DNA of 64,000 nucleotides, from positions 50,789,402-50,853,401 of the forward strand of contig OX359249.1 in NCBI GenBank assembly GCA_947179485.1, given 5' to 3'. The stretch is from Allacma fusca. Its lineage: Eukaryota > Arthropoda > Collembola > Symphypleona > Sminthuridae. A program made the position numbers and the translations under genes. The notes under the pieces were generated by a model, which had not been told where the DNA came from, did not search any database, and worked only from the letters and a program-made list of their open reading frames with translations. This document shows, one piece after another, positions 1 to 64,000 of this stretch (positions are counted from its first letter, which is position 1; each line of letters starts with the position of its first letter).

Positions 1-49
1 ACTTCGCGCCTAGAAATTTCCCACGTGAAGCCATTTTCTCTTTGCGTAA

Positions 50-69
50 TACGTCCGAATTCGGACGTA
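50..69. repeat. Perfect 20-bp palindrome
   Basis: The sequence TACGTCCGAATTCGGACGTA equals its own reverse complement. It abuts and partly overlaps the left inverted repeat at 66-90. Its role is unknown. Confidence 0.85.
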
Positions 70-90
70 AACGCTAACTCAAACGCTAAA

Positions 91-825
91 TTGTATCATT
101 TAGCGTTCTCAACACGTTCAACTTCAAATTAATACTTAAGTACTTAATTATTAACTTTAACTGTGCTGGAAAATAGTTTTAGGACCAGAAAAACATGGCC
201 TTTTAAATAAGGTACAGTTTATAGGAACAACTTGTTGATAAAGTGGTGTTTCAAAGTGTATAATTTTTAATGGTTTCCTTGGTCATTGAGGTTTTGTCTG
301 CTAAAATTGACCTCAGTTTTGTGCTTTTATGAAAATTGCAAAAAATAAATATTGTCACGTATGTATAATTAATATATATTATAGTAATTATTAATATACA
401 AACCAACTTAATAAATTAACTTATTGTTACTCAATGCAACTTAATAATTAGCAATACTTACAAGTAAGTACTTACAATATTTTTACTTTCAACTTTCATC
501 ATATTTTTTCCATGAGTTAATCGGCTTCTAATTAATGTACAGCAGAATTTTAAATGCCTCAGAATAGTGTTATATTATGGTTCTTTTCGAATTAATTTTA
601 ATCACGAACTAAACATATATACATACATATATTGGTCTTAAAACCAGTAGTGACGAGAACTAATAATAAAGTAATGGGATATTATGTTAGGCAAAATTAA
701 AGTTTCTTTTATAGTATTGTATTGTTTTTTATAGATCAAGGTAATGTTAGTTCAAGATTAAAACTAACACTGATTCAATCAGAATAATTATTCAAAATAA
801 TTATAATTACTGCTAACACCATAAA
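91..825. other. AT-rich stretch without a recognisable gene
   Basis: No open frame or repeat that I can identify. It lies inside the inverted-repeat-bounded segment. Confidence 0.6.
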
Positions 826-876
826 CATAGATAGATAGTTAATTTATTGGTCGATTTGGCCTTGGCCCTTACAACC
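826..876 (-). mobile_element. 3' end of a non-LTR retrotransposon with a TATC tail
   Basis: Read on the minus strand, the segment has GGTTGTAAGGGC, then AAGGCCAAATCGACC, an AATAAAT-like signal and a CTAT tetranucleotide run. The same order of motifs ends the non-LTR element at 59461-59512. It is therefore probably the extreme 3' end of a related, 5'-truncated copy. Confidence 0.6.
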
Positions 877-1061
877 TGCACCGATTCATTACATTGTTTC
901 ATATCATGTAAAGTTGAAAAATAGCAAAATTCGAATTATTATTAAGTTAAGTTAATTGTAAATTGTTGATCAAAGGTTAGTATTTAAATTTAATGTGGAT
1001 TATACAGTGTGGTTTTGGACACAATAAACATTAACAAGGTTACAAACAGTAACAACATAAT

Positions 1062-1164
1062 TAGAGAGAGAAAGACTTTATTGACACTGCTTCTCAATAG
1101 AAGTAGCCCTTATGGACTCAGTATACTATTAACAATTTTCAATTAAGTAACTAATTAGTATAAT
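1062..1164 (-). mobile_element. 3' UTR and end of R2-like retrotransposon
   Basis: Directly downstream (minus strand) of the R2-like reading frame. It contains an AATAAAG signal followed by a CT-rich end (TCTTTCTCTCTCTAATT), which I take as the 3' terminus of that element. The boundary is inferred from the polyadenylation-like signal. Confidence 0.5.
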
Positions 1165-3018
1165 TTATGACTTATAAAGATGATTATTACAAATTAATGC
1201 ACTGTTCTTAAGAACTAAAGATACTATTTCTTCAATAACTTTCATTGGTATCCTAAATCGTTTTAGGAATGATACAAAAAAACTTGAAATTGTTCCTCGT
1301 GCCCCAATGTACAGTCCAATTGTTTCCACTTCTTTTAAATTGAATTTTGATTGAAAGTAGGGGATGCATTGATCATAAATTGATTTCTTTTCTTGATTCA
1401 CTTTTTCAGGCTGGTGAATATCTTGTTCCATTCTTATTGTTGGATCTAAAATGTATCCTTTTCTAGAGTTTGGTTCAATAGCAAGAATGTCAACTCTTCT
1501 ACTTGCCCCATTTTTGTCTTCACAATATACTTCTTCTTGTACTATATATTTATTTTCTTTAAATTTTGTAGCCAACAATGAGCGAATGCTGCGATGACGA
1601 TTATTACGTAATAATTCACCTCTGGGGCATTTACCAAGGATATGTCCTAAGGTTTCAAACTCATTGCAATATCGGCAATGGCTATTACCTTGGCTGTAAC
1701 CCGGATTTGATTTATTAGGCAATACGTTTCCGTTCATTTTGATTGCATTTATCCATTCAGATGTTGATAACCCAAATTTATTAGTTATCCATTTGTTAGC
1801 AGTGGGACATTCGGAAAATTGTGCTACACCTTGTCCTTTACTTGGAAGCTTACTCCATTTTTCATATTCAATCTTTTGCAATTCATTCCTAATAAGTTTA
1901 CATTTCTTTAGCTTCTTTTTTGGTTGTTGTTTGTCGATGTTATTCATTGATTCTTCTGTATTGCTTCCTGAAGTATCTTCATCTTGATTAATGTCTACAA
2001 GGGATGATTTGAATTCTTCGGTCATATTTAGATTATCCAAGCATTTATTTTTTTCATTGTTAAAATTTCTAATTATATTCAGAACTTCAATGCCACTATT
2101 TTGTAGATTGTCACATGCATTATAATTTTGAATGTTTGCTTCCCATGCTGTTTTAATAATTCCCAATCCTTTTACCTTTCTACTAGAATAAATCATAGCG
2201 TCAGGGGTTGATGTTGGTATTTGCAAAATTTCTTTAACTGCACTTTTAAGGATTTTATCCACTTTATCAAAGAATGAAGGAGAAATTTTATTTAAGGGAA
2301 TATGTTGTAGGGGGAAAATTAAAATTGGCCAGATAAATTCATTAATGATATTCAATTTTTGGTCTGGATTAAGGAATGGAGTTGCAACTAGTCTTTCAAT
2401 TTGGCCTCGAAATTTATGGAGTAATTTTTCTTCATGACAAACTATTTCATCATTAAAATTCATACCAAGATACTTCACCATTTCATTGGTTCCAATGCAC
2501 TTGATCCGAGTATTTTCATTGAGAATCAGATCATCTGTACATAATTCTCCTTTTACCAGACTAATACATTGGGATTTTCTAGAATTAATTTGAAGTTCTA
2601 ATTCATTGTAAAGTCCAATAAATGTTTGGTTAAGAATGATGGCAGATGTACGAGAGTTCGCTGAAATGTCTGAATCATCAGCAAAATTTTGGAGAGTTTC
2701 ATTTTGGAAGTCAGGGTGAAGCTGGAAGCCATACATACTTTTTACAGATGGTTCATTTAATTCCATAATCTCATCATCAACTGCGTTGTTATAGATCCAT
2801 GGAGATTGTGGTGCCCCCTGCATTACTCCACATTTGAAAAATATTTTTTGAGATTTGCCTTTAATTGTATTGATCCGTGTGTAGTTCTCAATCATGAAAA
2901 TAATGGTAAGGTTTTTGAGTGCTGTTGGTGCTCTTCTAGCTTGAATCCTATTTGAAGCATGTAAGTGGCCTATCTTATCAAAAGCTTGATAAGATATATT
3001 TGATAATTTCAGTTCTAA
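1165..3018 (-). CDS. R2-like non-LTR retrotransposon polyprotein, 5'-truncated (RT C-terminal half, zinc knuckle, endonuclease)
   Basis: The frame is open from 3018 to the stop at 1165; the first ATG is at 2895, but sequence upstream still reads as reverse transcriptase (QAFDKIGH), so the start has been lost rather than chosen. Order of domains: RT core with GVMQGAPQSP and the catalytic box FADD, a thumb region, a basic linker (KKKLKKCK), a CCHC knuckle (CRYCNEFETLGHILGKC), then a restriction-like endonuclease with RRVDI and, 13 residues on, ILDPT. This order is diagnostic of the R2/NeSL/Hero group, which nick target DNA and prime reverse transcription on it. The endonuclease has VD where PD is usual. 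The N-terminal DNA-binding domains and first RT motifs are missing. Nothing around it resembles 28S rDNA, the usual R2 target. It is an uninterrupted frame but a dead 5' truncation. Confidence 0.8.
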   Translation of the reverse strand, partial: LELKLSNISYQAFDKIGHLHASNRIQARRAPTALKNLTIIFMIENYTRINTIKGKSQKIFFKCGVMQGAPQSPWIYNNAVDDEIMELNEPSVKSMYGFQLHPDFQNETLQNFADDSDISANSRTSAIILNQTFIGLYNELELQINSRKSQCISLVKGELCTDDLILNENTRIKCIGTNEMVKYLGMNFNDEIVCHEEKLLHKFRGQIERLVATPFLNPDQKLNIINEFIWPILIFPLQHIPLNKISPSFFDKVDKILKSAVKEILQIPTSTPDAMIYSSRKVKGLGIIKTAWEANIQNYNACDNLQNSGIEVLNIIRNFNNEKNKCLDNLNMTEEFKSSLVDINQDEDTSGSNTEESMNNIDKQQPKKKLKKCKLIRNELQKIEYEKWSKLPSKGQGVAQFSECPTANKWITNKFGLSTSEWINAIKMNGNVLPNKSNPGYSQGNSHCRYCNEFETLGHILGKCPRGELLRNNRHRSIRSLLATKFKENKYIVQEEVYCEDKNGASRRVDILAIEPNSRKGYILDPTIRMEQDIHQPEKVNQEKKSIYDQCIPYFQSKFNLKEVETIGLYIGARGTISSFFVSFLKRFRIPMKVIEEIVSLVLKNSALICNNHLYKS

Positions 3019-3110
3019 TTATTTCATTAAATACTTAAGTTTTGGAGGAAGAAAAAGGGAAATAAAAATAAAATAGAAACAACTGGATATTGTCTGGGAA
3101 TCGTGAGATC

Positions 3111-3141
3111 GCGGCCATTTTATTAATAATAAAATGGCCGC
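3111..3141. repeat. Perfect hairpin, 13-bp arms, 5-nt loop
   Basis: GCGGCCATTTTAT and ATAAAATGGCCGC are exact reverse complements around TAATA. Imperfect pairing continues outward for roughly 20 nt on each side (GGGAA with TTCCC). Confidence 0.8.
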
Positions 3142-3329
3142 AGTCTCAGGTTTCCCGTCCGAGGACAAACGCACAATCGCAATTGCTGTTTTTGATTCAA
3201 CGTAAGCGTAAACGCAAAGGGAAACTTTTAGCGTTTGCGTTAGCGTTTACGCCCTACGTTTGCTTTTCGCAAAGAGCCTATTGTGCCAGGTCAATGAACC
3301 GTACTAGTGCCACTCACCCATGCTTTTTA

Positions 3330-4539
3330 GGGTGGCGACAGCCCCCTAGTAAAATAGCCTTGTCCGTACGTCCGTACGTCCGTGTGTCCCTCTGCACGAT
3401 TACGCAAAAACTACTGAACCGATTTCAATGTTTTTTATGGGTATTACTTGTATCAAAAGTAAGGCTGAGTTCGTATTTGGTTGAAATCGGCTCGATAGTT
3501 TTTTCAAAAAAATTCTTGAAATTTTGGACTTTAGGGTGTGTTTTTCTCAAAGCGGATAGCCAAGAAAGTCACTTTTTCGCACAGAATTTTCATATGAGTA
3601 CGTAGATGCAGAGTATTGTCAAAAAAAATTTGCCGAAAACATTTTTTCATAAAACCGATTTCGAAGGTCAGAAAACTGAAAAAGCCCGAAAATTAAAATA
3701 TTTTTTTACAGCCATACTGAACTACTGAAAGACAAAGTGTGTATCTCAAATTTGTTATCGCAACGAAAGGCCACATCACGAATTTTTTCCGCACCGTGAC
3801 ATTAATACTTCGGGTTTTTTAAAAAAATTACAATGTAAATTTGTGTACCTTCACGATTTTTTTTCACTACGAGCCTACTCTAATGTGTACAATTTTAAAA
3901 GCTGAAATGACAAGGCTGCAATTGTACTCCAATTTGAAATTTAAAAATGTTGCACATTACAGTGGGCTCACCTTCAAAATCGAGAAAAACCGAAACGGGT
4001 AATTTATATACATACATAGCTAAGGGTCCATGCAAGTGTGCTTCTACGTACACACTCAGGATTGTACAGTGGAGGTGAGAGGCGCGCTATCATGCACCGT
4101 AACGAGTATGCAGCCCTTACATGTACACAAACAACCGCATCGCGCAGCACCACGTTCGTTCTTCCCTCACGACATATAGTCCCATTTATTTTTTGTTATA
4201 CTGTTTATATGGCTGGTCCTACACCAACAAAAATTGGTATGAGGGTTGACCACGGTGTTTGAAATACATATATGTACATTACATGTACATTCGAAGGAAA
4301 AAAGTTCAACCTTGCACTGTCCGCTTTGAGAAAAACAAACTCTTTATGTCGAATGACTGTTATCTCTAAAACTACTGAATCGATTTCAATAAAACTTTTT
4401 ATCAATATTGCTAATGTAAAATGTAGTGGTTACTGTCTATTTGGTTGAAATCGGCCCGATAGTTTTTTCAAAAACAATTCTGAAATTTCGAAAAAAACGA
4501 AAATTTTTCCTGCTTTGACGGCCGCGGCTGACGCCACCC
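3330..4539. mobile_element. MITE with TIR GGGTGGCGWCAGCC and TA target duplication
   Basis: The left end GGGTGGCGACAGCC and the reverse complement of the right end GGGTGGCGTCAGCC differ at one base, and both are flanked by TA (3328-3329, 4540-4541). TA duplication and short TIRs suggest a non-autonomous Tc1/mariner-type element. Inside, a segment with ACTACTGAACCGATTTCAAT recurs in altered form near 4365-4490. No transposase is encoded. Partial relatives lie at about 10160-10649, 19640-19880 (minus) and 36960-37140. Confidence 0.7.
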
Positions 4540-4541
4540 TA

Positions 4542-6738
4542 CGCGAAGCCTCAAATTATCGCGTAGCGATGAAAGGTTATTAATGAAAGGTAGTGTTATT
4601 GTTAATTGTTAATAACCTTTATGATACCGAATAATTATAATAATAAGCGGAAGTCCCTTTCACGTAACTTCCTAATTACCTATGAACACTCGCAATAACC
4701 AGGGGTAATAACTTTAAGGGGTTATTGATTTATTTATAATTAATAATTATAAGTGAACAAACAATACTCTGACTTTCAGCTCCTTCCTTGAGGCCCAAAA
4801 CCTCACTCTCTCTAGTTCCAAAACCACTCTCCTCTCTCTCGTGACTGACTCTCATTCTCAAGATCTACAGTAATAACGTAAACCTACCTCATACATTTAC
4901 ATTTCCATATAGATTTCCGAAAGGAATTTGAATAACTTCAAGTATGTGTATTTTCACATACTTACAATAACCTTACCACTTTAAAACAGTACAATTCTCT
5001 GGTATTGTTGGTCGGCATAGTTAAGGTGCATGAGGAAATGCCGACATCATGAATTAAGTACATACTTATGTAGGTAATAGTGTTTTCCGTTTCACTTTGC
5101 CCCTAAAAATTAGAATTAGAAGGTGCCTTCCTCTAATGCCTTCATTTCCATCCAATCTTCCTCTGCTCCGGGTGACACACAATGTCAATCTAGACAAGTT
5201 TCTCTCGCTTTCTCATCATTACTAAAATTCTAAATATACATAACTAATTAAATGCTTGACATCCAAAGCAAAATGTAAAACACTGATTTCCAAAATGTGC
5301 TATTCCTGAGTACATTCGTAGCTCTAACTTTGGATACGATTAGATTTCTAATTCCAATGTATCTTTTCTAGCTTAAAAATTGTATCTGACTAGCACTAAA
5401 ACTCCAATGTCACCAAGGTAGGGTTCTGACACATTAAGTTAAGTGAAACTTTCTTATAGACGAGTCTGTTCCGTCCGTCCGACCGTCTACCAAATCTTGT
5501 GAGTCGCACAACTCACCTGATGACAATGACATACGGACATGGGGCTTGTCCCAAAAAATCGGTCATGCATTCTAGATGTTCCTTTTGGTATTTTCCGTGA
5601 CCCAGGGTCAACCGTTTGACCTCAAAAAATTATTTTCTGGATTCAATTATCAAAACATTTGCATCAGCAGTTGCTATATATTTTCAACGGATTGACGTAT
5701 GGACATGCGTTCTTTACAAATCACAATGCAACTCTATTTCCCTACCCCACAATAAATATTTAAATATAATTTTCACTTTCCTACACATGCAAACAAAGTT
5801 TGCCCAAATCAGTGCAGTGCACGGATTTTTTTAGGAAGTGAAACTTTCTTATACATTTGTGCAATTCTCTCACCGTAGGTTTGTAATTTCGATATCTCCA
5901 CAACAGGACATTTTAACAAAATGGTACAAGTACCAAAAAATAGGTTATTCACTGTTGTTGTGCCTTTTAATAATTTGGTTCATAAATAACCCTTACGTTA
6001 ATTGTAATTAAATAAAAATTCCAAAAACATAATTGCGCCAGCGTGAAAGCCCATTCCTTTGTTGTGTCACAAGGGAAATATTTACTTTTTAAATTTTGCT
6101 GCTTTTTTGACCAGTTTTTCCTGTATCATTTCTATGATGATTTGCTTACTTGAAATCTACAAATAATTATTTAATTCCAAAATTATTACCAAAGTAGTAT
6201 CAAGTTTTGCAGCATGCTCTAAAATGATAAACTTGTAACTATAGTATTTAATGATTGTGTTCTGTATTGCTAAGGAGCGCTGTATTTATATGCAAGTTCA
6301 GAGCTTTTAATTGAAGTAGCCCTGCCAATGAAATTTGCAAAACCTTAAACCTCGTAATGAATATACACGGATGTTCTGGTGACACGTGATACAAATATTA
6401 GCATCGTGGAAAACCAAATGTATAATTATATAATTACACACACATGCCACATATCACCAAAGATTCCTTCCTTAGAAGAGATATCCTTTTCAAGGTAAAC
6501 TAGCATCGAAAAAAAATTATTTGTTTATTCTTTCGTATCTGAATGTTGGGGGTGAACCAGTATTTGGGAAATTGAAAGCCTAACCCGTCGTTTCGGACGA
6601 GGAGGACGAGCGTCAATGTCACAGTGTTGGCCCCTTCGGCTCCTCACAGTGACGGCACTCCTTTCCAGCCGACCTACCATAACCCTCACTGTCCTCAACG
6701 ACCACCCACAAGATATCCTTTGACATGAACAATCATTA
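4542..6738. other. Non-coding AT-rich stretch with small repeats
   Basis: No convincing gene. It has an inverted repeat AAAGGTTATTAA/TTAATAACCTTT around 4573-4616 and an 18-bp direct repeat AAGTGAAACTTTCTTATA at 5441-5458 and 5836-5853. The latter may bound a small inserted segment, but no terminal inverted repeats are visible. Confidence 0.5.
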
Positions 6739-6939
6739 GGGACCATTCTTTTATTACGTCATCGACTGTTCACACCCCCTCCCCCTCCTTTTATTACGTC
6801 ATCAGTAACCACTGATACACCCGTGGCACATGTTTTGCCGGTGGCAATATCACGTGGAACAGTTTTGATTCGTATTAATATGAAGGAGTCTAAACACGTC
6901 GAATCCAGTACGTTTCACTCAGTGCTTCTGTTGGGGACA

Positions 6940-7240
6940 AAATTCTTGTCCCGTCCCCGTCCCGTCCCGATATTTTTAAAAAACCTTTGTCCCCAGTCCC
7001 GTCCCGACAATCGGGACACGGGGACAAAAACCATGTCCCCGTCCCGTCCCCAAAAATTTATAAAAACGTTGTCCCCGGTCCCGTCCCGAAAGTCGGGACA
7101 TGGGGACAAAAATCTTGTCCCCGTCCCGTCCCCAAACTTTTTAAAAAACGTCGTCCCCGGTCCCGTCCCGAAAGTCGGGACATGGGGACAACAACCTTGT
7201 CCCCATCCCGTCCCCAAAATTAAAAAAAAATATTGTACCC
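6940..7240. repeat. GTCCC/GGGAC minisatellite, left block
   Basis: Repeated units alternate GTCCCGTCCCGAAAGTCGGG, an ATGGGGACAAAAA segment and another GTCCCCGTCCC segment. Each unit contains GTCCC and its complement, so single strands can fold into GC-rich hairpins. Confidence 0.8.
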
Positions 7241-7556
7241 GGTCCCGAAAATCGTGGAATGTGAACAAAATTCCTGTACCGTCCCGATAATTACTGAAAA
7301 CAGTTGTCGACATTCTCATATCGAAAATCGGAACATGAGGAAAATTTCGTAAAAAAATATTTGTATCAAACACATAAAAAACGCATTTATAGAATCGAGA
7401 AGATTCTTCCTGAACTTTTTGAGCAACAAGCCTCATTTTCTACAAAGGTGAAATAGTGTTCACAGAATAGTTTACTCATGAGCATTAAAGCTGAAACGTT
7501 ATCCTTGTTCTGCTGTGCTTGCTCGTCCCGTCCCGTTATATACACGACCAAAAAGC

Positions 7557-7790
7557 ATGTCCCGTCCCGAATATAGTGGGGACAATTTGTTTTGTCCCCG
7601 TCCCGTCCCTGATATAATGGGGACAATTTTTTTTGTCCCCGTCCCCGATATAATGGGGACATTTTGTTTTGTCCCCGTCCCGTCCCGAATATAATGGGGA
7701 CAATTTTTTTTGTCCCCGTCCCTTCCCGAATACGACATGGGGACAATTATTTTGTCCCCGGGGACGTCCCGTCCCGGTCCGTCCAGTGTC
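7557..7790. repeat. GTCCC/GGGAC minisatellite, right block
   Basis: About four units of roughly 60 bp, each built as GTCCCGTCCC, GAATATAATGGGGACAATTT and TTTTGTCCCC, with small length differences. This is a different unit from the left block of the same MITE. Confidence 0.8.
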
Positions 7791-8307
7791 CCGACGGGAC
7801 GTCCCTGTCCCCGGCAGAAGCTCTGGTTTCACTCATACAATTAATAGTACTGTGAATAGACTAGTCTGCGCAGATCACTTTCAGCTTTTTTCAGCTTTAG
7901 CTTTTAGTTTTTTAGTAATAAGCTCAGTAAAAATTTGATTTTCCCGCGGATGATGTTACTGTCGTCATTTCTACTAAACCCTCCCCCTCCTACCTTCATC
8001 ATCGTCATTTCTTCTCATCCCCCCTCATCCCTTTGGTGATGACGTTATAAAAGAATGAACCCTTATGTATTTACCGACGAAGAGTAGGGTTGTCTGAAAT
8101 TTGGAAACCATCTGGAGTGTTTGAAGCAAATATTACTTGATGTTTCCAAAAAGCTCCCCCGGGAAACTAAGATTCACTGTAATGGATTTCGATTTTCGAT
8201 TCGATTTTCTACTTGTAATTGGTAACGTCAAAAGTTGAAGCTATCAGTTGGTTTAACAATGGCAAAAAATCTTTATTGACAACTTCATACTGTTTTCCAA
8301 ACCCTCC

Positions 8308-9945
8308 ATGCGCGTATATTGTCAGACATTGTACAGTACTTTAGAACTTTACCTTTTGTCCTGCCTGGTCTTTAAATTGGTCAAAATGAACCTCCCTTGC
8401 TATTGCAGGTTAGCCTTTTTTGTTCTGGGTCTTATTATCAATCCAATCAGTTTACTGAAAGTTTCCAATGTCATGGCTGGAGAGGAAATAATTTCATCCG
8501 AACTGAAACTATTCTTCACAAGCAATGCGTTGGCTGATATAACGGTTACAATCAAAGTCCGGCCGAAAGACTTTGTAAAAACAATCTCCCAAGGGCTGAA
8601 ATCCACGCAGGATAGAGTCCAAAAACTCTCGCTACTGTTAGATGAGTTGGAAACCCTTGGAAAACATTCCCAAAAGTCTGTCCTCGAACTTGTGCAGAAA
8701 GAAAAGTCGGTAATACGTTTCCATCAATTGTGGCTAACCAATCAGCTGTCCATCAGTGGAGCGTCTTTAGAATTTGTGGAAAAAATTGTTTCAATTCCTG
8801 AGGTGATGAAAATCAAACAAGTGAACTATTTGAAGTTCTCTAATGAAATCAGTCAAAATAGAACTGCAGAAAATAACAAAACCGTTAAAGACCAACGTAA
8901 CGGGGTCAGAAAAACATTTGGGGCTCTGGGATGACGATCTCCATCAATGGGGAGTGAAACGGGTTCAAGCACCAGTAGTTTGGGAACTCGGTTATGACGG
9001 GACAGGCGTTCGCGTGGGTATTATCGATACTGGAGTTCGATGGAGTCAGGATTCTCTCCAAGAATCCTACGTCGGAACAAACAACTACGGCTGGTTTGAC
9101 CCACAACACTACGGATAAGCCAAGAGACTTGGGGGAACACGGGACACCTTGCTTGGGTCCCATGGTCGGTGATTACGGTCTTGGCGTGGCTCCTGGTGCA
9201 AAATGGATGGCATGTTTAGCATCAAATTACGTTGATTATCGAGAAGACTGGATATTGCTCTGCCTTCAGTTCATATTGAGACCAACTGATTACCAAGGGA
9301 AGAATAAGGACTGCTCAAAGGCGCCCCGTGTTGTTAATAATAGTTGGTACTACTTTCCGGATGAAGATGACGAGAGAAATTGCCCCTATACTCTTCGAAG
9401 CTGATATAAATTTTATATTCTGCATTGGGAATTTGGGACACGTCGATTGCAAATCTGGTGGAGCTCCAGGGAGTTACGAGGAGTTTATAGACGTCGGGTA
9501 CACTAACAGTGAGGACGAAATGGAGTGCATGTCTAGCGCAGGTCCAGGTCCATCCGGTCCATCCAAGCCTGACCTTGGTACTCCTGGTGATCTTTTGGTA
9601 GTTCTCGAATCAGACTGATTCGTACTATGGCCCCGGTGGTGGATGTAGTTCTGCTACACCGATGGTGGCTGGAATCGTTGCTCTAATGTTGCAAAAAATC
9701 CGACCTTAACCAAAGACGAGGTCAGGAGCACTCTAATCAAATCAACTGAACCAGCCACTTCTGTGATGGGATCGTGTGGAGGTATTCCGAACACACAGTT
9801 TCCTAACAACAGAGCTGGCCACGGAATCATTAATGCTTTAAAGGCCATCAACAATGTTCCTTCTTTGAAGAAGTATATTATTTATATTTACTTGCTCAAA
9901 TATTTCTCATGTTGCGTGTGTTGCAATACACTGCGAATGAGTTAA
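8308..9945 (+). pseudogene. S8 subtilisin-like (bacillopeptidase F-like) protease pseudogene, copy 1
   Basis: A secreted serine endopeptidase by family. The better start is ATG 8386, which begins a hydrophobic signal-like segment (LAFFVLGLIINPISLL), followed by a roughly 150-residue propeptide-like region. The catalytic domain has the family motifs in order: Asp box GIIDTGV, His box EHGTPCLG with VAPGAKWMACLA, oxyanion Asn box CIGNLGHVDC, and Ser box SSATPMVAG. The APGAKW and NNSW motifs fit bacillopeptidase F rather than proprotein convertases. The reading frame changes near 8890-8930, near 9105 and near 9380, and a stop lies at 9616-9618, so it is dead. An AATAAA-like signal lies near 9965. 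A second pseudogene copy is at 38360-39915. The family is mainly bacterial, so an old horizontal transfer is possible but unproven. Confidence 0.8.
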
Positions 9946-10159
9946 CAATATTTTGAGCAGATAAAAAATAAAAACCTTTACTTTCTCCGACTCGGACTAC
10001 TCGCAACTTCAAGTATTAGTTGCAACTTACCATTTCAATTATAACTTTAAGTCAACTTCAATTTATTAAAAAAGATAAATTATGAATAATTGAAGTCACC
10101 TTCAATTTGAAACAACTTTTTTAGTTAAAAATTCAATTTTAACTTCAATTCAACTACTA

Positions 10160-10649
10160 AATGAAGCTTGAAACGATTTTGAAGGCAAAAAAACGAATAA
10201 ACCCGAAAATTAAAATAATTTTTGACATCCACAATTTTAGACAATCCACAAGAAAAACTGGGTATCTTAAATTTATGCTCGCAAAGGAAGGTCTCGTCAT
10301 GAAATTTTCCGCATCTAGGCAATCCACATTCAAGATTTTGTGTCACTATTGCCCAATCCAATGTGATCATTTTTAGAAGCTGACCCGATAAGACTGCATT
10401 GGAACCACAATTTAAAATTAAAAAATATATCACATTACAGTTACAGGGCCTTTCTTCAATGTAGTGGAAGATCGAAATGGGTAATTCATGTACATATACA
10501 CATAAGTGAACATGCAAGTGTGTTAATACGTACACACGCATGATTGTCTTGTTGTGGTGAGACGCGCGCTGTCATGCCAGTATGTAGCCCTTACATGTGC
10601 ACAGACAACCGCGTTCGTTCTTCCCACACTCAATTTCCTATATGTCCTC
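10160..10649 (+). mobile_element. Partial copy of the GGGTGGCG MITE family
   Basis: Resembles the second half of the element at 3330-4539: cccgaaaattaaaat, the acgtacacac block and the cgcgct block recur in the same order. It is cut off on the right by the Harbinger element at 10653. Confidence 0.6.
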
Positions 10650-10968
10650 TTAAGCTAGGTTTATAGTTTCACTTTCCCTTCATTTTCCTTTACTTTTCAG
10701 TAAATTTTCCCTTTTCGCAAGTTTATACTTTGCGTTAGCTCCGAGGGATACCTCACAAATAATTCAATGCTCACGTGCTTTTCATTTCATGCGCGAAGCC
10801 ATTTATACTTTCAATTCGGGCGCGTAAATGTTCCTTTTTCTTCCTTTTTCTACAAGTTGAACCGGTTCAACTTCATGGCAAAGGAAAAAATAAGGAAGTT
10901 GAGAAGAAACAATTATTCAAGTATTCATTGCAATTTATTATCAAAAGTGTTTACTTCAACATTTAATA

Positions 10969-11930
10969 ATGGCACAACGTAAAAAGGCTATTCAATGTGA
11001 ATTTGAGCAAAGGGTCATTGAACTTGTCAAGATTCATCCGGCAATTTGGAAAAAATCGGACCCGAACCATTCAAATGTAATATTTACTGGAAATAATTGG
11101 GATTACATTTTGGACCAGCTCAAACCAACTGAGTTTGCAAAAACTGGTGCCTATAACTTATTTGTTTTCTTAAATTACATTTCAGTACATTTACAGCAAA
11201 AATACAAAGCTGGTTTAATTTTATTAATATATTAACAACTTCAGGTATGGATGTAGCAAGGATTTAGAAAAATATCTGGAGTCAGCATTTGGCGTTCAAA
11301 AGGAAGTCAAAGGGTTCGACCGGAAAGAAAGGAGGGAAAATAGCAAATTACCGACATTCTGAATCCATGCGATTCTGCGAAGATCCTGAAGGAATTGAGA
11401 CAATGTGAATGTCAAAGTTTCCATTTTATTAATAATAATAAGTTACATCTTAACCATCAAACACACATTATTGGTTGGCATGTAACTTTGAACGTTTACT
11501 TGCAGGATTTTTACCAATGTTGATGTAAACAATGAGGTAGTGGATGACCCTGAGCAGGTAGATACTAGCAGTTCCTCGAGTTCTGGAGATCAAAGTTCAC
11601 AGGTAGTAACATTGACTAATGTGGAACCGCCAAAGAAATCTTTCGGTACAACGGGGCATTCTGCAAAGGTAATTGAAGGTCTTTATATAATAATAAACCT
11701 GGAAACAAGATTTTTATATATTTTTATTTCAGAAGTCCCGACTTGATCCATTTGCGGAACATCTCCTTGAAGTAGTTAAGGGCCACGAACTTGACGAGTA
11801 TCAGCATTTCTGTTCGGCAACAGCCTTGAAAATGAAGTCTATCACAGAAGTTGATAAAAAAAGAGCTTGCCGCCTCCAAAATGATATTCAACAACTTTTA
11901 TTCGAAGCTGAAATGGATATTTTAGTGTAG
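10969..11930 (+). pseudogene. Harbinger-associated MADF-BESS protein, multi-exon, probably damaged
   Basis: The accessory protein of PIF/Harbinger elements, which binds transposon ends and helps bring the transposase into the nucleus. Exon 1 (about 10969-11146) has the MADF start, VIELVKIHPAIWKK; exon 2 (from 11245) continues it (YLESAFGVQKEVKG); exon 3 (11506-11668) is acidic and Ser-rich; exon 4 (11733-11930) ends with a BESS-like helix (KKRACRLQNDIQQLLFEAEM). Introns end in TTCAG, TTGCAG and TTTCAG. The phase of the first junction does not fit and a stop interrupts exon 2 near 11360, so I think the gene is frameshifted. A misjudged splice site is the alternative. Confidence 0.65.
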
Positions 11931-12096
11931 TCTAGTGGTTTATGTACAATTACAACGAAATAATTATATGTGAATAATATTTGTTTATTTACATATTAAC
12001 GAAAATCAAATTTATTTTCTAAATTTATTATTAATGTTTTATTTTGAACTGATTATTGTATTATGACCAAATGAATAGCCTTAATTCAAAATTCTC

Positions 12097-13556
12097 TCAC
12101 TCATAACCCCTAAGAGCGCTTTCATTTTGCCACGGAACTTGTCCTTCCATTGAGACAAAATAGTGCATCACATCATCCCGAATTTTAAACGCTTCAGTGG
12201 CTGCATTATTGCTACCTTGCTGAGGAATAGTTACCAGGCCTGTATCGTCTTCCACAGTTGATCTCCAACTTCCGGGAACCACAATACCGTTTTCTTCATG
12301 ATCAGTGGTAATTCCACAAAGGTTACCACTCGAAGCCAGAAAGTTGTGAAGAATCACGCAGGTTGTGGTAATTAGTACAACAGTGTCAGGTTCTGCATCG
12401 ATAGGAGTTTCAAATATCCTCAATCTTGCTGCAAAAATTCCGAATGTATTTTCAACTACCATTCGGGCTCTAGAAAGACGATAGTTGAAGATTTTTTGTG
12501 ATAAGTTCAGCTCATGGCGATTACGTCCTGCAAATGGCTTCAATAGATACGGCTTTAGGGGGAAAGCGTCATCCCCAACAAACACTGGTGGTATTACAGA
12601 GCCATTCTCCATTCGCTTCGCTGGTGGCAAATTAAGGGTCTGTCTTTCCATCTGGACGCCTACGCTAGATCTTTTCAATATTCCTCCATCCGAGATTGAT
12701 CCAGGGGTTCCAATGTCTACAACTGAGAATCTATAATCTGCGGTTGCTATCGCCAACAATACAACTGAGAAGAAGCTTTTGTAGTTATAGTACACAGATC
12801 CAGAGTTTCTTGGAGCCTTGATACGGATGTGTTTACCGTCGATGGCTCCACAGCAATTTACAAAGTTCCACTTAGCCTCAAACTGCCCAGCAATGGAATG
12901 CCAGTCAGTTCTGGACGGTTCTGGTAGGTATTCGGACAAAGTCTTGCAGATTGCGGCCATCGTTTCTTTGAGGATGTTGCAAACGCTTGCCGGTGAAATC
13001 CTGTAGTTTAGTGCCAAATATACCTGTTTGCATCCTGTAGCTAAATACCTACATAAATATAAAATTTTAGGAATAACTGTAGTGACAAATTATTATGAAT
13101 TCATACAACTAATACAAAATATGTACATACATTTCATACCTTAATGTAATGGTCAAACGGTCATGAGGAGCTATTGGACGTGCATGAGTAATTGAGTGGA
13201 ATATTTGGTTCTCAATCTTTTTTAAGATGTAGTCAAATTGTTCCTTGTTCATCCTAAGGTATTGACATTATATTATACATATTATTAAAACAGTGAGAAC
13301 ATAATTTTATAACTTTACTTTTGCCATTTTATTTATATGTACATGTAGCCCAAATCATATTATGTACTTACCTAAAATATTTATGATGATATTCGGGATC
13401 CTCAAGACCTAATTCGTGTGTCAGAATTGATTCACCAAGTACATTTCGTTTAAGAAATATATGTCTGACGTACATAGACCGTATTCTTCTATTTTTGAAT
13501 TTATAGAAGTAGTATGCAAGGAAAACTTTTTTCAAAAACCCTGGATCAAAATTCAT
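12097..13556 (-). CDS. PIF/Harbinger DDE transposase, three exons, intact
   Basis: Cuts and re-inserts the element through a DDE nuclease domain (DDE_Tnp_4 type). Exons on the minus strand: 13556-13372, 13253-13140 and 13048-12097. The introns have GTAAGT and GTATG donors and TTAG and GTAG acceptors, and all junctions keep phase, giving 416 codons plus a stop (1251 nt). The N-terminal helical part ends in a leucine-rich segment before YLATG; the catalytic Asp is in CCGAIDGKH, the second Asp in FVGDDAFPL, and the Glu in MVVENTFG. I see no frameshift or stop. It lies inside perfect TTA-flanked ends, so the element is young. Its decayed relative is at 19880-22800. Confidence 0.9.
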
Positions 13557-13924
13557 GTTGGTTGGAGTACAACAGGCAATCCGTTTATACTTTCATTCAT
13601 TGATTAACGCGGGAAGGAAAATGCAAAGGAAACGCAAAAATTACGTTTTGATCAGATGAAAGTATAAATCAATCGAAGGAATCTCATTTTTGCCCCGCAG
13701 CAGAAGAGTGGGAAAGGCACGGCAAAAGTGAAACTATAAACCCGGCTTTAGACAGCATTCCCTTTATATTGGTGTGTTCAAATATTCCCTATGATTAGAG
13801 ATAGAAATTTATCTATTTCACTGACACTTCAACAGTGCTTGCTTAAAGACGTAGTATATTCAGTTATAATATTGTAACTACAATTAATTCACATTTTATA
13901 ACATTAACTTAATGTATTAATATT

Positions 13925-14568
13925 ATACAAGTGATAATGAGCTTCTTATAAGATCAGTAACACATTATTTCTTCCAAAAATTCCTTCTTTATACCAAATC
14001 GATTCCAAAAATCTTCAAAACGTTTAGTTATCGTACCATTAGCACCAATCATCAATCCAATGACTTCAATTGTTTTTACAGCATATTTCTGTTGAAAACA
14101 TGGAATACATGGTTCATAAATAGATTTTTTTTATCAACATCGTCAAGCTGGTGATGGCCCTGTTCCCATCTTATTGTTGGATCTATAATTAAACCTGTCT
14201 TATACCTCTTATCAGTTCATAAGATGTAAACTCTTCTGGTTGATCCATTTGTTTCCAAACAATGAACTTCTTCTGCAACAGCATAATTTTCTTTCTTTCG
14301 AAATTCTTTTGCAATTAATGTTCGAATCTGATTGTGCCTATTATTTCTCAAATGATCTCCTTTTTCACAGTCGCCAAGAATATGAGGTAGGGTTTCTCTA
14401 CTAGTAGATCCAACATGTGTGCACAAGGGGCCACCTTGACTTCTGCCTGGAATAGATCTCACTGGGAAAACATTTGTACACATTTTTAATATAGAAAGCC
14501 ACTCCGAACTTGTAATTCCATTTTATTTAATATTAACTTGTTTCCAAATATCCATTCTTCAAATAATG
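13925..14568 (-). pseudogene. R2-like retrotransposon fragment (zinc knuckle and endonuclease)
   Basis: Minus-strand protein similarity to the C-terminal third of the R2-like frame at 1165-3018. It has ETLPHILGDC (remains of the CCHC knuckle), RNNRHNQIRTL, EEVHCLETNGSTRRVYIL, then DPTIRWEQ and a degraded C-terminus. Stops and frameshifts are present (a stop at about 14217), and the knuckle has lost its first cysteines. It is a separate, diverged insertion. It ends exactly where the LTR of the first BEL element begins. Confidence 0.7.
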
Positions 14569-14839
14569 TGTAAAGATGAATGGTATATGCTGGGAATGAT
14601 TTTTAATGCTACCCTAAACATATGCAGACCGTTGATGTAGAACAATTAGAGAAATGTAGGATTTATTTTAAGTTTTATTCTCAGTGTGCAGGAAAAAATT
14701 GCTGGTGGCAGAAAAACGTAAATGACACACATATCAGACAAAACGAATTCTCTTGGATAGTAACCAACGTATGTGCCAGAGGACATCACTCACAATCATC
14801 ACGCATTCACACGTATACTTAGCCCTATCATTCTTAACA
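14569..14839 (-). repeat. 3' LTR of BEL/Pao 1
   Basis: Begins (minus strand) TGTTAAGAATG and ends CTTTACA, giving TG...CA ends. The low-coordinate 160 nt match 36544-36728 closely. Just upstream in element orientation is AGATGGGAGTA, a likely polypurine tract (about 14840-14850). Confidence 0.85.
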
Positions 14840-14907
14840 TACTCCCATCTGAGTTATTTTTAAATTAACAAATAACTCACAAACAAATCTTTTTTCCCTT
14901 TGATATT

Positions 14908-16457
14908 CTAGGTACCATGAGAAAATAGTGACATGTGGTTAACACTGTATTTAATAAGCATTTTCACAATTCGGCCACTTCGAGTTCGAAACAACTTTTC
15001 AGGTTTAACTTCATGGTCTCCCACATTTTGCTCAGGCTTTTCGACATCTTTGACAGGAACTTCAGCAACGTTCACATCTTCCAACGCGCAAATTTCCAAT
15101 GGGTAGATCCGTTGAATTGGTAGGATGTACTCTCCCACTGCTTTTTTACTTTCACCGCCCGTGAATGCCCGTCCCTTCCCGGAATGATTTCCAAAATCTT
15201 CCCCAAAGGCCAGTCTATTCGCTTGTGATTGTCACTACCTATCATCACGATTTCTCTCACCTTGACTGCTCGACAGTTGCCCGTCGTAGTTTTCTCAACT
15301 AGCTGGCTCAAGTATTCGGACCACAAGCGCTTCCTCAGGTCCTCCCGCAACTGTTGTATCTTCTTCCAGCGCTTATTCAGTGACTCACAATCTACGAGGT
15401 CCATTTCCGGTACGCCTCACTCTCTTCTCTCCTTCAAGAACATAGCTGGGGTTATGTGCACCAAGTCTTCCATATCCTCCGATAACTAGGTCAGTGGTCT
15501 CGAGTTGATAACACTCTCGATGTCAGCAAGAACTGTGATGAGCTCCACATAGTCGAGACAAGCCTTTCCCAGAATTCTTCGAAGGTGGCTTTTTAATATC
15601 CTCACAATCAGCTCCACCAACCACCCCACCAAGCTGCTGAAGGAGGATTAAATATCGACTGCATTCGTTTTGCTTGAGTATTTCTGGACCAGTTCCCAAT
15701 CCACACTATCGAATCTGTTCCCAGTTCCGGTAAAATTGGTCCCGTTATCGGAATAAATTATTTCCCTCTCTTCCCAAAGAATCTCCGCAATGAAAGCATG
15801 AAGCGCTCAGTGGAGAGAGATGTGACCAACTCAAAATATACAGCGCAGGTGAAAATCACTACCCAGGATTTTCCTCCTTTTAAGTAAAATGGGCCCGACA
15901 AGTCAACTCCGACAACTTCAAAAACGGAGGCGTCCCGAATTCGGTCCTTCGGTAATGGAGCTGGTATAATTTAAAGCTTGTTTCCTTTTCAATCGTCGGC
16001 ATTTTATACAGCTCCGGAGTATCTTCCTAATACTCCGTCGGTACCGCATGATCTAGAACTTCTATCTGAGAGTACTCATCATCACCTGAATACCAGAATG
16101 GTCATTCTCATGTATGTTCTAATACCAGCCTCGTTGTTATCACGTGACAACCAGGAAGCAAAATGGGATATTTCAAGTTATCCGAATCTTCTCTGAATAG
16201 CAGTCTCGTCTTCACCCTATACACTCCCATAGGATCTCTGATAATGGTTGCCTCTTAGGTAAATTGGGACGGATTTTCTCCGAAAGCTTCTTGCTGAACA
16301 GCTCTTAAAAGTTGCATTGCGCTCCATTGGCAGTCTCCTGGGGGGTTCCAAGCAACAAACCGAGAATACCAAGCAACACGGCGCACAATCTGTTACAATT
16401 AACTCTGATCACTAAAGTACTTGGTTACCAGATCCCCTCCACGGTGAGTAGCCATTA
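14908..16457 (-). pseudogene. BEL/Pao 1 integrase and C-terminal (DUF5641-like) region
   Basis: Integrates the cDNA copy in the intact family. Minus-strand reading from 16457 covers remains of the zinc-binding region, the integrase core (GVDLSGPFYLKGGK near 15890, a GAHNPS segment near 15450) and the C-terminal domain at 15404-15072 (LWSEYLSQL, WPLGKILEIIPGRDGHSR), characteristic of BEL/Pao. Frameshifts and stops break it into several frames. Upstream it ends at the TTA target site of the Harbinger insertion and resumes at 22954. Confidence 0.75.
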
Positions 16458-16751
16458 TGCTGGGTTTATAATCGCTTTTTTTTTTCATTTCACTCAATGA
16501 TTCGACCGTTTTCAAGTATGGTTCGCATTTACAGTTGCTTTCGTGAAACGTTTTTCATTCGTTTCATGCGGCAATCATTTCACGACAGTTTCATGATTTC
16601 CGCGAGTTTATAGTTCCCAGAGCCGTGATACTTTTCACTCGCTTTCAGTTTTAATAACTTTCAGTTTTCAGTTAACTTTTAAAAACGTAAAAGTAGAATG
16701 AAAAGTCCAAAAGTGTGCACTCCATAATTTTGTATCAAAATTTCACGAAAA

Positions 16752-17183
16752 ATGACTGCTAGGGCCAGTAAAGCTGAGTATGAACAAAAATTAATAGAAG
16801 AAGTGAAGAAACGACCTTTTAAATATAAAAACCAACACCCTGATCACAAAAATGCACTGATTGATGTAAATGCTTGGAAACGGATCTTTGAGGATCTTGG
16901 ATAAAATTCGTATGCTGCTTCAGGTAATTTTTAACAAATTAATGTAATTCAAAATGTAGTAATTTTACACGCAACTAACTTAAATTAGTAGGTTTAAATG
17001 ATTTGAAACGTTTAAATATTCTAATCAGGACCAGATTGTGGGGACATGCGGGCATCATTGTGGTCACAATACCTGGGCTTCAAAAGGAAAGTTGTCGGAA
17101 GTACGGGAAAAGCCGGAGGGAAAATGCCGACGTTTAGGCATGAGATTGCAATGAGGGAGTTCGATTACACGGAGTATGAATAA
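16752..17183 (+). pseudogene. MADF-domain protein remnant of Harbinger 2
   Basis: Exon 1 starts with ATG near 16753 and reads AEYEQKLIEEVKKRPFKYKN and AWKRIFEDLG, a MADF domain start, then has a stop (TAA near 16903). A GT-AG intron (about 16924-17029) leads to exon 2 with LWSQYLGFKRKVVGSTGKAG and MPTFRHEIAMREFDYTEYE. The matching gene of Harbinger 1 is at 10969-11930. The acidic tail follows as broken sequence up to about 17430. Confidence 0.65.
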
Positions 17184-17548
17184 AAGTAATTTAAATGACC
17201 TTTTATATCATTATTTTATTATCACACCATGATTATAAGTTGACTTGTAAACAATTTTTATAATTACATTAAGTACAATTAGTAACGTGTCTGAAGACTT
17301 GGACGAGGATGAGCATCCAGACTTCTGAGATGGAGGTGCTGTTTAACAATAGCGGCGAAATTCAGGTCAACACAACACCCTCACCGATTTCAGGGGAAGA
17401 TTCTTCTTCAGACTAGAGTATGCTTAAAAGTCGTACTAATGAAAAATCAAAGGTAACAATTAATGTCTGAGATAAATGTGCATGTCATGACTTCTATTCC
17501 ACTAAATTGTTTCGGTGGTCCCTTAAAAAATTAACCTCATTAAAATTA

Positions 17549-17920
17549 TTAATTATAGCAGAAGCGGATGATAATATTTGGGTTCGAAATTTTGTACTTA
17601 AACCAATGGAATTTCGTCACTTGTAAATTGCTTGGCAAGGACACGTAGTTTGTAAGGACATTGAAATCAAGAAAATCTAGTCTGGTCATTTTGGTTACTG
17701 CGAAAGGATTATTCACCCGAGCGGAACTTACTACGTTTTCAATATCATTTGGCGTGATTGGGTTAACCTGTCGTCTCCCTGTCAAAATAGTGTATTTTAA
17801 ACCCTTGTCCTTGTTGACTTTATTTCGGTGATCAGCCCAGTTCAATAGATTTAGTGGCCTTCGTTTGCCCTTATTTAGACCATTCAGGGCACCCGGGGAA
17901 ACATATAACCCCTCCAACAT
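17549..17920 (-). CDS. Unrecognised open frame of 123 codons
   Basis: Not recognised. The predicted product is basic near the N-terminus (NKGKRRPLNLLNWADHR) and ends with an aromatic, hydrophobic segment. It has no signal peptide, membrane helix or catalytic motif I can name. It lies inside Harbinger 2, between the MADF remnant and later insertions, so it may be a fragment of yet another inserted element. Real coding status is uncertain. Confidence 0.25.
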   Translation of the reverse strand: MLEGLYVSPGALNGLNKGKRRPLNLLNWADHRNKVNKDKGLKYTILTGRRQVNPITPNDIENVVSSARVNNPFAVTKMTRLDFLDFNVLTNYVSLPSNLQVTKFHWFKYKISNPNIIIRFCYN

Positions 17921-18109
17921 CTTTAGAAATCAATTCGCACTGAACAGCTGCTGTCGCATACAATACTGACCACAGAATGTTGAAATATTAAAATATTTCT
18001 AAAACTGATCGCACTGTTTGCTTGTGAGTAATAATTCGCATAATATACTAAACAATGCAGTAGATATCTCAGCAAACCAAAGTTTATTTTATAAGTGCAC
18101 CTGTTTCCC

Positions 18110-18440
18110 GTAGACATTCGCAACTCATCTTTGTTTGAGAATGATAAATTTTTGTCTTGGGACATGCGACCATGCATAGGACATTGAAATAAACAGTTGC
18201 CGGTGCTCCCTAGGGAATTCAGGAGGGGCATTGTGAGATATAAAGTCCAAAAATGCTGGGACATGTTGCCATGTCCCTAAGGAGTGCCCGACTGGTCCGC
18301 CGTCAGCCTCTTGTGTGCCGTGTCTCCCTAGAGGCATTGGGAAGGGCTCCAGTTCTCTGAAGAGATTGACAACTCATCTCTGTTTGAGAATGATAAACTT
18401 TGGCCTAGGGACATGCGTCCATGCCCATGCATTGGTCCCG
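18110..18440. repeat. Local duplication of about 70 bp
   Basis: The block CAACTCATCTTTGTTTGAGA through GGGACATGCGACCATGC (18119-18175) recurs, slightly changed, at about 18369-18425 (CAACTCATCTCTGTTTGAGA). No gene is evident. Confidence 0.6.
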
Positions 18441-18642
18441 TTTGAAAGCGGCAAGTCCAAGCAGCAGCCCTTACGCCTGTTTTTCGAAAATTAAATTTTT
18501 GAAATTACTTCAAAACTTTAATTTTTGAAAAACCTAAGCTTTGTTGTGACGATTAAAAATTCTCAAGGACAGTTTGGATACAGCTGATTTTTATCAATCG
18601 AAGCCAACGCTTTTACATCGTCAACTGTATGTTGGATTTTCC

Positions 18643-18710
18643 CTTATTCTGAATGTTTGTTGTTTTGTAGACTGTTTTCACGAATAACACTTAATAAATA
18701 CATACATACG
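18643..18710 (+). mobile_element. Extremely 5'-truncated non-LTR insertion with 12-bp target duplication
   Basis: A 68-bp segment ending AATAAATACATACATACG is flanked by perfect copies of TGTTGGATTTTC (18631-18642, 18711-18722). A polyadenylation-like signal, a tetranucleotide tail and a long target duplication are what target-primed reverse transcription leaves behind. Confidence 0.7.
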
Positions 18711-19639
18711 TGTTGGATTTTCGAGAAATCAAAAATAAATATTAAGATCATTGTAAATGACACTGCAGCAAGGTGAAGGAACCTACACAAGTAATTGTGT
18801 ATTTAAAGAAGTTGTGCAAATATAGATAATAATTATACGAAATCGTATTTCAAAGTAAACATAATTATTTTAAAAATATTCGATAAAAAATGATTTCGAT
18901 AATAGAATTTTAATACTAGCGATCAAACCGTTATACCGTGTTGGTGTTGTTATTGGGAAATGGGGGTTATCTACCGACGTCGGCGGTGGCTTGATCCGCT
19001 CAAACAGAATCTATATTCGCTAAGGTTTTAACAGGATTTCATGTTGCTTCCCCAAATTACACTAAATTCAAATGAGGGTACCTGTTAGCTTTATAGGAAT
19101 GTATAGGAATTTGGTTATCAAAACCGTTTTTACTCATGGTCAACTCTATGCAGGATTTTTAGAGCCACTGCTCAATACAGTGTAAATGTATGTCAAAAAC
19201 CCTGAGGATCACGGGGAACTACAGGGTGATAGGAATGGTACTTACACACATAATTGTGTGGAGCCCGAAATATATAAACTTTGCAGAAGAGCTACATATA
19301 GAAAAGTTAAAGTAAAAATATTCGACATTGAGCATCAAGGCAAAATACTAACTAAAAAAATCTAAACTATTAGCATGCAGGTTTTAATGCTACAACAAAC
19401 CAAGACGCCAAGCAAATTTCCCTGCGGAGCAGGGCGTTTTACTAGTATAAGATTAAATAAGGGTAGAGGTTCACGTTTTAACAAGGCTTATATTTTATTC
19501 GCAGCAACGTTTCGAGCTTTTACTCTTCGTCAGGCAAATGATATACTAGTAGTAACATTCAATATTCGATTCAATTTTAGTCATTAAAAATTGAAATTAT
19601 TGATTTTTCGATTATTTAAAATAATCGGTACTGTTTTTT

Positions 19640-19880
19640 AAATTGCCTCATGATCTGATTCAACACATGTTGATGTAAATTTAAGTCGAAATCCTTTAGG
19701 TATATATAGTCACTCATATTGAGGAAATATAGGAAATTGAGTGTGGGAAGAACGAACGCGGTTGTTTGTGTACATGTGAGGGCTACATACTGGCATGACA
19801 GCGCGCGTCTCACCACAACAAGACAATCATGCGTGTGTACGTATTAACACACTTGCATGTTCACTTATGTGTATATGAAT
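19640..19880 (-). mobile_element. MITE fragment (same family as 3330-4539)
   Basis: The reverse complement of 10480-10640 matches closely here (cacacttgcatgttcactta, tcttcccacactcaatttcc blocks). It replaces the C-terminal end of the Harbinger 2 transposase. Confidence 0.65.
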
Positions 19881-20106
19881 TTTTCTCTAACTTCAAACGC
19901 TTCTGTTCCAGCGTTATTACTTCCTTGACGTTCAAGTCTGGACAAATGTGCAGCATCTTCACGCCAGTTTCCTTCTAATACGACCCCATTCACAACTCGG
20001 TCTGCAGTAAGACCATCCATGTCTTTTCTACGCACCAGAAAGTTGTGCAAAATGACGGTGGTTCTTACTATTGGTTTCACCAATTCCAATGACCCATTGA
20101 TCGGAC

Positions 20107-20887
20107 CAGAGCTTCTGTTGGGGACAAAATTCTTGCCCCGTCCCCGTCCCGTCCCGATATTTTTTCAAAACCATTTTTGTCCACAGTCCCGTCCCGACAA
20201 TCGGGACACTGTGACAAAAACCATGTCCCCGTCCCGTCCCCAAAAAATTATAAAAACGTTGTCCCCGGTCCCGTCCCGAAAGTCGGGACATGGGGACAAA
20301 AATCTTGTCCCCGTCCCGTCCCCAAAATGTTTAAAAAACGTTGTCCCCGGTCCCGTCCCCAAAATTAAAAAAAAATATTGTCCGCGGTCCCGAAAATCGT
20401 GGCATGTGAACAAAATTCCTGTACCGTCCCGATAATTACTGAAAACAGTTGTCGACATTCTCAAACCGAAAATCGGAACATGAGGAAAATTTTGTACAAA
20501 AAATATTTGTACTAAAGACATAAAAAACACATTTATAGAATCGTGGCTCCAAGATTCTTCCTTAACTTTTTGAGCAACAAGCCTCATTTTCTACAACCTA
20601 AAATCGAATGCCTTACATTCGGTGAAATAGCGTTCACAGAATAGTTTACTCATGAGCATTAAAGCTGAAACGTTATCCTTGTTCTGCTATGCTTGCTCGT
20701 CCCGTCCCGTTATACACAACCAAAAAGCATGTCCCGTCCCGAATATAGTGGGGACAATTTGTTTTGTCCCCGTCCCGTCCCCGATATAATGGGGGCATTT
20801 TTTTGTCCCCGTCCCGTCCCGAATACGACATGGGGACAATTCCGTCCCGGTCCGTCGAGTGTCCCGACGTCCCCGGCAGAAGCTCTG
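20107..20887. mobile_element. hAT-type GGGAC MITE, copy 2
   Basis: Same family as 6920-7825: ends CAGAGCTTCTG and CAGAAGCTCTG, flanked by GATCGGAC (20099-20106) and GATGGGAC (20888-20895), an 8-bp duplication with one mismatch. It is inserted in the Harbinger 2 transposase and has fewer GTCCC units than copy 1. Confidence 0.85.
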
Positions 20888-21514
20888 GATGGGACTGTGA
20901 TAAATGCTCCACCGTGCTTGGAAGGATTTCGAACGCGTTTTCTACCACCATTCGGGCTCGGGAGAGTCGGTAGTTAAAAATGCTTTCCTCGACTATTGTT
21001 GACTTGGTGGGATATGGCTTCAACATGTAGCATTTCAGAGAGAAAGCATTGTCGCCTACAATAACAGGAGGTAATAATTTACCGGAAGGTAAAATTCTTG
21101 GAGCTGGAAATCTTAAGCTGTTGTTGATTAGTTTCTTTCCTAAATTGGAGTTTTTAATGCCCCTCCGTCTGAGTTAGAACCGGATGAGCCAATGTCAACT
21201 AGTATAAACTGATAATTTGCATCCACAACGGCCTTTAAAATTACGGAGAAGAACTCTTTGTAGTTAATAAACTGTGATCCAGAATGTCCAGGAGAACGAA
21301 TACGAACATGTTTTCCATCAATATAAGCCCACACATATAAGAAGGGCCCATTTGGTACAAATTCTTGCATTATTTTCTCTTTTTGTGTCTTTTCGATTCA
21401 TGTCTTGATGACCGGGTACTGGAAGACACTCCTTTTTAAATGCTTTACTAATTGCAACCATGACTTCTCTTACAATCTTGCTTATGCTGGCTGGGCTTAC
21501 ACGGTAGCTTAAAG

Positions 21515-22360
21515 CAAGGATGAGAAATCGGAAAAATATGAATTTTAATTCGAATTAAAATATTTAAGGCTAAAAATTCCGATTTAAAATACCTAGAGCA
21601 ATATTGAAAATATGAATTCTAATACGGATTTAAATATTATCGAGTATTCGTTCATCATGAATTCCGATTTGAATATTTATTTGAATACTGCTGGTATGCT
21701 GCAAATACAAAGAATTTAATTACGGAAAAAAGTCAACCTTATAAACGTGATATTATTAAAGTTTTGGGAAGCTAGTTTCCCCCGAAGGTCATTAAGTATC
21801 AATTTAAGTGTTTAAAAATACGTTCAACTGATTTTTGGAATCAAAAATTACTAATTGTCTTTCGGCCCATTTGTAGTTACATAAAATAATCTTTAGTTAC
21901 ATAAAAAATCTTTAGTTTCCTAAATCATGTTTAGTTACCTAAAAAATGTATAGTTACCTAAAAAATCTTTAGTTAGCTAAAAAGATCTTGAGTATCAACG
22001 ATTTTGATTACTTGAGTAATTAACTTGTAGAAGCATGTTCATTTCGGATGAAGAAAATATTCGCCAATGCTCTTTGATTAGCTTTACGTTGTAATTTAAA
22101 ATTGCGACAATATTAAATTTGTATTTACGTATGTACACTGAAGAATAAGAATGCGCCATTGAAAACAATGCTTTATTTAAATCGGAATTCAGTAAAAAAT
22201 ATTTGAATACCAATTCCGATTCCAAAAACAATTTTGAATGCAATTTTGAATTAAAATACTTCCTGGGAATTATTTGGGATTCCAATATGAATTAAAATCC
22301 TCAAATATTCGAATATAATTCCGATTCCGATTAGGATACGGATTCCGATTCCCATCCTTG
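21515..22360. mobile_element. hAT element (CAAGGATG family), decayed copy
   Basis: Ends CAAGGATGAGAAATCGG and (reverse complement) CAAGGATGGGAATCGGAATC, flanked by GCTTAAAG (21507-21514) and GTTTAAAG (22361-22368). Near 21760-21880 the minus strand retains a trace of the hAT transposase dimerisation domain. Relatives: 48123-51121, 54355-54958 and 56995-57597. Confidence 0.8.
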
Positions 22361-22953
22361 GTTTAAAGCTAGTGAAATGTGCGAGTTTCCTGAGGCAAGG
22401 TGCCTAAATCGACAGAATATAGTTGGGGAAATTAATTTATAGTGCATTACAATGCATTTAGTTTCAGTATATACATTTTGATGTAAATTTAAATAAGCTT
22501 GCGTATATATGACAATAAAATTAAAATATAATCGGCGCAAGTGGTAGCTACCTTAATGTAATGGAAAGTCTCTCTAAAGGTATGATTGGGGCATGGGATA
22601 TTTTGGCCAAAATCCTCGTATAAATTAAGTCAAACGTCTCCTTGTCCATCCTGTAGTTACATTCAATAATTTGAGAGCCCTTATTTTTTATGATCATAGT
22701 TTATTAGCCACAAAATGTTTATTTATTGTACTAGTTTGTAAAACCAAAAATCATTTACAACTTACCGGAAGTACCTGTGGTGGTTCATGGGATCATCGGC
22801 AAGTTCACAAAGTAATTTATTTCCCCTAGGACATTCGCGCGTGAATCGTTGGAACTATAAATCATCGGGTTGATGACTTCATGAAAGTTGCATGAAAAAG
22901 ATTGGTCCGTGAAAAGTCAATGAAAAATCAAAGCGACTATAAACAAGGCATTA

Positions 22954-24090
22954 GTGATTTTTCTGATTCTTTTCTCTCTTGGTTAATGTCCTCTTCATTC
23001 AGTCACCTCCCAAATTAGGCCCTTTAATTGCCGGCAATTTTACCCACCCAGGACCTCCCACCGACTGGATTCAAGTAACTGTGGAACAGAACAACCCCTT
23101 GATGGCAGATCAGCCGGATTCATATATCCTGGGACATGTCTCCACTGATCAGTGGTAGTAGAGGAGCGAATTTCCTTAACTCGTTTCCCAACTAAAGTCC
23201 CCAGTGGTCATCTCACTTTATCCAGCACAGCACCATCGACGAGTCACACCAGTGGTAACAAGGAGTCCCATGCAACTCTAGGCTTGACTTCACAACTGAA
23301 GCCAATCTCGTACCCACTAAACGTGAGAGTAACTCTAGTCTTGGGATGGTTAGTTGCTTCAGGGGGCAACTCAAGATTTAGCAACTACCAGTTGTACCAC
23401 AACACCCCCTCAGTCTCTAATCTCAGGAAAACAGGCTGCATGGGCTGTTTTGCTAGCGCCAGAAAAATATGCAAGCTCCAAAACTTTATCTCGCTATTCC
23501 GACCTATGTACCACCTCGGTATCTTAACCTCTGACAATGTGGGAATTTCTCTTGCCCACTTTTGAAATTTCTCCCCAATATCTCTCGGAATCTCCGTATC
23601 CCACGCAGTTTTCGTCTCCCAACTTACTTGGAGTAACCTCTTAGGATGGAGAGTAACAGGACTAAGGAAACCAATGGGATCAAAAAGTTGGTGAGTGACA
23701 GCCGAAATCATCCTCTTTGTTACGGGTCCCTCCCACAACTGTGGATTCTTAACACCACAGCTTAGCGTGTCTTCATTTTTGTTCCAGAGCATACCCAGTA
23801 ACGGCACCAGCTGGTCTCCAATTGCACCTCCTCCGCATGTAGTGTACTCCCATCCTCTGATATCCATCTTGCCCATCTCCATGATTTCCTTCGACTGGCG
23901 AATGAAAGTGGTTAATTCCTGCTCGTCGTCAACACAGGCAATGCAATTATCCACGTAGAAGCTCCTCTGTAACTCGTCTGCCGTATGTCTCAAAGTCGGG
24001 GGTGCTCTTTTCAAATGGTACTCGAGAGCAGCCGCTAGTAAGAAGGGGCTACTCGAGATCCCAAAAATAACTCTCCGATGGCGGAAATCC
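22954..24090 (-). pseudogene. BEL/Pao 1 reverse transcriptase and RNase H region
   Basis: Makes cDNA in intact relatives. The minus strand reads FRHRRVIFGISSSPFLLAAA (palm region typical of BEL), then YVDN where YVDD is catalytic, then FDPIGFLSPVTL; lower down the RNase H and connection region reads HVPGYMNPADLPSRG and WWEGPGW (about 23110-23010). The frame breaks at about 23400. The N-terminal half of RT is absent because Polinton sequence begins at about 24.1 kb. The region ends at the TTA duplication of Harbinger 2. Confidence 0.8.
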
Positions 24091-24157
24091 AAATTCAAAA
24101 TCCAAATTATCTTTATCAACATATTATTTCAAGACATCCAAGTGATTCCAATTCTAA

Positions 24158-27100
24158 GTTTCATCTGAAGATAAGTGTTTCATTTGTAAACTATGTGGAA
24201 AGTGTTTCTACCCACGGAGCAAATTGGAAGAACATTTGGCTAATTCCCATCGTTGTAATTTATGTTCAAACATTTTCAATCGTAAAGAATCTCTACAGTT
24301 TCATAAACAGAACCATAAGAAAATAATTCAACGTGGTGGTGATCTTGGTTCTATTTCAAACGATTTTGATGTAATTACTTCTCAAAAACATTCTTTCCGT
24401 ACATACAAATACAGTAAAAGTGAGCAAACTGTAAGCCTTTTGAACTATTTTCATAACAAAAAACATGCTATATCAGAATTGTGCAAACGTATGTATCACG
24501 TTATTGGTGCTGTGAAGGTACGGTTAAAAGTTCACGTAGAATTTCAACGAGGAATTGCAGTCAATAAAAACATAGAAATTTTTGACACATACATGAACAG
24601 CTTTATGAGAATTACACTGAACACAAGTGAAGTTGTTTCAATGTTAGGTGAAATGTTCGAACAAGTAAATCTACACAGAACGTTTTGAAAAATTTGGTTC
24701 AGGATGGATTTTAAAAAGAGTTTTAGGATTTGATTTATGTTTAAACAAATATAAATCGTTAGGTGGTGCTTGTTACATCCCTACTCATAAAAGAGTTTTC
24801 GCAAAAAAGTGTGTCATCAATGTAAGAAACAAGGATAAACAATGTTTTAAATGGGCATGTTTAGCTGCGTTATATCCATGTCAACGTAATCAGAATCGTG
24901 TCAGTACCTATAAAAAGTATGAAAATATTTTGAATTGGAATTCACTACAATATCCAGTTCAGTTACATAAAATTCTACTATTTGAATATTTGAATCAAAT
25001 TGCAGTTAATATATTTGTTTGGGATAATTTTGAAGGTGCTAGTGCGTTTCGTGCTTCGAAAAATAACTATAATGCAGGTTGGAAGACAGTTAACCTACTA
25101 TTGTTAAAATGTGCTCAAAGAGGGGTTGAACATTTTACAGCAATACGTGATATCAATAAGCTTCTCGGAAAACAGAACCATCATAAGAAATTCTTGTGTT
25201 ACAACTGTTTGCAGTGTTTTTCAGCGGAGCAAAACCTTAACCAACATTTACCATTATGCTTGCTTAACAAAACAAAATATTAAAATGTCTAAACTAACTG
25301 AAGATGGAAAGCTACCTGTTATTAAATTTTAAAGCAATCATAAGCAACTAAAAGCTGGTTATGTAGTTTATGCAGACTTTGAAACTATTCTCCAACCATG
25401 CCATGATCCAGGACATTCTAAAACTAAGAAACTTACGGAACAGATTCCTTGTGGATTTAGTTAGAGATGATCATGAATTAATAAAACATTTTGTGTATCG
25501 AGGTGAAGATTGTGTTAGTTTTTTTCAAACACATGAAACAAATCGGAATTCTAGTGAAGAAAATATTTGAAGAAGATGTTGGACCTGTTGATAATGAACG
25601 AGATTGGACGGATTTTTTAAAAGCAATTAATTGTCGTATTTGTGGCAAGCCATCAGAAAATGATCATGTATACGATCATGATCCTCGGAGCGGTAATTGA
25701 ATATCATGCGCATTTATTTCAATTACTTAAATTCAAAATCGAATTACACAGCATATGTGACTAAACAAAACTTTGTTTTACAGGAAAATTTCGAGGAGCT
25801 GCGCATGTAGTTTGTAATTTAAACTATCAACAGCAACGAAAGGTGCCAATAGTTCTTCATAACTTCAAAAACTATGATGCAGCGATTATAGTTCAAGGTT
25901 TAAAATACTATGATGGTGAAGGAATCAATATAATTCCAAGTACATCTGAGCGTTTCATGTCAGTTATTTGTGATAATTTTTATTTTATTGATTCATATCA
26001 ATTCGTGAACTCTAGCTAAAGTGATTTAGTAGAAAATCTTCTAATTTGTGATCGTGATTCTAACCCATTCGAAGATCAAAAACAGAAAATGGTGTTGTTT
26101 TATCAAGACTTCGCAGAACAAAGTGAAATTGATCTTCTTTTAAAAAGGTGTGTATTGTTACGATTACATGGATAGTTTTAACAAATTCGATGAAACTACA
26201 CTTCCAAAACGAAAAATGTTTTATAATAAACTGACTGAACAGCATATAACACTTAAAGATTATATACATGCAAAAAATGTTTGGAAAAAATTTGAATATA
26301 AATCTTTAGGTATCTATCACGATATTTATTTACTCTGTGACGTGCTTTTGTTAGCATCTGTGTTTGAGAAATTTCGTGATATAACATTTAATAATTTTAA
26401 ACTTGATCCTGTTCACTACTACTCTTACCCTGGATGTTGTTATGATGCTGCACTTAAAATGACCGGAGTGGAATTGGAACTTATAACTGATGTGGATCAA
26501 ATCCACACGATTACCACTGGAATTAGAGGGGGAATTTCAACTATACCAACACGTTATGCTTCGAGTAATAATTATTTAGGTGGAAAATATGATAGCACGA
26601 AGGAAACGAGCTGAATAAAATACTTTGATATGAATAATTTGTATGGAGGTGCTTTAAGTGATTACCTTCCAATATCAGGGTTTCAATGGTTAGACCAAGG
26701 TGAAATAGATAATCTTGATTATGAAAATATTCCCGATGACAATGATTATGGTTATTTCTTTGTCATTGATTTGATTTATGATCCTGCTGATCATGATATA
26801 CACAATGAATATCCTTAAGCTCCTGAAAAAGTTAAAATAACATATGATATGTTATCTGACTTTGAAAAGAGTCAATACAACTCAGAATCAGATTTTCACT
26901 CTGGTTTTCGTTTGATTTCACATTTTAACCCAAGTAAAAACTATGTCCTGCATTATCGTAACTTAATATTTTATTTAAAGAATGGTTTGAAAATTACTGC
27001 AATTAAAAGAGTACTTAAATTTTGCCAGAACAATGGCTTGAACCTAACATTTCATATAATACCAACATAAGAGCACAGACAAAAAGTCGGTTTACAATGA

Positions 27101-27811
27101 AACTAGCCAAACTAGGCAATAATGTTATTTATGGTAAATCAGTTGAGAATGCTACAAATAGATCCAATGTGAAAGTGACCAAAGACTATGATAATGCTGT
27201 CAAATTGGGTTCAAGTCCAAGATGTAAAAGTTGGACAATACTAGACGAAAATTTAATTTAATTTAACATGGGTAAATGATCGGTTCATATAATAACTACT
27301 TACTTCCAAAGTATAAGGAATGCATTTCAGTGCTATGTAGTGACACCAATTCATTCATAAGTCATGTTTAAACTGTTGATATTTATGATGATATCCTTAA
27401 AAAATTTGAATTATTTTGATACAAGTGACTATCCAATTAATCACAAATGTTATTCAATTGTTAATTAAAAAACGTGTATGCAAATGAAAGATGAGATGAA
27501 TGGTAAAATACTAACTGAATTAGGATTAAATTAAAAAGTTTATTCTGATACTGGTGACAATAAAATTCGAAAGAAAGCATGTAAAGGAACTAAAACTAGT
27601 ATTGTTAATAAATATCTTAGTCATAGGAGAGAAAGCTCTCTTCAAAGCAAAACGTTATTTTTGTCAGCAGAATTTAATTAGATCAACTAAACAACGGCTT
27701 TATTCAGTACGTCAACTTAAGCTTATCCTAAATTCTATTGACATTAAACGTCATTTACTACATGGTGGAATAAAAATACTAGCGTATGGCCAATATAATT
27801 TACAAAACTAA
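24158..27811 (+). pseudogene. Polinton family B DNA polymerase with N-terminal C2H2 fingers
   Basis: Replicates the element in intact relatives. The first part has two zinc fingers (CFICKLCGKCFY..H and CNLCSNIFNRKESLQFH), then a conserved N-terminal region (CFKWACLAALYP, YENILNWNSLQYPV). Exonuclease motifs follow: ADFET (about 25375), HNFKNYDAAI (about 25860) and YHDIYLLCDVLLLA (about 26315). Polymerase motif A is DMNNLYGG (about 26630), motif B KLAKLGNNVIYGKS (about 27100), and motif C appears as SDTN instead of DTD (about 27340). The C-terminal KRHLLHGGIKILAYGQY is near 27750. A GT-AG intron of 91 bp (25693-25783) lies between DPRSG and KFRGAAH and keeps frame. Many stops and frameshifts (near 24686, 25280, 26613, 26816, 27068) make it non-functional. 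Confidence 0.85.
25693..25783 (+). other. Spliceosomal-type intron within Polinton PolB
   Basis: Starts GTAATT, ends TTTTACAG, is AT-rich, and its removal joins conserved PolB sequence (DHDPRSG to KFRGAAHVVCNLNY) in frame. Confidence 0.75.
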
Positions 27812-28065
27812 TAAATAAGTATAATAATTATATTTATAATATTATGATTTATTGAGTTCAATACATGATGTAAATAGTAACCGTAAATTATGTTGATATA
27901 AATTAAAAGTATAGTACAAAATAAAGTTAAGATTTATTCAAACATTACTTTTGCATGCAATAATTCTTTACATGATTTGTTGTATTGTATGCATAGCAAA
28001 TGCTTATGTTTGCATAATATTATCTTATCGTATTCACATTTTGAAAATTTAGGCATTTTAATTTT

Positions 28066-28509
28066 TTAAATAAATTGTATCATAATGCGATGATTAATTT
28101 TCATAGAATTGCTTGCTAAAATTGATATTATTTCTGTCATATTATACCCTTGGTTGCGTTTGTATAAATTGTAAACAGCAAAGTTCCCAAATGTAGATGT
28201 ATGACTGCTTTGTACTTTAATATGTGAACGTTTCACAGTAACATTAAAGGATTGTACAAATTTATTAAATATATTACCATAGACATTTAATGGTAATCCT
28301 AAGCTATCGAATATTTCTAAAGTATTATTATTTTCATATATTGAAAACCAGTGTGAACCTGGTTGTGCACTCAAGTCGAGATTACAAATAACTGAAAATT
28401 TTGGGTTTCTAATTTTCAAAACCTCATCAATAGCATACACACTAATAAACATATTTTTTGCTTTAACTAGTTTCGATAGCAAGTAACGGGGTTGTAAACT
28501 GTTTAACAT
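28066..28509 (-). CDS. Adenain-like cysteine protease of Polinton, catalytic Cys lost
   Basis: In Polintons this protease matures capsid proteins. The 147-codon frame has the catalytic His in GSHWFSIY (about residues 51-58) and the Asp/Asn-loop IFDSLG about 10 residues later. The C-terminal box reads QSSHTSTFGNFAVYNL, where relatives have Cys before the GxF segment; here that codon is TTT (Phe). The frame is otherwise unbroken. The expected nucleophile is missing, so it should be inactive. It lies downstream of the major capsid gene on the same strand and converges with PolB. Confidence 0.8.
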   Translation of the reverse strand: MLNSLQPRYLLSKLVKAKNMFISVYAIDEVLKIRNPKFSVICNLDLSAQPGSHWFSIYENNNTLEIFDSLGLPLNVYGNIFNKFVQSFNVTVKRSHIKVQSSHTSTFGNFAVYNLYKRNQGYNMTEIISILASNSMKINHRIMIQFI

Positions 28510-28559
28510 TTTATATTATACAAATTGTCTAAATTTATTAATTTCAAATGTCTTGTTCA

Positions 28560-29804
28560 TTTATGAGTATACAATCAAATTTATAGCTTCTGGCAAGGCT
28601 GTTTTAAATTTCACCTCAAATCGTACACTACCACTCTTTTCCAACATTAAAAACTCATCCGAACTGTGACTTCTGAATGTGAAATGAAAACAGTGTATCC
28701 CATTGAATAGTTTTCTCTTTTAATCAATGGTCATTCCATGGTTTGATTTGATATTCCCATGCTAGCAAAAAGCATTCAGTAAGCTAGTAAGTATTGATCA
28801 TTGCTAAAATATAAAATAAGAGGTGGGATTGGAATAGATATATTATTAACAGAAACACTTAAATAGTTAATATCATATGGTGTGAATCTGAATGGATTAC
28901 TTGCATACGTTCCATTAAAACTTGCATTGCTAGCAAGTGCAATAACTAATCGAGATGGTACTGCAGACATAAAAGCATTTTCTGCAATGAATGTTTGATT
29001 TCCTGATGGGATTGCAAAAAGTTTAATCTACTCATTGGATATAAAGCATTTTCTCAGGTAAATAGTATGCTTTCTAATATAGAAAGTAGCATCAAGAATG
29101 TATATTTTTGCTTTGCATTTTAACGTATTTGAATTTTTGATGTAGTCAGATCCAGAAAGTATGAATGAGTCGGATGATTTCGTTAAACTCAGTGTAAAAT
29201 CCATATTGTTTAAAACATATCGGTCTTGCATAGCAATATCTATATGAAGTTTATCAATTAATTCTAATTGTTTAAAACTTACTAATGTTTTACTAATGTT
29301 ACTAAAATTTACTAAACGCTTTTTGTATCCATAGTTTGCGTCTGTACATGAAAAATCATTAGAATCTTCAATAAAAAGTGCAGTATCACCGTGTGATTTG
29401 AAATACTCCTTTCCATAGGAAAACACTTTTTGAAAATATGCTTAGTAAGCATAAAAATTGTTGCTGGTACTAATAATTTTTGCGTTTGACAATAATCCAA
29501 CTTGACTAAACATTGAATGTAATAAATTATTTGTAGTGCTTACGTCTTGATTATTTATAAGTTTTGAACCATCTCCATTGACTACTTGAATTCTAAGATA
29601 TAAAAATGAATCATAAAAATCAAGGTATTGGTCAGAGTTGCCTATTATTTTATATTCAATTTTACTATTTGAATCATGTGTATTGATCAATGGTTTGTAG
29701 TCAGCATATAGACTAAAGTCAACGGTAGTATCTGACATAGGTTGCTGAAAAAGATTACACTCTGCACGAATGCCTGGTCCTGAAATTTCGCTAATTGTTC
29801 CCAT
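28560..29804 (-). pseudogene. Polinton major capsid protein (double jelly roll), broken
   Basis: Would form the hexon-like capsomer. Starts at ATG 29804; pieces in order: LYADYKPLINTHD, YLDFYDSFLYLRIQVVNGDG, NNLLHSMFSQVGLLSNAKI; then FSYGKEYFKSHGD, KLHIDIAMQDRYVLNNMDF, LDATFYIRKHT; then SAVPSRLVIALASNASFNG, NPFRFTPYDINYLSV; then a C-terminal VRFEVKFKTALPEAINLIVY near 28600. The LHS.FSQV, HIDI and RLxxALASNAxFNG signatures are those of Polinton/adintovirus capsids. Frame changes near 29435, 29000 and 28770. It is followed by the protease gene. Confidence 0.8.
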
Positions 29805-29829
29805 TATGATAAATAATCAAATTTTGTTT

Positions 29830-30185
29830 TTCCTTTTCGTTTCTTTATGTTGCGTTTTTTAGTTTTCAGTTTTGACTTTGTTATTGCTATTAATTTATTT
29901 GAACGTTTTTTTTGAAATTCCTTTCCCAGACTGATTTATAAGTTTGCTTATTTCGGATTGAATATTTTTCGCAAACTGGTTTTTATTGTTTCTAAGCGAA
30001 GCTTTTATATTAATTCCTTTAATAACATCATGTGCTACATTAGCAACTGCCTCTTTAGCATGCGGTATAACATGCTTTTTTACTAATGGAATAATTCGTT
30101 TTAACCCCTTTTTAAATACTCCACCTAACCCTCCACCTTTTGGAACACTAAAACGTTTGTAGAAGTATTTGATGGATGTAACGTC
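29830..30185 (-). pseudogene. Polinton core/PX-like basic protein
   Basis: The minus strand reads FSVPKGGGLGGVFKKGLKR, then IIPLVKKHVIPHAKEAVANV and AHDVIKGINIKAS, then a very basic tail (KKRKGKTK in another frame). The glycine patch followed by amphipathic basic helices is typical of the virion core (pX/pVI-like) protein encoded beside the major capsid gene in Polintons. There is one frame change near 29915 and no clear start codon. Confidence 0.6.
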
Positions 30186-30472
30186 TTGTACTACAGATCA
30201 CGATCAAAAACGTGTTTTATTTTCACTGTGTAAATATAATGCTTACAACATCAATGTTGAAATGTAAATGATTATAAATTAATTATAAAACTCATAAGTA
30301 AGAAATCAAGTATACACTTTTATTATTTGATCAAGTTTGCAACGACAGATTGCGCACCGTTTGCGTGACAACACAATGATGCAATATGATAAATGTGAAC
30401 AAGGCAGCATTACATAATCTGCTTTGTTTTGTAAACAAATTTTACATAATGATTAAATTAATTTAAAAAACG
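30186..30472. other. Intergenic AT-rich segment of the Polinton
   Basis: No coding sequence recognised between the PX-like gene and the BIR gene. Confidence 0.5.
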
Positions 30473-30947
30473 TTAATAACATATAAAAATGCTAACCAAT
30501 AATATAATTGCTAATATAAATGTAAACATACAGTTTAACAAATCCATTCTTGTAGCATTTCCTTCGTTGTCATTTAAAATTATATAAGGTTTTTCCTAAA
30601 ACATAAATCAAACTGAATAAATTATAGTTTATAAGATATTAATATATGATTATTCTACGAATGTTACATTAAATATTACTAACCAAAAATATTTTTTTAG
30701 AAGCTGATTGTTCTAAATATACGGTTGAATACCTAATTTTTTGTAGAACGACGAATGGACAACTCGGAGAAAATATTGCATGCTCAATAAACGGATCGTC
30801 ACAAGGATTCCATTCACCTATTTGAATTCCACAATAGAAGCAACATACTTGATCTAGTTGACCGGAAGAAAAAAGTCCTGCTTGCGCAAATTTTTCGGGT
30901 GGAAAGATTGTTGATTTGTTTGCAAATGAAGCTATTCTTCTCGCCAA
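30473..30947 (-). CDS. BIR-domain (IAP-like) protein with C-terminal transmembrane anchor, two exons
   Basis: Exon 1 30947-30684 and exon 2 30595-30473, joined across an 88-bp GT-AG intron in phase 0, give a protein of 128 residues. Exon 1 is a single BIR zinc domain: RRIASF start, AGLFSSGQLDQ, then the exact C-x2-C-x16-H-x6-C zinc pattern (CFYC ... EH ... C). Exon 2 has a short acidic linker and a hydrophobic helix (MFTFILAIILLVSIFIC) ending two residues before the stop. In BIR families this fold binds caspases or IAP-binding peptides; here an anti-death or membrane-tethering role is inference. No RING is present. The gene is unbroken, although most neighbours (capsid, ATPase, penton) are not. 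It lies in the minus-strand virion gene block. Confidence 0.75.
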
Positions 30948-31049
30948 CGAAACAAAATCTTTGTTATAATGGGATGTTTTGAAGTTGTAGCTCTATATGG
31001 TATTGCAGTTCTTCGTATAGGCGTATGGTTCATTTTTCTATGAAAAAAT

Positions 31050-31801
31050 AGGTTTCCAATTTAACCAACCTGTATTTTTACTTGGGCTATTGTTTTCCAT
31101 TTGATCTGGTTGACTTGATGATTCTGTTGCACCAGCAGCGTTTGTTATACTTGCTGTATTGTTTATGCTTTCATTTGATTTAGCTTTTACAGTAAATACT
31201 CTTTCCACTGGCTTGGAAAGTTCAGTTCTAAATCTTAAATTTAAAAGTTATAGTGGCACATGCGCACCAATCAAAGCAGCTTTAAAACGATTAATTGCAA
31301 CTGGTCCAGTTGAGTTTGGAAATTAAAATTTCGGACGAATTACATAATTAAGCAAATCATATATGTTTGAACCTTTTACGTGCTTATCGCTTTAAAAAAA
31401 TATATTCTTCCAACACTATTCCATTTTATCATTTCAGGATATTTAGCTAAATGCTGTAGTATTAAATTTGCATTTCTTTGATATGATGGAGGAATAGATT
31501 CTAAAATTAAATTTACTGAAGGCTTAACAGCTAATGAATCATTCTTAGTTTCCTTGCTTTCATTCGATTGAAGAACGTTTTGCTTTATATATTCAAATTT
31601 ATTGCTTAAAAAACGTGTGTATGCACTAATAATTGCTAACTTAATATCATCAGGTAGTGATTCATTATTTAAAATTTCTTCTGCAGTTTCTTTTTTGTTT
31701 AAGAATGTGTTTTCCACTCTATGCTTGATTTCTAGTACTTTTTTCATATTTAAAATGCTATTAAGTTGTTCTTCAGAAACTAATTTTAAACGTTTTGCCA
31801 T
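31050..31801 (-). pseudogene. Conserved Polinton-associated protein of unknown function
   Basis: Starts MAKRLKLVSEEQL at 31801; an N-terminal helical part is followed by IPPSYQRNANLILQHLAKYP and MIKWNSVGRIYFF; after a frameshift near 31385 comes HVKGSNIYDLLNYVIRPKF, then FKAALIGAHVPL, with a Ser/Asn-rich tail. From memory this domain (a GSNIxDLL segment after a helical repeat) recurs in Polintons and related viruses without an assigned function. Confidence 0.45.
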
Positions 31802-32110
31802 TATGTAAGCGATGTTGCGATTACTGTACCAGTAATTGTAGCAAGTATGTTAATAGAAGAATTAATCACATGTGGTAAAAATCCGCCAATTTTAGTTAAC
31901 ATTTTCTTTTCCCTTTAAACGATAACTTCAAATCAGCCTACGATCGTATTTTAAATCTGTCTTTTAATTTTACTTTTTTCTTTATCTGAAAATATTACGT
32001 TACCATTAATAATATTGTGTGCAATTTCTGTTAAAGCTGCAATATTATCATCCGTACTGGAAATCAGAAGTTGTTTTCGTTTATGTGGTACTACAATTAA
32101 TTAATGTTTT
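31802..32110 (-). pseudogene. Small conserved Polinton protein, broken
   Basis: Reads ALTEIAHNIINGNVIFSDKE and KSKIKRQI, then in another frame IGGFLPHVINSSINILATIT. The ExAxNIxxGN and GGFLP segments recur together in Polinton-encoded proteins. Function unknown; frameshift near 31930. Confidence 0.45.
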
Positions 32111-32149
32111 GAAAAAACTTACGTTCCGCGTAACGCACTCACTCATCAC

Positions 32150-32575
32150 AGTCTAAAGTGTTTAAATGTAGAGCAAATGTTTTGCCTTACAAAGTGCACA
32201 ATGCTTGTAATCTTGATGTGATGGAATTATACACTTTTCTGTAATTATTATGTAACTGTTTTTCACATCTGTAATTTTGGGACAATGCTTCTCTTCTAAG
32301 TTGATTATTGACAAATTTGGTAAAGTTTTTTAAGGAATGAAACTTTCTGCGAAACTTTTGCATAAATTTGATCCGAAAAGTTGAAAGACTGAAATAATTC
32401 CATTTAAAGTAGAATAATCACAATATCCTTTGCCTGAGTAGTAAACAGTTTGTCTTCCCGATCGGTTAAGTTATTTCCAAGAAAACGGTGGTTTAAAAAA
32501 TACATATTTGTGCAATAATCTACACAACTAACAATAACTAACTCCTTGACTATAAATGTACGTTTCAATTGAAAT
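32150..32575 (-). pseudogene. Unrecognised Polinton open frame remnant
   Basis: The minus strand reads FQLKRTFIVKELVIVSCVDY then NHRFLGNNLTDREDKL and further broken frames. The KEL-x-x-V and aromatic spacing look like a conserved mobile-element protein of unknown role, but I cannot name it. Confidence 0.3.
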
Positions 32576-32588
32576 CCTTCAAAATCAA

Positions 32589-33259
32589 CTATATATTTGA
32601 TAACGATTTTGGAAGGTACACAAAATTCTCTTCTCCAGGCAAAAAACCACTCTGCACTCGTAAATTGTCTGGAGCGTGTGAGTGTATATTTAAGAATAAA
32701 TAAGAGAATGGTTTATCTGTTGCCTTTTTATAAGCATCGAAAATAAATTTAGGATGAGCAGGATACAAAACACGGCTTAAATACATTATCTGAGGTGTAA
32801 ACGTTGGTGATTTAAAAATAACTAAATAATGTGTATTCAGACCTATATTTCTACCATGTTTTCCTTGAGGGTAAAGATTCTGGGAAAATTGAATGATAGA
32901 TACACAACGATGATGTATACCTTTAATATGTAACTCACTAAGTTTAGCAGAGTTGCATACATCAAATTGCTGATCATCCACTATGAGAGGTGTATCGTTT
33001 GGAATTTTAAAATCGAATCGTTTCATGAACACTATTCCAGGAAACGTTTCGCAAATGCTCTTATACTGCTCAATGTTATCTGAATAACTAAATATTATGT
33101 TTTTTAGTTGTGTTCCAGATAAACTGTTTAAATTTTTTAATAGTTTAATTGTAAATAGTTTTACCGCTTTGGGAACACCCAGCGATATTCATTGAAAAGG
33201 GGAATTTTAATAATGGTTCTGATAAATAAATTTCTTCGAACTCAAACATATTATTCATT
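32589..33259 (-). pseudogene. Polinton genome-packaging ATPase (FtsK/HerA type), one frameshift
   Basis: Predicted to pump DNA into capsids in intact relatives. Starts MFEFEEIYLSEPLLKFP at 33259; Walker A GCSQSGKT lies at about 33190-33167; after a frameshift near 33150 the frame continues with IIFSYSDNIEQYKSICETFP, Walker B PLIVDDQ (about 32985), HHRCVSIIQFSQNLYPQGKH, the arginine-finger-like region NIGLNTHYLVIFKSP and FSYLFLNIHSHAPDNLRV. Length and motif order match the family. Confidence 0.8.
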
Positions 33260-33324
33260 TGTTATTAAACTAAAAACAGTGTGAATGAAGTATTAGCTTG
33301 TTACTACAACTTACGCTTACGAAA

Positions 33325-33981
33325 CTATGATGTTATGATTAGTTTACCCTCATTAACTTTAATCTCCTCTCCACTTGCATCACAAACCTTGATGTGTATT
33401 GTACTTATATAGTCTGATTCTACTTGTGTAAAATATGGATAATGATAATTAATTCCTGCTAATAAATTTGATTTTGAAGAGTTATGCACAATTCGCAAAA
33501 ATTTGTGATATGAATCACCGTATAACTGAGGTGAAATTATGTTAGAATAAATGTAAATTAAATCATGATTTAAAAATAAATTCTTTCCAAATTGTGGAGA
33601 ATCTGATGCAATTACGTTTCCACAATTTATAATTTGTTGGGTGAACCCTAATTGTCTTTCAAGTTTATTTCTGAAATGCAACGAATATCCTTCCTTAACG
33701 GAAACAGAAAATCGATTTTTGGATGCATAGTAACTAAACGAAATTAATGTATTTAATGATTTTCCAATAATATCATTTAAATCCAATGCAGAACTCTCAC
33801 TAGTTGTGAATTTAAAATTTATATTTTCAAACAAAAACCAAATATTCTTATCCGTACATATTTGAAATAAATAATTAGTATTTTCAGGAATATATCTACA
33901 TTCTATTAATGCAACTTCAAATTTTGCAACGCTGAAATCTAGTGTGGAAGTAAGGTTTACTCAAGTTAGTATAAATGACAT
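33325..33981 (-). pseudogene. Polinton minor capsid (penton, single jelly roll), one stop
   Basis: Would form the pentameric vertices. ATG at 33981 starts MSFILT, followed by an in-frame TGA and then LDFSVAKFEVALIECRYIPE, a typical penton N-terminus. The main frame (from 33834) has YSLHFRNKLERQLGFT, LIYIYSNIISPQLYGDSYHK, LLAGINYHYPYFTQV and STIHIKVCDASGEEI near the C-terminus. It lies upstream of the ATPase on the same strand. Confidence 0.75.
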
Positions 33982-34094
33982 AATTTTGATATTGCTGCAG
34001 TATAACTAACTTTCATTACTTATTCCTGGTTTTATATAAACGTTTCGCAAACATGATTATTTGGTTCTAACCTTAGAATTGTGTTAGTAGTAAA

Positions 34095-34796
34095 ATGAAT
34101 GACGTTAAGTTAGCAAAAGAATACTTTACTCCTAACAATAGTGAAAGTTTTGGTGGTATTGATAGGTTGCATAGAAGTGTAAATGATTCCAGAAAAAATG
34201 TAGAAACGTTTTTACAAGGACAAGATACGTACAACTTGCATAAGTTTGCACGTGGTAAATTTTTCAGACGTAAGGTTTCTTCACTATATGTAAATTATCT
34301 CTGGCAAGCTGATTTAATACATTTAGAAAAATTATCACATTTCAATTCTGGATATCGTTACATACTTACTGTAATAGACATATCCAGTAGATTTGCATAC
34401 GTAAGGTTATTAAAACGAAAAACTGGTGAACAAGTCACTGATGCTTTTGATTCTATAACTAAATTAAGAAACAAACCTCATTATTTACAGGTAGATGAAG
34501 GAAAAGAATTTTTTTATAAAACGTTCCTATCATATTGTAAAAATAATAACATTAACATCTTTAACAACTTTTCAGAATTTAGAGCATGTGTAGTGGAACG
34601 ATTTAATGCAACATTAATGTCAAAGATTTACCGGTATTTTACTTTTAGAAATACTAAACGTTATTGTGATATACTTGCTGAAATTTTTACATCATACAAC
34701 AATAGTTGTAAATGTTTGAAAAGGGATATTGTCAAAGATTTACAAATGAAAAATATCTTATTGAATCAATTATTCCAGGTTATCCTACAATGTTGA
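34095..34796 (+). CDS. Polinton retroviral-type integrase
   Basis: Inserts the linear Polinton genome into DNA; relatives belong to the rve family. 233 codons from ATG 34095: an N-terminal region of about 75 residues, then WQADLIHL with the first catalytic Asp, VIDISSRFAYVR, YLQVDEGKEFF with the second Asp, and ACVVERFNATL with the Glu. The catalytic triad is preserved and the domain is unbroken, but the C-terminal extension appears lost; 34840-35000 holds a broken VDSPENGKHKFGYLF segment. It is divergent from the penton gene. Confidence 0.8.
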   Translation: MNDVKLAKEYFTPNNSESFGGIDRLHRSVNDSRKNVETFLQGQDTYNLHKFARGKFFRRKVSSLYVNYLWQADLIHLEKLSHFNSGYRYILTVIDISSRFAYVRLLKRKTGEQVTDAFDSITKLRNKPHYLQVDEGKEFFYKTFLSYCKNNNINIFNNFSEFRACVVERFNATLMSKIYRYFTFRNTKRYCDILAEIFTSYNNSCKCLKRDIVKDLQMKNILLNQLFQVILQC

Positions 34797-35179
34797 AAAC
34801 GTTTTCAAATAATAGTCTTAACGGAACTGTATACTGTAAGGTATGCTAAAATTTAAATAATACATGCGTATAGATGTAGGAAAATTTCATATTTAGTAAT
34901 TAGGTTGGTAATGTTGATTCGCCTGAAAATGGAAAACATAAATTTGGCTACCTTTTTTATCTAAAAAATACATGTATATATTACACTTTATTTCAAATCA
35001 TTGGAACATTTCCTCACAATGATGTATAGTGTACACATAGATGATTAATATTGCATTCATACGTTTTCCAGTAAAATCAAGTCTAAACAACATTCTCATT
35101 TCTAAACGAAATTAATATGATATACTTATAATAGCATGATGAAATGGAGGTTAGATTTAACGCTTACATTTCAGAATAT

Positions 35180-35385
35180 TTATGTGCACGCTTCAATTGT
35201 ATAAAATGTCAGTAGAAACTAATTCTACTGAACGTATGAAGTTGCGAGAGATTCTCCCCTCTAAGACACGTATTCAAGAAATGCAAGTAATAGATGGCAA
35301 TAAAACTAAAACTGTAGTTGACAGAATTCGATGGAATAGCTTATGCTGTAAGTACAACTTGATACAGCAGTGGCTATACCATATC
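35180..35385 (+). other. Unassigned segment at the Polinton/BEL junction
   Basis: An open frame (MSVETNSTERMKLREILPSK) runs across the presumed border into BEL sequence. Not recognised. The junction cannot be placed to the base. Confidence 0.3.
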
Positions 35386-35389
35386 ATCA

Positions 35390-36504
35390 CCCCGGTTCGT
35401 GTCCAGTTTCGGATGACCCTCCTGACTGAGATGCCTTTTCTCACAAAAAATGCACGCAGTATGTTTGGACATTTGATGAGTCTCACCACTTAAAAGTCCG
35501 GCGGCAGTCGGGATGTCTTCAACGACTTCTTTCTCCATCTGCTTCTCTCTTCTGGCTTATTCCAAACCCAGATGTAGCAAGACGAATTCTCTCTTCGCCT
35601 TTCACTTCGGATCTGAGAAATTCACTTAGATAGGCACTTTAGATAGGCGGTTTTTCGACGGGTCTGTCCCGATGGTCTGTGTTTGACGTTGCCAAACTCT
35701 CAAAACATCTTCAGGCAAGCACGATTCTACCAATGGGAAAAGCATCGCGGCACATTTCTCGCTCGTAATCCCTAGAGTGTCGAGTGCTCGTATATGAGAC
35801 ACTAATTGGTAGTAGAGCTTGGTGACCGCCATTTTCCCCTTAGGGTTAGTGTCATTTTGTAACACCAGGCGAAGGAGCTCACGCACATATACCTCGACCA
35901 GTAAATCTTCCCTCCAAAAGCATTGCATTAAACTCTCGCTGACCTTTGGGTAATTGTCGGTGGTAGGAGGGTAGTTATCAATTAGCTCGCGAGCCCTCGT
36001 TCCAGTAGAGATTGCTTAAAGCAAATACTGAAATTTGTCTTCAGCTTCAATGTCGGGGACGTCGTGGATCTTCTTGAAGATACTCCAAAAACACAACCAT
36101 TCCTTCAATTCTCCGCCAAATTTTGGAAGCTCCAACTTTGGCAAACTGAATTTATTCTTGGCGCCGCCTTCAGCATCACCATACACAGACGCGGAATCTT
36201 GGCGGCAATTTTTGTTGAAAAAATGGTTCTCTTTTACACGAAGTCGAACGAATTTATCTTTTTAGCCGTCAATTGCCTCTGATTCCTTCGCAGAATTCTC
36301 TTCAGAAACCTCATCTTGGATCATAAGCTCTTGAATCGCTTGACCCGCCATTTCCATTTCTCTGAACTTTTCATTCAAAACGGCAAAAGACGCTTCAATT
36401 TCCACTTTATTTGGCGTTTCTTTATCCATTTCAGCTTCCAAAGTATTCAAGTTACGGGTCACTACAGCCCGAATCGCAACTCTCATTTTTCTAGAATTGT
36501 CCAT
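35390..36504 (-). pseudogene. BEL/Pao 1 gag
   Basis: Structural protein of the element. ATG at 36504 starts MDNSRKMRVAIRAVVTRNLN, a coiled-coil-like N-terminus of BEL gag. Further on come LLRLVLQNDTNPKGKMAV and EKCAAMLFPLVESCLPEDVL, resembling the DUF1759 region (35928-35626), and a first zinc-knuckle remnant CIFCEKRHLSQEG near 35440. Frameshifts near 36260 and 35930. The next domain, the protease, is missing. Confidence 0.65.
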
Positions 36505-36521
36505 TATGAAACACCAACTAG

Positions 36522-36536
36522 TCCTGTCACGGTCGC
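36522..36536 (-). promoter_or_regulatory. Primer-binding site of BEL/Pao 1, tRNA-Arg type
   Basis: Minus strand, 8 nt after the LTR end: GCGACCGTGACAGGA, complementary to the 3' part of an arthropod tRNA-Arg (from memory). The TGG complementary to CCA is disturbed. Confidence 0.5.
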
Positions 36537-36543
36537 TACAAAA

Positions 36544-36728
36544 TGTAAAGATGAATGGTAACTGCTGGGACTGATTTTTAATGCTACCCTAAACATATGC
36601 AGACCGTTGATGCAAAACAATTAGAAAATATAGGATTTATTTTAAGTTTTATTCTCAGTGTGCAGGAAAAAATTGCTGGTAGCAGAAAAACGTAAATGAC
36701 ACACATCAGACAAAACGAATTCTCTTTT
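36544..36728 (-). repeat. 5' LTR of BEL/Pao 1, truncated
   Basis: Matches 14569-14750 from CTTTACA back to AAAACGAATTCTCTT, then similarity stops. The TG end seen in the 3' LTR is absent, so the first part of this LTR is deleted. Confidence 0.8.
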
Positions 36729-36959
36729 CCTCCATTAATTGCTTAATATATATATATATGAGTAAAAATTAAGAGTGCCGACGTAGAAGAAGTGCACCAA
36801 AACAAATAACTACTTTTGTTTGCTATCTACAAGTTTGTAACCTCTTCAAAAGTCATCTTCAAAGCTGCTATACATGGAATTACACTACATGGAAGTAAGA
36901 TCTAGTGGCATCCCTATATATTCGCAGATATTTTGTCATTCCTTAGGAACCACTATATA

Positions 36960-37140
36960 GGAAATTCATTATAGTCTTACTTATTTCTTGTTATGTTTTA
37001 CATGGTTGGTTCTACAACAATGAAAATTGGTGTGCGGGTTTACCACGATATTTGAAATGCATGTATATTCATTACATGTACTTTGTAAACCAAAAACCAT
37101 GCACCCTTTTACTACCCGCTTTGAAAAAAACAAACCCTCG
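36960..37140 (+). mobile_element. Fragment of the GGGTGGCG MITE family
   Basis: Resembles 4190-4345 (TTGTTATGTTTTACATGGTTGG, the AAAATTGGT block and CCCGCTTTGA), diverged. Confidence 0.5.
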
Positions 37141-37847
37141 TACACAATCCATTAACGTTACAGATAAGTCTGGTTACGTAGATATAATCAACGTTATTAT
37201 TATGACAGAGCAAATAGAGAAAATTGTTGATTTAGTCGTTAATGGAGACTCAGAAGGCGGTTCAAGTAGTCAAATTGTTAAGGATTTCGCCATTCCTTTA
37301 CGTAATAACAATTATCTATTATATGTATGTAATGCAAATGTATGTATGAGATACAACGTTCGGATACTAAAACATAATTCCACCACATACACCTTATTAC
37401 ATGTCGCACAACTGCACTTCAAACAGTTCATTGTTATAAATATTGAATGTTCAGCTAACTTTATTATATATGATTACGTATACAGATAAGAAATCGTGGG
37501 TACTCTATTAATATAATTTATACATTACGTGGAATTACATGAAAAATAATGTATTAAGTATATTTGTCATTTTCTCAATATTAAAATTTCGGTTAAATGT
37601 AATAATAACATTGTGAGTTTTTCATTTGTGAGTTACTCATAAATTCTATACTTTGGAACAATTCTCTCTCTACTATACAAAGAAGAGAATTTACAATGCT
37701 AAGAGTTTATTCTTATTTTGTTGCGTGTCAAGGATTATTTTGTGAATAAATATTCTCAGAACAAAAATTCTAATTAATGAATTTAGACATGGAATTGTAG
37801 ATTCTTCTTAATATTTCTCTGCAGAGTAAAACCAAAATTAAAGCCTT
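37141..37847. other. AT-rich stretch without a supported gene
   Basis: A 145-codon frame (37052-37489) crosses the MITE fragment and has no recognisable domain, so I do not call it a gene. Otherwise nothing seen. Confidence 0.5.
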
Positions 37848-40230
37848 TGATATTAACAATCATTAAGTATTTACCGACGCAGTTTAGAGTTCTCTGAAAT
37901 TTGGAAACCATCTGGAGTGTTTGAAGCAAATATCACTTGATGTTTCCAAAAAGCTCCCCGGGAAACTTATATACCCTGTAATGATATTATTTGTAGCTTC
38001 CAGTAATTGTACGTGTTAAGAATGAACGAGCACGTCATAAACCACTATATTTTTTTATTTTGGTATTAAGGAGACATTTTGAATGGCACGTTAATTCTTC
38101 TACTTAATTTAAATCAACTACAAGTACATTTCAATTCAACTTTAATTTGTACAAATTTAATTAACGATTTCGATTCGATTTTCTACTTGTAATTAGTAAC
38201 TTCACATATTGAAGCTATCAGTTGGTTTCCGGTAATTGACTGTCAATTAAAAATGCGTTTGTGAAAATAGTTGTTGATACTTGACTTAGCTGCTAAAAAA
38301 TTGACAAACAATGGGAAAAAATCTTTATTGGCAACTTCGTACTGTTTTCCAAAACCTCCATGTGCGTATATTGTCAGACATTGTACACAACTTTAGAAAT
38401 TTACTTTTTGTCCAGCCTGGTCTTTAAATTGGTCAAAATGAACCGCCCTTGTTATCGCAGGTTTGCCTATTTTGTACTGGGTCTTATTATCAATCCAATT
38501 AGTTTACTGAAAGTTTCCAATGTCATGGCGCGGAGAGAAAATAATTTCATCCGAACTGAAACTATTCTTCACAAGCAATGCGTTGGCTGATATAACGGTT
38601 ACAATCAAAGTCCGGCCGAAAGACTTCGTAAAAACAATCTCCTAAGGGCTGAAATTCACGCAGGATAGAGTCCAAAAACTTTCGCTACTGTTAGATGAGT
38701 TGGAAACCCTTGGAAAACATTCCTAAAAGTCTGTCCTCGAACTTGTGCAAAAAGAAAAGTCGGTAATACGTTTCCATCAATTGTGGATAACCAATCAGCT
38801 GTCCATCAGTGGAGCGTCTTTAGAATTTGTGGAAAAAATTATTTCAATTCCTGAGGTGATGAAAATCAAATAAGTGAACTATTTGAAGTTCTCTAATTAA
38901 ATCAGTCAAAGTAGAACTTAACCAAAGAAAAGAACTTAAGAAAAAATAACAAAACCGCTAAAGACCAACGTAAAGGGACCGGAAAAACATTTGGGGCTCG
39001 GGGATGACGATCTCCATCAATAGGGAGTGAAACGGGTGCATGCACCAGCAGTTTGGGAACTCGGTTATGGCGGGACAGGCGTTTGCGTGGGTATTATCGA
39101 TACTGGAGTTCGATGGAGTCAGGATTCTCTCCAAAAATCCTACGTCGGAACAAAAAACTTCGGCTGGATTGACCCACACGAGTTTACGGATAAGCCAACA
39201 GACTTGGGGGGACACGGGACTCCTTGCTTGGGTCCAGTGGTCGGTGATTACGGTCTTGGCGTGGCTCCTGGTGCGAAATGGATGGCATGTCTTGCAACAT
39301 TATCGTCTTTATCGAGAAGACTGGCTATTGCTCTGCCTCCAGTTCATGTTGTGCCCAACTGATTACCTAGGGAAGAATAAGGACTGCTCAACGGCGCATC
39401 GTGTTGTTAATAATAGTTGGTACTACTTTCTGGATGAAGATGACAATGTAATGAGAGAAATTGTCCCTATAGTCTTCGAAGCTGATATAAATTTTATATT
39501 CTTCATTGGGAATTTGGGACACGTCGATTGCAAATCTGGTGGAGCTCCAGGGAGTTACGATGAGTTTATAGGCGTCGGGTACACTAACAGTGAGGACGAA
39601 GTGGAGTGCATGTCTAGCGCAGGTCCAGGTCCATCAGGTATTATTAAGCCTCACCTTGTTGCTCCTGGTGATCTTTTGGTAGTTCCCGAAGCAGACTCGG
39701 GTTCGTACTTTCACCCCGATGGGGAATGTAGTTCTTCTACACCGATGGTGGCTGGAATCGTTGCTCTATTGGTGCAAAAAAATTCGACCTTAAGCAAAGA
39801 CGAGGTCAGGAGCATTCTAATCAAATCAACCGAACCAGTCACTTTTGTGTTGGGATTTTGTGGGGGTATTCTGAACACACAGTTTCCTAACAACATAGCT
39901 TCATTAATGCTTTAGAGGCCATCAACAAGGTTCCTTCTTTGAAGAAGTATAGTGTTTATATTTACTTGCTCAAATATTTCTCATCATGTTGCGTGTGTTG
40001 CAATGTACTGCGAATGATTTAACAATATTTTAACAGATAAAAAATAAAATCTTTTACTTATTTCGACTCGGGCTCCTCGCAGCTTCAAGTAGTAGTTGCA
40101 ACTTGCAACTTACCATTTCAAGTACAACTTTAAGTCAATTTATTAAAAAAGATAAATTGTGAATAATTGAAGTCAACTTCAATTTGCAACAAATTTTTTA
40201 GTTAAAAATTCAGTTTTTACTTCAATAGTT
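37848..40230. repeat. Dispersed duplicate of the 8063-10160 region
   Basis: From TTTACCGACG to the AT-rich 3' flank the sequence parallels 8066-10160 throughout, including the S8 pseudogene and its 3' flank. It has a private 170-180 bp insertion at about 37985-38165 and a smaller one near 38230. It lacks the MITE at 6739-8062, preserving the empty target site. Confidence 0.85.
38360..39915 (+). pseudogene. S8 subtilisin-like (bacillopeptidase F-like) protease pseudogene, copy 2
   Basis: Same layout as copy 1: the signal-like segment follows ATG 38438, then the propeptide, Asp box GIIDTGV, His box GGHGTPCLG, Asn box FIGNLGHVDC, and Ser box SSSTPMVAG with KDEVRSIL downstream. It shares with copy 1 the frame change just before HLGL (near 38960) but keeps the frame across the site broken in copy 1 near 9105. 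It has its own lesions: stops near 38644 and 38724, TAG in the segment before GVKR (near 39023), and a frame change near 39300. From there the frame is open to 39915. It is dead, but independently damaged after duplication. Confidence 0.8.
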
Positions 40231-40369
40231 GAATTATTCAACCTACCAAATATGAATACCATTACCAGCAAATAGGAGAAAGCTCTACCTCGTTCATGAG
40301 TGTATGGGAATGCGTTCTTCATTACAACTATTCGCGTATATTTGCATATTAGGTAACCCTGGAAACGCT

Positions 40370-41214
40370 TTGCAACTTTGGAAAGGGTTAAAGCTGGCAT
40401 TAGCAGCGAACTTTGTCCAAACCTTAGACGTTCCCAAAACAGAAAAGCTGCCTTGGCAGATATAGAAGAGGTACTTCGTGGAAAAAATAATTAGTAGTAC
40501 TCATTGCATAAACCTGTTAGATTAGAACAGAGTTTAATTGATCTTGAAATTGAACGACTGTAAGGGGCGACAGATTTTGGAAAATTAAATCCGATGCAGA
40601 AGCGTGCTTTTGTTTTTGTAATGTATGTAATTGACGATGATTGCAATCAACAACGATGCTTTTATTGGGGTATGATAGGAGAGTCCGGAAAGTCATCCAC
40701 TTTCAACTTTTTTCTGAATACATTGAGCGGCAGGGGTGATATTGATCTTCTTTGTTGAAGTAGACATTTCTACAAATTTATTGGAGAGTTCTAGGACTAC
40801 ATTATATGTTCAAATTAGCGGTCCCGTTTGTTGAAACATCAGTTTCTAACATTACGGTGCATCTTATTATGTTAATATTTCAAGAGCTGCAAAATTTATT
40901 CTGGTGTTGGGTTCTACCATAGTGTCTAATCTGATTCTAAATGAAATGGATATATATCATAAAGAACTGATGCAGTTAAACCGTTTGGTGGTTAAGCCAT
41001 TCTTTTAGGGGTGACTGGAGGCAATGTTTAAATGTCGTTAAGCATGGAAATACAGTTTCTATAATAGAATCATGTTTAATAAATAGTAATGTTTAAATTA
41101 TTCATACAAATGAAGGTCACGCAAAATATGAGGTAATGGCAAAGTTTTAAATTCTTGATGTCTACCCCAGGATAAAGTTTAAATACCTCCCGCTTTTATT
41201 TGGGTAATATCATT
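40370..41214 (+). pseudogene. Helitron helicase pseudogene, segment 1
   Basis: PIF1-like helicase part of a Helitron Rep/helicase protein. The plus strand reads RRSQNRKAALADIEEVL, LEQSLIDLEIERL, LNPMQKRAFVFVMYVIDD, and a Walker A region WGMIGESGKSSTFNFFLNTL (about 40670-40730); weaker traces follow (FKLAVPFVETSVSNI). Stops and frameshifts throughout. It breaks at the 5-bp duplication TCATT of the BEL/Pao 2 insertion and resumes at 47978. Confidence 0.65.
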
Positions 41215-41981
41215 TGTACGGACGTACGGGTTGTGGTACTAGCAGCCTAAGTGAAATGTGAATGTAAGGATGCTTATGGGCAGATGGTAACAATAATAAT
41301 AGCAAAGGCTGATAACACTGTAATTGATCTCTGCAAAAGCTAAGCGAACTAGTGTTTATTTACGTCAATTAAAAGAGTTAAAAAGTCAAAGCAAATAATA
41401 AAAAGGTTTTAAGAATGAGTTGACAAAGATAAAGGCAGAGTCAAGTATTTTGACAAGAGCAAAATCAAGCAGAGTAACAGACTGCTGGGTTCCAAGTGAC
41501 ACAGATTTTTGGGAGAGTAGTCATATTTATACATTACATAAGATCGCCCATTTCACAGGTAGAAATTCTAGCCTGGAACTTGAGCAACACAAGATAAGCA
41601 AATGATTGTAGTGGGTACAGTGGAAGGACGGCATTCACATAAGAAGACATTGTAATACATACTACCTGCCACACTTCATGCTGACAAGTAAGTTACATGA
41701 TATGCACATAATGGACCTGACCTTAAGTTATCATAACTTTTGACCCATTTGAGTGAACTTAACCAAAGTACACTCTAACAGCATCTACTTACTCCAGGCT
41801 ACCCGATGGTAACATAAAAACTCTACGATCTTATGGTAGGAAAGAAGTTACAAGGCAAAATATGGAAATCATGTCCTTTCATACCTTTCCATAGGGAGTA
41901 CATAATGGTGGATGACAAAAATAAGAAAACTAAAGTAATTATTGAAATTATGACAGTAATAAAGCAATATACGCCTAAACA
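41215..41981 (-). repeat. 3' LTR of BEL/Pao 2
   Basis: Plus-strand ends TGTACGGACGTACGGG and CGCCTAAACA. The same sequence as 47206-47972 apart from one noticed difference. Short open frames within it are not genes. Confidence 0.95.
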
Positions 41982-42034
41982 TACCGCCGGGGTTGAAATA
42001 TCAAGTATTTCAAAAACAACAAAAAAAACAAAAT

Positions 42035-45000
42035 TCACTCAAAGGATGATGAAGAGCTTGCTGATGATGGTTGATCGAATGGTAAAGGGCACAATTTCAC
42101 TATGGGTCTCTTCAATTCCCCACCTGAGGTTTTTACCGTAACAACGCGAACTAAACCGTCGGGTCCAGGATGAGTATGAAGGATTCTTCCCAGCTTCCAT
42201 TCAGTAGGTGATAACCTCTCGTCCTTCATAAGGACCATTGTACCTACAGCTAAATTCTCACTCACGGAGTTCCACTTGTGTCGTTGTTGGAGCTGATGCA
42301 GGTATTCATTGTGCCATCTCCTCCAGAAATGCTGTGCTAGCTGCTGACAATGTTGCCAGCGGGAGAGGCGGTTGAGCTTAATATCGGTGAGATCGTGTTC
42401 GGGAAGTGCGTTGAGCGGAGCACCGATGAGAAAATGTCCCGGAGTGAGAGCAGAGAGATCCTCCGGGTTGCAAGACAGCGGAGCAAGAGGACGTGAGTTG
42501 ACACAGGATTCTACCTGGGCAAGTAAGGTGGCATACTCCTCGAAGTTCAGGGATGTTGTACCAATCACTCGTCGTAGATGCCCCTTCACAACCCTCACTC
42601 CGGATTCCCAGAGGCCCCCAAAGTGAGGAGAGGAGGGCGGATTGAAGTGTCATTTGACACTTCGAGCGGAAAGGAATTGCTGGATCCGCTGACCTGGGTC
42701 TGCCGATTGCACGAACTCATAGATCCACTTAATCTCCCTGTCTGCTCCCACGAAGTTTGTCCCGCAATCACTGTAAATATCAGAACAGAGACCTCGACGA
42801 GCAATAAACCGTTTGAATGAAGCCATAAAGGAGTCTGACGTTAGATCGCTAACCAACTCGAGATGAATGGCACGGGTCACAAAACACACGAACACGCATA
42901 CATATGACTTACAGGTTTGATTGCTCCTACCACCAATTGTTCGACGGAGAGTAAAAGGACCTGCAAAGTCCACGCCACATCGTTGAAACGGCCGTGTTGG
43001 AATGACTCTAGCTGCAGGTAAGTCACTCATCTTCTGATTGCAAGCCTTGGCACGATGACGGAAACACACTAGACAGCGCTTTACATATTGACGAACAACA
43101 TCTCTTCCTGAAATAATCCAGTAGGTCTGCTGAATCATGGACAGCAGGAGTTGAGGACCTGCGTGAAGGCCGCGAATATGTTCCTCAGCAACTATCAATT
43201 GAGTTAATGCACAATTCTTTGGGATTACGATGGGATACTTTTTGTCAGGAGTGAGGTCAGCGTTACGAAGGCGACCCCCCACTCTCAGCAGCCCGTCACT
43301 TCCTAAAAAGGGACTCAGACATAGTAACTTGCTTTTGTTGGGGATGGGCTGGTTGGAGGTTAAACATTTCAGCTCGGACGGAAAGAAGGTCATTTGAACT
43401 AACTTTATGCAAGAGTTCAGAGCTTGGTTTAGCTCAAGTACAGAAAGTTCTCCCTTCAGTTGGATAGCTTGTGGATGCAAATAATTATGTAGAAACCGCC
43501 TGCAGTAAGCCACTACTCTTTTTAGTTTAGTTAATGACGGCATTTTCTCAATTATGGTAATATCAAGGCTTACATGACAAGAGTGTATTTTCACTTTCCT
43601 TTCTTCAGTGGGCACTGTTGACGTAGAACCAATTTCCTGGGAGAAATTGAAAGCCGGTTGCATGACCCAGGACGGTCCATTCCACCAGAGGGAATCTTCC
43701 TTCAAGTCACTAGGGTCAATGCCTCTTGATGCTACATCTGCAGGATTTTCGTGGCTGATGACGTGGTGCCAATGATGTCGTGGGTAGGATTGTTGGATTT
43801 TGGAAACACGATTAGCAACGAAGACCTTCCATCTTGACGAAGACGAGGAAAGCCAGTCCAAAACTATTGTGGAATCAGTCCACATGTATACATTTGTTAT
43901 GGGTTGTAGTACGGACTTACGGACTGAGTCAATCAGAGACACCAGAAGCGTGGCACCACATAACTCTAGCCTTGGGATGCTCTCTTGGTTGACGGGAGCC
44001 ACCCGAGTCTTTGAGGTGAAAAGTTGCACCTTACAATCCCCTTCATCATTGGTAGTCTTGAGGTACACGACGGCGGCGTAAGCTTTCTGTGAGGCATCAC
44101 AGAACCCTAAAATCTCGTAACAAGTGGGATTAGGCAAACATACAAAGCGAGGAATCTTAATTAATTCAATGGAGCTCAAATTCGAGCGATATGCATTCCA
44201 CTCTTCAACAACATTTGCTGGTAGAGATTCATCCCATGAGATTTTCAAAGCCCATAAAGACTGAAAAAGAATTTTTGTTCGGATGGTAATTGGTGCAAGC
44301 CACCACATTGGATCAAAGATTTTGGAAATATCAGAAAGTAATGTACGCTTTGTGTGCAGGGGTCTACGGAGTGGAAGATTGACGGAGAAGGAAAACATAT
44401 CAGTAGCGGGGTTCCATTGTAAACCAAGGGTTTTGACTGTATTGTCAGAATCAAATACAAGAGGTAGTTTTGTCTCACAATACTCGGAAGGAAGGCGCTG
44501 TAAGAGACTGGGGCTGTTGGATGACCATTTGCGTAGTTCAAGATGAGCACTGGAGAACATCTTGAGTAGTTGGCTTTGGAGAACTTCGGCTTCGGCAGGG
44601 CTGTTTGTACCTGTCATCAGGTCATCTACATAGGTATCGCGTTGGGTTACCTCAGAAGCCAGTGGATATCGAGAAGACTCATCACGGGCTAGTTGATTGA
44701 GGGAGCGTGTTGCAAGATATGGAGCGGAAGCATGCCCAAACGTCACTCCGGTCATTCTCCAATCTTCTATTGGGTCATCTGGAGTTTCTCGCCAAACAAT
44801 GCGCTGTAAATCCCGGTCATCTGGATGCACTAAAAATTGAGGATACATCTTCCGGACGTCTGCTGTGATGGCTACCATCCACATCCTAAATCTCATTAAA
44901 ATGGCAAGCAAGTCATCTTGAGTCTTGGGACCCACCATGCATTTCTCATTTAATGAAATACCAGAGGATGACTTCGCCGATGCGTCAAAAACTACCCGAA

Positions 45001-46747
45001 CCTTGGTAGTTGTGCTGCTGTCTTTAATGATACAATGATGCGGCATATAATATGTTGATGTGGATTCTCTTACTTGATGGGGAGGTACTCGTTCCATATG
45101 CCCAAGTTGAATGTATTCACGGAGGACGTCAACGTACTGTTTACGTAAATCTGGATTGGAGTGAAGCCTCCTCTCAACTTGCAGGAGTCGTCGGATGGCC
45201 ATGTCTCGTGTTGAACCCAAGGGTGGAGATGTCTCCTTAATGGGTAGCCGAACCATGTATCGTCCATTGTCAAGACGTTGAAAGGTACCGTTGTAGTGCT
45301 TTTCACAGGCAGACTCTTTAGAAGTTAGAGTTGGCATTTCGGGAAGGCTCTCAAGCTCCCAAAATTTCTGCATAATGGACTCAAGTTGGCAATTAGCATG
45401 ATGTGTTCGGACAATAGTTGGCTTACTTGAGTTTATCGTTCCCGATACAACCCATCCAAACTGGGTGTCAGTAGCATTAGGCATTCCAGGTAGACCCATC
45501 AGAACCGGTGTTGGTCGTTGGAGGGAGGAAAATAGATCAGCACCGATAAGCAAATCGATGTCTTCTGGTTTATAATAAAATGGACCTGCAAGTTTCAGTC
45601 CCTGGATGTATGTTAGCTTGGCTGGATTGACCATGGAAGAGGGTAACCGACCTGTGACTTGTTTCATGACATAAGCATCAATTGTTGCAGAATATTCATA
45701 AATACGTGATGATACCTGTATCTGAACCATTTGCGTAGATGATCCTACAGTTGTGGAAGAAACCCCCTTAATAGTTAAGTTGATAGATTTAGTAGGCAAT
45801 GCTAATTTCTTCACACACGTCTCGGTTACAAAGCTGGCTTCTGAAGCTGAATCCAAAAGAGCACGAAAAGGCATCCAGTTCCCCTGCTTATCTTGAATGT
45901 TGATAATTGCAGTGGGCAAAAGAACATGGGACGGTAACTGATGACGATAAGTTGTCAGGCTGGAAATTTGCGGAGTTGAGCTGTCAATGTGGACCATTGT
46001 GTGATGTTTCTTCTGGCATTTCTTGCATGTAGATGTTGACGGGCATGTGTTTGTCCTATGACCGCTAACCAAACAATTAAAACACAAATTCTTTGTCTTC
46101 AGAGTATCCCGTCTTTCTGAAACTGACTGCTTGTTAAAGGTTGGGCATTTAAAGGTGAGGTGAGAATCATTACAAACTCGGCATTTTGCATCAATAGATC
46201 CATGATGAGATGAGACTTTCTTGGCATGGTTATGAGAACTGGAATTAGGCTTAGCTTTAATGGTTCCTGACTCGCTAATTGCTCGACATCTTTGGTCCAA
46301 GAATTCGCATAATTCTTCAAAGGTAGGGATGGCAGAGGGTTTAATTGATAATACCCACTGTCGATGAGTTTCGGCATCCAGCTTGTCGGCAATAATAAAG
46401 ATGAGCCAGGAATCCCAATGTTCTACAGGCTGCTTCAAGACCTTCAGGGCTTGGAAGCACTCCTTAGTTGTATCGATAAGCTTCCGTAATACTGATCCAT
46501 CCTCATCCTTCATGATTGGTTGGGTCGTCAATCTACGCAAAATAGCAGTAATAATTTCACGCTTATTATCGAACCTGTGCTTTAGGAGTTTCCAGGCCTC
46601 GTCATAATTGTCATCTGTGGAGGGAAGATGCTTGATCACGTTCTTGGCTTCTTTGGAGAGGCAATTCTGTAGGTACTGCAGCTTCTGGGATGACGACAGA
46701 CTGTCATTGCTGTTGATGGCACAGTTGAAGAGGTCTTGGAAAGACAT
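42035..46747 (-). CDS. BEL/Pao 2 gag C-terminus and pol (knuckles, protease, RT, RNase H, integrase), one in-frame stop
   Basis: A 1571-codon frame read from 46747 to 42035, interrupted once by TGA at 42652-42650. Domains in order: DUF1759 gag region (QYLQNCLSKEAKNVIKHLPS), two zinc knuckles (CRVCNDSHLTFKCP, CFNCLVSGHRTNTCP), aspartic protease with LLDSASEASFV, RT with ITADVRKMYPQFLV and YVDDLMTG, RNase H (FCDASQKAYAAVVYL, RLELCGATL, WTDSTIVLDWL), integrase zinc region, catalytic core with VDFAGPF, YSDCGTNF and HFGGLWESG, and the C-terminal DUF5641-like part (WKLGRILHTHPGPDGLVRVV). The stop lies just before HFNPP, inside the integrase core. In the family this polyprotein supplies all enzymes for cDNA synthesis and insertion. 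Confidence 0.9.
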
Positions 46748-47127
46748 CCAGTCCGTGAGATTCCCATCAAATGAGGAGTAGGAAGATCAGGTAGCTTTAC
46801 CTTTGCCTTGACAGGAACGGGTGTACTGGTTGCCAGGCTGGGTCGTAAAATCTCAAGTTCCTCCAAGAGACTTACATGTCGGTTGTACAGGAAGTCGTAT
46901 TCGGCATCCTGCGTGTCTTCTGCAGCTTGATCCTTGCACAATGGGTAGATTTTGGAATGGTGAGACTCAATGGATTTTGAGCACTGTTCCAACTTCTTGG
47001 ATGTTTCGTCAAAACGAATTTGGGATAACTTAGCCCCATTCTGGGCTGGGAGGTCTTTGTCAATGGTGGTCAACTTGGATTTTATTGCTCGCTGGGTTCG
47101 CACTAGAGAATCGTAAGTGTCAGCCAT
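46748..47127 (-). CDS. BEL/Pao 2 gag N-terminus
   Basis: ATG at 47127 starts MADTYDSLVRTQRAIKSKLT, a helical gag N-terminus, and runs to VKLPDLPTP. About nucleotide 46775 a one-base frame change separates it from the long gag-pol frame, which picks up with FDGNLTDWMSFQD. It could be a mutation; programmed frameshifting is not usual in BEL. Confidence 0.8.
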
Positions 47128-47182
47128 TGTTCACAAATCACAAAACTGGTCGTATTTCCACTAAACAAAGATTCACGGACGT

Positions 47183-47200
47183 ATCCGGTTCGAAGGACCA
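47183..47200 (-). promoter_or_regulatory. Primer-binding site of BEL/Pao 2, tRNA-Tyr type
   Basis: Minus strand TGGTCCTTCGAACCGGAT, 5 nt after the 5' LTR. It is complementary to a tRNA 3' end ...CGAAGGACCA, which matches tRNA-Tyr from memory. Confidence 0.7.
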
Positions 47201-47205
47201 AAAAA

Positions 47206-47972
47206 TGTACGGACGTACGGGTTGTGGTACTAGCAGCCTAAGTGAAATGTGAATGTAAGGATGCTTATGGGCAGATGGTAACAATAATAATAGCAAAGGC
47301 TGATAACACTGTAATTGATCTCTGCAAAAGCTAAGCGAACTAGTGTTTATTTACGTCAATTAAAAGAGTTAAAAAGTCAAAGCAAATAATAAAAAGGTTT
47401 TAAGAATGAGTTGACAAAGATAAAGGCAGAGTCAAGTATTTTGACAAGAGCAAAATCAAGCAGAGTAACAGACTGCTGGGTTCCAAGTGACACAGATTTT
47501 TGGGAGAGTAGTCATATTTATACATTACATAAGATCGCCCATTTCACAGGTAGAAATTCTAGCCTGGAACTTGAGCAACACAAGATAAGCAAATGATTGT
47601 AGTGGGTACAGTGGAAGGACGGCATTCACATAAGAAGACATTGTAATACATACTACCTGCCACACTTCATGCTGACAAGTAAGTTACATGATATGCACAT
47701 AATGGACCTGACCTTAAGTTATCATAACTTTTGACCCATTTGAGTGAACTTAACCAAAGTACACTCTAACAGCATCTACTTACTCCAGGCTACCCGACGG
47801 TAACATAAAAACTCTACGATCTTATGGTAGGAAAGAAGTTACAAGGCAAAATATGGAAATCATGTCCTTTCATACCTTTCCATAGGGAGTACATAATGGT
47901 GGATGACAAAAATAAGAAAACTAAAGTAATTATTGAAATTATGACAGTAATAAAGCAATATACGCCTAAACA
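47206..47972 (-). repeat. 5' LTR of BEL/Pao 2
   Basis: Pairs with 41215-41981. It would hold the promoter of the element on the minus strand. Confidence 0.95.
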
Positions 47973-47977
47973 TCATT

Positions 47978-48122
47978 GGTAGAAGAGATATTTAGTGCAA
48001 GTTTTAGTGTCTTGGATGCAGTTGAATTCACCAAAAGAGAAATTTTATGCTCTGAGTAAGAATGAAGACATCATAAGGCTTAATGAAGATGTATTAGATA
48101 GATTAAATGGTGATTCAAAAAC
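47978..48122 (+). pseudogene. Helitron helicase pseudogene, segment 2
   Basis: Continues segment 1: LVEEIFSASFSV then ALSKNEDIIRLNEDVLDRLN, the conserved Helitron helicase region after the Walker motifs (N-x-D-x2-LN). It ends in DSKT at the 8-bp duplication of the hAT insertion and resumes at 51122. Confidence 0.7.
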
Positions 48123-48238
48123 CAAGGATGGGAAATCCGAAAAATATTAATTCTAATTCGCATTAAAATATTCAAGGCGAAGAATTCCGTTTTAAAATAC
48201 CTACAGCAATACTGAAAAATATGAATTCTAATACGAAT

Positions 48239-48481
48239 TTAAATATCCTCGAGTATTCGTACATTATGAATTCCAATTTGAATATTTATTTGAATACTGC
48301 TAATATACTGAAAGTACAAAGAATTATAATTACGGGAAAAGTTCAGCCTTAGAAACATGATATCATCAATGTTTTGGAAAACTGGTTTCCCCCGCAGGTC
48401 ATTAATTATAATTTTAAGAGCTGAAAAAACACGTTCAACTGATATTTGAACTCCAACATTACTAATTTTCTTTCGACCCAT
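48239..48481 (-). pseudogene. hAT transposase C-terminal (dimerisation) remnant
   Basis: An 80-codon frame with SVERVFSALKIIINDLRGKP and IDDIMFLRLN, the hAT C-terminal dimerisation signature. The catalytic part is absent. The same remnant recurs in the other CAAGGATG copies, so the family moves as an internally deleted form. Confidence 0.7.
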
Positions 48482-49653
48482 TTTTAGTTACCTATACAAA
48501 TTTTAGTATCAACGATTTAAATTACTTGAGTAATTAACTTGTAGGACAAACAATAGTTTTGAGCACAACCGTTAAAAGCCACTGACAAGTGCTATTTATT
48601 CTACTCTATTTTACGTAGAATGCGGAAGCATGTTCATTTCGGACGAAGAAAACGTTCGCCAATGCTCTTTGATTACCTTTACGTTGTAAGTAACAAATTG
48701 CGGCAATTTTAAATTTATATTTAAGCATGTACACCATTGAAAACAATACTTTATTTTAATCGGAATTCAGTAAAAAATATTTGAATGCCAATTCCGATTC
48801 CAAAAATATTTTTGAATTCGATTTTGAATTAAAATACTTCCTGGGAATTATTTGGAATTCCAATATGAATTAAAATCCTCAAATTTTCGAATATAATTCC
48901 GATTCGGATAGCGATTAGGGTTCCCAGACGTCCCGGAATGACACTCCTTGTCCCGTGTCCCGGAAGATTGTATTCCGGGACACGTAAATGTCCCGGAAGT
49001 GTCAAGTTCAAAAAGTTATGAAAATTATGAGTTAATAAGAAAAATAAAATATTTCTTTCTACAGAATTCAAACGAGAGCATCATCTACATAAAACTAATA
49101 AAACCATGAAAATACGATTACAAACGTAATAAAATCGTTTAAGCAGCAGGAAATCGTTTGCGTTTTCTTCTTATATTGCAGTAGCTGATTTTGCTTTTGC
49201 CGACAAAATATAATGAGTTTTGTAAACAATAATTAATTTAAATATAATTTATTTGTATTAAATTAGTCATAATTACATTCTAACGTATTGTTGTTATACT
49301 ATAATACATTGGTTTTTCCGTGCCTCATTGATGGTCATTGCGCGTTCTAGTTCTCGTGAAAGAAGTGTTGAAGAATGTGAAGGAAATGCATGCAGTCTTT
49401 TGGTTTAATATGTTATTGATTAATCACAAAGTTCTTTCAAAATTAATTAACAATTAAATAATGCAGTTTTGAACAGTTCACAGTTGTACATAATCATTTT
49501 TAATGTGTTTTTATAAAATGAAATCTAAACTCTTTTTTTTTTAATAATTTAAAACTGGATTACGTGATACCATAATAGAAACAAACTGTTTCCACAAAAG
49601 GCTTAATTCTGGTGACCACTAACAGTTGATACTTAAGACCAGAAACCTTGTTA

Positions 49654-49700
49654 GCTGCAGACACCGGTGTTTCGTCCTATTTGGGACTCGTCAGTACAGC
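49654..49700 (-). ncRNA. Type I hammerhead ribozyme motif, copy 1
   Basis: The minus strand has all conserved core parts in order: stem I 5' strand GCTGTA, core CTGACGA, stem II GTCC/GGAC with loop CAAATA, core GAAA, a 3-bp stem III ACA/TGT capped by CCGG, cleavage site GTC, then TGCAGC closing stem I (one G-U pair). Cleavage would fall between 49660 and 49659. Very short stem III is typical of animal retroelement hammerheads. Confidence 0.85.
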
Positions 49701-50073
49701 GCAAACAGAAAAAAATGACTAGCGACTGACTTCGTGAACCGTCAGTGGCAGAATGAAGATTGACGTAGAAAATAAAAATATTCTTTCTCAACTTTAATTG
49801 CTGCTCGAAATAATTCAATGTTTGATTTTTGGAAAAGAGATGGTTACATCTCAATATCCATGGTGCTCAACGGAGCAGCTATTTACAAAACTTGAATTCC
49901 GACCAGTACGGATTGATTATAAAGAGGCAAAGAGTTTTTCATATCACGAATTTGATAATTTTAATCATTTAAAACTGGATTACGTGATACCATGATAGAA
50001 ACAAACTGTTTCCACAAAAGGCTTAATTCTGGCGACCACTAACAGTTGATACTTAAGACCAGAAACCTTGTTA

Positions 50074-50120
50074 GCTGCAGACACCGGTGTTTCGTCCTAT
50101 TTGGGACTCGTCAGTACAGC
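50074..50120 (-). ncRNA. Type I hammerhead ribozyme motif, copy 2
   Basis: Identical over the 47-nt motif to copy 1 and exactly 420 nt away. A transcript through both would release a 420-nt unit. Confidence 0.85.
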
Positions 50121-50239
50121 GAAAACAGAAAAAAATGACTAGCGACTGACTTCGTGAACCGTCAGTGGCAGAATGAAAATTGACGTAGAAAATAAAAATA
50201 TTCTTTCTCAACTTCAATTGCTGCTCTTTTTATTTAGCT

Positions 50240-50935
50240 GATTTGAATAAAACTCCACCGACGAGATCATTGAAAAGGTCTACGTTTTACCACTTTAAAT
50301 GGGAAGAGGATGACAATACCGAAAATTGGTAACGTCAAAATGGCAAAGATGAACATATTGCCAAGTGTTCAGAGTGTAAAACGACTTTCGCTGTAAAGTA
50401 TGAAGGATTTGGTTCTGTTAAATCTCACAGGGAAAGTTCCAAACATAAAAACCTAGTGAACGGAGCTGCTGAAACTAAAAAAGCTTTGTTTCTTTCAAAC
50501 CGAAAAATCTGGAGAAGATTTGAGTTATTTAAAAGTTGCAAGCATTTATCTTTATGTTCAGCACAATCACAGTTACAATAGTCTGGATTGGCTGCACCGA
50601 CTGGGGTTTGGACCGACCAATCAAAGGAATTCTCAGTATCCATGGCTTATTTACTAAATCTTGCCGGTGAACTCGGTATTAAAATAAATGAGGACAAGCT
50701 GTACAATAAATTTTGCTTACTTCGTCAAAGTTATGAGTTTTTGGCTGTGACTACATGGGTCGGTGGAAACTGGTTTTTGCAAGAGTTTTTAAAAAAAGAA
50801 CAATGTCCTGAACCATTCAAGCTTGTATCGTTCGTACTGTCAATTACTGGGGGGGTTTCAGCCTAATGAAGAAAGTTTGGACAGCAGAGAGAAACTTAAT
50901 GTCAACGGAACTTGTGAAGTCAGGTTTAATATGCC
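50240..50935 (+). pseudogene. BED-finger hAT-like transposase remnant
   Basis: The plus strand reads FKWEEDDNTENW, then CSECKTTFAVKYEGFGSVKS and HRESSKHK, a BED zinc finger (C-x2-C ... H-x4-H). Another frame has LAGELGIKINEDKLYNKFCL and WVGGNWFLQEF, and a third keeps a C-terminal hAT-like WxAERNLMSTELVKSGL segment. At least three frames are involved and the catalytic core is missing. Confidence 0.6.
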
Positions 50936-51121
50936 CCTTTCATGTTGCGATTTTTTTCTTTTTTGAACGAACAAGAAAACAAGAAAATGTTATTAGATTC
51001 CAAAAAGCCTGAAAAATACAATTAGGAATAATGTATACATAAAATTTTAAAAAATATTTTGTCCCGGAATGACGTTTCAAAACAGTGGGAACCCTAATAC
51101 CGATTCCGATTCCCATCCTTG

Positions 51122-51232
51122 CCAAAAACATACTGTAATATTGAGAGTTTGGTATCAGATGATGTACAAGAACAATTGAACTTTCCCCAGGAGTTTCGGC
51201 ATTCACTTACGCCGACAGGAATGCCTCCACAT
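51122..51232 (+). pseudogene. Helitron helicase pseudogene, segment 3
   Basis: Continues from segment 2: TYCN-like start, IESLVSDDVQEQLNFPQEFR, then HSLTPTGMPPH, the conserved Helitron helicase segment. Sequence similarity stops at about 51232. Confidence 0.75.
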
Positions 51233-51371
51233 CAGTGATGGGTAACGTTATTATCGATAAAATCCTAGTATCGTTTAATGAGATATAACATATTTCACTT
51301 GATTAACAAAAACTAAGCGCAAACCCAAACCACTGGACAGCAAATTACATAAACCGAATCACAACAACGTT
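51233..51371. other. Short non-coding segment
   Basis: Starts CAGTGATGGGTAACG, which looks like a hAT end, but no matching partner with a target duplication was found. It ends in the target duplication of the non-LTR element. Confidence 0.4.
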
Positions 51372-51384
51372 ATTATCCGTTGTT

Positions 51385-52109
51385 CAATATATAAGAAGGG
51401 CGACAAAAACTCACCTTGTAACTACAAACCAATTTCTTTAGCCAACACAATAGTAAAGCTATTTACGATGCTCCTGTCAAAGCGACTGCACACATGGATC
51501 GAAAAACATAAGGCGTTATCAGAATCCCAAGCAGCATACAGAAAGCATAGAAGGTGTTCAGACCACTTGTTTGTATTAAACACTAATACAGAATGCGCTG
51601 GCAAACCAGAAGAAGTTGTACTGCTTATTCGTAGACCTGTCAAAGGCATTTGATTCCATTAAGAGGAAACGTCTATGGGATAGGTTAGAAACGCTGGGAG
51701 TACCTGCCTACATTCTTCTGAAGATACAAGAAATATACAGTCAAGCAAAGGCAAAAATCCAAACATCAGGGGGATATACAAATTTCATGGACGTACTTAA
51801 TGGAGTACTGCAGGGGGAACACTGAATCCGACGTTATTCTCTATATATATTGATGAAATCACAGAATTGCTTGTCCAATCCAAAGTACGAGGTGCGAAAC
51901 TGCTTACCACTGAAGTTACTATCCTACTTTACGCGGACGACATCGTATTAACAGCAGACTCCCCCGCAGACCTCCAAACCCAGATCGGAATTCTCAGCAG
52001 ATTCTTCAGCAGAAACGATCTCAACATAAATTTGGAAAAAACTAAGGTGGTAATTTTTGGAAAAGGACCAGTACCAACAAAGAAAAACAAAGTTATGGCA
52101 ATGGAATTC
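51385..52109 (+). pseudogene. Non-LTR reverse transcriptase, first part
   Basis: The plus strand reads CNYKPISLANTIVKLFTMLL, SQAAYRKHRRCSDHLFVLNT, FVDLSKAFDSIKRKRLW, then after a frame change ITELLVQSKVRGAKLL and the catalytic box LLYADDIVL, followed by FGKGPVP. Frame changes near 51640 and 51825 make it defective. The 5' endonuclease is missing through 5' truncation. It breaks at ATGGAATTC, the 9-bp target of the inserted element. Confidence 0.8.
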
Positions 52110-52293
52110 ACTAGGACGTAAAGACAGCTCCTAGTTGCTCGAGTGGTAGCTCGGACTTAGAAAATTTTTGCTCTCCTCTGCTCTGTACTCTGCCTGCTTT
52201 TTACATTGCAAGTTGCTCCTCACAATGTTGCTTGCTTTACTCTATGGTACTCCATCCATCTCTCACAGATTATGTAGACACTATACAAACTTG
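52110..52293. repeat. Left terminal inverted repeat, 184 bp
   Basis: Reverse complement of 57730-57913; no difference noticed. Confidence 0.9.
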
Positions 52294-53376
52294 AACCTCC
52301 AAATGCAACTTCCACACTTACTTACACACCTTACCTTTGGGTCCGTACAAATATAACATAATTCATGTGGATCGTAAAACATGGAATTTTATTATTATTC
52401 CTCCCCTTCTTATGGCATGTATGAGCAATAACAATAATTGAGTAGAGGTAGTCAATCCAGACAACAACAACTACAAATTCTTCAAAGTTAATTACATTAT
52501 GAATCTTTTAAATGCAAGGACGTTCTTGGTTTAAATTATACTGAGGATAATAATTATTATTATTGCATGTTAAATGCTAAGTATTATTTACTCAATGAAT
52601 TACTGGGAGCTTTTTTTTAATCAGAAAATCCAAGAAACTGTTGACTGGAATTGTTATTCACTGTGTGTAAAAATATATGCATGTTATCACACTATAAGCA
52701 CTGGTGTGGCTCTATGTGGCTTTTGAGTTTGCAGTAACAAAAAAAATATATAAGGATGAGGTCCCGAAATGCCAGGAAGGAAGCAGCGTTTGTGTGTGTA
52801 GAAAAACCTCCACAATTAAATTATAACTTTGGATAAATCATCCATCAACACATGTCAGACATATAATGAATTAAAATAAAATGTTGAAACGCGTCCAAGA
52901 ATCAAAGAGTCCATAGTTCATTCAAATATTTTGCGACAAAGTCTAATAATTGTAGTAACGTTGTCCAGCATAATGCATATTAACAAGGACAATATCAAAG
53001 CAAGGCTGGCTAACCAATATTTTATAAGCTTAAATAGTTTGACAGTTTTAAACGTACCATGTAGCATTTATTTATCGCAACACTTAATTATTTAAAAACA
53101 CTACTATTAATAATTAATCACACAAGATTTAATTGATATAAAGGTACGATATTTTTTGGGAATCTAGTACCTCCGGGAATTAATAGGGAATTAAAGTATT
53201 TGAATGATATTGAAATTTATAGAAATGTTTTGAATACATTGGATTGGAATTTTGACGTTTATGAAACAAATACATTTGAATTGACAATAAAACCCTTTAG
53301 GATTAATTTTAATCGTGATTGTTTCCTTATTTTTCGAATATTCCAGCTTTGCAAAATGGGAAGATATAATAATATG

Positions 53377-54283
53377 TAGGGAATGTCGATTGAAAATGCC
53401 CTTGCATATATGCCTGCCAAGCTGAATACGCCCAATATGCCCGCCAACGTGCCATATTTTTGGGCATATTGGCACATTGGGAAAATGCCCTGAATTTGGG
53501 CATTTTGGGCATATTCGACATTTTAGGCATTTTCAGCCGGGAATATTCTGCATTTCTGTCATAAATTTATAATAATAAATCATTAATGACATCATAAATA
53601 ATAAATGTCACTATTAAAATGAAATCCTATTAAAGGCGTACATGGCAATTTTGTTTAAATGTATTATATTTCAAAAGATACTCGCTGTGTATCATACAGA
53701 CAATTTATATTGAATTATTGACGAATACAATTTTGTTGGATTTTGTATAAAAATAATGAGAAGACTAAAAGTGATAAATACGTCATCAACAAATCCTCCC
53801 CATCAGAGCTTTGATTTGTATAACTTTCATCCACCTCCAGCGTAAATAAAACTTCTCAAATTTTATGACCAGTGCTTCGAGGTTGGCATAGTTTATTACA
53901 TTCCAAAATGTGAGTTTTGTCCAGTAGTAACAATGGTTGATGGTTAGACGTTTAAAAACTACAACTCCTACAATTGTATACTGACCAGATTTATTTACCT
54001 GTGCTAAAACCGTCGAGTAATAGTTTTGTTATACCGATTGAGCGGGGTAGTTTGCGGTAGTAGCAAGTGGAAGTAGTAGCAGGGACCAATAATGTCTGGA
54101 AAAGGTAATCGACCCGAAAATTTGAACTGAATATGCCCAGGAATGAAAATGCCGAAAATGTCCGTGCCGAATATGCCCAAAATCAACGTATTTGCCCAAA
54201 GTTGAAAATGCCCAAAATGCCCTGGCATTTTGGGCAGGCATGATGCCCAATATGCCATGGCATTTTCAAATCGACAATCCCTA
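53377..54283. mobile_element. hAT-like MITE rich in GGGCATTTT motifs
   Basis: Ends TAGGGAATGTCGATTGAAAA and (reverse complement) TAGGGATTGTCGATTTGAAA, flanked by perfect 8-bp ATAATATG (53369-53376, 54284-54291). Both subterminal blocks are made of GGGCATTTTGGGCATATT-type motifs. The duplicate is at 55996-56920. Frames such as MPKMSNMPKMPK arise from this repeat and are not genes. Confidence 0.8.
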
Positions 54284-54354
54284 ATAATATGTAGGAGAAC
54301 ATTTATTTTACCGTTGCCCACACTGTAGACTAGAATAAAATCTTAGAGGCATTT

Positions 54355-54958
54355 TTTGTAAAAAAATATTCAAGGCGAAGAATTCGGATTTAAAATACCT
54401 ATATCAATACTGAAAAATATTAATTCTAATACGGATTTAAATATCCTCGAGCAATAGTTCATTATGAATTCCGATATGAATATTTATTTGAATACTCCTA
54501 GTATACTGAAAATACAAAGAATTGAATTACTTAAAAAGTTCAACCTTAGAAACTAGATATCATCAATGTTTTGGGAAGCTAGTTTCCCCCGCAGGTCATT
54601 AAGTAAAATTTTAAGAGCTGAAAAAGCACGTTCAACTGATATTTGAACTCTAACATTACTAATTTTCTTTCGGCCCATTTTTAGTTCGCCAATGCTCTTT
54701 GATTAACTTTAAGTTGTAACTAAAACATTGCGACAATTTTAAATTTATATTTAAGTATGTACACTTGATGAAATACACCATTAAAAACAATACTTTATTT
54801 TAATCGGAATTCAGTAAAAAATATTTGAATGCCAATTCCGATTCCAAAAATGTTTTTGAATGCGATTTTGAATTAAAATACTTCCTGGGAATTATTTGGA
54901 ATTCCAATATGAATTAAAATCCTCAAATTTTCAAATCTAATTCCGATTCACATCCTTG
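54355..54958. mobile_element. CAAGGATG-family hAT fragment, left end missing
   Basis: Matches 48165-48910 from AATATTCAAGGCGAAGAATT to the right end CATCCTTG. The left TIR is absent. The duplicate is at 56995-57597, where a hAT dimerisation trace (SVERAFSALKILLNDLRGKL) is open on the minus strand. Confidence 0.75.
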
Positions 54959-55245
54959 TTTATGAGTTGAGTATACTTTGATTGATATGTACTAAAATGC
55001 AACTGCAAGGGTTAGCTGAGTCCTTGAAGTCGTATTTAGGACCATAAATATTTAAGTACACAACCGTAGCAAGTACTGAGGGTACATAGGTGCAAGTTTG
55101 TATAGTGTCTACATAATCTGTGAGAGATGGATGGAGTACCATAGAGTAAAGCAAGCAACATTGTGAGGAGCAACTTGCAATGTAAAAAGCAGGCAGAGTA
55201 CAGAGCAGAGGAGAGCAAAAATTTTCTAAGTCCGAGCTACCACTC

Positions 55246-55445
55246 NNNNNNNNNNNNNNNNNNNNNNNNNNNNNNNNNNNNNNNNNNNNNNNNNNNNNNN
55301 NNNNNNNNNNNNNNNNNNNNNNNNNNNNNNNNNNNNNNNNNNNNNNNNNNNNNNNNNNNNNNNNNNNNNNNNNNNNNNNNNNNNNNNNNNNNNNNNNNNN
55401 NNNNNNNNNNNNNNNNNNNNNNNNNNNNNNNNNNNNNNNNNNNNN
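55246..55445. other. Assembly gap (200 N)
   Basis: Exactly 200 undetermined bases, a placeholder length. Near-identical sequence on either side suggests overlapping contig ends that were not merged. Confidence 0.95.
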
Positions 55446-55995
55446 TTGGATAAATCATCCATCAACACATGTCAGACATATAATAAATTAAAATAAAATG
55501 TTGAAACGCGTCCAAGAATCAAAGAGTCCATAGTTCATTCAAATATTTTGCGACAAAGTCTAATAATTGTAGTAACGTTGTCCAGCATAATGCATATTAA
55601 CAAGGACAATATCAAAGCAAGGCTGGCTAACCAATATTTTATAAGCTTAAATAGTTTGACAGTTTTAAACGTACCATGTAGCATTTATTTATCGCAACAC
55701 TTAATTATTTAAAAACACTTTACTATTAATAATTAATCACACAAGATTTAATTGATATAAAGGTACGATATTTTTTGGGAATCTAGTACCTCCGGGAATT
55801 AATAGGGAATTAAAGTATTTGAATGATATTGAAATTTATAGAAATGTTTTGAATACATTGGATTGGAATTTTGACGTTTATGAAACAAATACATTTGAAT
55901 TGACAATAAAACCCTTTAGGATTAATTTTAATCGTGATTGTTTCCTTATTTTTCGAATATTCCAGCTTTGCAAAATGGGAAGATATAATAATATG

Positions 55996-56920
55996 TAGGG
56001 AATGTCGATTGAAAATGCCCTTGCATATATGCCTGCCAAGCTGAATACGCCCAATATGCCCGCCAACGTGCCATATTTTTGGGCATATTGGCACATTGGG
56101 AAAATGCCCTGAATTTGGGCATTTTGGGCATATTCGACATTTTAGGCATTTTCAGCCGGGAATATTCTGCATTTCTGTCATAAATTTATAATAATAAATC
56201 ATTAATGACATCATAAATAATAAATGTCACTATTAAAATGAAATCCTATTAAAGGCGTACATGGCAATTTTGTTTAAATGTATTATATTTCAAAAGATAC
56301 TCGCTGTGTTTCATACAGACAATTTATATTGAATTATTGACGAATACAATTTTGTTGGATTTTGTATAAAAATAATGAGAAGACTAAAAGTGATAAATAC
56401 GTCATCAACAAATCCTCCCCATCAGAGCTTTGATTTGTATAACTTTCATCCACCTCCAGCGTAAATAAAACTTCTCAAATTTTATGACCAGTGCTTCGAG
56501 GTTGGCATAGTTTATTACATTCCAAAATGTGAGTTTTGTCCAGTAGTAACAATGGTTGATGGTTAGACGTTTAAAAACTACAACTCCTACAATTGTATAC
56601 TGACCAGATTTATTTACCTGTGCTAAAACCGTCGAGTAATAGTTTTGTTATACCGATTGAGCGGGGTAGTTTGCGGTAGTAGCAAGTGGAAGTAGTAGCA
56701 GGGACCAATAATGTCTGGAAAAGGTAATCGACCCGAAAATTTGAACTGAATATGCCCAAAATGCCGAATATGCCCAGGAATGAAAATGCCGAAAATGTCC
56801 GTGCCGAATATGCCCAAAATCAACGTATTTGCCCAAAGTTGAAAATGCCCAAAATGCCCTGGCATTTTGGGCAGGCATGATGCCCAATATGCCATGGCAT
56901 TTTCAAATCGACAATCCCTA
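55996..56920. mobile_element. hAT-like GGGCATTTT MITE, duplicate copy
   Basis: Same element and same flanking ATAATATG as 53377-54283, so a duplication of the locus and not an independent insertion. Confidence 0.8.
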
Positions 56921-56994
56921 ATAATATGTAGGAGAACATTTATTTTACCGTTGCCCACACTGTAGACTAGAATAAAATCTTAGAGGCATTTTTT

Positions 56995-57597
56995 GTAAAA
57001 AAATATTCAAGGCGAAGAATTCGGATTTAAAATACCTATATCAATACTGAAAAATATTAATTCTAATACGGATTTAAATATCCTCGAGCAATAGTTCATT
57101 ATGAATTCCGATATGAATATTTATTTGAATACTCCTAGTATACTGAAAATACAAAGAATTGAATTACTTAAAAAGTTCAACCTTAGAAACAAGATATCAT
57201 CAATGTTTTGGGAAGCTAGTTTCCCCCGCAGGTCATTAAGTAAAATTTTAAGAGCTGAAAAAGCACGTTCAACTGATATTTGAACTCTAACATTACTAAT
57301 TTTCTTTCGGCCCATTTTTAGTTCGCCAATGCTCTTTGATTAACTTTAAGTTGTAACTAAAACATTGCGACAATTTTAAATTTATATTTAAGTATGTACA
57401 CTTGATGAAATACATCATTAAAAACAATACTTTATTTTAATCGGAATTCAGTAAAAAATATTTGAATGCCAATTCCGATTCCAAAAATGTTTTTGAATGC
57501 GATTTTGAATTAAAATACTTCCTGGGAATTATTTGGAATTCCAATATGAATTAAAATCCTCAAATTTTCAAATCTAATTCCGATTCACATCCTTGTT
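56995..57597. mobile_element. CAAGGATG-family hAT fragment, duplicate copy
   Basis: Counterpart of 54355-54958; same missing left end. Confidence 0.75.
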
Positions 57598-57729
57598 TAT
57601 GAGTTGAGTATACTTTGATTGATATGTACTAAAATGCAACTGCAAGGGTTAGCTGAGTCCTTGAAGTCGTATTTAGGACCATAAATATTTAAGTACACAA
57701 CCGTAGCAAGTACTGAGGGTACATAGGTG

Positions 57730-57913
57730 CAAGTTTGTATAGTGTCTACATAATCTGTGAGAGATGGATGGAGTACCATAGAGTAAAGCAAGCAACATTG
57801 TGAGGAGCAACTTGCAATGTAAAAAGCAGGCAGAGTACAGAGCAGAGGAGAGCAAAAATTTTCTAAGTCCGAGCTACCACTCGAGCAACTAGGAGCTGTC
57901 TTTACGTCCTAGT
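57730..57913. repeat. Right terminal inverted repeat, 184 bp
   Basis: Reverse complement of 52110-52293. Confidence 0.9.
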
Positions 57914-58917
57914 ATGGAATTCTACTACAATGGAAATGTTATAGAAATAGCAAGTAGCTACAAATATTTAGGAGTGGAGTTTCATCGAAACGGAAAATTC
58001 CACTACCACCTCAAACAAACCTTTTTGAAGACCAACGCTGCAGTCGAGTTACTTTTAAACACTACTAGGTCAACCAAACTGAACGATATAGAAATCATCT
58101 TGAGACTTTTCAACTCCTTAGTAACAACAATCCCACTCTACGGATTCCCAATTTGGGGAATGGAGTTTGTAGATGAAATGGAAAAGATACAGACTAAATT
58201 TTTACGAAGAATTACTGGAGCCTGCAATCTCACTCCTGGATACGTCCTGCGTCTGGAGACTGGAAGTAAATCAATGCGAGCATTAATCGCGAAAAGCATT
58301 ATAACAACAATGTACAACTCTATCTTCTCAGAAAATGCAACTGTTATGGCTTCAAAGTGCTACAGGCTGCTGGAAGCAAACGAGGGAGACACGAATAACA
58401 GATCTCAGTGGAGGACATTATTTAAATCAATTAAACTTGAAGAGGATTTCAACAATTTCACAAAAGAATACTTGAAAAAAACTGCGACAGTTTTCGGAGA
58501 AAGATAGATCTCCATTCTACAAACACAGATGTAGAAGATATGTTGGGGGAAGATTTTTACGGAAAGGGGCACAGCTGGGCGCTTACGAAATTCATACAAA
58601 ATCTCAGACTAGACAAACCAAGAATAAATGTTCAATGCAGAAACATTAATCTAAAAGCTATGACCTACCGATGGAAACCAAAAAGCGGACCGATCGATGC
58701 ATTATGTGCGTGCCTTAAAAATGCAGAAGACCGCTTCCATATAATGTGCGAATGTGAAGTTTACGAAGACATCAGAGCAAAGCATATCCCTGAAGCCAAT
58801 AAGCTAAGACAACACGACTTTATCCAATATTTCCTACAAACAGAAGATGACCAGAGCCGAACAAAACGAGCCTATCTATTCTGGAAGGACGCAATAAAAA
58901 TAAGAAATGGTACTTGA
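57914..58917 (+). pseudogene. Non-LTR reverse transcriptase, thumb and C-terminal zinc region
   Basis: Continues from 52109. The plus strand reads YKYLGVEFHRNGKFHYHLKQ (the GxxF/YLG thumb segment), FNSLVTTIPLYGFPIWGMEF, FLRRITGACNLTPGYVLRLE. After a frame change near 58507 the C-terminal region has CRNINLKAMTYRW and CACLKNAEDRFHIMCECEVY with the CCHC spacing of non-LTR elements. The 3' UTR follows from 58918. Confidence 0.8.
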
Positions 58918-59298
58918 AGCTGGGAAGGTATTAGAAACACATTCGAAGTACAGTTGCACCCACCCATGAGATTGGTACAAAACATGTAAGCCGAAATGAA
59001 GTGTACGGGTAGCAGCCCATCAATAGCCTTCGACAAATGGTACCAACCTCATGGGCGGGTACCAGACAAATAAGCAGGGATGTCGTAAGGCTGGGGCTGT
59101 TGGCGGGCTGAAACACGTATAACCATAACTCACGACTTGGAGGCACTAATATATTTGTAAACCAATTTAAATGTACTTGTATATTCTCTCGCAGCTAATA
59201 CATCTGATATACCCGTAATCTATAAATAATTATCTACAATGTCCTATCTGGTACTTGATGAATAAGTAGTACAATAATGAAGTGTAATGGAGAAAGAC

Positions 59299-59350
59299 GT
59301 GTAGGTTTTTGACGGCCCTTGTTATAGCAGGGAACCTTTTTCACCTACAC
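59299..59350 (+). other. Stem-loop in the 3' UTR of the non-LTR element
   Basis: GTGTAGGT (59299-59306) pairs with ACCTACAC (59343-59350); inside, CCCT and AGGG pair around TGTTATAGC. It lies about 160 nt before the 3' end. Such structures are RT-recognition signals in some non-LTR elements; that role here is inference. Confidence 0.5.
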
Positions 59351-59525
59351 CACAACACTTAGTAATGTTTTTCAATATATTCTACTTCCTTAAACAATTC
59401 ACAATTCATTTACTCTAATTAAAACTATACGATTTTTTGTAATTAATGCGATAATAAGCGGGTTGTAAGGGCTAAGGCCAAATCGACCTTTAATAAATCT
59501 ATCTATCTATCTATTATCCGTTGTT

Positions 59526-61480
59526 GAAAATCCTGGCCACCTGTACAATTTACTGCCATCTCTTACAATTATATCTAAGTTTCTCAAATCCAAAAATCGT
59601 TTTATGCCAGGTCTGGTTACCTGCAATTTATTTATTTTGAAAGTACTTGCATGAAGCCATATTATTGTTTGCTGGATACATACGTTACGAATACTTTTCG
59701 AGAATTAATAAAAGCAATACTAGTGCTAATAATTTATAATAACTAGCATTCAAGCCATCCACCAAGGTGGATGGGAAAACTGGGATTGCAATGATTTGTA
59801 ATTCATAAAGAACATTAAACTTAACATTATATTATTAGGCCTATAATAAATAATAATAAATATAAAAAAAAATGCAACGGATCCTTTAAACCTCCAATCC
59901 GTTTCGAATGGGTAAAATCTGTAACAAAAACCAACTTCGTCGCTTATTAATGGCTTTATATATTAATTTTTTTCATTAATTTCCTTGCAAAAATCTTAAT
60001 TTAAAAAATTTAAAAAGGGGTCAACCCTGGACAGGTTAGGGTAAAAAAATAATATAAAGGCCCTCAGATTCCATGCAGAAAGGCCTTTCTATTTATTTGA
60101 CTATATAATGTTATTCAAAGCCAAAGTGTCCCGTCACTGTCCTACATAATCAATGGCTTAATATTCACTGTTTAACCTACATTTCATTGGTTTTTGAAAT
60201 AACTTCACTGTTGTATTGGCTTTATCTGTAGTCACAAATAAACATCGAATGGAACTGGCATCATAGCTAGATATAAAACACTCTTAAGAAAACTAAACCC
60301 ATCCTAGTTATGTTAGCAACATTGCCACAGACTTTGGTCAAAATAGGATTACCTGTTTTTTAAAAACTGAAGCCTCTCCTTTTACTAAATGAAGTCGGTC
60401 CTCAAAGAATAAGTTCCAGAATAAAATTGTTCTCAAACTTTTCCGGGGCATAAATGTTTTTGAAAAATATTTAAATGCTGTTTAGTAAATAGGTGTTGTA
60501 TAGGGGACTTATAAAATGGTAGTTAATGTTATGTAAAAATGTTATCTGTGAAAGACCCTAATTTTTGACCACGAAAATGTCAAATGTTTTGAATCATCCA
60601 GAACGCTAATATTGCAGGATAGCTACATCACTATGTCTTGCTAGTGTTGACGGATCCCAAAGTTACTCTTATACTCTACTTACGCTCTTACCCACGGTTA
60701 GAATTTACTCGTGGTGGTTAAAAGATGAAGCCTGATCATGTTAGTCACACTGTACTAAATATTTAAAGGCGTACACAATAAGCAAAAGTAGTAGTAGATT
60801 CGAATTAACCATACAAATTCCAAGATGCAAGATAGTAACTTTGTTGACTTCTGTTTAGCATTGCGATATTTTTTCATTTCTCATAATATGTAAATAAATT
60901 GCTATTAAATCACTTCTCATATTTTTTGTAATCTAAAATGGAATTATTATCTTTTATTGACTTGGACACTATGTATATAGTAGCACTTGGTTACTATAAC
61001 TTAAGCCTGTGCAAGTGTACAAAACAGAATTAAAAAAGAAAAATAATTGTCCATCTTTTCTTTAAAAAAAGGTTTGAAATAAAAATTAAAGCATTTTTTC
61101 ATGAATGAAAGAAAAAAATGAACCGCTATGCTTCAGCATGTCATGTACATAAGTGACGACTGGCACCATTATCATCATCAAGACAATCACTCAGATTAGT
61201 ATAAAGGATTATTAACCATGCTTAATGAAGCTTTAGATTACAGTGAAAAAAATTAGAAAAATTCGTTTCATCAACAGATTCTTTATTGTTAATATTAACC
61301 GTTATCATCCGATTAAAGCTATTGAATCCAACTGCTAACCGTTTATAACCATAAAAGAATTTTAAAAAACCAATAACGAAAACAAAAACTGAATTTAGAC
61401 TGTCATTAACATTTGAGTAGTTAACGTAAACCCAAATTTTCGGTTACCCACCACTGATTTTTACATACAACATCACCACT
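59526..61480. other. AT-rich non-coding stretch
   Basis: No open frame or recognisable element. CGGTTACCCACCACTG at 61441-61456 looks like a hAT right end, but its partner is not established. Confidence 0.5.
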
Positions 61481-61506
61481 AGAAAGGTTATAGAGTAATT
61501 GTGGTA

Positions 61507-62090
61507 GCTTGGTGCAAACTACTTGGTACCAAAGTTGGACTTTGAATTTTGTCGACTTGATTCACTAAAAATGTAATATCTTGTGAACAAATGGGAATTT
61601 CGGCAAAATGATTACATGGCCGAGTAGGTGTAGTCGTATGAAGTTGAAATAAACTATAATCAGCTTGGTGCAAACTACTTGGTACCAAAGTTGGACTTTG
61701 AATTTTTTCGACTTGATTCACTAAAAACGTAATATCTTTTGAGAAAATGGCAATTTCGGCAAAATGATTACATGGCCGAGTAGGTGTAGTCGTATGAAGT
61801 TGAAATAAACTATAATCAGCTTGGTGCAAACTACTTGGTACCAAAGTTGGACTGAATTTTGTCGACTTGATTCACTAAAAATGTAATATCTTGTGAACAA
61901 ATGGGAATTTCGGCAAAATGATTACATGGCCGAGTAGGTGTAGTCGTATGAAGTTGAAATTAACTATAATCAGCTTGGTGCAAACTACTTGGTACCAAAG
62001 TTGGACTTTGAATTTTTTCGACTTGATTCACTAAAAACGTAATATCTTTTGAGAAAATGGGAATTTCGGCAAAATTTTTTCGACTTGATT
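61507..62090. repeat. Tandem array, about 156-bp unit, alternating ABAB
   Basis: Units start GCTTGGTGCAAACTACTTGG at 61507, 61663, 61819 and 61973. Units 1 and 3 share GTCGACTTG and TCTTGTGAACAAATGG; units 2 and 4 share TTCGACTTG and TCTTTTGAGAAAATGG. The fourth unit is cut short. This is a two-unit higher-order repeat of about 310 bp. The open frame through it is a by-product. Confidence 0.85.
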
Positions 62091-62207
62091 CACTAATTGT
62101 GATCTAATATTTTATTGCATTAGAAGTTACACGGTAATACACGTAAATATTTAGTTTTATTGGTTTAATGTTTCTGATGTCCTGAGTTACTCAGTTGTGG
62201 TTTGATC

Positions 62208-62495
62208 CTACTCCGTAGACGCAGATTCAAACATTTTTTTCTTTTCCTCCGCCCTGGCTGCCCTTTTTCTGTACACCTTTTGGCACCTACGTTGTTTCAT
62301 TTTAACTTCGCCCCGATCCTTTTTCTTCCTTTCTTTCTTCAATTCTCTCCAGTCTGGAATTTTTTCTCCCTCAAACTGGAATTGAAACATGATAATTAAG
62401 ATTTGCCAATTTGTGGCTCCTCTCTCTCTATACATATTGTACCACAATAGACTCTTACCAAACCTCCCGAATGGAGTTGACAGTTCCTTTGCCAA
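62208..62495 (-). CDS. Unrecognised basic open frame
   Basis: 95 codons; the C-terminal half is very rich in Lys and Arg (RELKKERKKKDRGEVKMKQR). Upstream on the same strand, 62500-62940 has broken frames including EEARRKRAADVVFEFPEAWK. It may be exons of one gene or a decayed element. No domain recognised. Confidence 0.3.
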   Translation of the reverse strand: MAKELSTPFGRFGKSLLWYNMYRERGATNWQILIIMFQFQFEGEKIPDWRELKKERKKKDRGEVKMKQRRCQKVYRKRAARAEEKKKMFESASTE

Positions 62496-63514
62496 CGCTT
62501 TTCATGATGTCACAATCAAGTCTTTTGTCCTAGTCTACGCCGGGTTGATGGATAATAAAGTTAGGAGGAGGCCTCACGATTGTCGATTGACCTTCCCCGT
62601 TAGGTCCAAGGCCTCGTTGGGTAACGTAACTACAAAAAAGACAAATACAAAGCTAGTCTACACGGGCTTGCGAATAAACTTTGTAACAAAACGGCCAAGA
62701 TATAATACCCTAGGCGGTTGGCCATCAAATTTGCTGTCCAATTAGTTCCAGTCTCTTTGTGAAACTTTGAGGCCTTCCATGCCTCAGGGAACTCGAAAAC
62801 AACATCCGCGGCACGCTTTCGCCGAGCTTCTTCGCTCTGGTCCGAAAAGGGTGGATACGATTCTTGTCCATCAGACCTGTAACAAAAAAGTGGTGAAAAT
62901 GTATAGCAACGTCAACGTGTTCAAAACAAAGCGTATTGCTCAAGAATTGTCAGCGAAGCAATGCCGAGACAACGACGTCGTGAATGGTAGTGTTCAGTCG
63001 TCACCCAAATCAAAAAAAGTTAATAATGTTATTCCTCCGGCATTGTCTAACGTGCACATACAAGCAAAAATACCACAAGTTTTTATATGTAAACGTTATT
63101 TATTACCAATGGAAAGCGTGTTACTTAGCAGCTAACTATATTACCATTCCACTACATCCTTTTAATTTGTACGCTAATGTGCAGCTACGATACCTGAATC
63201 TACAAAATAACTTAACGAAAACATAAGAACGCGCATGCTAATACGGAAGTTGTTAAGCTATACAACATCATTTTGTGTACTATACATTTATATAATTGCA
63301 TGTCATACCACGTTGTGTACGTTCGTAATACTACATGGAAATTTAGAAACTACGTTTACAAGGAACATGTGATGGAGATTGTGAGGAAATGGACAGCGTG
63401 GACAAAAAATGTTATTACAAGTTACAATACAATACAAGCGTAACAGTGTTTACACCATAAACGGTCATGTTACATCTACACACAAGCAAGTAGTTACTGG
63501 CTAGTTTTCGATTA
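62496..63514. other. Region of unsupported short frames
   Basis: Plus-strand frames at 62767-63135 and minus-strand fragments overlap. None carries a motif I know. A splice-aware prediction could change this. Confidence 0.3.
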
Positions 63515-64000
63515 CTACTGACGTGCTGCTAATCTGTACCACAATAAAGACACGCATTCATGCCTGGGACACACTCGCGCGGATGTCATGTGGTCATTTA
63601 TAAGGCTATTGTACACTTGCAGCTCTCCTTCCCATGGAAACACTGTGAAGTAATGATTTGGATTTTTTTGGAACAACGACGCTGCAGCTAACTTGTACAA
63701 CTTGTGACACACGTTGATTTGTAAAGGAACATCGTCGAACTTTGTTCCGCGCTCACTGCTGTTGGCATCCATGGTTGGACTCAGTAACACAATTGGAACT
63801 GGATCATATTGCTGTTGGTAATGCAGTCGTTGGGAAATCAGCCGATTGCTGCAACCTGGGTGAGGGCACAAGCGTAACTTGGACTCGCCGTTCATGTTGG
63901 CAACGATCTTTGCAGTAGTCTTCTCCCAATAATGACCTGTAGCTAGTGGAGTTGTTACGGTATGATCTCTGCACTTGGAAACTTCCTCAAAGACACGAAA
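63515..64000 (-). CDS. C-terminal part of an unrecognised protein, runs off the window
   Basis: The frame is open from the window end (64000) to the stop at 63515; ATG 63895 is internal. It has a CPHPGCSNRL segment with Cys/His spacing, and LYKLAAASLFQKNPNHYFTV then WEGELQVYNSL. The HYF...G-x-L-x-V-Y pattern faintly recalls the His box of ubiquitin-protease-like cysteine proteases carried by some transposons. That is a guess from pattern only. Confidence 0.35.
   Translation of the reverse strand, partial: FRVFEEVSKCRDHTVTTPLATGHYWEKTTAKIVANMNGESKLRLCPHPGCSNRLISQRLHYQQQYDPVPIVLLSPTMDANSSERGTKFDDVPLQINVCHKLYKLAAASLFQKNPNHYFTVFPWEGELQVYNSLINDHMTSARVCPRHECVSLLWYRLAARQ

Follow-up and report, generated by a model that had tools for sequence, protein, structure and literature searches.

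The genome of the springtail Allacma fusca contains a 688-bp insert, made up of 1.64 copies of a 420-bp unit (36% G+C), that is probably a metazoan non-LTR retrozyme, copied from circular RNA with a fixed internal start. The insert was analyzed within a stretch of 64,000 nucleotides, herein referred to as the window, where it occupies positions 49538–50223 on the minus strand, so oriented that the 5' end of its RNA corresponds to the high coordinate. Its dispersed relatives share one 3' end, have variable 5' ends, and commonly carry target-site duplications.

Two type I hammerheads had been proposed in the original prediction, in direct orientation on the minus strand. Both were matched by the Rfam model RF00163 (Hammerhead_1) at the predicted sites, 49654–49700 for the 3' copy and 50074–50120 for the 5' copy, which consists of the same 47 nt. 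In this covariance-model search, which had been suggested together with the prediction, each copy scored 46.8 bits, above the gathering score of 34 (E = 6.4e-9 for the 64-kb window). The catalytic core is kept, as had been described: the Rfam alignment contains CUGACGA, GAAAC, and GUC, and zero non-standard pairs were flagged. With up to three mismatches allowed, the 26-nt core pattern has two matches in the window, and 100 shuffled versions gave none. Judged by the covariance model and the conserved core, both motifs are true type I hammerhead ribozymes, and both are predicted to self-cleave.

The predicted cuts, whose positions were computed, fall at 49660/49659 and 50080/50079. Their spacing of 420 nt agrees with the earlier value. 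The RNA expected between them (49660–50079, minus strand) is a candidate circular RNA of 420 nt that would arise by cleavage at both sites and circularization. Release of a unit-length RNA from a directly oriented pair, also proposed originally, is supported by the other genomic copies, which look as if they had been copied from such an RNA. Folded as a circle, the 420-nt RNA was mildly more stable than shuffled sequences (z = −2.1; 6 of 200 shuffles as low), with no excess pairing (paired fraction 0.59, vs. 0.59 in the shuffles). The hammerhead was not the minimum-energy fold of the 47-mer or of the 77-mers in unconstrained ViennaRNA folding, which takes no account of tertiary contacts. The predicted fold of the 47-mer contains stem II and the greater part of stem I, but its core ACTG pairs with CGGT from stem III. 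The 77-mers likewise adopted non-hammerhead folds. The short stem III has a self-complementary sequence (ACACCGGTGT), so intermolecular pairing would also be possible.

A diverged subfamily with 82–88% identity was found at seven loci (L108, L110, L111, L115, L117, L124, and L127). The stem II loop of this subfamily is CAACTA, or CAACAA in L124, and the U-G pair of stem I is replaced by C-G in five of the seven loci. Both outer flanks of stem I, GTT...AAC, are present in 5/7 loci, which fits the proposed contact between stem I and loop II without proving it.

The two ribozymes are embedded in 268-bp direct repeats separated by 152 bp and differing by six mismatches (97.8% identity). The repeat at 49539–49806 represents the 3' lap and the one at 49959–50226 the 5' lap, that is, a partial second lap. 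Comparison with other loci places the ends of the insert between candidate target-site duplications CTCTTTTT at 49530–49537 and 50224–50231, recognized from the sequence and from a family-wide test. The fixed 3' end of the family, TTATTAAAA, is located at 49536–49542 (minus strand); at other loci the next nucleotides are often TTA. This end is taken as the putative start of reverse transcription (the ATTAAAATTA site). No open reading frames (ORFs) of at least 100 aa were found between 47128 and 54003, and thus the retrozyme unit is non-coding.

The retrozyme is hosted by a broken element at 48916–51097, with the ends TAGGGTTCCCA and TGGGAACCCTA and the flanks ATAGCGAT / ATACCGAT, alike at seven of eight positions. 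From its end structure, we take this element to be hAT-like, and the part at 50226–51097 is presumably a transposase-like remnant with stops. A copy of the outer repeat that has no hAT-like insert was found at 22222–22388, where the alignments of the two flanks meet (identity of 89.6% over 125 bp on the left and of 77.8% over 54 bp on the right).

Several other features were found in the window. A BEL/Pao retrotransposon occupies 42035–47127, and around it two LTR-like stretches of 300 nt (at 41215 and 47206) share 100% identity. Among the closest relatives of the main BEL/Pao ORF are proteins from Allacma fusca, with 78% and 74% identity over 69% and 54% of that ORF, respectively. A direct duplication with a spacing of about 2.6 kb lies at 52829–57586, has 99–100% identity in three stretches of 274–300 nt, and is accompanied by inverted arms at 52110–52298 and 57725–57913. 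A 156-bp unit is repeated in tandem at 61506–62075 (3.7 copies, 94% matches), and an ORF at 39040–39915 matches subtilase (Peptidase_S8, 63 bits).

For the genome-wide census, exact matches of the ribozyme core were collected from the 392.7-Mb assembly, and all the loci were read. In total, 69 exact cores were found at 65 loci, spread over several contigs, and the reversed-pattern control gave 0 matches. Two cores 420–421 bp apart were found at only four loci (the window, L009, L010, and L011), and the other 61 loci have a single core. Loci with mutated cores, such as L026 and L047, are omitted from this census. Two loci with 3' ends elsewhere or lost (L111 and L118) were dropped before counting, which leaves 63 usable copies of up to 826 nt. 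Strict alignment gives 818 nt for L009 and 826 nt for L010, vs. 846 and 861 nt by blastn. Minor states common to at least four copies, counted over 53 loci, were found at none of the 47 ribozyme sites vs. 15 of the 420 sites of the whole unit. An earlier sample came from a search of the assembly with the insert (40 copies scored of 465 candidates) and is biased toward long copies; Rfam was run on 20 of these copies, and 17 reach the cut-off. Searches of viral and of prokaryote sequence collections with the ribozyme core gave 0 matches each, in line with an animal origin of the element. Two retrozyme copies with matching flanks lie 2.9 kb apart on C1 at 74.74 Mb (L093 and L094) and are probably one duplicated locus.

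The copies share a 3' end. In 58 of the 65 loci it lies −1 to +11 nt from unit position 420, at a distance of about 121 nt on the 3' side of the ribozyme cut. The same end was found in five of the seven loci of the diverged subfamily. The 3' end lies elsewhere in 7/65 loci, and two copies, L034 and L022, extend 47–53 nt past the usual end. The 5' ends are variable. Target-site duplications with a score of at least 9 were found in 34 of 63 loci vs. 30 of 927 shuffled flank pairs, which points to dispersal by retrotransposition. The 20-nt flanks are A+T-rich, with A+T fractions of 0.75 and 0.72 vs. 0.64 farther out (40 copies). Inverted head-to-head copies, as described for Penelope elements, were found at none of the 40 loci checked. 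A second sample was picked by the last 102 nt alone and contains 37 loci, two of them representing one duplicated locus. All 37 copies start upstream of the ribozyme cut, and only one starts within 3 nt of it; the templates were thus probably continuous across the cut.

LINE machinery also leaves a fixed 3' end together with truncated 5' ends, target-site duplications, and flanks rich in A+T, and the window contains a further ORF with an RVT_1 match. An alternative reading would thus be a SINE-like family with inactive ribozymes, mobilized by a LINE that copies linear transcripts from a locus with two ribozymes. We consider this rather unlikely. A linear two-unit template would have two starts, and use of the inner one would bring the 5' genomic flank into the daughters, but a blastn comparison of the 5' flanks (up to 400 nt, 65 loci) gave zero matches of these flanks to one another. 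The junctions inspected have no common poly(A) or simple-repeat tail, and the variants common to the laps of one copy, described below, also argue against a linear template.

More than one unit is present in 18 of the 63 usable copies. In the four two-ribozyme copies, the laps of one copy differ at 3, 1, 0, and 6 of 265 positions, vs. 6–15 differences between different copies. Many copy-specific variants are present in both laps of the respective copy, and no variants marking the same lap in different copies were found among these four. The test was extended to 12 copies in which the second lap is at least 29 nt. A copy's own 3' lap was unbeaten as the closest relative of its 5' lap in nine of them, with ties in four of the nine; in the remaining three (L014, L017, and the copy in the window), other copies resemble a lap more than its partner lap does. 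Such likeness between laps is predicted if the copying enzyme travels round a single circle beyond one full turn. It would also be produced by gene conversion, and two full ribozymes are present in only four copies. An origin of the longer copies by DNA duplication or gene conversion, after insertion of shorter copies, which would leave the likeness of the laps without bearing on a circle, nevertheless appears improbable. The 18 loci exceed one lap by varying amounts, and in 15 of them a target-site duplication with a score of at least 9 surrounds the whole insert (one of these loci lies in a microsatellite).

The lengths of the copies, taken from the 65-locus census and not from the 40-copy sample, also suggest circular templates. 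Drop-off per nucleotide was 0.0046 between 161 and 420 nt, 0.0172 between 420 and 485 nt (13 events), and 0.0042 beyond 485 nt (5 events). When window starts were scanned blind at six widths, the strongest window was 421+65, and 2 of 200 constant-rate simulations were as extreme. Other widths after position 420 were weaker, with P from 0.0004 to 0.026 (for example, 0.026 for 30 nt and 0.022 for 50 nt). This peak at one lap is read as the enzyme probably meeting its own start. It may alternatively be a sequence-specific stop, because the unit positions past one lap are invisible to the census in the first lap, where stops at the same positions leave copies too short to be counted.

GIY-YIG matches were found 59 times in the genome, mostly with equal or near-equal scores and some with open frames of up to 871 aa. 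The ORF C10:10139427-10141976, one open frame of 859 aa, has matches to RVT_1 (48.4 bits) and GIY-YIG (29 bits), which were scored on separate pieces of a tandem pair that was read in three pieces. The presence of reverse transcriptase and GIY-YIG in one ORF identifies it as a Penelope-like element. The 3' ends of this family are also fixed: all ten copies inspected (L096–L105) depart at GGTTGATATTA or no more than about 3 nt from it, as judged by eye. The end site of the Penelope-like element, ATGGTTGATATTA, is located 13 nt from the start codon. A candidate minimal hammerhead (CTGAAGA...GAAA, by pattern only) was found upstream of the start of a Penelope-like ORF, at 495–530 of L095 (C10); Rfam, run on two Penelope-like stretches (L095 and L096), did not report a hammerhead.

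The last ~90 nt of the retrozyme (49539–49628, minus strand) resemble the 3' end of the Penelope-like element. In a 3'-anchored alignment of the two tails, 25 of 46,663 genomic windows scored as high for 45 nt, 7 of 46,327 for 60 nt, and 3 of 45,645 for 90 nt, as did 4 of 12,662 and 1 of 19,096 composition-matched windows; these windows overlap, some coming from overlapping loci, one Penelope-like family was compared, and the box of likeness was spotted by eye before testing. The unanchored local comparison was not significant (548 of 11,614 windows), and shuffles scored as high in 11/500 cases for 124 nt, 70/500 for the last 80 nt, and 312/500 for the whole unit. The shared tail box has no special conservation among the retrozyme copies, with common variants at 3 of its 32 sites.

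The most likely mover is the enzyme of the genome's Penelope-like element, favored because the 3' end of that element is similarly fixed and the tail of the retrozyme is alike. The chances appear evenly balanced for the fuller reading, that the retrozyme tail is of the Penelope type, that the Penelope enzyme starts on the circular RNA at a fixed site, and that the genome records its laps and the one-lap peak.

The abundance of this family also brings up a pseudo-LTR of a Penelope-like element or Terminon, since both are described as bearing hammerheads in tandem pseudo-LTRs (PMC7761336). Such an origin is very improbable: the stretch from 47128 to 54003 has no ORF of at least 100 aa, so reverse transcriptase and GIY-YIG are not beside the ribozyme, which is a canonical type I with stem III, and the Penelope-like family has a different candidate motif that Rfam did not report. 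That the repeats are inactive tandem or satellite DNA in which a hammerhead arose by chance is hardly credible: the first animal hammerheads came from satellite DNA according to PMC7229834, but the loci here are dispersed across several contigs, bear target-site duplications and one common 3' end, and the reversed control pattern had no matches.

Retrozyme copying from circular RNA, the preferred reading, would proceed through the following cycle. A transcript of a two-ribozyme copy would cut itself twice and release the 420-nt RNA, which a host ligase would close into a circle. A reverse transcriptase, presumably that of the Penelope-like element, would open A+T-rich DNA and begin to copy the circle at a fixed site, about 121 nt past the point where the ribozyme cut had been joined. 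Copying would run for about 0.3 to 2 laps, and exit from the circle would be 3.7 times readier in the 65 nt after a full lap than before. New circles could be formed only from daughters of at least about 582 nt, which have two ribozymes (4 of the 65 loci).

We assign the element to the metazoan non-LTR retrozymes. No springtail retrozyme or hammerhead repeat was reported among the matches listed in open-licence PubMed Central; in one such search, the single listed paper that mentions both springtails and the ribozyme deals with fungal viruses. Retrozyme circles have been seen in animals, and the insertion enzyme and its template were inferred, as described in PMC7229834 and PMC7761336. According to the relevant passage of the latter review, a conserved motif that would permit deduction of the animal-retrozyme enzyme is absent. 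The unusual point of the springtail family is its clean genomic record of retrozyme copying: 65 insertions that share their start point, laps that can be counted, and a Penelope-like element in the same genome with a similar tail make the questions of enzyme and template testable in a small arthropod. The Penelope-tail reading, if true, would provide evidence from genome sequence on two points, the circularity of the templates and the enzyme behind the movement of animal retrozymes.

Among known systems, the metazoan non-LTR retrozymes described by Cervera and de la Pena (2020; PMC7229834) are likewise non-coding direct tandems of a few hundred bp with type I hammerheads and less than 50% G+C, and they too share their genomes with Penelope-like elements. 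The unit of 420 nt is just over the RNAs of ~170–400 nt given in the abstract of that paper, the text of which names repeats of 150–450 bp. The retrozymes described there form long arrays, whereas the springtail copies are mostly single-core and 5'-shortened with one 3' end. Circles were observed for the former; the circle of the springtail retrozyme is a prediction.

PAc, a Penelope-like element of Anolis (PMC11167929), similarly has an internal start downstream of the hammerhead cut and A+T-rich targets. By arithmetic on the published numbers, the start lies 85–92 nt from the cut in PAc vs. about 121 nt in the retrozyme. An optional longer tail of PAc has its counterpart in the extended copies L034 and L022 (47–53 nt further). 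Unlike the retrozyme, PAc encodes its own enzyme; unprocessed RNA is its main in vitro substrate, and its ribozyme needs protein (PMC11167929). Partial tandems, 5' truncation, short target-site duplications (8–10 bp), and an optional 3' tail are described for the Penelope of Adineta vaga (PMC3846280), which agrees with the family analyzed here, but that element encodes reverse transcriptase and endonuclease and often has an inverted pseudo-LTR, both absent from the retrozyme.

In plant LTR retrozymes, two ribozymes bound a circularizing unit (PMC4918200, PMC7229834, PMC7761336), as is proposed for the springtail. These elements differ in having type III ribozymes, a size of 600–800 nt, LTRs with primer-binding site and polypurine tract, and target-site duplications of 4 bp. 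Hammerheads in repeated DNA are also described for SMalpha of Schistosoma, which is of type I and SINE-like (PMC8490949), and for pDo500 of cave crickets (PMC2837043), with different hosts and sequences.
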